Source: Pseudomonadota bacterium (GTDB lineage: Bacteria > Desulfobacterota > Desulfobulbia > Desulfobulbales > SURF-16). Taken from it: a stretch of DNA of 34,496 nt. Each line of letters opens with the position of its first letter. Position 1 is the first letter of the stretch. Made by a program: the position numbers and the translations under genes. Below are positions 1 to 34,496 of this stretch, piece by piece. The notes under the pieces were generated by a model. That model worked only from the letters and a program-made list of their open reading frames with translations. It made no database searches and was not told the origin of the DNA. The stretch is from assembly GCA_018816555.1 (NCBI GenBank), contig JAHIVT010000182.1, positions 1 to 34,496 on the forward strand, read 5' to 3'.

Positions 1-1518
1 CAGGCTGAGGGCCTGGACGAGGATTTAAGCAGGAACCTCCCGCTGGCTACCCTGTATCAAAATTCGGTGAAACTGGCCATGTTGCGCTGTCAGTACCAGG
101 AAGCGATCATCGAAAATGAGCAGCTTACTCGTCGTATGCAGGTTGTCAGCAGCAAACATACCCAACTGCTCGATGACAACCACCAACAGTTCCTGCTGAT
201 CCGGGAGAAAGAAAAGGAATACGCCAAAAAACTGGAGAGCGAGATTGCTAGACAGACGAAACAGCTTCGAGAGGCTAATGCCAGTCTAGAAGCGGCAAGT
301 CGTTTGAAAAGTGAGTTTCTGGCCAATATGAGCCATGAACTGCGCACACCCATGAATGCCATCATCGGTTTCAGCGGACTTCTGCAGGAAACGGATTTGA
401 CCCCTGAACAACGGGAATTTGCCGAAACCATTGGCAAGGCCTCCTTGAGTTTGCTGGTGCTCATTAATGATATTCTTGATCTTGCCAAGATTGAGGCAGG
501 CAAACTTGAGCTTGATCCCGCTCCTTTTCAGCTGATGGATCTGATGAAAAATGTGGAGGCAATGTTTCGCTCCCAGGCCTTGCAAAAGGAAAACAAGCTG
601 ATTTGTCAGGTTGATCCTTCTCTTCCGGTAAGTATCATCGGGGATGAGAACAGGCTCCGGCAGATATTGGTCAATCTGGTGGGCAATGCCATGAAATTCA
701 CCGGCAGGGGTGAGATTGCCATTAAAGTGGACAAGGTTCAGGAAGATGAGCAGCAGGTCAAGCTGCGTTTTGCAGTGAGTGACACCGGTATCGGCATCCC
801 ACTTGACCGGCAGAAGGCGATTTTTGAAAAATTTACCCAGGCGGACGGCTCAACAACCCGCAGGTTCGGCGGCACCGGCCTGGGGCTGGCCATCACCAGT
901 CAGCTTGTCAACCTGATGAACGGCACTGTTGAACTAGAAAGCGCGGAAAACAAAGGCAGCACCTTCAGTTTTGTCATCTCACTGCAAAAGGACATTGCCC
1001 CGGCAGACAGTCTGTTGCGAAGCGGTGTTCCTGCCGCCAGATCCGGCGAAGCAGGTGAAAAGGAACAGCTTACGCCGCAGCAGATAGAGGAAGCCCCTGT
1101 CAAAGGTGATCTCAAGGTGCTGGTGGTCGAGGATAATCTCGTCAACCAGCGGTTGGTATCCCTATTGCTGAAAAAGGCCGACTGTCAGGCTGATATTGCC
1201 GGCGATGGCCTGCAGGCCCTGGAAATGCTCAAAGAGCATCAGTATGATTTTGTCCTGATGGATGTGCAGATGCCCAATATGGATGGGCACACCGCCACCC
1301 GCAGGATACGGGAGATCGAGGCCTCGGCGGACAAGGATGAGTATGCTGCCTTTGCCGGCCGCGAAAAACCGCTCTATGTTGTCGGACTCACTGCCCATGC
1401 CCGGAAAGAGGATGAAAAGCAATGTTATGATGCAGGCATGGACGGTTTTCTCACCAAGCCCATTATCAGAGATAAACTGATCGATCTCATAGAGAAGGTA
1501 AGGTCGCAGAAAATATGA
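1..1518 (+). CDS. Hybrid sensor histidine kinase, 5'-partial
   Basis: The reading frame is open from the first base of the window, so the start lies upstream. Visible order: a long coiled coil (about codons 25-100), a HisKA dimerisation domain with the phospho-acceptor histidine in NMSHELRTP (nt 334-336), a HATPase_c domain with G1 box DTGIGIP and G2 box GGTGLGLAI, and a C-terminal receiver whose phospho-acceptor aspartate is in LMDVQMP (nt 1261-1263), with the conserved lysine in TKPI. It should autophosphorylate and pass phosphate to its own receiver or an HPt. No membrane segment is seen in the visible part, but the missing N-terminus could hold one or a sensor domain. Its TGA overlaps the cheB start by 4 bp (ATGA), so it is probably translationally coupled to the chemosensory genes downstream. 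The family call is firm; the input signal is unknown. Confidence 0.95.
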
Positions 1519-2651
1519 TTTCACGGAAAATACGGGTTCTTGTGGTTGATGATACGGTCCTCTACCGTAGGGTATTAAGTGACATCCTGGCCAAGATTCC
1601 TGACGTTGAGGTGATCGGCACGGCAAACAACGGTAAAATTGCCCTGGCCAAGATTGTCCAGCTGAAACCCGATTTGCTGACCCTTGATTTTGAAATGCCT
1701 GAGATGGATGGACTGGCCACCCTGCGCGAACTTCAGCGGCTGAAACTTGATGTGGCGGTGGTCATGGTCAGCGCCCATACCTGTGAAGGTGCGGCCGTTA
1801 CCATTAAGGCGCTGGAAGGGGGGGCCTTTGACTTTATTGCCAAACCGGACAGCACCTCACTGGAACAGAACCGCGAGTCCCTCTTGCGGCAACTGCGGCC
1901 GGTTATTCAAAGCGTGTCCACCAGGAAGTTGCTGCGCGCGACCCTCAGCGGAGCAAAGGCGCCGTCTTCGCCAAGAGCTGCAACGCCGGTACGACCCGCG
2001 GCAGCCGAGCAGCAGTTAAAGCCGCCGGTTTCTCCTGCGGCGGTGGAAACACCCAGAATTTCCCCCACAATGCTTACCGGTCGGATTGCCATTGTCGCCA
2101 TAGGCGTTTCAACGGGCGGCCCCAACGCCCTGGCGGAGGTCATTCCGAAACTGCCGACTACCTTCCGGGTGCCGGTGGTCATTGTCCAGCATATGCCGCC
2201 GGTATTCACCAAAGCCCTGGCTGATTCTCTTAACCAGAAAAGTGGTCTGAACGTCATTGAGGCCGGGGATGGGGAACAGTTGCTGCCGGGGAATGTGTAT
2301 CTGGCACCGGGCGCTAAACAAATGAAGGTGGTAAAGAGGGGTGCCGGCGAATTTCTGCAGCTGACCGATGATCCGCCGGAGAATCATTGTCGCCCGGCAG
2401 TAGACTATCTTTTTCGGTCAGTAGCCTCCGTGTATGGCAACAGAGCCCTTGGGGTGATCATGACCGGCATGGGATCGGACGGGGTAAAAGGGTTGCAGTT
2501 GATGAAACAACAGGGAGCCCAGGTGATTGCCCAGGACCAGGCAAGCTGTGTCGTATTCGGTATGCCCATGGAGGCGATCAAGGCTGGAGTCACTGATGTA
2601 ATTGTTCCATTGAACCAGATCTCTATAGAAATTACCAGTCGGGTTAAATAA
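1515..2651 (+). CDS. cheB: CheB, chemoreceptor glutamate methylesterase/deamidase
   Basis: 378 residues, the usual CheB length. The N-terminal receiver (about 5-120) carries the acidic pair D12/D13, phospho-acceptor D58 in LTLDFEMP and K110. A Pro/Ala-rich linker (about 145-185) leads to the methylesterase domain with the catalytic triad visible as S199 (GVSTGGP), H226 (VQHMPP) and D322 (GMGSDG). CheB removes methyl groups from receptor glutamates when phosphorylated by CheA, giving adaptation. The start overlaps the upstream kinase stop (ATGA), and the stop overlaps the cheR start (TAATG). CheA is encoded on the facing operon, so phosphate must come from a separately transcribed kinase or from the upstream hybrid kinase. 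All key residues are intact. Confidence 0.97.
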
Positions 2652-3478
2652 TGAAGGTTACGCCGGAAGAGTTGCAGCGGCTGGCCCGATTTGTCCATGA
2701 TAAGTGCGGTATCGTCCTCGATTCCTCCAAGGCATATCTGGTTGAATCCCGGCTTCTGCCCCTGCTCAGAGAAAAGAATTTCACCTCATTCGGCGATCTT
2801 TACAATCAGGCGGTGCGTAACCCGGAACTGGCTAATCGTATTATTGACGCCATCAGCACCAATGAAACATCATTTTTCCGGGACCAGCGACCGTTTGAAT
2901 TGCTGAAATTCAAGATTTTTCCTGATGTGCTTGATGCAATCTCCCGGTCCGGTGCAGGAGGAAAATCCGTGAGTATCTGGAGTGCCGCCTGTTCCACCGG
3001 ACAGGAAGTTTACACCATTGCCGTGACCCTGCATGAACTGCTGGGCGGTTCCATAACGCAATACCGCATTAAGATTACCGGCACCGATATTTCCGATACG
3101 GCTATCATGCAGTCGAGCCGCGGGTTGTATTCACAGTTTGAGATAGGCCGCGGGTTTCCGCAGAATCTGTTGAAGAAATATTTTATGCCGGATGGCCTGA
3201 GCTGGCGGGTCAAGGATGAGCTGCGGGCCATAACGTTTTTCAGGAAGATCAATCTGATGGAACCCTTTGGCACCATGGGGAAATTTGATATCATTTTTTG
3301 TCGCAATGTGGCCATTTACTTCAGTCTGCCCAATCGGAAATCACTTTTCGAGCGCATTGCCGCACAATTAAACCCACACGGCGCCCTGATCATCGGGTCA
3401 ACGGAATCGCTTTTCGGCGTGACTGATCGTTTTGTCCGCCGCGAGTATCATAATTCGGTCTTTTATTCTTTGAAATAA
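2651..3478 (+). CDS. cheR: CheR, chemoreceptor protein-glutamate methyltransferase
   Basis: 275 residues, typical of CheR. The N-terminal helical domain is followed by TNETSFFRD (70-78) and the SAM-binding fold with WSAACSTGQE (110-119), GTDIS (144-148) and FCRNVAIYF (216-224). It methylates receptor glutamates using S-adenosylmethionine, opposing CheB. The start codon shares one base with the cheB stop. There is no TPR extension and no C-terminal receptor-tethering feature. The presence of CheB and CheR implies a methylated receptor, yet no methyl-accepting protein gene lies in this window, so the receptor must be elsewhere. Confidence 0.97.
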   Translation: MKVTPEELQRLARFVHDKCGIVLDSSKAYLVESRLLPLLREKNFTSFGDLYNQAVRNPELANRIIDAISTNETSFFRDQRPFELLKFKIFPDVLDAISRSGAGGKSVSIWSAACSTGQEVYTIAVTLHELLGGSITQYRIKITGTDISDTAIMQSSRGLYSQFEIGRGFPQNLLKKYFMPDGLSWRVKDELRAITFFRKINLMEPFGTMGKFDIIFCRNVAIYFSLPNRKSLFERIAAQLNPHGALIIGSTESLFGVTDRFVRREYHNSVFYSLK

Positions 3479-3496
3479 AAGGCCGCAGGAGAAGAT

Positions 3497-3859
3497 GTGA
3501 AAACGGAAAAAAGAAGACATCCCCGGGTTGATTTTGCCGTACAGGCCTCCTTTGAGGCGGAAGGCCTGGTGCGTATGGATCATCGATGTGAAAATATCAG
3601 TATGTCCGGGCTTTTTCTCCGCACCGACGCCCCCCTTCCTGTTGGCACGCTGGGCAACCTGAAGATCGTGCTCTCCTGCGGCGAGGACCGTCTTGAGGTG
3701 CGGGCCGAATGTAAAGTCAGCAGGGTGATGGGGGCTGCGAGCGGCAAGGCCTTCGGCATGGGGCTTGAATATGTCAGTCTTGATCCTGACAGTTCCATCA
3801 CTCTGTATAATGTGGTAAAGTATCAGGGGGGACTGGATCAAGGTGAGAGCGAATTATGA
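3497..3859 (+). CDS. PilZ-domain protein, probable c-di-GMP receptor
   Basis: 120 residues. It starts at GTG, preceded by an AGGAGAAG ribosome-binding site. The PilZ signature is present: RRHPR (6-10, RxxxR) and NISMSG (33-38, matching D/N-x-S-x-x-G), followed by the beta-barrel pattern. No other domain is attached. PilZ proteins bind cyclic di-GMP and act by protein contact; the target here is unknown. The stop overlaps the next start by 4 bp (ATGA), tying it to the HEAT-receiver protein. Its place between cheR and a receiver protein suggests that c-di-GMP level is one input to, or output of, this chemosensory system. That is inference from context. Confidence 0.9.
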   Translation: MKTEKRRHPRVDFAVQASFEAEGLVRMDHRCENISMSGLFLRTDAPLPVGTLGNLKIVLSCGEDRLEVRAECKVSRVMGAASGKAFGMGLEYVSLDPDSSITLYNVVKYQGGLDQGESEL

Positions 3860-5496
3860 CACAGAAAATATCACTGGATGATGTATTGACCGAGCTGCGG
3901 CATGTTGTTGCCGCAGGTGACATCATCAAGGGCACCATTCTCCTTAATCATTTTGATCAGCTTGATGCCAAAGGCCAGAATCAGTTTCTTGCCCATCTGG
4001 CAGGTCTTGAAGGGGAGTTTGTTGTCACCCTGCTGGCCAGGCTTCTTGTTACTGAAAAGGAGATTGCCATACCAAAAGCGGTTATCCGTAATCTGCTGCT
4101 GGGCCGGGTGATGAAGAGTCCCCGGCAGCTGTTGACCCTGCTGACCAGTGAACAGGTGCGGCAGAAACAGGTATTTGTTGAGCTTGCCGGGGAAATCCAG
4201 TATGACGAGGCCATCCCTGTTCTGGAAGAGATCCTGGCCACCACAACCGATGACCTGTCTCTGATGAAGGCCTGCCTCATTGCCCTGGGCAATATAGGCG
4301 ATCCGGCGCCCACCAACACCTTGAGTGATTTTCTCTATTCCGGCCACAGGGAACTGGTTATCGCCTCCATCAACGCCCTGTCCAACATCGATACCCCTAC
4401 CTCTGTGCAGCGCCTGGTTGAGCGGATGGGTACGGACAGTGATCTTGACCTCATCATTATTGACGCCCTGGCCAATCTGCAGGATGCCCTTGCCCTGGAG
4501 AAGCTCAATAAAGAACTCAACTCACCCCATGCCTATATCAGAAATCATGTGAAGAGCAGGCTGGCCAGGATCGGTGCCAAAGCCATTCCCATGCTTACTG
4601 CCAATCTGGCAAGCCCGGACGCTGACCTGCTGGTCCATTCCCTCAACGTGCTGGGTTACATCGGCGATCTCAGTGCCGTGCGGTCGGTGCGTAAGCTGCT
4701 GCACGAGGAACCGGCCGATGCCAATGTTCGCTTTGCCGCTTATGAGTCCCTGGGCATGATGCCCCTGGCCAAGGGGGCCTATGTGCTGGCGGAAGGATTG
4801 GCTGATCCGGTTGATCAGGTGCGCATTGCTGCAGCCAAGGCTATTGAGTGGAACTGCGACGACATTCTCATTGCCGGGGTGCAGAATCTGGTGGGGCAGG
4901 GCGGCAGGGATGCCGAATATGTGGTCGAGGCCTTTCTTAATTCCGAATCCCATAAAATCGTTTTCAGCATTATCGATCTGCCCGCTTTTCAGGAGCTGGC
5001 AGTAAATTTTCTGAACACCAAGGCCCATCCTGATCTGAAAAAGCGTTATGAAGAGTTGTTCCGGGACAAAGGTTATACTGAGCTGGCGAACAAACTGGTT
5101 ACCAAAAAGATCGACAGGGAAGAGAAGAAGCTGTTGGTTTTTGCGGTCGATGATTCCAGGATGATCCTCTCTATTTACAAAAATACCCTGTTCCAGCTTG
5201 GCATGGAATCGCAACTGTTTGAGTTTCCGGCCACGGCCATTGAAAAAGTCATTGCCCACAAGCCGGACGTGCTGTTGACCGATCTGAACATGCCTGACAT
5301 TACCGGCATTGAGTTAACCAGGCAGTTGCGGGCGCTTTACTCATCTCAGGAGCTGCCGATTATCATGGTGACCACCCAGAGCGACAGCCCTGACCACCGG
5401 GAGGCCTATGAGGTGGGAGTCAACATGATACTATCGAAGCCTTTTACCGCCGAACAGGTGGGGGCGGCAATTAATGAGGTGATGCAGAAGAAATGA
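3856..5496 (+). CDS. HEAT-repeat protein with C-terminal receiver domain
   Basis: 546 residues. Residues about 1-410 are a helical solenoid of HEAT-like repeats: successive helix pairs with recurring segments such as ALGNIGD, ALSNIDT and VLGYIGD at roughly 30-40 residue spacing. Residues about 426-544 are a receiver with acidic pair DD (431-432), phospho-acceptor D476 in LLTDLNMP and K528 in SKPF. No DNA-binding, GGDEF or enzymatic output domain is present. It may be a phosphorylation-controlled scaffold, with the HEAT array as the protein-binding face. It is the last gene of the plus-strand operon, coupled to the PilZ gene by ATGA and followed by a strong terminator. The domain call is firm; the partner is unknown. 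Confidence 0.88.
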   Translation: MTQKISLDDVLTELRHVVAAGDIIKGTILLNHFDQLDAKGQNQFLAHLAGLEGEFVVTLLARLLVTEKEIAIPKAVIRNLLLGRVMKSPRQLLTLLTSEQVRQKQVFVELAGEIQYDEAIPVLEEILATTTDDLSLMKACLIALGNIGDPAPTNTLSDFLYSGHRELVIASINALSNIDTPTSVQRLVERMGTDSDLDLIIIDALANLQDALALEKLNKELNSPHAYIRNHVKSRLARIGAKAIPMLTANLASPDADLLVHSLNVLGYIGDLSAVRSVRKLLHEEPADANVRFAAYESLGMMPLAKGAYVLAEGLADPVDQVRIAAAKAIEWNCDDILIAGVQNLVGQGGRDAEYVVEAFLNSESHKIVFSIIDLPAFQELAVNFLNTKAHPDLKKRYEELFRDKGYTELANKLVTKKIDREEKKLLVFAVDDSRMILSIYKNTLFQLGMESQLFEFPATAIEKVIAHKPDVLLTDLNMPDITGIELTRQLRALYSSQELPIIMVTTQSDSPDHREAYEVGVNMILSKPFTAEQVGAAINEVMQKK

Positions 5497-5550
5497 TGTA
5501 AAGATGAGGGCCATATTTACGGACCAGCTCTCTTTCCTGTCTTAAAGTAA

Positions 5551-5597
5551 AAATCCCTGTCTCCGGCAGCATGTGCCGGGGACAGGGATTTTTTTTG
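5551..5597. terminator. Bidirectional intrinsic terminator between converging che operons
   Basis: An 18-bp stem (5551-5568 paired with 5574-5591, one G-U wobble) has a 5-nt loop. Eight T residues (5589-5596) follow on the plus strand, and an A run at 5549-5553 gives a U tract on the minus strand. It sits 54 bp after the HEAT-receiver stop and 32 bp after the cheW stop, so it can end both transcripts. Confidence 0.93.
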
Positions 5598-5622
5598 TGA
5601 AAATATCTTGGTTGCCGTTTGA

Positions 5623-6075
5623 TCAGTCTGTTTTGAGGAGTTCCTCGATATTGAGGATAGCGACCAGTTCCCGCTCCATTTTGAAGATGCCTTCAAAAAA
5701 AATACCGGTTACGCCGTTGATATTGGAGGGCGGCGGCGTGATGTTTTTGCCGTCAGCCCAGACAACATCACGCACCTGATCAACCAGTATGCCGATATTT
5801 TCAGAGCTGTGTCGCACCACGACAATTTTCGTTTTCCCATCGTCTTCAAAGGGTTCAAGGGAAAATTTTTTCCGCAGATCAATGACCGTTGCAATTTCAC
5901 CGCGCAGGTTGATGACACCTCTGACATAATCAGGGGCGAGATGGACTTTGGTAATCTGGGTGTTTTTGATAATTTCCTGTACCCAGGCAGTATCCAATCC
6001 GCATGGCATTTCTCCCACCTGGAAAATGGCCAGCTCCTTGGTGTTTTGCGATGTTTCCCCTGCAGATTGTTGCAT
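5623..6075 (-). CDS. cheW: CheW-like chemotaxis coupling protein
   Basis: 150 residues forming a single CheW domain. Recognisable elements are the N-terminal strand ELAIFQVGEM, the RGVINLRGEIATVIDL core, and the second sub-barrel around NIGILVDQVRDVV. CheW bridges receptors and CheA in the signalling array. The start codon follows an AAGGA-type ribosome-binding site. It is the last gene of the minus-strand operon, 88 bp after cheA. The region LEPFEDDGKTKIVVV is the usual variable turn, with no extra domain. CheA in this operon carries additional CheW-like domains, so this separate CheW is probably the receptor-facing one. Confidence 0.95.
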   Translation of the reverse strand: MQQSAGETSQNTKELAIFQVGEMPCGLDTAWVQEIIKNTQITKVHLAPDYVRGVINLRGEIATVIDLRKKFSLEPFEDDGKTKIVVVRHSSENIGILVDQVRDVVWADGKNITPPPSNINGVTGIFFEGIFKMERELVAILNIEELLKTD

Positions 6076-6163
6076 ATCCTTTTCCTTGCGCTGTCAGAAG
6101 ACAATTATGGCCGGCCTGTGCCGATGAAGGCAGCGGAGTTCCGGGCCGGCTTTCAGCCAACTG

Positions 6164-9100
6164 TTAACGTTGTTTGTTTTTCAGGTAAAAAAGAATCTTT
6201 TCGATGATCTGTTCTCGGTCCAGTTTGATCAGATATTCATCAACACCTGCCTGTCTGCCGCTCTGTTCAGCGGCCTCCCCGGCAACGGATGTAACGGCGA
6301 TAACCGGTAGTGACGACCAGCGGCTGTCATGTCTGATATTTCTGGTAAGCTCCAGCCCATCCATGTTCGGCATTTCAATATCAGTCAGTACCAGGTGGAT
6401 CTGTTCCTCGTTAAGGATCTTTAAGGCCTCCACCCCATCTTCCGCTGTAAAGGTGTTGTAGCCTGCCTCGCCCACGAAGTTCTGAATCTGGTTCATGAAG
6501 AATTTGGAGTCTTCAACAATGAGTATATTAAACTTGTTGTCATCTCCTGTATCAGCCTGGCTCTTAATAAGAGCCCATTCGGGCATGACGCCTGCCACTA
6601 CACCATAAAGATCGACCAGCAGGGTGATTTCATCAAAGATGAGCATTGAGCCGAGAATGCCCGGCTGTTTATGGGTGACATCGTCTATTTTCAATTTGGC
6701 GTCAAGGATATCGACGATTTGGCTGACCATGATACCTACTTCACGGCCGGCCATGGGAAAAACAACCACATAGCATGTTTCGGCACCGGGGTCCCGCGTA
6801 CCCACGCCGGCTACCTCATCAACACCGAAAAGAGCCAGACTGCCACCTCGGTACTTAATGTTTCTGCGGCCGGCGGTAACCTTTATATTGGCGGTTTTGA
6901 TCCTTTCAATTCTGGAGACAAGTCCAAGGGGGATGGCCATCTGTTCGTCAGGTGTGTTTCTGACGATGAGCAAGGATTGCGAGTCTTCCAGCCCTGTCTT
7001 CTCCTCTTTTGTCTGCAGCTTCTGGGCCTTTACCTTGTCTGCCACCATGTTCAGTTTCATCTTGGCGCTGATGCCTACCACGTCAAGGATCAGGGCAACC
7101 TTGCCGTCACCCTGGATGGTGGCTCCCGCATAGCATTTGCAATTGCGCAGGTGGGAGCCGAGTGGTTTGACGACAATCTCCTCGGAATCAAGCAGCTGAT
7201 CGACAATCAGTCCGTAATGAAAATCCCCGGAGGCGAGAACGAGGATATTATAGGCGCTCAGCGGGTTGACGCGGCGGTCCTCTCTCATTCGTTTCTCAAC
7301 AAATTGTTCCTGCTCTTCTTTAAGTTCATCCCTGGAAGAGGGGGTTCTGTTTTTTTCGCCGGCGCGAGGATCGGAGATGTTTGCCCGGCGTTCATCTTTT
7401 ATTTCCCGGGTTGCCGGATCAACATAAATCGGGGTTTTGATGTCCAGCGCCTCGCGCAAATGGACCAGGGGCAGCAGTTCTCCCCGCAGGCGAATGACCA
7501 GCGCGTCGCCGATTTTTTCTATCCGTTCCTTTATCTGTGCCGCCGGCACCCGCACCAGTTCCACCAGGTTGACCTGCGGGACGGCAAAACGCTCCATCTG
7601 GCAGGTGACAATCAGACTGGGGATAATGGCCAGGGTCAGCGGCAGTTTGATGGAGACGGTGGTGCCCAGTCCCAGCGTGGATTCAATGTCGATAACGCCG
7701 CCTAATTTGGAAAGATTGGTGTGGACCACATCCATTCCCACGCCTCGGCCTGAAACATCGGTTACCTCTTTTGCCGTGGACAGACCAGGGGTAAAGATCA
7801 GCTTATTTAACTCCTTGGGGGACATGGACTCCAGGTGAACCCGGTCATAGAGCCCCATTTCCAGCACCTTGGCCTTCAGTTTGTCCGTGTTGATGCCGGC
7901 TCCGTCGTCCTCAATCTCAATGATAACCTGGCCTCCTTCGTGGAAGGCGCTCAAACGCAGAAGACCGGTCGCCGGTTTGTTGGTGCTCAGACGCACGTCA
8001 GGTATTTCTATACCGTGATCCACCGAGTTTCTGACCAGATGGGTCAGGGGGTCTCCGATGGCTTCGATAATGGTCTTGTCAAGCTCAACCTCCTCACCTT
8101 CAATGATAAGATTGATTTCTTTGCCCAGATCCTTGGAAAGATCACGGACAACCCGTTTGAATTTGTTGAAGATATTGCCGATGGGCTGCATTCTGGTGGA
8201 CATGATTGATTCCTGCAGTTCGGAGGTCACCAGGTCAAGCCGTTGGGAAACCGTATCAACACCCTGCTGATTACGGGAGGCAACGGCCTGTATCAACTGG
8301 TTTCTGGTCAGGACAAGTTCTCCTGCCAGTGTCATGAGATTATCCAGGATTTTGACGCTTACCCTCAGATTGGTCTCCGCCTTGATCTGCAGTGAATCCT
8401 TTCGCCCAAGAGGTGGAGCGGCTTTGGGCGTAGCCTGTTTCGCAGCGTTGTCGTGATCAGCCAACTGCCCTTGGGGCTCCTCGCTATGAAACGTTTCCGG
8501 GGGAGGCATGGTTGCAGTCGGCAGTGCTTCACCCTGACGTTGCGGCTCGGGTTCTTGTTTTGTGGGAGCATTGGTTGTTGTTGATGGCTCATGTACGGGT
8601 TCCGCTGCCGAGGCGGTTTGTTCTCCCACATTGACGGCATGTATCTTGGAAGCGGCAAGGCCGAGAAAACCTGTCAGCAGGTCGGCTTCCATGATGGTGG
8701 CAAAAAGAGCAAAAAAAGGAATCCTCATTGCTTCGATATCAGTCGTCAGATCACCCACCGAAGCGATATCCACTTTGCTGTCAACCAACTGGCCGGTCTG
8801 CTGCAGTTCTCTGATAACCTCAAGAGGAGTTTTGCCCTGTTGCTCGATATCGGCAATCAGGTCGTATTCGAGGATAAACAGGTTGTTGCCCCCTTTCATG
8901 GTGGCATTGAGTTCAAACTCGCTGAGGTGGAAGATATCCGGTTTGTCCGGAGAGCCCAAGGTGAGGGTATTTTCCAGGGTAGGCTTCTCATCCTCGTTGA
9001 GATTGGCTGCGACAGCCTTCTGCAGAGCAGCGATATGAGTGGAGATATCCACATCATTGCTGGTGGCGGCATTGCTTATCATGTTGCCGAGCAGATCGGT

Positions 9101-9391
9101 GGCGTCAAGCAGGGTGCTGACGATGGAAGGCGTTGGCACAAGTTCCCCGTTTCTGATAAGGTTCATCAGGTTTTCTGCAGCATGGGCCAGTTCCTTTACC
9201 TTGTCAAGACCGAGAAAACCGGCTCCTCCCTTCAGTGAGTGGACGGCGCGGAAAACTTTGTTGACTATGTCGGTATCAATATCGGCCCCAGCTTCCTCAA
9301 TGGCCAGCAGGTCGGCTTCAATGCCGTCCAGGTGTTCTTTCGATTCTTCAACAAAAGCCAACAGGGTTTCGTCATCATCAATCAGGGGCAT
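6164..9391 (-). CDS. cheA: Hybrid chemotaxis kinase CheA with C-terminal receiver
   Basis: 1075 residues, much longer than classical CheA (about 650). Order: HPt/P1 (1-115, phospho-acceptor H51 in AVHSLKGGAG); a P2-like region (about 150-250); a Pro/Ala/Gln-rich linker (260-330); P3 dimerisation (about 335-400); P4 HATPase (N box N455, DDGAGI 495-500, GRGVGMDVV around 548-556); P5 CheW-like domain (about 590-775) interrupted by a charged insert (about 655-710); a second CheW-like domain (about 803-937); and a receiver (955-1073) with D1004 in LTDIEMP and K1056. The start follows a GAGGAG ribosome-binding site. It phosphorylates CheB and probably its own receiver, which may act as phosphate sink or output. 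In the receiver the usual Lys-Pro pair is Lys-Leu. Confidence 0.96.
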   Translation of the reverse strand: MPLIDDDETLLAFVEESKEHLDGIEADLLAIEEAGADIDTDIVNKVFRAVHSLKGGAGFLGLDKVKELAHAAENLMNLIRNGELVPTPSIVSTLLDATDLLGNMISNAATSNDVDISTHIAALQKAVAANLNEDEKPTLENTLTLGSPDKPDIFHLSEFELNATMKGGNNLFILEYDLIADIEQQGKTPLEVIRELQQTGQLVDSKVDIASVGDLTTDIEAMRIPFFALFATIMEADLLTGFLGLAASKIHAVNVGEQTASAAEPVHEPSTTTNAPTKQEPEPQRQGEALPTATMPPPETFHSEEPQGQLADHDNAAKQATPKAAPPLGRKDSLQIKAETNLRVSVKILDNLMTLAGELVLTRNQLIQAVASRNQQGVDTVSQRLDLVTSELQESIMSTRMQPIGNIFNKFKRVVRDLSKDLGKEINLIIEGEEVELDKTIIEAIGDPLTHLVRNSVDHGIEIPDVRLSTNKPATGLLRLSAFHEGGQVIIEIEDDGAGINTDKLKAKVLEMGLYDRVHLESMSPKELNKLIFTPGLSTAKEVTDVSGRGVGMDVVHTNLSKLGGVIDIESTLGLGTTVSIKLPLTLAIIPSLIVTCQMERFAVPQVNLVELVRVPAAQIKERIEKIGDALVIRLRGELLPLVHLREALDIKTPIYVDPATREIKDERRANISDPRAGEKNRTPSSRDELKEEQEQFVEKRMREDRRVNPLSAYNILVLASGDFHYGLIVDQLLDSEEIVVKPLGSHLRNCKCYAGATIQGDGKVALILDVVGISAKMKLNMVADKVKAQKLQTKEEKTGLEDSQSLLIVRNTPDEQMAIPLGLVSRIERIKTANIKVTAGRRNIKYRGGSLALFGVDEVAGVGTRDPGAETCYVVVFPMAGREVGIMVSQIVDILDAKLKIDDVTHKQPGILGSMLIFDEITLLVDLYGVVAGVMPEWALIKSQADTGDDNKFNILIVEDSKFFMNQIQNFVGEAGYNTFTAEDGVEALKILNEEQIHLVLTDIEMPNMDGLELTRNIRHDSRWSSLPVIAVTSVAGEAAEQSGRQAGVDEYLIKLDREQIIEKILFYLKNKQR

Positions 9392-9442
9392 TACGAATTC
9401 TCCTCAGCTCTTTTCCGGCAGGTTCTCCTTCTTCCGGATTTT

Positions 9443-9745
9443 TCAGCTGATTTTAAAATGATTATCCAGTTTCATTACTTTGAAAAGCTGCTTGAGATCC
9501 TCGGATAAATTCAGTAATTCGATCTCCCCGCCGCCGTAATTGGCAAGACTGTTGCGAATGGAAATAAGCAGCCCTATTCCTGATGAATCGATCATCTCTG
9601 TTCCGGAAAAGTCGATGACAATTTTTTTCTCACTGTTGTTGATGATTTCAAGAAACTCCAGCTTCAGATTGGCGCATTGGGATGCCACAATGTCTATTCC
9701 CGGCTTTATGATTACCACGCCGTTTTTTCTTTCAATATGACTCAT
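9443..9745 (-). CDS. STAS-domain anti-sigma-factor antagonist (RsbV/SpoIIAA type)
   Basis: 100 residues consisting only of a STAS domain. The phosphorylatable serine lies in MIDSSGIGLL (51-60, S54 or S55), preceded by the IVIDFSG strand. In partner switching, the unphosphorylated form binds the RsbW-like kinase and is inactivated by serine phosphorylation. It lies directly between the RsbW-like gene (51 bp) and cheA (51 bp), so the module and CheA are probably co-transcribed. No sigma factor is nearby, so the released target could be something else, as in partner switches that control diguanylate cyclases or motility. Confidence 0.93.
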   Translation of the reverse strand: MSHIERKNGVVIIKPGIDIVASQCANLKLEFLEIINNSEKKIVIDFSGTEMIDSSGIGLLISIRNSLANYGGGEIELLNLSEDLKQLFKVMKLDNHFKIS

Positions 9746-9796
9746 GGTTTAGCTTCCTTTGAGTGGTTAACATCCTGACATAATGATCAGTATACA

Positions 9797-10219
9797 TTAT
9801 ATGATTTTTTTTGTTAAATAAAGCGTATTGCCGGCCTCATTGAATCTCATGGTAAAGCCGTAACGTTCCATGGAATTCAGGCCCCGGCCGGAGGTCGTAC
9901 TGCTGGAAACCGGAGTCTTAATCAATTGCCGTTGCCAGTCAAAACCCTTGCCCTGATCGGTTACGGTGATGGTGAGCGTATCCTTGTCAAGATGCAGGGA
10001 ACAGTCCACTTTCAGGCTGCTGTCTTTTTGGTTGCCGTGAATGACGGAGTTATTCAGCGCTTCTCTTAAGACAAAGAGCAGCTCGAACGGGCTGAAGGGA
10101 ATGCGTCGGCTGTGAAGAAAATTTTTGATGGTGTCAACCACCCGGTCGATATTGGTCAGAGTTGAGGAAAAGTTGCAGAAGATGGAGCTGTCGTTTTCTC
10201 TGCAGATAAAATCCTCCAT
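9797..10219 (-). CDS. RsbW-like serine kinase / anti-sigma-type ATPase
   Basis: 140 residues, a single HATPase_c domain of the RsbW/SpoIIAB type. Visible are the N box EALNNSVIHG (53-62), the G1 box DQGKGFDW (88-95) and the G2-like GRGLNSM (111-117). There is no dimerisation domain of the histidine kinase kind. These proteins bind and inhibit a partner and phosphorylate the STAS antagonist on serine. The start is 2 bp after the phosphatase stop, so the two are probably coupled. The three genes phosphatase, kinase and antagonist form a complete partner-switching set. Confidence 0.93.
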   Translation of the reverse strand: MEDFICRENDSSIFCNFSSTLTNIDRVVDTIKNFLHSRRIPFSPFELLFVLREALNNSVIHGNQKDSSLKVDCSLHLDKDTLTITVTDQGKGFDWQRQLIKTPVSSSTTSGRGLNSMERYGFTMRFNEAGNTLYLTKKII

Positions 10220-10221
10220 GC

Positions 10222-11343
10222 TCAGACCTCAATGGACATGATGACGATATCGTCATCCGGCGCGCTTTTATGGGCGCAAACTCTTTCATTGAGCTGCTCC
10301 GCCGCCTGCTGCACCGGAATATTGCGCATTTCCTCGACAAGCGGGGGCAGTTCATTGGTCAATGACGTCCACACCTGGCGTGATTCCGCCCTTTCCAGCA
10401 GCCCATCCGAATAGATAAAGAAACGGTCCCCCGGTGTTACCTCCATGTCGCATGTCTCGAAATAGGCATCACTCAAAATGCCTACCGGTGTTCCCCTGGC
10501 AGTGATAAACTCGGCCGGTCCCTTCACCGGGACATAGAGAACCGGAGGATGACCGGCATTTACCAGGGACATGATCATAGTCTGCCGGTTCAGGCGAATA
10601 TAGACGGCTGTCAGATATTTGCCCTCCGGCAGAATATCGATGAGCACGCTGTTCATCATCTTCAAGGTATCGGACGGGCTGTAAATCAGTGACGAATTCT
10701 GCTGGATAAGGGCTTTCACGGCAGCCGTGATAAAGCTTGTGCCGATATCATGGCCCGAGACGTCAGCCACCATGTAAACAGAGATATTTTCGGAAACCTG
10801 CAGAACATCATAAAAGTCCCCACCCGCTTCATGGAGCGAAGAATAGTAGATGCCGAAATTCGCCCTGGGAAGATCCGCGGGATTGACCAGCATGGCAGCC
10901 TGGGCATCATGGATCTGTTTGAGCTTTTCCGTCTGCCGTTTTACCAGTGCCTTGGTGGCCAGGCTGAGCTTCAGATGCAGACGGACCCGGGCAAGAACTT
11001 CCGTTCTATTGAAGGGTTTGACAATGTAATCCACCGCCCCGAGTTCAAAGCCTTTAACCTTGGAGGAGAGATCATCGTTGCCGGTAAGAAAGATTACCGG
11101 GATGGAATTGGTCTTCGGGTTTCTCTGCAGTTTTTCCAGCACCTCGAAGCCGCTCTCCATGGGCATGATGATATCCATCAGGATCAGATCGGGCAGGTGT
11201 TGCAGGACAAGTTCCCGGGCCAGTATGCCATTAACGGCGGAGATGACCTTGTACCCTTCCCTCTCCAGTGAAATCTGCAGGAGTTTCAGATTGATGGGGG
11301 TGTCGTCGACGATGAGAATGGTAATCTGCTGTTTGCTTTCCAT
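10222..11343 (-). CDS. Receiver-SpoIIE/RsbU-type PP2C phosphatase
   Basis: 373 residues from ATG at 11343, chosen because AGGG lies 4 bp upstream; a GTG at 11370 would add 9 residues with no better site. The N-terminal receiver has D57 (LMDIIMP) and K109 (VKPF). A short coiled coil (about 125-150) leads to the PP2C-type SpoIIE domain with metal-binding motifs GGDFYD (174-179), DVSGHD (194-199), SDGL (312-315) and APDDD (361-365). It should dephosphorylate the STAS antagonist when its receiver is phosphorylated, perhaps by CheA or the hybrid kinase, so linking two-component and partner-switching signalling. It is the first gene of the minus-strand operon. Confidence 0.94.
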   Translation of the reverse strand: MESKQQITILIVDDTPINLKLLQISLEREGYKVISAVNGILARELVLQHLPDLILMDIIMPMESGFEVLEKLQRNPKTNSIPVIFLTGNDDLSSKVKGFELGAVDYIVKPFNRTEVLARVRLHLKLSLATKALVKRQTEKLKQIHDAQAAMLVNPADLPRANFGIYYSSLHEAGGDFYDVLQVSENISVYMVADVSGHDIGTSFITAAVKALIQQNSSLIYSPSDTLKMMNSVLIDILPEGKYLTAVYIRLNRQTMIMSLVNAGHPPVLYVPVKGPAEFITARGTPVGILSDAYFETCDMEVTPGDRFFIYSDGLLERAESRQVWTSLTNELPPLVEEMRNIPVQQAAEQLNERVCAHKSAPDDDIVIMSIEV

Positions 11344-11388
11344 TATACCCTGTGGGTTTTGGGACTGCACCTTTGGTAAATAAAGAAT

Positions 11389-11418
11389 AGTATTTTCTTT
11401 TCAGCTGCAAAAAGTCAA
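11389..11418 (-). promoter_or_regulatory. Candidate sigma-70 promoter of the rsb-cheA-cheW operon
   Basis: On the minus strand, TTGACT (11418-11413) is followed after 18 bp by AATACT (11394-11389). The -35 matches 5 of 6 consensus bases and the -10 matches 4 of 6. It lies 45 bp upstream of the chosen ATG, in the gap after tsaE. It is a motif match only. Confidence 0.35.
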
Positions 11419-11423
11419 TTTTT

Positions 11424-11894
11424 TTATTCGGGCAGGCAAGAGAGGAGACGGGGTATCATATTGCCGTAGGCAGTAAGGACAGCCAGGCGGCTGTTTTCGC
11501 CCGTAAAGGTGAGGTGGATGTCAAGGCGGTCGGCAGGCATCAGGTCCTGCAGGCGGTCAGGCCATTCAATGACCGTCAGACCTTCACCGTAGAGATAATC
11601 CTCAAACCCCAGTTCGACGATCTCATCGGAGGTTGCCAGGCGGTACAGATCCATATGATACAGGGGAATGCGGCCGGGATACTCGTGAAGCAGGCTGAAG
11701 GTGGGACTGGTAATGAAACAGTCGGCCGGCACGGCAAGTCCTTGTCCTATAGCCTGGGTCAGAGTTGTTTTGCCGCTGCCCAGGTCGCCTGCCAGGGTGA
11801 AGATATCACCTGCCCGGGCCATGTTGCCTAAATGGCGTCCGAAATGAACCGTTTTGGCCGGATTGTCGAGGGTGAGGTTGACGGAGGGTTTCAT
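11424..11894 (-). CDS. tsaE: TsaE, tRNA t6A biosynthesis ATPase
   Basis: 156 residues from ATG at 11894; a TTG at 11909 would add five residues, and neither has a clear ribosome-binding site. The Walker A motif GDLGSGKTT (36-44) is followed by SPTFSLLHEY and a conserved YHMDLYR strand, then ELGFEDYL and VIEWPDR, the signatures of the YjeE/TsaE family. TsaE works with TsaB and TsaD in adding threonylcarbamoyl to A37 of ANN-decoding tRNAs. It begins about 20 bp after the di-haem protein gene, so it may share its transcript. TsaB and TsaD are not in the window. The family call is very safe. Confidence 0.95.
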   Translation of the reverse strand: MKPSVNLTLDNPAKTVHFGRHLGNMARAGDIFTLAGDLGSGKTTLTQAIGQGLAVPADCFITSPTFSLLHEYPGRIPLYHMDLYRLATSDEIVELGFEDYLYGEGLTVIEWPDRLQDLMPADRLDIHLTFTGENSRLAVLTAYGNMIPRLLSCLPE

Positions 11895-11914
11895 TTGAGG
11901 AACGGGCAAGGATT

Positions 11915-12187
11915 TTATTTAGTTCTCTTGTGGCAGAAAAGACAGCGGTATTTGGGGGGATGGTCTGCCGGCAGCGGCGCCTCGCCATCCGGTTTATGGC
12001 AGCTTTCACAGAATTTCTCGGCCTCTTTTTTTTCCATGGGGAAAAACCGTTCATGGTTCTCATCATGGGGAAGAAAGGCTGTAGTCTCCGGTGGGGCACT
12101 CCACAGAAAATAGAATACTCCTCCACAGAAAACAAGGAAGATCAGGTTGTATATAAGGATTTTTTTTGATTTCATGCTCATCGCCAT
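11915..12187 (-). CDS. Small membrane-anchored di-haem c-type protein
   Basis: 90 residues. One N-terminal membrane segment (about 12-29) acts as signal anchor, followed by a soluble tail with two haem c attachment motifs: CESCH (60-64) and CLFCH (82-86). A histidine in PADHPP (H76) between them is a candidate distal ligand. The arrangement of two CxxCH motifs about 20 residues apart with a Pro-His-Pro segment recalls the NapB-type di-haem fold, but the protein is smaller than NapB. It would face the periplasm and carry electrons. The start is uncertain: ATGs at codons 1, 3 and 5 all fit. It lies 87 bp downstream of the flavoprotein gene. The partner is unknown. Confidence 0.82.
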   Translation of the reverse strand: MAMSMKSKKILIYNLIFLVFCGGVFYFLWSAPPETTAFLPHDENHERFFPMEKKEAEKFCESCHKPDGEAPLPADHPPKYRCLFCHKRTK

Positions 12188-12274
12188 AATGGAATTGTTC
12201 TGTCTGCTTTATTGGTGTTGCTGAATACGATGCCAAAAAGTGAGTGAAAGTTCCTTTTTTAAGATCCGGGTGGT

Positions 12275-13300
12275 TTATTCTCCCATTTCAAGGGCGCTGA
12301 AATGGATGATTTTTGTTCTGAGCGCAGCCACAAGAGACTCCAGGATAATTTTGGCAAACTGTCGGTTTGTGCCGCAGAGGCGCAGCAAGCGGCTGTGTTG
12401 CCGGTGCTTCTTGATGAGCCTGGCGAGTTTCTGGTCCTTATGGGCCGGGTCAATGATGGTGCGGGCCACAGCTTCTCCGGAACAGACCGCGGAATAAATA
12501 CCCTCGCCGGTCAGTCCCGAAGCCAGTCCTGCCGCATCGCCCACCAGAAATCTGTTGCCGAAGTGAAAGCCTCGAAAATCAAAGTTGATGGTGGCGGCCT
12601 CTGCTTTGAGTCCTGTCGTATTCATACCATGTTTAGCCATCCAATGGTGTAATTTTTCCTGGAGAACCTTGGGGGACATATCGGCCCGGTTGGCATAGGC
12701 GCCCACTGAGGCACAGTTTTTATGGGGAAAAATCCAGGCATATCCAGTGGCAAACTGATCAGGATCAAGATGCCAGACCATCTCGGCAAAATTGCCGGGC
12801 ACCAGATACTGCACGCCTGCGCCCATATGAACAACAGGTATCTGCAGATAACGTCGCACCAGGGAGTTGCTGCCGTCCGCACCCACCAGAAAATCGTAGG
12901 TGAAGCGGGCGGAGCTGGTGATCACCTCTTTTGCGCCGATTGCCGTAACATATGTTCCGGTTTTGATGGTTGACCCGGACCGGGAGGCTTTTTCTGCCAT
13001 CCACTGTCCAAGGTTTTCCCGGTTGATGGTGGAGATAATCGGCTCGGGCGAGGAGATGACAGTCTGCTGCCGGCCAGTGCGGATATGCTGACTGCTGAAG
13101 GGCTTTTCTATCAGTTCGGCAGGCAGATGGCGGGCAAGGCCTGACCAGGTTATGCCGCCTGCGCACACCTTGGGGCCAATGCGTCTGCTGCGTTCAAGCA
13201 CAAGAACATCAATGCCTTTTTGGGCCAGCAATGAGGCGCAGGCAAGTCCGCCGGGACCGGCACCGATGATAATGGTATGGAAATGTTTGTCGGTTGTCAT
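12275..13300 (-). CDS. Geranylgeranyl-reductase-family FAD-dependent oxidoreductase
   Basis: 341 residues from ATG at 13300; a TTG 30 bp upstream is possible but less likely. The dinucleotide-binding motif is IIIGAGPGG (10-18), followed by VLVLERS for ribose binding. VGADGSNSLVRR and the FAD-pyrophosphate motif FLVGDAAG complete the family pattern, with KVCAGGIT typical of the geranylgeranyl reductase group. Such enzymes reduce isoprenoid double bonds of lipids or quinones, or act as more general monooxygenase-like flavoproteins. The substrate cannot be told from sequence. The neighbouring di-haem membrane protein could be an electron partner, which is a guess from proximity. It is divergent from the M23 peptidase gene. 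Confidence 0.87.
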   Translation of the reverse strand: MTTDKHFHTIIIGAGPGGLACASLLAQKGIDVLVLERSRRIGPKVCAGGITWSGLARHLPAELIEKPFSSQHIRTGRQQTVISSPEPIISTINRENLGQWMAEKASRSGSTIKTGTYVTAIGAKEVITSSARFTYDFLVGADGSNSLVRRYLQIPVVHMGAGVQYLVPGNFAEMVWHLDPDQFATGYAWIFPHKNCASVGAYANRADMSPKVLQEKLHHWMAKHGMNTTGLKAEAATINFDFRGFHFGNRFLVGDAAGLASGLTGEGIYSAVCSGEAVARTIIDPAHKDQKLARLIKKHRQHSRLLRLCGTNRQFAKIILESLVAALRTKIIHFSALEMGE

Positions 13301-13450
13301 GATGAAAAATAAAAAAAGAATGTAACGCAAAGAAGTGGAGCCGCAAAGGTTTTATTTTGCTGCCGGATGTGGTAATGTTTTTCCCCGTTGCGCATTTTGT
13401 TTTGCATCTTTTACTATTTTCCGGCATTGCCGGTCCAGGGGTTTTTTACG

Positions 13451-14818
13451 ATGTCAAGGTCATTACGTTTGGATAGATCGTCAAGAAAGCAGCCTTTCTT
13501 TTTATTTATTCTTTGCACTCTGCTGCTGGTTGCAGGGGTCGTTGCCGCTGTTATCCTGCTGGAGCGGGAAAAGCCGCAGATTGAGGTTGCCGGCAAGATT
13601 GATCTGATAGGCACCCAGCGACAGATCGATTTTGCCGTTACGGATATGAAGAGCGGCCTGCGTCATATTGATGCCTTCATCCGCCAGGGCGATACGTTGA
13701 AGGTTCTCTATGAACAGAATTTCCCCAGGCTGAGTTATTTCCGATCTGCCGGGCCGAACCGCGTAGAGGGACAGATCAATATTGATACCAATGCCTTTGG
13801 TCTGAAAGATGGTACGGCTGAAATCGTTTTCACCGCCCAGGATTTTTCTTACTGGAATCTGCTGCGCGGCAACATTTTACAGCTTGTTTTCCCGGTAAAG
13901 CTTGATACCCAGCCCCCCAAGGTGACAAGAATGGATTCGCCCCAGTATATCAAGCCGGGCGGGGCGGGAATTGTTATTTATAAAATCAGTGAACCGGTAA
14001 CGCGGCACGGAGTGGTGGTGAACGGTTATTTTCATCCCGGATTTCCTGTGCCGAACAAAACGGAGTTGTTTGGTGCCATTATTGGTCTTCCCTATGATAC
14101 CGAACAGATCAAGGATGCCCATGTGGAGGCTGAAGATGCGGCAGGCAACATAGGCAGGGCCCCGTTCGGGATGATTTTCAAGAAGGTTAATTTCAAATCA
14201 GACAAGATAAACGTGCCCGATAGTTTTCTTGATCTGAAAATTCCTGAGTTTTCCCAGTATTATCCGGAAATGACCGGCACCCCCCTGGAAAAGTATCTCT
14301 ATATCAATAACAAGGTGCGGGTTGAAAATAATCGGAGGATCGCCGAGATCTGCAGCAAATCAATCCCGGAGCAGCTCTGGCAGGGCCGTTTTGAACGCTT
14401 GCCCCGCAGCAGCACCAGGGCCGGCTACGCCGATCACCGCACCTATTTCTACAATGGCCAGGAGATTGACAAACAGGTTCATCTCGGCATTGATCTTGCC
14501 TCAACCCAGCGCGCCAAAGTGGAGGCGGCGAACAGGGGGAAGGTTATTTTTGCCGAATATCTGGGCATCTACGGTAATATAGTGATTCTTGATCACGGCC
14601 TGGGGGTTTTCAGCCTCTATTCGCATCTCTCTGGCATTGATGTGGCTGTCGGCGATCTGGTGGAAAAAAGCGGAGTGATCGGCTCCACCGGCACCACGGG
14701 GATGGCGGGAGGCGATCATCTCCATTTTTCCATGCTGGTTAACGGCGTGCTGGTGAATCCTATTGAGTGGTGGGACGAGAGCTGGCTGCAGCTGCATATC
14801 TTCAATTATCTGAAATAA
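13451..14818 (+). CDS. Membrane-anchored M23 family metallopeptidase (LytM type)
   Basis: 455 residues from ATG at 13451, chosen because AGGGG lies 9 bp upstream and the membrane segment then sits at the N-terminus (about 14-37). A beta-rich region (about 45-320) of unassigned fold precedes the LytM domain (about 340-440), where zinc ligands H344 and D348 (HLGID), H392 (YSHLSG) and the H423/H425 pair (HLHF) are all present. It should therefore be an active peptidoglycan endopeptidase in the periplasm, not a degenerate EnvC-type activator. It stands alone, divergent from the flavoprotein gene and 166 bp before mutL. Confidence 0.9.
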   Translation: MSRSLRLDRSSRKQPFFLFILCTLLLVAGVVAAVILLEREKPQIEVAGKIDLIGTQRQIDFAVTDMKSGLRHIDAFIRQGDTLKVLYEQNFPRLSYFRSAGPNRVEGQINIDTNAFGLKDGTAEIVFTAQDFSYWNLLRGNILQLVFPVKLDTQPPKVTRMDSPQYIKPGGAGIVIYKISEPVTRHGVVVNGYFHPGFPVPNKTELFGAIIGLPYDTEQIKDAHVEAEDAAGNIGRAPFGMIFKKVNFKSDKINVPDSFLDLKIPEFSQYYPEMTGTPLEKYLYINNKVRVENNRRIAEICSKSIPEQLWQGRFERLPRSSTRAGYADHRTYFYNGQEIDKQVHLGIDLASTQRAKVEAANRGKVIFAEYLGIYGNIVILDHGLGVFSLYSHLSGIDVAVGDLVEKSGVIGSTGTTGMAGGDHLHFSMLVNGVLVNPIEWWDESWLQLHIFNYLK

Positions 14819-14880
14819 CTGGAAAATGTAAGATCTGCAGCGCAGGCTGTTGCGACATCCAGAGTTCGAAATTTTATCCG

Positions 14881-14931
14881 GGTGCAGTTATGCTCTCTTG
14901 CTGACAACAGCAGCTGATAGTGTTCTGCACC
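14881..14931 (+). other. Possible nested stem-loop before mutL
   Basis: GGTGCAG (14881-14887) can pair with CTGCACC (14925-14931), enclosing TGCTG-acaa-CAGCA (14899-14912). There is no T tract, so it is not a standard terminator. It lies in the 166-bp gap between the M23 gene and mutL, which otherwise holds nothing recognised. Confidence 0.3.
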
Positions 14932-14984
14932 TGCCTTTCACCTACGAAGTATCATCATAAACCCGACTCCGCAGTTGATACTGT

Positions 14985-16850
14985 ATGTCAAAAATTAAAA
15001 TTCTTCCTGAAAATCTGGCCAACCAGATTGCCGCCGGCGAGGTTGTCGAGCGCCCGGCTTCGGTGGTCAAGGAATTTGTTGAGAATGCGGTTGATGCCGG
15101 GGCAAGCCGGACCACAGTTCAGGTGGAAGGTGGTGGTAACAGACTGATCCGGGTTATTGATGACGGCGAGGGGATGGATCAGGATGATATTCTTCTTTCC
15201 CTTGAGCGTCACGCCACCAGCAAGCTGCAGACGGCCGATCAGCTCCCCCGCATCCTCACCCTGGGTTTTCGCGGGGAAGCCATCCCCAGCATCGCCTCGG
15301 TTTCCCGTTTGACCATTACCTCAAGAGTTGCCGGTGCCGAACTGGGAAACCAGGCCGATATCCGTTTCGGTCAGCTGCGCAGGGTTCATGAAATGGGTTG
15401 CAGCCAGGGGACGGTTATGGAGGTGCGCGATCTTTTCGGCAATGTTCCGGCCCGCAAAAAATTTCTTAAGACGGCGCGCACCGAGCTTTCCCATATCGAC
15501 GAAATCATCATTAACAGCGCCCTGGCCATGCCGCAACTGGGCCTGACCTATACGGTGGACGGCAGGGATATCTGGTCCTTTGCCCCCGGGGTTGATAGCC
15601 TTGACTCCCGGGTGCAGGTCATCATGGCCCGTCAGCTGAAGAGCGAATTGATCCAGGTTGACTGCCGACTGGATAACTTGTTGATCCATGGTTATCTGCT
15701 GCCGCCGGACGAGGCCGTGGCGGCGGCAGCCAGGCTGCGTATTTTTGTCAACCGGCGGGCGGTGCGGGACCGGATGATCAATCATGCGGTGGCCGAAGGC
15801 ATGCATAATTTCCTCATGAAGGGACGCCGCCCCGCGGGTGCGGTCTTTCTGGAACTTGATCCGGAGCTGGTTGATGTCAATGTGCACCCGACCAAGCAGG
15901 AAATCCGTTTTCATCAGACCAATAATATTCATCAGCAGGTGGTCATGGCCGTTGGCCAGGCCATGCAGCGCCATCAGCGCAGAATGCAGCATACGGTGTT
16001 CGGCAGACCGGCTGCGGACGGAGATTTCCAGAAAGCCCGTCCACACGAACAGCCGGCAATCCCGGAAAGTAGCTGGCAACTCAATGAGCCGTCCCCTGTT
16101 GTACAGCCTGAAAAAGCGAAAGTTCCTCTGCCCTTTGCCGCAAGAGAGCTGCCTGAACCGGAAATCGTCGGGCCGGTAGCGCCTCCAGGGCCTGCCATAA
16201 AACAGGCTGCCGCCCCTGCAGACTATGGGGAAAAAATCGTTTCCCCCTTTCAGTTTCCTGGCAGGCAACCCCGCAGTCGTTTCCGTTATATCGGCCAGTT
16301 CATGAAATGCTATCTGCTCTGCGAGACAGAGGACGGCATTGCGGTGATCGACCAGCATGCGGCCCATGAAAGGCTGCTGTTCGAGCAGCTGAAAAAACAG
16401 TATCAAGAGATGGAATTGCCTGGCCAGGCCCTGCTTTTCCCCGAGATGATCGAATGCACCCCTGAGCAGATCGAAGTGCTGAAAAAACATGACCGGGAGA
16501 TCGCCGGAATTGGTCTGGTCATCCAGGAATTCGGCGGCCAGAGCTATGTCATCAAGGCTGTACCGGCCATCCTCAGCCATCTGGGTCCCCAGGAAATCGT
16601 CAAAGGGATTTTTGACCATTTTCTCAGCAGCGAGGGCAGGGCAAAAGGGGCGGCCATGCGCATGGATGATATTCTGGCCGTCATGGCCTGCAAGGCAGCG
16701 GTAAAGGCCCATGATATCCTTCTGCCCGAGGAGGGGGAGGAACTGCTCAGGAAGATGGAGGAGGCGGATATTTTTTCCCACTGTCCCCACGGCAGACCGG
16801 TGGTGAAAATTTTCAGCCCAGCTGAGATAAAAAAATGGTTTTTCAGGTAG
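14985..16850 (+). CDS. mutL: DNA mismatch repair protein MutL, endonuclease type
   Basis: 621 residues, usual MutL length. The N-terminal GHKL ATPase shows EFVENAVDAGA (30-40), DDGEGM (59-64) and GFRGEA (94-99). A Pro-rich linker spans about 340-415. The C-terminal dimerisation domain contains DQHAAHERLLFE (456-467), which fits DQHA-x2-E-x4-E of the nicking MutL class, plus ACKAAVKA (568-575) and CPHGRP (600-605). MutL couples MutS mismatch recognition to strand incision; intact nuclease motifs imply a system without MutH, as in most bacteria outside the Gammaproteobacteria. It is followed 98 bp later by purC. Confidence 0.97.
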   Translation: MSKIKILPENLANQIAAGEVVERPASVVKEFVENAVDAGASRTTVQVEGGGNRLIRVIDDGEGMDQDDILLSLERHATSKLQTADQLPRILTLGFRGEAIPSIASVSRLTITSRVAGAELGNQADIRFGQLRRVHEMGCSQGTVMEVRDLFGNVPARKKFLKTARTELSHIDEIIINSALAMPQLGLTYTVDGRDIWSFAPGVDSLDSRVQVIMARQLKSELIQVDCRLDNLLIHGYLLPPDEAVAAAARLRIFVNRRAVRDRMINHAVAEGMHNFLMKGRRPAGAVFLELDPELVDVNVHPTKQEIRFHQTNNIHQQVVMAVGQAMQRHQRRMQHTVFGRPAADGDFQKARPHEQPAIPESSWQLNEPSPVVQPEKAKVPLPFAARELPEPEIVGPVAPPGPAIKQAAAPADYGEKIVSPFQFPGRQPRSRFRYIGQFMKCYLLCETEDGIAVIDQHAAHERLLFEQLKKQYQEMELPGQALLFPEMIECTPEQIEVLKKHDREIAGIGLVIQEFGGQSYVIKAVPAILSHLGPQEIVKGIFDHFLSSEGRAKGAAMRMDDILAVMACKAAVKAHDILLPEEGEELLRKMEEADIFSHCPHGRPVVKIFSPAEIKKWFFR

Positions 16851-16948
16851 GACAAAAGGTACAATGCATTCAATCACCATAAAATTACTGTAACCTATTC
16901 AATTTTCATGAATTTTTTATATTCTATCGTAAACTTGAGGATAAACAA

Positions 16949-17848
16949 ATGAAGACCGCCCCTGTTACCGAAACAAATTTTGCAGATTTGCAGTTAATCC
17001 ATCGCGGGAAGGTCCGCGATCTTTATGCCGTTGAAGATAAACTGCTCATGGTGGCAACGGATCGTATTTCCGCCTTTGATGTGGTGATGAGTGATCCCAT
17101 CCCGGATAAGGGGGCGGTGTTGACCGGCCTTTCCCTTTTCTGGTTTGATTATCTGCAGGATATCGTGCCCAATCATCTTATTTCCGCTGATCCGGCTGAT
17201 TATCCTGAGGTCTGCGCCCCGTACCGAGAACAGCTCAGAGGGCGGAGCATGCTGGTGAAAAAAGCCAAACCCCTGCCCGTGGAATGTATTGTCCGGGGTT
17301 ATATTTCCGGGTCATTCTGGAAGGCCTACCAGAAAAACACCACAGTCTGCGGTTTTGCCCTGCCTGCCGGCATGCAGGAATCGGAGCAACTGCCGGAGAT
17401 CCTCTTTACCCCGTCCACCAAGGCTGAGCAGGGGGTGCATGATGAGAATATTTCTCTAGACAGGATGGCGGAGATTGTCGGTGGTGCGGAGACGGAAAAG
17501 ATCGCGGGCGTGTGTATCGAACTGTACCGCAAGGCCGCTGACTATGCCCGCAGCCAGGGCATCATCATTGCCGATACGAAATTTGAGCTTGGCTGGTATG
17601 AGGGCAAATTGCTGCTGATCGATGAGGTGCTCACCCCGGACTCTTCCCGCTTCTGGCCGGCGGACGATTACCGGATCGGCAGAGGGCAGGCCAGTTTCGA
17701 CAAGCAGTTCCTGCGGGACTACCTCCTCACCCTTGACTGGCCGCAGACTCCGCCGGCTCCCAAGCTGCCGGCTGATATCATAACCAAATCCAGGGAACGC
17801 TACCTGGAGGCTTTTGAGCGGATAACAGGAAAGACTTTTGCCGTGTAA
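16949..17848 (+). CDS. purC: Phosphoribosylaminoimidazole-succinocarboxamide synthase
   Basis: 299 residues, the long PurC form (the short form is about 240). Characteristic segments are HRGKVRDLY (ATP site), ATDRISAFDVVM, VECIVRGYISGS, FTPSTKAEQGVHDENIS and LIDEVLTPDSSRFW. It catalyses ATP-dependent joining of aspartate to CAIR, giving SAICAR in de novo purine synthesis. The start follows a GAGG ribosome-binding site 8 bp upstream. No other purine gene is adjacent. Its 3' end overlaps the next gene by 11 bp if that gene starts at TTG 17838. Confidence 0.97.
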   Translation: MKTAPVTETNFADLQLIHRGKVRDLYAVEDKLLMVATDRISAFDVVMSDPIPDKGAVLTGLSLFWFDYLQDIVPNHLISADPADYPEVCAPYREQLRGRSMLVKKAKPLPVECIVRGYISGSFWKAYQKNTTVCGFALPAGMQESEQLPEILFTPSTKAEQGVHDENISLDRMAEIVGGAETEKIAGVCIELYRKAADYARSQGIIIADTKFELGWYEGKLLLIDEVLTPDSSRFWPADDYRIGRGQASFDKQFLRDYLLTLDWPQTPPAPKLPADIITKSRERYLEAFERITGKTFAV

Positions 17849-18533
17849 CCCTTTTGTCAGTTTGCTGGCAGCCGTCTGTCTGGCAGGTCCGCTGATGGCA
17901 GGCTGCACCGTTGAGTATAATAAGGACGCCACTGTCAGGGATGTGATAGCCCCCACAGATGCGACCATTATTGAGTACCATGTGCGGTCTTACCAGGCAG
18001 ATCTGCAGGAGTTCATCACCCGGCTCTATGCCCGCAATCCGAAATATGAGAAGGACCCGCTGAAGCGGCAGCAGAAGATCGATGCCATTTTCCGGTCGGG
18101 TTTCTTTGCCCGGCATCTCATCAAAGGAAAGCCATCGGCTGAGCTGCTCTCCGCCGCCTTCAGCCCGGCCAGCGAAGGAGAGGACCGGGTATATCTTCTT
18201 GGTCAAGGCCTGGCAAAGAGCATTAAAGAAGCATACGGGCTGGGTGAAATCGATGTTTTCTGGACAGGCCTGCAGGTTCCCCTTGAGCGACTGCAGCGGC
18301 TGCATTTCAATCTGAGCCAGGTGAACTGGCGGCTGAAAACATACAAGGATCAGGCGGGTAACCTGCTTTTTCTGACCAACGGCATGGGCGAGAACGGTTA
18401 CATCAATATGGGTTACGAGGTGCTGATGACCAGGATGCTGACCCGTATCGAAGATGACATCTCCATGCGCGGCGGCCTGACCAACAAGTACATGTTCCGC
18501 ATGTCCACGATTTTTCTGACCATCGCTTTGTAA
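17838..18533 (+). CDS. Putative lipoprotein of unknown function
   Basis: 231 residues starting at TTG within the purC 3' end, with AGGA about 8 bp upstream; a TTG at 17862 is an alternative. A short hydrophobic signal ends in the lipobox LMAGC with the modified cysteine at residue 23, so the mature protein is probably lipid-anchored. The remainder is a charged helical domain with segments such as YARNPKYEKDPLKRQ and GEIDVFWTGLQVP. I recognise no family. The coupling to purC is probably only transcriptional. The protein-coding call is supported by the signal sequence, the absence of an overlapping strong gene and consistent codon use. Confidence 0.78.
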   Translation: MPCNPFVSLLAAVCLAGPLMAGCTVEYNKDATVRDVIAPTDATIIEYHVRSYQADLQEFITRLYARNPKYEKDPLKRQQKIDAIFRSGFFARHLIKGKPSAELLSAAFSPASEGEDRVYLLGQGLAKSIKEAYGLGEIDVFWTGLQVPLERLQRLHFNLSQVNWRLKTYKDQAGNLLFLTNGMGENGYINMGYEVLMTRMLTRIEDDISMRGGLTNKYMFRMSTIFLTIAL

Positions 18534-18571
18534 ATATGGGCGGGCCTTCGACCAAACTACGGCCGGCTCAG

Positions 18572-19528
18572 CTATTGCTGTTCTTTTTCTTCCCCCTTGC
18601 TATATAAATCCTCTTTTTTCATGCCGGTCAAAGGATCAGTCTGGAAGCTGCCTGCCGTGGCGAAAAACGGCGAGGCCGATGACTTGATGACATGATCATT
18701 ATCCTCACCGCTTTCTTCGGGGCCGATGTTGACGGTCACTCTTTCCTTGTCCGTGGCCAGGGTGAGAATGACAGTGTCAAGGGGTTTGCCCTGGTATTGT
18801 TTGCCCAGATAGCTGTTGATGGCAATATGGGTGAGCTTCTGCAGGAAATTGTCAAGGGCGGCCGGCTCCGGTTCCTGCTGCGATTGGTCACCGTCCACCT
18901 GCCATTTTTCCCCGTCTTTACGCAAGGTAAAGCTGCCATGGCTGTTTTTCAGGGTAACCTCATGCAGACTGTTCCTGTCAACCTGCACATACACTTTCTG
19001 CCACCATGATTCCTTGTGGGTATCAAGGTTCCAGGTAGAAATGCCTCTGGCAAGATAGACATCATCCGTTGACGGAGGGCGGACATGGATCGTCTGCGGC
19101 CCGGAGGGGCTGCCAAGAAAGAGAGTCTGGGTTTTGCCGTCTTTTGCCGTGAGAACAATTTTTTTGGCGAAAACCTTGTCATCCACCTGGAGGGGGATAT
19201 GGCTTGACCGGGTTCTGGTGACCAGCCGCTGTAACTGCAGAGAGGTAAGGTTGCTGATAATATGCTGGATCTGGCCGGCGTCGGCCGGGAACATGTCGGA
19301 ACTGCCATCATCGATGAACCAGTTTTCATCTTTCTCCCTTTTCAGGGAGAGTGTCTTGCCGGTTGCGTCGGTGATGGACAACTGGGCAACCGTGTCGGCA
19401 GTGAGACCGGGGAACAGTTCCACCATGGGTTGCCCCTTTTCGCCGCTTGGCAGATAAAGAAAGGCTAGCAGAACCAACTGGCAGACCAGCAGGATGAGCA
19501 GAATGAGATTTGTTTTTTTCCGGATCAT
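18572..19528 (-). CDS. DUF4340-domain membrane-anchored protein of a Gld-like ABC system
   Basis: 318 residues from ATG at 19528, chosen because it forms an ATGA overlap with the upstream gene. One N-terminal membrane segment (about 7-25) is followed by repeated beta-rich DUF4340-type units (for example WFIDDG and WWQKVYVQV) and ends in a Lys/Glu-rich tail. The domain is common as the third gene after GldA and GldG-like genes, as here. Its role is unknown; a periplasmic accessory subunit of the transporter is the simple reading. It ends 39 bp from the converging lipoprotein gene, with no clear terminator between them. Confidence 0.85.
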   Translation of the reverse strand: MIRKKTNLILLILLVCQLVLLAFLYLPSGEKGQPMVELFPGLTADTVAQLSITDATGKTLSLKREKDENWFIDDGSSDMFPADAGQIQHIISNLTSLQLQRLVTRTRSSHIPLQVDDKVFAKKIVLTAKDGKTQTLFLGSPSGPQTIHVRPPSTDDVYLARGISTWNLDTHKESWWQKVYVQVDRNSLHEVTLKNSHGSFTLRKDGEKWQVDGDQSQQEPEPAALDNFLQKLTHIAINSYLGKQYQGKPLDTVILTLATDKERVTVNIGPEESGEDNDHVIKSSASPFFATAGSFQTDPLTGMKKEDLYSKGEEKEQQ

Positions 19529-22445
19529 TGTATTTCTCCCACAAGCTGCATGGGCTTTTCCGCTCTTCGGCGGTTTGCCCCGAAGATGCTCACTGCAGCA
19601 AGGGCTGCCAGGGCAACACCGTAATTGAGCCATTCCCAGAAGGTCTGTTCCTGTCTGGTCATGGGTTTGAGCAGTCTGGCGTGGGAGCCGCGGGAGCGGA
19701 TGGTCAGCAGGTCTTCATCCGCCACGCTCCAGTCAATGATATTCTGGACAAAGCCCAGACTGTTTAAGAAGCGGTCCATACCCAGTCCCTGGGACATGCT
19801 GATGACAGAGTCGCTGACAAATTCAGTCGAACCGATGACCACCAGGCGCGATGAGGGGGGGGAATGGTTGACGATCGGCATGGGCGGCAGTTCCTGTTTT
19901 TTCTGCGTGTGCTCAGGTTTTGCGGTTTCTTCCCCTGTGTCATCATGGTTGTTTTTCTCTGTATTGGCGTTTTGTTGCAGCCTGGGATCGGGCCTGTCCT
20001 GAAAAAGGCTGGTAAAATCACCGGTTATGGCCACGGCAAGATTGTGCTGCCGGAAATCTTCGCCCGGGGAAAAGCCGTTGTCGGGGAAATGCTCGAAGTC
20101 AGGTTCGATTATAGGCGATGGAGCAAGCCAGGACTCACTGCTTGATTTGAGCAGGATGGCGACTTTTTTGCCCTGTAACTTCCGGTCATCGAGTAAGAGC
20201 GGTGACACCCAGTTCATGGTCACGGCAGGAAGACTTGAGGTGATGGGGTTGTCAGACGCCATGTTTTCCGGCCGCACATCAACGAAGAACGGATAGTCGA
20301 TGCGCTGGATTTCCTGGATGGTCATGCCGTCGATATTGCGGCTTACCGGTATGGGAAACGGCTCGTTCTGTTTGTCCATGACCAGGGACTCTTCCACGGT
20401 GATGCCGTAATGACTGAAAAGATCAGCCATTCCGTCCTTGATCTTGCTGACCTGCAGGGACTGGGCGTCCGGGGACATATCGAGCAGATAGTTGCCGGCA
20501 AGCGCCACAACGGCCCCTCCCTGCATCAGGTACTGGTCGATTGCCAGCCTTTCCACATCCGTCAGATTTTGGGGAGCCAGCAGCAGGAGAACGTCGATAT
20601 CGCCTGCAACCCTGCCCTGGCTCAGATCGACTTTTTGCAGATTATAGTTTTCCCGCAGCAGCTGCTGGATGATCTGATAGTTGTCCTTGGGTGCGCCATG
20701 TCCCATCATGGCCAGAGGGGATTGGTCCTCATCTGCTGGTGCCCACACGCCAATGGTTTTGGTGAAGCCGGAGCCGTTGCGTTTGATGGCGCCCTCGATT
20801 TCCTGGCGCAGTTCAGCCTCCCCCATGTCCGGGGTGAGGTAGAGCCGTTCAACACTGTCTCCTGTCTGCAGCAGCAGATGGAGATAGAAGGTGTCTTCGG
20901 AAAACAGCGAGAGCCTGATCGGTTCAATGCCGTATTGTTCGTTCAGCTTCTGCTGTTCGGCGGCTGACATCCGGTCAGGATCCTGTTCATCAAAGAGCAG
21001 TTTGCCGCCCGATTCCTTCTGCAGATCGCTGACCACCTTTTTGATGGTATCGGGCATGGCCTGGAAGGATTCCGGCAGGGTACGGGGAGTAATGATGTTT
21101 ATTATTTTGAAGCCGGTGGGATTTCCTACAAAAACCGAGGCCAGGGACTGAAAGCCGTAGACCACCTTTTTGATGGATCGGGTGAGGTCATATTCAAGAT
21201 TGCGCAGCGAGACGTCCAGCTGGCCGTCGGGCCGGGGTTTGACTTCAATGAGATCATTAAAGCCCAGGGTGACAAATTGATCGCCGTATTTGATCAGTAT
21301 ATGGAAATAGGAGTTGACCACTGAGGACTCATAGCGGCCGGCCACCTGAAAGGGGATCGGTTTGATGCCATACTGCTGGTTGGCCTCGGTCTCGATCTGT
21401 TCATCAAGCTTGGGATCGACAAAGGAGACCTTTACGTTGCCCCGGGAGGCAATATCGTATTCGGTCATCAGGTCTTTGATACGCGGCACGAGCGGGGAGA
21501 GCAGGGGATGGGTCTTGGCGCTGAAATAGCCGCGCATGATCAGCGGTTCGGGGAGATTGGCGATGATCTGCCGGGTGGCCCGGGACAGGGAGTATTCCCG
21601 GTTGGCGGTGAGGTCGAGCCTGGCTGAACTCACGCGGGCAAGCCAGATGTTGGCAACAAGGAGATTGGCCGCAATGAGCAGCACGGTAATCAGGGCCTTT
21701 CTCCGGTAGCCTGCGGTATTTTTGCCGAAACTCCAGCGCGTGCGGTCGAGAAAATAGATGTTCAAAGTCAGGAAGAGCACGGCCAGGCTCAGGTAGTAAA
21801 AAACATCGCGCAAATCGATGACGCCGCGTTCGATGCTGCTAAAACGGCTTCCCGTGCCCAGGCTGCGGAGAAAATCGGCGGCCTGGTTGCCGAAAAAGTC
21901 GGTAATGCCGCTTGAGCCGATAAGAAAAAACAGGCCGGCCAGCAGGACGGTGAGCATGAGCGAGATAATCTGGTTATCGGTGCGGGAAGAGACAAAAAGA
22001 CCGATACTGATATAGGCTGCGGCCATGAGCAGGGTGCCGAGATAACCGCAGACAACTGGCCCCCAGTCCAGATTGCCCATCATGGCCACGGAAATCGGCA
22101 GGCCGATGGTGAGCAGCAGGGCGCAGGACGTCAGGGCCAGCACGGCCAGAAATTTGCCCAGCACCAGCTGATGCAGGCGCACCGGCAGGGTGAGAAGCAC
22201 CTCCAGGGTGCCGATCTTCTGCTCCTCGCTCCATTGGCGCATGGTGAGGGCTGCCACCAGAAAAATCATCAGCATGGGCATCCAGTTGAACAGGGGGCGG
22301 ATATCCGCTGTATTTCTGGCAAAGAAGGTTTCCAGCCAGAAAAAGGAAAAAAGGGAACAGAGCAGAAAAAAGCCGATGAAAATGGCAGCCATGGGCGTGC
22401 CGAAATAGGTTTTCATCTCTTTGCCGCAGATGGCAAGAATCTGTT

Positions 22446-22449
<4 letters not shown>
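19525..22449 (-). CDS. Fused ABC-2 permease and GldG-like auxiliary protein
   Basis: 974 residues. Residues 1-240 are an ABC-2 type permease of the GldF kind with six predicted membrane segments and the WSEEQKIGTLEVLLTLP loop typical of these permeases. A further membrane segment (about 250-270) begins the GldG-like part (ABC_transp_aux), with the conserved LDLTANREYSLS entry and a large periplasmic domain up to about 925. A low-complexity charged insert lies around 840-870 (HDDTGEETAKPEH). A last membrane segment (about 940-960) ends the protein. In many genomes these are two genes; here they are one open frame. It sits between the ATPase gene and the DUF4340 gene, both by ATGA overlap. Confidence 0.92.
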
Positions 22450-23378
<929 letters not shown>

Positions 23379-23489
23379 AATGTCGGGTTTGCAAAATGTT
23401 GAACGGCAGTGGTGAAAGCATTGCCGGACTATGGTTAGCTTTATTTGGTCATAACGAATCGTACTTTAACGAAACGGGATGCATTTTTT

Positions 23490-23676
23490 CTAAGGGACTC
23501 GGAAAATGTTAATTTACCTGGATCGCGCCCGGATTTGGGTCAGATTTGGTTGCACCGATTGAGCAAAACCGCAGGCGTAGCTGAGCTCCGGCGAGGATTT
23601 TGCGATTGAGGCGCGGCCAAAGATGGCCTGAAGACGGGATGCGTTATGGTATTTTGGCATTTTCCGAGTCCCTAAG
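23490..23676. repeat. MITE-like element with 26-bp terminal inverted repeats
   Basis: The ends AGGGACTCGGAAAATG (23493-23508) and its exact inverse (23658-23673) form a perfect 16-bp terminal repeat that extends to 26 bp at 22/26 identity. The interior has no coding frame but holds an imperfect hairpin (GCAAAA at 23563 with TTTTGC at 23598, centre AGCT-G-AGCT at 23579-23587). The ends match the insertion-sequence end at 34359-34384 at 21/26, so it is probably a non-autonomous derivative. It fills most of the 337-bp gap before the ABC operon; the remaining 23379-23489 should hold that operon's promoter, but I could not pick one. Confidence 0.82.
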
Positions 23677-23715
23677 TAATCGAAATATTAAAGACAAAAA
23701 GAGGAAGGAAAAGTT

Positions 23716-24378
23716 TCAATTTTTTGACTTGGTTCTGCATGATATTTTTTTTAGGAGGGTATTCATTTTGATCTTGTTTTCCGCACTTTCCAGGTCGTGC
23801 AGATAAGCGGCGAACTCCTTGTCATCGCCGAGTGCGGCCATGTCTGAAAATTTTTCCCGACGGCTGGCCAGGACCATCACCGTGCAGATGGCTGACGCGG
23901 CAACGATGGCAAACAGGGCATTGAACTTGAACAGGCAGGAGGTGAAAACGAGCGCGGTAACAGGCACATAGTAATAGGCGCTGATGTAGCTGCCCACATA
24001 GCTCGAATAGGCCAGAATGGTCGATCTGATCTGGGGAAGTTCATTAGCATGTTCCTGTTCCATTTTGAGCGCCAGAAAGATGGTGGCGTCCAACAACTGG
24101 GCATACACCATCCGGTCCATGATCCACAGGACCCCAAGGCCGATGGCGCCGAGCAGGCCGACCACAAGGATCATGGTCTGATCCAGAGGGTTCAGCACGC
24201 CGTTTTGTGCGCCTTTGAGGATATAGGCCATGGCGCCCATATCGGCGAGCAGCCAGGCGGAGGCAATTTTCCTGATCTCCGCAATGTGGGTGTTGAACTG
24301 ATTTTCATGCAGCAGCAGCCGTTCATACTGCTTTAAAATATATTCTTTGGCGTCACAGTCCAGTTGGTCAGTGCCCAT
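23716..24378 (-). CDS. Four-helix membrane protein of unknown function
   Basis: 220 residues from ATG at 24378. Predicted membrane segments are about 38-55, 67-87, 133-150 and 152-172, as two hairpins. The 45-residue loop between them (88-132, with LDATIFLALKMEQEHANELP) is helical and, if both ends are cytoplasmic, also cytoplasmic. The C-terminal 45 residues are charged and helical, ending in a Lys-rich tail. I recognise no catalytic motif and no family. It starts 16 bp after the stop of the IF2-like gene, so the two are almost certainly co-transcribed. The pairing of a translation-factor fragment with a membrane protein is the odd point here. Confidence 0.8.
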   Translation of the reverse strand: MGTDQLDCDAKEYILKQYERLLLHENQFNTHIAEIRKIASAWLLADMGAMAYILKGAQNGVLNPLDQTMILVVGLLGAIGLGVLWIMDRMVYAQLLDATIFLALKMEQEHANELPQIRSTILAYSSYVGSYISAYYYVPVTALVFTSCLFKFNALFAIVAASAICTVMVLASRREKFSDMAALGDDKEFAAYLHDLESAENKIKMNTLLKKISCRTKSKN

Positions 24379-24394
24379 GATCGGTTTCCCGTAT

Positions 24395-25135
24395 TTAAAG
24401 ATGAAGAATTTTTCCGCTCGGCTGCCATTTCCTGTTCTTGCCACGGGGAACAGTCTGATAGCATTCCACCAGATCGCCGATGCGGACATTTTTGAAATTT
24501 TCTATTTTCATGCCCACCTGCTGCCCGGGCGTGGCCTTGCTGACAGTGTCCTTTTCAATATGCAGTGAGGAGACGATGCCCGAGTAGACTGGTCCCATTG
24601 CCGAGATGATGCGGAAGTGGTCTCCACGCTGCAACCTGCCTGTCTCAACCTCACAGCCGATAATGAGACCTTTTCTGCTGCTTTTAAACAGGGCAATAAC
24701 CTTTGCCTTGCCCAGAATCTTTTCCTCTTCTTCCCGGGGCAGGAGCGTGACGGCTATCTCCTTGAGATCCTCATGCAGTTTGTAAATGACCGAGTAGAGG
24801 CGCACCTCGACATTCTGTTCATTGCAGAGTTCCGCAACCTTGGGCAGCACATTAACATTGAAACCAAGGACCAATCTGCTGCCGGTGGCAGCGGTCATGA
24901 CGTCTGTTTTGCAGATATCGCCCACACCTTTGTGGATAATTTCCACGGGCAGACCCTCGATGGTATTTTTAGCAATGGTTTCACAAACCGCCTGCTCACA
25001 GCCGTCAGTATCACTCTTGATAACAATGGCAAGCATTGGTTTATGTTCCTGTTCAGAGGACGTTGCCGCAGCCGGGAGGGTATCAGAGTGTTTGCTCGTT
25101 TTATGCTGGTGGTGCGTTTTCGATTTGTGACCCAT
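24395..25135 (-). CDS. Stand-alone IF2 domain III-IV paralogue lacking the GTPase
   Basis: 246 residues from ATG at 25135, fixed by a GGAGG ribosome-binding site 8 bp upstream. A His/Lys-rich tail (1-33, HKSKTHHQHKTSKH) precedes sequence that follows the C-terminal half of initiation factor IF2: domain III (34-131, with IIHKGVGDICKTDVM, LGFNV and LYSVIYKL) and domain IV/C2 (about 140-230, with FKSSRKGLIIGC and IGDLVECYQ). The G domain and domain II are absent. At positions tied to fMet-tRNA binding in IF2, the cysteine in IIGC (161) remains, but the basic loop is SLHIEKD (190-196) and the Glu-Cys-Gly site reads GQQVG (204-208). So it is unlikely to act as a normal IF2. It may have another ribosome or RNA role. 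Confidence 0.88.
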   Translation of the reverse strand: MGHKSKTHHQHKTSKHSDTLPAAATSSEQEHKPMLAIVIKSDTDGCEQAVCETIAKNTIEGLPVEIIHKGVGDICKTDVMTAATGSRLVLGFNVNVLPKVAELCNEQNVEVRLYSVIYKLHEDLKEIAVTLLPREEEEKILGKAKVIALFKSSRKGLIIGCEVETGRLQRGDHFRIISAMGPVYSGIVSSLHIEKDTVSKATPGQQVGMKIENFKNVRIGDLVECYQTVPRGKNRKWQPSGKILHL

Positions 25136-25262
25136 TTGCAGAACCTCCGGATGAATAGTATGGAGCTCCTTATCGGTTTGTGGCCATGGGACAGGGAATG
25201 CCCATGGGAATAAGCCGAAGAAATGCACAAATGACTATTGATGGCTTCGTAAAAGCTGAAAA

Positions 25263-25330
25263 TTTACCACAGAGAGCACAGAGCTAACTGACTGTAATAA
25301 AAATATTTCTCTATGACATCTGTGGTGAAA
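25263..25330. repeat. Imperfect inverted repeat of the CCACAGAG type
   Basis: Arms TTTACCACAGA...CAGAG (25263-25283) and its imperfect inverse (25309-25330) pair at about 14 of 18 positions after the first TTT, around a 25-nt A/T-rich loop. It looks like a dispersed non-coding palindrome. It lies in the 486-bp gap 25136-25621 between the IF2-like gene and the divergent sensor kinase gene. I see nothing else certain in that gap beyond a short GCCG-tctg-CGGC hairpin near 25503. Confidence 0.55.
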
Positions 25331-25621
25331 AAAGATTTTTTACCCGCAAGGGGTATAAATACGTGTTCATCAATAATAAGGCGATCTTATCGCTAAATTC
25401 ATTTCGATTCAATACAAACTCTGCATTGTGCAGGAAAAGATGGCCCGCTGTCAGTCCATTGACTATTTCATCTCTTATCACCTGGGATATGATTTACCCG
25501 CCGTCTGCGGCAGGATAAACGAAAATGATTTATGTCTTTCGCCAACTTATGTAATATGATTAATTATTATCAGTTGATTCTTCCGCACCCTGTGCTCACA
25601 TCAAATTAACCGGGACCTTCT

Positions 25622-28393
25622 ATGATCCGTCAGGTGCTGTGCGTTATCTTTTGGTGTCTTGCCGCAATCATCTGGGCTGCCGATGGCTGGGCCTCCCATG
25701 CATCCACCCATGTTCTCATCCTCAATTCCTACCACCAGAGCATGGTGTGGGAACAGAATATGTTTCGCGCCTTTCAGGATGTGCTGGAGTTTGATCAATA
25801 CAATATCGAGATCCATGTGGAAAACATGGACACCAAGCGTGTTCCTTACAGCGAGCAATACAAGGAGAAGTTGCTGGAGCTGTACCGCATCAAATATGCG
25901 GATACGCATTTCCGCCTCATCATTGCCTCCGACGACAATGCCTTCAACTTCATGCGGGAATTTCGCGATACCCTTTTCACCGACGTGCCGGTGGTCTTCT
26001 GCGGGGTCAATTTCTATGATGACAGGATGATTGCCGGTCTCCCCTGTTTTACCGGCGTTGCCGAAATTTTCGATGCGGCGGCCACGGTCAATATCGCCCT
26101 GAAGCTCCATCCGCAGACGAAAAGAATCTTTGTCATTAACGACTACCTGCCAACCGGTCTGGCATGGGCACGCGCCATGAAGCAGCAACTGGCGGGCTTT
26201 GCCGACCGGCTCGACATCAGCTATGCCGACAACCTGTCCATGGCAGAACTGCGGGAGCAGTTGCGGGCCTTGTCCGCTGATACCATCGTGCTCTACGGGG
26301 TTTACTTCAGAGACCGCCTGGACCATTATTACCAGGAGCAGGAGAGTATCCGTTTCATCTCTGCGGCCAGTCCGGTGCCGGTGTACGGTCTGCTTAATTT
26401 TTATCTGGGAAACGGCATGGTGGGAGGCAATCTTATTTCCGGTTATTTCCAGGGAGAGGAGGCTGCTATGCTTGCCAATCGCATCCTGTCGGGCGAGGCG
26501 CCGGATAGCATTGCCGTGGTGAAAGAGGGCGCCAACCGCAACATGTTTGATTTCAAGCAGCTCAAGCGGTGGGGAATCAGCCAGAGCAAATTGCCGCCGG
26601 ACAGCATCATCATTAATAAACCATTCTCGTTTTATGCAGAGTATCAGGCCCTGGTCTGGGGGATGACTGTTTTTATCAGCGGATTAGGTTTGGCGATTGT
26701 TGTACTGGTTATTAATATCAGGCGTCGGAAAAGGGCGGAACAGCAGATTCTGAGGGTGCAGGACGGCCTTGAACAGAAGGTGCTGCGACGTACCGCTCAG
26801 TTGAATTCCGCCAAGGAGCTGGCGGAAGAAACAGCCCGCCGGCTCGAGCTGCGGGGTACGGAAATTGAAACTCTGCTCAACAACTCTCCGGTGGGCATTG
26901 TCTTCATGGACGCCCAGAGAATCATCAAACAAGTCAACCCGGAAATTGTCCGCATCACCGGCTATGGCCCGGATGAACTGATCGGCAGAACGACCGCTCC
27001 GCTTTTCCCTGCCATGGATGATTATGAAGCCTTTGGCAAAGCCGCTTACTCGGTCTTGCTGCAGGGCGAAACCTATGAAACGGATTATCTCTTTATCAGA
27101 AAGGGCGGCGCCAGCACATGGTGCCACCTTCGTGGCCGGCTGTTAAATAAGGATGACACCTCCCAGGGGGTCATCTGGATCGTCAAAGACATTAACGAGC
27201 GGGTCAAAGCTGCGGAGGAGAAGCTCATGCTGGCTCATCAGTTGGAGCAGGCGCAGCGTTATAAAAGTCTCAATGTCATGGCGGGTGCCTTTGCCCATCA
27301 TTTCAACAATATCATGATGGCGGTGCAGGCAAATCTGCAGCTTCTGGAACTCCAGCTGCCTGCCGATTCAAAGACAGGGCACATGGTCAGTCAGGCAATC
27401 AAGGCAGCAAAAAGGGCCTCGAATATTTCCGGGTCCATGCTTGCCTATGTGGGGCAACAGGAGTTGCACATGAAGCCCAATGATCTTGCCGCTCTGGTGA
27501 AGAATATGGAGGATTTATTGCGCAACAATATTTCCCCGACGGTGAATTTTATTGTCAATCAGCCCGCCATGCCTGTCTGGTGCAATTTAGATATGGGACA
27601 GATTCAGGAAATTATCCTTAATCTTGTCTTAAATGCCAGTGAGTCTATCGCCCACGCTGACGGGCAGATCACTGTCAGTACTGGTTACTCGTTTGAAAAG
27701 CTGGAGGATCTGCCCACTCCCTTCAGGGGAAGCGACCTTGCCAAAGGTCGTTATGCCTTCTGCCGGATTACGGATAATGGTTGCGGCATGGATGAGACGA
27801 CTGTCGCCCAGATATTTGATCCCTTTTTCACTACCAAGTTCACAGGCCGAGGCCTGGGCTTGCCGGTCGCTGCAGGAATTGTCAAGTCTCATCAAGGGGC
27901 ATTGACGGTACTGAGCAGCCCGGGGGAAGGAACGACGATGATATTGCTGCTGCCGGCCCTGGAGATGACTCCGCAGAAGAGTGAATGCTCCCTGTCTCCG
28001 GCTGCAAGTCTGCCAACTTTTTCAGGGATTGTGCTGCTGGCTGATGACGATGACATGGTGAGTGATACCGGCAGACAAATGCTGGAAATGATCGGTTTTG
28101 ACGTACTTATTGCAAGAGATGGACAGGAGGCCGTTGATATCTATCAAAGAAATCAGGAGATCATTGATCTGGTCATCCTTGATGTCTCCATGCCCAGAAA
28201 GGATGGTGTCGCCTCCCTGCAGGAGTTGAAGCATCCCAATGCCCAGGTCAAAGTCATTCTTACCAGCGGTTATGCCGAGGAACAGGTAATAATCAGGCAG
28301 GGCGAAGCGCATCCCGAAGCCTTTCTCCATAAACCGTTCGTGCTTGAAAAGCTGGCGGAAACTATCGGGAAGGTTCTAACCGGGGAGGGGTAG
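25622..28393 (+). CDS. Hybrid sensor histidine kinase with periplasmic ABC_sub_bind-type domain
   Basis: 923 residues. A signal peptide (1-25) is followed by a periplasmic domain (about 28-330) of the ABC substrate-binding type seen in tryptophan/tyrosine-binding proteins (VLILNSYHQSMVW, LIIASDDNAFNFM, GGNLISGYFQG), a membrane segment (about 343-366), a coiled coil (370-415), PAS (about 412-525), HisKA with FAHHFNNIM (H559; the usual Asp after it is His), HATPase (N671, D718 in DNGCGM, GRGLGL 742-747) and a receiver (about 802-918, D854, K904). It should sense a small ligand in the periplasm. It is monocistronic, with no cognate regulator adjacent; its periplasmic domain is shared with the protein at 32009. 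Confidence 0.94.
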   Translation: MIRQVLCVIFWCLAAIIWAADGWASHASTHVLILNSYHQSMVWEQNMFRAFQDVLEFDQYNIEIHVENMDTKRVPYSEQYKEKLLELYRIKYADTHFRLIIASDDNAFNFMREFRDTLFTDVPVVFCGVNFYDDRMIAGLPCFTGVAEIFDAAATVNIALKLHPQTKRIFVINDYLPTGLAWARAMKQQLAGFADRLDISYADNLSMAELREQLRALSADTIVLYGVYFRDRLDHYYQEQESIRFISAASPVPVYGLLNFYLGNGMVGGNLISGYFQGEEAAMLANRILSGEAPDSIAVVKEGANRNMFDFKQLKRWGISQSKLPPDSIIINKPFSFYAEYQALVWGMTVFISGLGLAIVVLVINIRRRKRAEQQILRVQDGLEQKVLRRTAQLNSAKELAEETARRLELRGTEIETLLNNSPVGIVFMDAQRIIKQVNPEIVRITGYGPDELIGRTTAPLFPAMDDYEAFGKAAYSVLLQGETYETDYLFIRKGGASTWCHLRGRLLNKDDTSQGVIWIVKDINERVKAAEEKLMLAHQLEQAQRYKSLNVMAGAFAHHFNNIMMAVQANLQLLELQLPADSKTGHMVSQAIKAAKRASNISGSMLAYVGQQELHMKPNDLAALVKNMEDLLRNNISPTVNFIVNQPAMPVWCNLDMGQIQEIILNLVLNASESIAHADGQITVSTGYSFEKLEDLPTPFRGSDLAKGRYAFCRITDNGCGMDETTVAQIFDPFFTTKFTGRGLGLPVAAGIVKSHQGALTVLSSPGEGTTMILLLPALEMTPQKSECSLSPAASLPTFSGIVLLADDDDMVSDTGRQMLEMIGFDVLIARDGQEAVDIYQRNQEIIDLVILDVSMPRKDGVASLQELKHPNAQVKVILTSGYAEEQVIIRQGEAHPEAFLHKPFVLEKLAETIGKVLTGEG

Positions 28394-28407
28394 TTGAAAA
28401 GCGGTGT

Positions 28408-28432
28408 CAGGTAAATGCGGCCGCCTTACCTG
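28408..28432. terminator. Hairpin between converging genes, weak terminator candidate
   Basis: CAGGTAA (28408-28414) pairs with TTACCTG (28426-28432) around a GC-rich 11-nt loop. No T tract follows on either strand. It lies in the 66-bp gap between the sensor kinase stop and the DUF3047 gene stop. Confidence 0.4.
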
Positions 28433-28459
28433 GAATTACCGAAGCTGTGTGCAGTCCCC

Positions 28460-29224
28460 TTACTGTTTGCTTGAAAAGGTGATATCACCGTACCAGGCCG
28501 TTGCGTTCTCCCCGGTATTATCGGAGTCGGTCATGATGGCAATGCCCGATATGGTGGGGGGATCTTCGCCAAAGGCCTGCCGGTAATCAGCGACAATGTC
28601 TCTTTTTTCCGCCATCCACTGGTTCAGCTTATCCGAGCCGCTCTCAATGACGATCATCTTGACCCTGTCTGTAAAGGGATTGGGCGTGATCAGTCCCTGG
28701 GGCGCCTTGCTTGCCCATATATAATTGATGGCGCTGATCGGTGGATATTCGCCGTACAGCAGTTTAACGGTATTGAACTTGAGCTGTTCCCATAAGCCGA
28801 CTTTGCCGGCATCATAGGCAAAGGTGATATAGATCCGCGCCGGGTAATCATCCCCTGCCTTTTTGCTGACGTCCCCCTTTTCATAAGTATTAGCCACTTT
28901 CCATTTCCAGGAAATGAGAGGATATTCAAGGGGATTAATGGGAAATTTTCTGGTGAGCCCTGAGGAAGAGGCATGGCTGACTGCTTCAACCACCGTGGTG
29001 CCGTGGTCCTGCACAAGGCGGTAGGTGGTATGGGAGGCAATGTCCTTGAAAGTCAGCGGTTGCCAACCCTCAGGCAGACTGCTTAGATCCTGTGCCTGGG
29101 AAAAATTCCCCACCACAATACTTTCCGGGGAATCGCCGGCAGCAAGGGTGGCAGGCAGGAGAGAGATTGCCGGGATGATAAAGAGGGAAAGCAATTTTTT
29201 CTGTTTGCCCTTGTCAGTTGTCAT
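28460..29224 (-). CDS. Secreted DUF3047-family protein
   Basis: 254 residues from ATG at 29224. A signal peptide (about 8-30, ending near LAAGD) is followed by a beta-sandwich-like domain with WKWKV, ARIYITFAYD, YIWAS and a final GIAIMTDSDNTGENATAWYGDI segment. The last two are the hallmark of DUF3047, where DSDNT precedes an AxAxYGDI strand. The domain is probably periplasmic and carbohydrate- or ligand-binding in fold, but no function is established. It converges on the large sensor kinase gene and is separated from the PEP-CTERM gene behind it by about 160 bp, so it may have its own promoter. Confidence 0.85.
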   Translation of the reverse strand: MTTDKGKQKKLLSLFIIPAISLLPATLAAGDSPESIVVGNFSQAQDLSSLPEGWQPLTFKDIASHTTYRLVQDHGTTVVEAVSHASSSGLTRKFPINPLEYPLISWKWKVANTYEKGDVSKKAGDDYPARIYITFAYDAGKVGLWEQLKFNTVKLLYGEYPPISAINYIWASKAPQGLITPNPFTDRVKMIVIESGSDKLNQWMAEKRDIVADYRQAFGEDPPTISGIAIMTDSDNTGENATAWYGDITFSSKQ

Positions 29225-29363
29225 CAATTGATTCTCGTGTTTTCATCTGAGGCTTTCTCTCTGATTTCGCAGCATAAATGGTTTCATAAAAATACCATTA
29301 TGGCACAAAAGAAACAGGCGGACAAGCAAAGTTGAACTGATAACAGGACAGGGCGGAGAGAGC

Positions 29364-29382
29364 TGGGCAGTCGGGCTGCCCA
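29364..29382 (-). terminator. Hairpin just after the PEP-CTERM gene
   Basis: TGGGCAG (29364-29370) pairs with CTGCCCA (29376-29382) with a 5-nt loop, directly after the stop of the minus-strand PEP-CTERM gene. There is no T tract, so termination would be weak or factor-assisted. Confidence 0.4.
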
Positions 29383-29386
29383 TCAC

Positions 29387-30190
29387 TCAGTTGGCTGAAT
29401 GGCTGGATAGTTTTTTTCTGAAAATCAGCAAAGCGGGCAGGGCGCTGCCGAGCAGCAGGATAGTTGGGGGGACGGGAACAGCTGGTTGCTGGATGGCCTC
29501 GGTGATGAAACTGGAACCATACGAGGAGCCCAGGGTGTTGCCCTTATAATCCAGAATCAGGGTGCCTTGCCCGGTGGTAATGTCCACCGCGAAGATCTTG
29601 GTTGCGGAGATGCCGTACAGGGTGTCGTTGTCCGCCGTTGCCAGGCCGTAGACGTTGTAGAAACCGAACTCGCCGATTTTGGTGCCGGTTGCATTATTGT
29701 TTAAGTCGATACGGATCAGTTCGTTGTGGGTGGACGAGAGGTAGAGATTGTTGTGGTAAAAGGCCAGATCGCCGGCGGAAAAGAAGCCGGTGGTTCCGAT
29801 GCCGGTTCCGATGCCGGTTGCCGGATCGAGGATGAAGAGTTTTGCCGTGGTGCCTCCGGCAGCATAGAGTAATCCATCGGGGCCGAATACCAGGGCATTG
29901 CCCTGGGGAATGTTGTGGGCGCCGATAAGGGTTGTCGCCGCAGTGCCGGGATCTATCCGGTACAGATCGGTCGGGGTGATGCCCCACAGGTTGCCGTCCG
30001 CATCATAGGCGATATCGGTCATGACCGCTCCCATGGTGCCGATGATATCCACAGTGCTGTCGGCAAGATCAACCGTGCCGAGCTGGCCGGCCGCATCATG
30101 GGCCCAGAGTACCGGGGAACTGAAGGCCTGCCCTGACATCAGAAAAAAAGAAGAAACCACAAGGAAGAGAACAGTCATATATTTCTTCAT
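29387..30190 (-). CDS. PEP-CTERM sorting-domain protein with propeller-like repeats
   Basis: 267 residues from ATG at 30190, chosen because AGGAAAG precedes it and a signal peptide (1-25) then begins the protein. The body (about 28-230) has beta-propeller-type repeats such as LGTVDLADS, LWGITPTDLYRIDP, LYAAGGTTAKLF and LYGISATKIFAVD. The C-terminus has VPVPPT (238-243), a hydrophobic segment (244-257) and a basic tail RKK, the PEP-CTERM pattern recognised by exosortase, so it should be exported and processed at the surface. Exosortase is not in the window. A small direct repeat (ccgatgccggtt twice, 29796-29819) encodes a GIGT pair. Confidence 0.85.
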   Translation of the reverse strand: MKKYMTVLFLVVSSFFLMSGQAFSSPVLWAHDAAGQLGTVDLADSTVDIIGTMGAVMTDIAYDADGNLWGITPTDLYRIDPGTAATTLIGAHNIPQGNALVFGPDGLLYAAGGTTAKLFILDPATGIGTGIGTTGFFSAGDLAFYHNNLYLSSTHNELIRIDLNNNATGTKIGEFGFYNVYGLATADNDTLYGISATKIFAVDITTGQGTLILDYKGNTLGSSYGSSFITEAIQQPAVPVPPTILLLGSALPALLIFRKKLSSHSAN

Positions 30191-30271
30191 TTTTGCTTTC
30201 CTGTAACCACAATGAGTGAAGGTGAATTTTATCCCAAGCCGGGTGAATGGCCGGCATTGGGCCGTAAACTT

Positions 30272-30310
30272 AAAAAGACCCTGAAAGTGTCTCACTTTGC
30301 GGGTCTTTTT
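30272..30310. terminator. Terminator-like hairpin in a divergent intergenic region
   Basis: An arm at 30272-30289 pairs with 30293-30310 at 16 of 18 positions with a TCT loop, flanked by A5 and T5 runs, so it is a terminator in both directions. No gene points into it from either side: it lies 82 bp upstream of the PEP-CTERM gene (minus) and 193 bp upstream of the AEC gene (plus). It may therefore be a leader attenuator of either gene. The rest of the 312-bp gap (30191-30502) shows only small palindromes such as CCCCTTTCAGGGG at 30328. Confidence 0.7.
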
Positions 30311-30502
30311 CATCATTTATGCGTGCCCCTTTCAGGGGGATGAAAATGATCATTTTTCTGCTGCACTCATCAGTTCCTTTCATTCTGAGATTTTGTCCGG
30401 TGATTGTCAACCGATATGTTACAGTCTTGCTGCAGCCGGATAACAGGCATGAAGATAATTTTTTAGCTCGCCAATTTTTTTGATTTGTTATAGTAAGCCG
30501 CC

Positions 30503-31402
30503 ATGGAAAATTTTGTACTGATCATATCCTTTCTGCTCATTGGCATGGGTTTGCGACGTCTGCCGCAGTTCCCGCAAAATACTGCCCAGGTTCTCAATCT
30601 TTTTGTCATTTATGTCTCCCTGCCGGCCCTTGTTCTGGTGAAGGTGCCGGAGTTGGTTTTTTCCCGTGAACTGCTGGCGCCGGCCCTGATGCCCTGGTTC
30701 ATGCTGGTAGTTTCAGCCGTAATTGTCTGGGCGGTGGCAAAGGTGTGCGGTTGGCAAAATGATACCAAGGGGGTGCTGCTTCTGCTGGTGCCGCTGGGCA
30801 ATACCTCTTTTCTGGGGATACCCATGGTGCGGGCCTTTTTCGGCGAGCAGGGCATTCCCTATGCCGTTCTCTACGACCAGCTCGGTTCATTTCTTGCCCT
30901 GGCAACCTATGGTTCGGCCGTGCTGGCTGTGTACGGCAAGGATGAAGGGAAACCGACGTTTCGTTCGGTGATCAGAAAAATCATCAGCTTCCCGCCCTTT
31001 ATCTGTCTGCTGGTGGCCTTTGTCTGCCGTTCCGTCCCTTTGCCGAGCCCTGTGTCCGTGCTGCTGCATACCCTGGCTGCCACCCTGGTGCCGGTGGTCA
31101 TGATCGCGGTGGGCTTTCAGTTTACCCTGCGTTTAAGCCCGGAGGTGCTGAAACCCATGGCTGCCGGACTTTTTATCAAACTGGCCCTGGCCCCGTGTGT
31201 TGCCTTTCTGGTCTGCCGCATCTTTGCCTTTGACAATTTGGCCGCCCAGGTGTCGGTTTTTGAAGCAGGCATGCCCCCCATGGTGTCGGCCGGAGCCATG
31301 GCCATCATGGCAGGTCTTTCCCCCAAGCTCACCGCCGCCCTGGTGGGTGTGGGGATTTTTCTCTCCTTTATCACCCTGCCGCTGTGGGCACAGATTCTGT
31401 AA
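30503..31402 (+). CDS. AEC-family (auxin efflux carrier type) transporter
   Basis: 299 residues with about ten hydrophobic segments in two inverted halves, the AEC/Mem_trans fold. Family features include LNLFVIYVSLPALVL in the first half, the PLGNTSFLGIPM segment typical of bacterial AEC proteins and EAGMPPMVSAGAMA in the second half. Bacterial members move organic anions such as malate or malonate; the substrate here cannot be assigned. No strong ribosome-binding site is visible before ATG. It is a single-gene unit, followed 17 bp later by an inverted-repeat element. It marks the end of the GC-rich part of the window. Confidence 0.92.
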   Translation: MENFVLIISFLLIGMGLRRLPQFPQNTAQVLNLFVIYVSLPALVLVKVPELVFSRELLAPALMPWFMLVVSAVIVWAVAKVCGWQNDTKGVLLLLVPLGNTSFLGIPMVRAFFGEQGIPYAVLYDQLGSFLALATYGSAVLAVYGKDEGKPTFRSVIRKIISFPPFICLLVAFVCRSVPLPSPVSVLLHTLAATLVPVVMIAVGFQFTLRLSPEVLKPMAAGLFIKLALAPCVAFLVCRIFAFDNLAAQVSVFEAGMPPMVSAGAMAIMAGLSPKLTAALVGVGIFLSFITLPLWAQIL

Positions 31403-31418
31403 TTATATGTAAAAACTA

Positions 31419-31560
31419 TACAAGGCGACATAAGTTCGAGACGCCCAGTTCAGTCACAAAACGAGCGAGGAGCCGGCGGAGCAGCCTGGTAGCGCTGTGA
31501 GCAGGCACCGCAGCGAGTGACAAAGGTTGATGGGATGGATCGGACTTATGTCGCTGTGTA
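31419..31560. repeat. Second MITE-like inverted-repeat element
   Basis: End arms at 31419-31439 (TACAAGGCGACATAAGTTCGA) and 31540-31560 are inverted at 18 of 21 positions, with a core GCGACATAAGT perfect in both. The 100-bp interior is GC-rich with internal self-complementarity (GTCAC near 31453 with GTGAC near 31517) and no coding frame. The ends do not match the element at 23490. It is probably a small non-autonomous mobile repeat; the flanks show no clear target duplication. Confidence 0.65.
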
Positions 31561-32008
31561 TTAAGATGTGATCTGACAAATTGAATTAAGCTCTGATAAT
31601 ACCTGATTAGTTTTTCCTACGTACTCAGGAATTATGTTGCGCGATAGTCTGTTAGTATCAACCACTTTGCCTGACACTCCTCATGAAGCATAAGCGTAGG
31701 TAATCTCGGGGGAAGCCCCTATCTATCACAGCTTTTTTCTGTTATGATGTGCAGAGCAGATGCTGACACATTTCCATATCAATAATTACCTATGGATTGA
31801 TTGAACCGAGGAGCAAAATTAGATGTCTGAGCTTCCATGGAATGATAGCAAGCTTCCAGATAACACGCAAATATGCAGGATGACCAGTTAGAGACGGCCT
31901 ATAAATTGCGAGTTTAGCTTATCAGATGCGCGGGGAGGTTTGGAGACTCCTAGAAAACTAGATAATTACTTGGTGACTGTAACGCCACTTGAAAAGACAG
32001 AGGTACTA
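31561..32008. other. A/T-rich stretch without a recognisable gene
   Basis: 448 bp between the second repeat element and the sensor gene. All frames are broken within about 25 codons, for example a 22-residue frame from ATG 31823. A short hairpin GGGG-aag-CCCC near 31713 is visible. It probably holds the promoter of the downstream sensor gene, but no motif stands out. It may be decayed accessory DNA. Confidence 0.5.
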
Positions 32009-33466
32009 ATGCACCGAATTCTCAAGCTTTCCATATATTTTCTTCTCCTTTGCCTGATGCCTTTTGCGCTGGTGAGTGCATCCTCTAGTGCAAACGTACC
32101 ACAAGCTACCGGGGTTGGTCATAAGCGGGTGCTTATCCTCTATGCCTACAATAACAACGTACCCACTTTGCAACAGATAGCCGCTGGTATCAATAGAGTT
32201 ATAAAAAATAGCAATTTGCGATCCATCGACTTCGTTCATGAATATCTGGACATCGCTCCCCCCAAGTACCCTGCACACCGTTCCGAGCTAAGCGAGCTAC
32301 TACTTCAAAAATACGCCGGACAACAATTTGACCTGATTGTTACTTACAGTAAAGAAGGGTTGAATTTCCTCTTTAACGAAGGGAAGGAACTTTCTCCAGG
32401 CAGTCCCTGTATTGCGATTTTTGGGGAACTCAACAAAGAAATCAGTCAATTAGAGCGGAAGGTTACGTATATCCCTTTGGAGATGGATCCGCGGGGTACG
32501 TTGGAACTAGGATTGGAGCTCTTTCCTAAAACCCGCAAGGTGCTTTTTGTGACAGGGACAGTACCGGTCGATAAGATGTTTGAGAGTAAGGCACGCACTG
32601 AATTTGAGTCTTGGCAAGGCAAACTGGAATTTGAATATACGAGTCAACGCTCTGTTGAAGACCTGATGAATTATGTTGCTCAATTGCCACCTGATACGCT
32701 TATTATTTATTCAAATGTCACGTCCGATATCACCGGAAAGACCTTTGTTCCTCGCGATGTGGTAAAGACCTTGGCCAGCATATCCAATGCACCGGTTCTA
32801 AGTATGTTTTCAACACAAATCGATACTGGTGTAATCGGTGGTTCCATGATTGACATGGAACTGATTGGCATGATGTTAGGCAATGTAATGCTGGGGCTTG
32901 AAAGTGGTAAATCTCTAATTATAGACCCTGATTTACGTTACACCAAGCCAATGTTCAATTGGACGCAGATTGAGCGATGGGGCATTAATCCGGATTGCCT
33001 TCCCGCTGACAGCGTATTTATCAATCGTCCGCTGACTCTATGGGGACAATACAAGACGGCTGTTATCTCGGCAGTGCTGGTGATTTTAATTCTAAGCATT
33101 TTGACCGTTGCTTTGACAATTCAGAACCGGCGACGAAAATCTGCCGAACTGACAGCACGTGAAAGTGCGGTCCAGCTCGCAGCAGAGCGCGATCTGTTGG
33201 AACAGCGCGTGATTGAGCGTACCGCAGATATCAAGAATCAGCGTGATCTGCTGGAGCTAAAGAATGAAGAATTGGAAAGTGCATTGGTTCAAATCAAGAG
33301 GTTAGAAGGAATTATCCCAATCTGTATGCATTGCAAAGAAATCAGAGATGATAAGGGATATTGGTATAAACTTGAAGAATACATATCAGAACATTCCGAG
33401 GCCCAATTCAGTCATTCTATCTGTGACAAATGTTTAGATAAATACTACCCAGAAGAGAAGATCTGA
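32009..33466 (+). CDS. Periplasmic ABC_sub_bind-type sensor protein without a kinase domain
   Basis: 485 residues from ATG at 32009, chosen for AGAGGT 5 bp upstream and the signal peptide that follows (1-25). The periplasmic domain (about 38-340) resembles that of the hybrid kinase at 25622 (VLILYAYN, FDLIVTYSKEG, GVIGGSMIDME, ending in LPADSVFINRPL). A membrane segment (about 350-372) and a coiled coil (375-433) lead to a short C-terminal module with CMHC (439-442) and CDKC (472-475), probably zinc-binding. There is no kinase, GGDEF or methyl-accepting domain. It may act by contact with another signalling protein. It lies in A/T-rich DNA unlike the rest of the window. Confidence 0.85.
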   Translation: MHRILKLSIYFLLLCLMPFALVSASSSANVPQATGVGHKRVLILYAYNNNVPTLQQIAAGINRVIKNSNLRSIDFVHEYLDIAPPKYPAHRSELSELLLQKYAGQQFDLIVTYSKEGLNFLFNEGKELSPGSPCIAIFGELNKEISQLERKVTYIPLEMDPRGTLELGLELFPKTRKVLFVTGTVPVDKMFESKARTEFESWQGKLEFEYTSQRSVEDLMNYVAQLPPDTLIIYSNVTSDITGKTFVPRDVVKTLASISNAPVLSMFSTQIDTGVIGGSMIDMELIGMMLGNVMLGLESGKSLIIDPDLRYTKPMFNWTQIERWGINPDCLPADSVFINRPLTLWGQYKTAVISAVLVILILSILTVALTIQNRRRKSAELTARESAVQLAAERDLLEQRVIERTADIKNQRDLLELKNEELESALVQIKRLEGIIPICMHCKEIRDDKGYWYKLEEYISEHSEAQFSHSICDKCLDKYYPEEKI

Positions 33467-33523
33467 CGCCCTAACTCCAAACCTGGACAATGACATCTAT
33501 TTGCTGGATAAGAATAATTTGAT

Positions 33524-33550
33524 TCCGTAGCTCTTAATCTAACGCTACGG
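33524..33550. terminator. Possible hairpin after the sensor gene
   Basis: CCGTAGC (33525-33531) pairs with GCTACGG (33544-33550) over a 12-nt A/T-rich loop, 58 bp after the sensor stop. There is no T tract. The rest of 33467-33691 shows no gene or other feature. Confidence 0.3.
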
Positions 33551-33691
33551 TTGACTGAGGAAGATGACTGCTACCGACTTTGGGGAACGTGTCAAAATTG
33601 ACTCATCGAAGGTGTTGAACCATCAACTATGCTCAAAGTTTATCCGGCCCATAATTTGAAACAAATTAGCGGAGACGCTCCTTGTCTTTGG

Positions 33692-33973
33692 TCACTTTTT
33701 TTTGTAAGCCCTGCCCCTATGTTCAGCTAGAAGCATAGATACAATTTTATTTTCACTATCGATCTCATAGAAGAAACGGTAAGAACCAATTCTGTACCTC
33801 CATGTTGGTGGGTTCCAGTTTCGTAATTTTTTAATATTTGGGCCAAATGATGGTGACTCTTTAAGCTGCTGATAAACTTGATTTCTGAGTTTCACTTTGA
33901 TCTTGTCTTTTTGTCCCTCAAAGTCTTGCTCAAGCGAAGTTAAAAATGTCTCTGTCTCAAATATTCTAAACAT
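33692..33973 (-). CDS. RelE/ParE-type toxin of a type II toxin-antitoxin pair
   Basis: 93 residues. The fold pattern is that of the RelE/ParE superfamily: an N-terminal strand and helix (FRIFETETFLTSLEQD), then LKESPSFGPNIKKLRN, the core WRYRIGSYRFFYEID strands and a final VSMLLAEHRGRAYK. The R-IGSYRFFYEID segment and the C-terminal His-Arg are usual in this group. It would either cleave mRNA in the ribosome (RelE) or poison gyrase (ParE); sequence alone does not decide. Its start overlaps the antitoxin stop by 8 bp, the normal order antitoxin then toxin. Confidence 0.88.
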   Translation of the reverse strand: MFRIFETETFLTSLEQDFEGQKDKIKVKLRNQVYQQLKESPSFGPNIKKLRNWNPPTWRYRIGSYRFFYEIDSENKIVSMLLAEHRGRAYKKK

Positions 33974-34211
33974 CTACAAAGACACCTTTTCGCAGTTTCG
34001 CATCCTTGGAGCCTTTTCTCATGGATTCTACCAATTTTTGATTTCCAAGAATTTCATCCATCTCTATTTGATCAACAAAAAGATCCTCTTCTAATTTCTG
34101 TCGAGCCAGATAATTTATGAGATTAGATATAGGCCGTTTCACGGCCTCTGCTGCTTTTGCAAAAAGAATATATTCTTCTTCAGTAAGTCTTATGGTTACT
34201 GTTTTTGACAT
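33966..34211 (-). CDS. Ribbon-helix-helix antitoxin
   Basis: 81 residues from ATG at 34211, fixed by GGAGGTGA 5 bp upstream. The N-terminus SKTVTIRLTEEEYILFAKAA is a ribbon-helix-helix DNA-binding start, followed by PISNLINYLARQKLEED and a charged C-terminal part that would bind the toxin. Such antitoxins neutralise the toxin and repress their own operon. It is the first gene of the pair. The A/T-rich gap upstream (34212-34355) should hold the autoregulated promoter, but no operator palindrome is obvious. Confidence 0.85.
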   Translation of the reverse strand: MSKTVTIRLTEEEYILFAKAAEAVKRPISNLINYLARQKLEEDLFVDQIEMDEILGNQKLVESMRKGSKDAKLRKGVFVDV

Positions 34212-34364
34212 TGGGTCACCTCCTATTTTGTGTTCATTTGTATTCAAAATAATTCTAAAAACATACAAAAGCAACAAGAAATTTCAGCAGGAGAATTATC
34301 CTTAAATAGGAGCTACGTTCCATTGCTCCCAAAACCCCATTTCCCTGCAATTCTGCTAAGGGGC

Positions 34365-34393
34365 TTGGAAAATACTAAATTACCGTTTATAAT
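34365..34393 (+). promoter_or_regulatory. Promoter inside the insertion-sequence end
   Basis: TTGGAA (34365-34370) and TATAAT (34388-34393) are separated by exactly 17 bp, close to the sigma-70 consensus. The -35 lies within the terminal repeat, as is common in insertion sequences. The presumed transposase start is 33 bp downstream. Confidence 0.6.
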
Positions 34394-34425
34394 GTTTTCA
34401 TATTTTAAAAGAGGAGGATTTGAGT

Positions 34426-34496
34426 ATGAAGACATCGACTTTGGTTCGGAATGGAGTATCGCCAGAACTGGTGGGCTTGATTTCACGTTTGGTTGA
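34426..34496 (+). CDS. Start of a probable transposase gene, 3'-partial
   Basis: ATG at 34426 follows GAGGAGG (34411-34417) at 8 bp. The frame is open to the window end and gives 23 residues beginning MKTSTLVRNGVSPELVGLIS. This is too short to identify a family. The transposase call rests on position just inside an insertion-sequence-like end and downstream of its promoter. An open frame starting at 34230 in another phase overlaps it but lacks a ribosome-binding site. Confidence 0.55.
   Translation, partial: MKTSTLVRNGVSPELVGLISRLV

Follow-up and report, generated by a model that had tools for sequence, protein, structure and literature searches.

Initiation factor IF2 is nearly universal and is normally a multidomain GTPase that touches the ribosome through its G domain and domain II. 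The window, by which we mean the whole 34,496-nucleotide stretch of DNA analysed here, carries a 246-residue gene product that follows only the tRNA-end half of IF2. The locus therefore raises the question of whether this is a remnant of infB or a gene in its own right and, in the second case, what its tRNA-binding barrel may still recognize. Our comparisons show that the short proteins make up a stand-alone, conserved family that descends from the C1–C2 half of IF2 or from an ancient protein related to that half, and our confidence in this family identity is high. They look like an undescribed translation or tRNA factor.

Residues 35–229 of the window protein align without a single gap to residues 689–883 of Escherichia coli IF2 (E = 5.6e-30 in a search against solved structures, in which the best matches are IF2 proteins), and the C1–C2 homology is far above chance. 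Because the alignment is gapless, window residue n corresponds to E. coli residue n+654; the Geobacillus number is n+507, an inferred offset that agrees with the R-Q-x-F and G pattern in Bacillus IF2. The IF-2 domain PF11987 is recognized by Pfam at 89.9 bits (cut-off 27) and occurs in 13 of the 13 members of set A1, and the C2 barrel is matched, at scores under the respective cut-offs, by PF03144 and by PF14578. Apart from PF11987 and these C2-barrel models, Pfam finds nothing in the window protein, neither a GTP-binding domain nor domain II, and a scan of the longer frame of family member G549 reveals no extra domain. The NCBIfam model of bacterial IF2 (TIGR00487) gives the window protein 154.3 bits against a cut-off of 424.4, a threshold at which true IF2 C-terminal halves also fail (281–304 bits). 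The sequence-only reading of this DNA had described IF2 domains III and IV without a G domain or domain II, preceded by a GGAGG site of their own; the alignment and the domain search bear out this architecture, and the site recurs at the matching place in two relatives (G001 and G004). It had also called the N-terminal tail rich in His and Lys. The basic character holds across the family, with K+R exceeding D+E in 28 of 28 parsed tails (28 of the first 31 members; 3 unparsed and 17 later members lie outside the count), and the richness in histidine (6–7 His) peaks within the window's own genus. An AlphaFold model of the window protein, made from a four-sequence alignment, has a mean pLDDT of 41.5 and is too poor for use.

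Table 1 Features of the short gene, its product and its neighbours in the window.
Feature	Position in window	Strand	Detail
ABC-2 transporter set	18572-23378	minus	ATPase, fused permease with ABC_transp_aux (974 aa), DUF4340 protein
Co-oriented downstream gene, 220 aa	23716..24378	minus	No Pfam hit; starts 16 nt after the short-gene stop
Short IF2-like gene	24395..25135	minus	246 aa, P0001; ATG at 25135, stop 24395-24397
GGAGG ribosome-binding site	25144..25148	minus	8 nt before ATG; from sequence
N-terminal basic tail, residues 1-34	25034..25135	minus	5 K/R, 6 H, 3 D/E
C1 (domain III), residues ~35-130	24746..25033	minus	PF11987 at residues 12-125 and E. coli alignment
C1-C2 linker (H12 equivalent), residues ~131-142	24710..24745	minus	Length equal to E. 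coli IF2; gapless alignment
C2 (domain IV) beta-barrel, residues ~143-229	24449..24709	minus	Alignment to IF2
Apparently rebuilt C2 pocket: I147, A148, F150, G160, H192-I193-E194-K195, Q206-V207-G208	within 24449..24709	minus	Column counts
C-terminal extension, residues 230-246	24398..24448	minus	W237 and P239 family-conserved; most IF2 rows empty there

A protein homologous to the C-terminal half of IF2 and to no other part of it could be one piece of a split infB, or the product of a decaying infB duplicate. However, the window's genome (97% complete, 183 contigs) has a complete infB on another contig, a 963-residue frame with the motifs GHVDHGKT, DTPGH and NKID, which refutes a split gene for this genome; the short protein and the IF2 of its own genome are 34% identical. 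Evidence for a separate infB was obtained in 30 of the first 31 carriers (17 later carriers are outside this count). It consists of a separate match in 29, among which the frames of G233 and G081 are short and their matches lie close to the end of a contig, and of an N-terminal infB part at a contig end in G019. Among 18 further carriers whose infB piece was examined, 16 have the G1 motif in it, the two misses being the short pieces of G233 and G081. In the remaining carrier, G288, a draft that is 94% complete, neither TIGR00487 nor the short protein as query finds an infB, probably because of an assembly gap. The short family is under purifying selection, with dN/dS values of 0.16, 0.14, 0.18 and 0.10 in four close pairs (our own Nei–Gojobori script). 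This range of 0.10–0.18 also argues against decay, as do signature residues that the short family has as its own throughout. We regard a split or decaying infB as highly improbable, and the earlier proposal of an independent gene, neither broken nor split, stands.

The family is distinct in profile searches. With a profile of 13 members, short proteins score 230–426 bits, against 164 for the best IF2, and we count 48 distinct carriers, spread over three or more classes of the window's phylum, which is probably Desulfobacterota. Carriers comprise 21 of the 242 genomes drawn from the window's order, the same 21 among 257 drawn from its class, and 13 of 395 in an even draw across the phylum (10 of them new), although absences in these three draws are inexact, since the first-look candidates of some genomes were not all scored. 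In the class of G613, 23 of 55 genomes are carriers (17 new), as are 21 of 26 in its family, f103; the class of G491 has 3 carriers in 12, none new. The gene is patchy within the window's order and common in f103. Exact peptide patterns searched over all species recover only three relatives. A mobile or viral origin was considered and rejected: viral contigs contain no relative of the short protein, and the matches listed from phage and plasmid records are 24–36% identical and are IF2 wherever a feature is named (covering all 49 plasmid rows and 20 of the 21 phage rows, many of them without annotation and not each read).

In a tree of the 31 short proteins then known and 46 IF2 sequences, the short proteins form one side of a 100/100 branch. 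The same 100/100 branch recurs after adding the IF2 of ten bacteria from six other phyla, in a set of 17 of the 48 short proteins and 27 IF2 (17 of the 46 from the phylum and the 10 others). With these 17 short and 27 IF2 proteins, forcing the short proteins together with the phylum's own IF2 costs 5.45 log units (p-AU 0.346), a cost at which a duplication inside the phylum and an older split would both fit. Within the family, G233 (f11) clusters with G011, a member from the window's family, and two further members from f11, G198 and G089, cluster with f3; these placements suggest some horizontal transfer. The longest branch among the short proteins belongs to the G288 draft.

The short proteins also depart from IF2 within the C2 barrel. 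We compared 48 short proteins, column by column, with 46 IF2 C-terminal halves from the phylum and 10 IF2 from six other phyla (56 IF2 in total); later columns hold 47 short proteins, one member being cut by a contig end. At position 147 (E. coli R801) the short proteins have I (46) or V (2 of 48), whereas R occupies all 46 phylum sequences and 53 of the 56 IF2 (R 7, K 2 and L 1 among the 10 from other phyla). Position 193 (R847) is I in 39, V in 7 and M in 1 of 47, against R in 45 and H in 1 of the 46 phylum IF2 and R in 55 of 56 overall, including 10 of 10 from other phyla; for this residue, the R847G substitution in E. coli IF2 is described as lowering fMet-tRNA affinity (PMC8709274). The adjacent F848 column carries E or D in 42 of 47 short proteins and F in 51 of 56 IF2, and position 195 (K849), invariably K in IF2 (56 of 56, including 10 of 10 from other phyla), is partly kept (K 25 and R 8 of 47). 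Position 206 (E860) is Q in 43 of 47, with one short protein retaining E, compared with E in all 56 IF2 (46 of 46 from the phylum, 10 of 10 others), and position 207 (C861) is V in 43, A in 3 and I in 1 of 47, compared with C in 45 and F in 1 of 46 phylum IF2 and C in 54 of 56 overall (9 of 10 from other phyla). Both changes reported earlier, from R/K-R-F-K to HIEK and from Glu-Cys-Gly to Gln-Val-Gly, are borne out by the alignment and the counts, and across the family the short homologues do not keep the fMet residues that IF2 proper keeps. The cysteine of IAGC (C815), singled out earlier as retained, is indeed found in 46 of the 48 short sequences, but IF2 itself varies at this position (C in 34 of 46 in the phylum, 5 of 10 in other phyla).

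The residues by which the pocket touches A76 and encloses the amino acid are retained: F150 (47 of 48), G160 (48 of 48), G208 (47 of 47) and also I158. The fMet pocket of IF2 is listed in the passage of PMC4611024 that defines it as R654, Q655, F657, G667 and E713, in that paper's numbering. Of these five, R, Q and E become I, A and Q in the short proteins, and F persists in 47 of 48 and G in all 48. An alanine at position 148 also occurs in Neochlamydia IF2, one of three IF2 from other phyla with L or K at R801. Switched C2 columns are enriched in the published site (3 of 5, P = 0.017), which we count as weak support because the site list was compiled after the first column table. The short family also has fixed residues of its own: G181 (48 of 48) and P182 (46 of 48), two positions without G or P in any of the 56 IF2; M180 (44 of 48) and F174 (46 of 48), compared with the 46 phylum IF2; and, among the 44 short proteins with letters there, the C-terminal W237 (43) and P239 (42). 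K151 was discarded as a gained residue: it is K in 47 of 48 short proteins and variable in phylum IF2, yet K in 7 of the 10 IF2 from other phyla. Because the aromatic and glycine frame is kept, the fMet pocket looks rebuilt rather than ruined. The sequence-only reading was right that fMet-related positions are lost, and the loss is family-wide; its further step to a loss of initiator-tRNA binding does not necessarily follow, given F150, I158, G160 and G208, and the new roles that it suggested (ribosome-binding competitor, stress factor or RNA-binding adaptor) stand as candidates. With this frame in place and the changed residues fixed in their new state, an altered specificity for the tRNA end would fit at least as well as a loss of binding.

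The short proteins share with the C-terminal half of bacterial IF2 the C1 domain, the length of H12 and the C2 barrel; unlike IF2 they lack an N-terminal region as well as the G domain and domain II, their fMet-site residues are replaced, they carry a W-x-P extension at the C terminus, and their gene coexists with a normal infB. Their I-A-x-F wall resembles V989-A990-x-F992 of C. thermophilum eIF5B, whose aminoacyl pocket is modelled in PMC4236685 from V989, A990, F992, G1001 and A1054. K1058 of eIF5B lines the A76 pocket (PMC4236685), and the position that we align to it is K in 37 of 47 short proteins and G, S or T in 43 of 46 phylum IF2. Four short proteins score 62–65 bits with the archaeal model PRK04004, against 40–55 for five bacterial IF2 C-terminal halves, and with a bacterial IF2 model the same comparison gives the four about half the score of the five. 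The wall, the K1058-like lysine and the archaeal-model scores together lead us to the rebuilt pocket. Overall, however, the short protein is much closer to bacterial IF2 than to a/eIF5B (154 bits versus 48–65), it has no G domain, and the aIF-2 model TIGR00491 gives the window protein 48 bits, below its cut-off of 554.75.

R274 of EF-Tu contacts the A76 phosphate (PMC4236685), and position 195 of the short proteins (K or R in 33 of 47) aligns to it in our alignment. PF03144 (EF-Tu domain II) scores lower in five short proteins (20–29 bits) than in five IF2 C-terminal halves (35–41 bits), and we therefore rejected the idea that C2 has moved in general towards EF-Tu domain II or an elongator-type barrel. 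PF14578, which bears the name domain 4, recognizes 13 of 13 short proteins, but 10 of 22 halves of IF2 are also recognized at E up to 1, a weak shift only. The Pbp11 model NF041207, tRNA-binding by name, hits the short protein in its C2 part, but at 22.1 bits against a cut-off of 100, and it is a 104-position model without C1. The isolated IF2-C2 domain functions without a G domain and binds fMet and fMet-ACC fragments, according to the binding results given in PMC4611024; the short protein differs from it in its changed fMet pocket and its attached C1.

The gene neighbourhood varies between families. The 220-residue downstream gene probably lies outside any system of the short protein, because a relative stands beside the short gene only in G001 among the loci compared. 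The short gene has an ABC-2 ATPase and permease close by in the genus of the window and in two more genera of the same family, and in one group of f103 azlC-azlD lie upstream of it with proC facing (neighbour domain names come from one or two scanned members per cluster). In genus g318 of f103, a gene for a NIL-domain 4Fe-4S protein lies slightly upstream in 7 of 10 carriers, and in 2 of the 7 a gene for an MnmA-type tRNA thiouridylase sits between the two. These three genes lie on one strand at 1468-4024 of locus L171 (G662) and at 5889-8630 of L173 (G666). On L098 (G089, f11), selB with SelB wing domains (6084-8015) is followed on the same strand, about 100 nt on, by the short gene (8114-8872). 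We rejected a link to selenocysteine: selB adjoins the short gene in 1 of 31 contexts (17 later f103 contexts are outside the scan), and its presence does not discriminate because it is near-universal in the order, scoring over the cut-off in 205 of 242 genomes. No conserved neighbourhood is common to the families, and no translation gene recurs among the contexts compared. Because no neighbour is common across the phylum, we draw no function from context.

Our leading reading, which we offer tentatively from sequence comparison, is that the short protein, a small factor and no GTPase, may hold on to or occupy a tRNA acceptor end that bears something other than fMet, at or near the ribosome, and so tune or block IF2-dependent initiation. 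Because no G domain is attached, the protein cannot drive a GTP cycle alone. Its C2 barrel most likely still grips the tRNA 3′ end, because the frame around A76 and the aminoacyl pocket is preserved. Formyl-methionine would no longer be read, because R801, R847, E860 and C861 are replaced throughout, an altered binding that we infer from published IF2 work. The acceptor end would carry another group, be it an unformylated aminoacyl group, a peptidyl group or none. The basic tail and C1 would probably position the protein on the ribosome or rRNA, and IF2-dependent initiation might be tuned or blocked in this way under particular growth conditions.

Two other roles deserve weighing against such a tRNA-end factor. 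The protein could be a ribosome decoy or hibernation factor, in which C1 and the tail occupy part of the IF2 site, C2 binds no tRNA and initiation is blocked as growth slows. Such a protein would have no release by GTP hydrolysis, and a precedent is the GTPase-dead IF2 variant H448E, described as stuck on the ribosome and dominant lethal (PMC8709274). The loss of residues needed for fMet-tRNA binding and the basic tail would suit this role, but the preserved A76 and aminoacyl frame and the strong conservation of the changed residues would be surprising in a C2 domain with no ligand. Having neither G domain nor domain II, the protein also lacks the contacts with the ribosome that these parts provide in IF2, and we consider a decoy unlikely. 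Alternatively, the protein might work off the ribosome as an adaptor for tRNA or other RNA, perhaps in tRNA thiolation or in some other reaction that depends on tRNA. The NIL-domain and MnmA-type genes in g318, the single selB directly upstream and the weak Pbp11 similarity all lean in that direction; yet none of these neighbours is seen in the contexts of other families, selB is too widespread in the order to be informative, and four of five IF2 C-terminal halves also match the Pbp11 model weakly (12.8–19.2 bits). An adaptor role is, in our estimate, rather improbable. A bolder version of the tRNA-end reading, which we put forward as speculation with little expectation, is an undescribed translation factor of a single phylum: a GTPase-free IF2 relative with its pocket switched from fMet to an eIF5B-like hydrophobic form, which would deliver or guard unformylated aminoacyl- or peptidyl-tRNA ends, support alternative initiation or ribosome rescue, and possibly form a sister lineage of bacterial IF2 that is itself ancient.

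Among the titles listed from the open-access literature (subscription journals lie mostly outside it), none concerns a half of IF2 without its GTPase. The carriers are some sulfate-reducing and related bacteria, with a normal IF2 besides. A family that keeps only the tRNA-end half, with its fMet pocket rewritten much alike in member after member, is a natural experiment on that half alone. It allows a direct test of the pocket residues that set formyl-methionine specificity, and it points to an unrecognized step of translation or tRNA handling in anaerobic bacteria.

Two further frames in the window have no Pfam hit. One is a 508-residue open frame on the plus strand (31940-33466), and the other, on the minus strand (29387-30316), encodes a secreted-looking protein of 309 residues with VPVPPTILLLGSALPALLIFRKK near its end, which we take to resemble a PEP-CTERM sorting tail.
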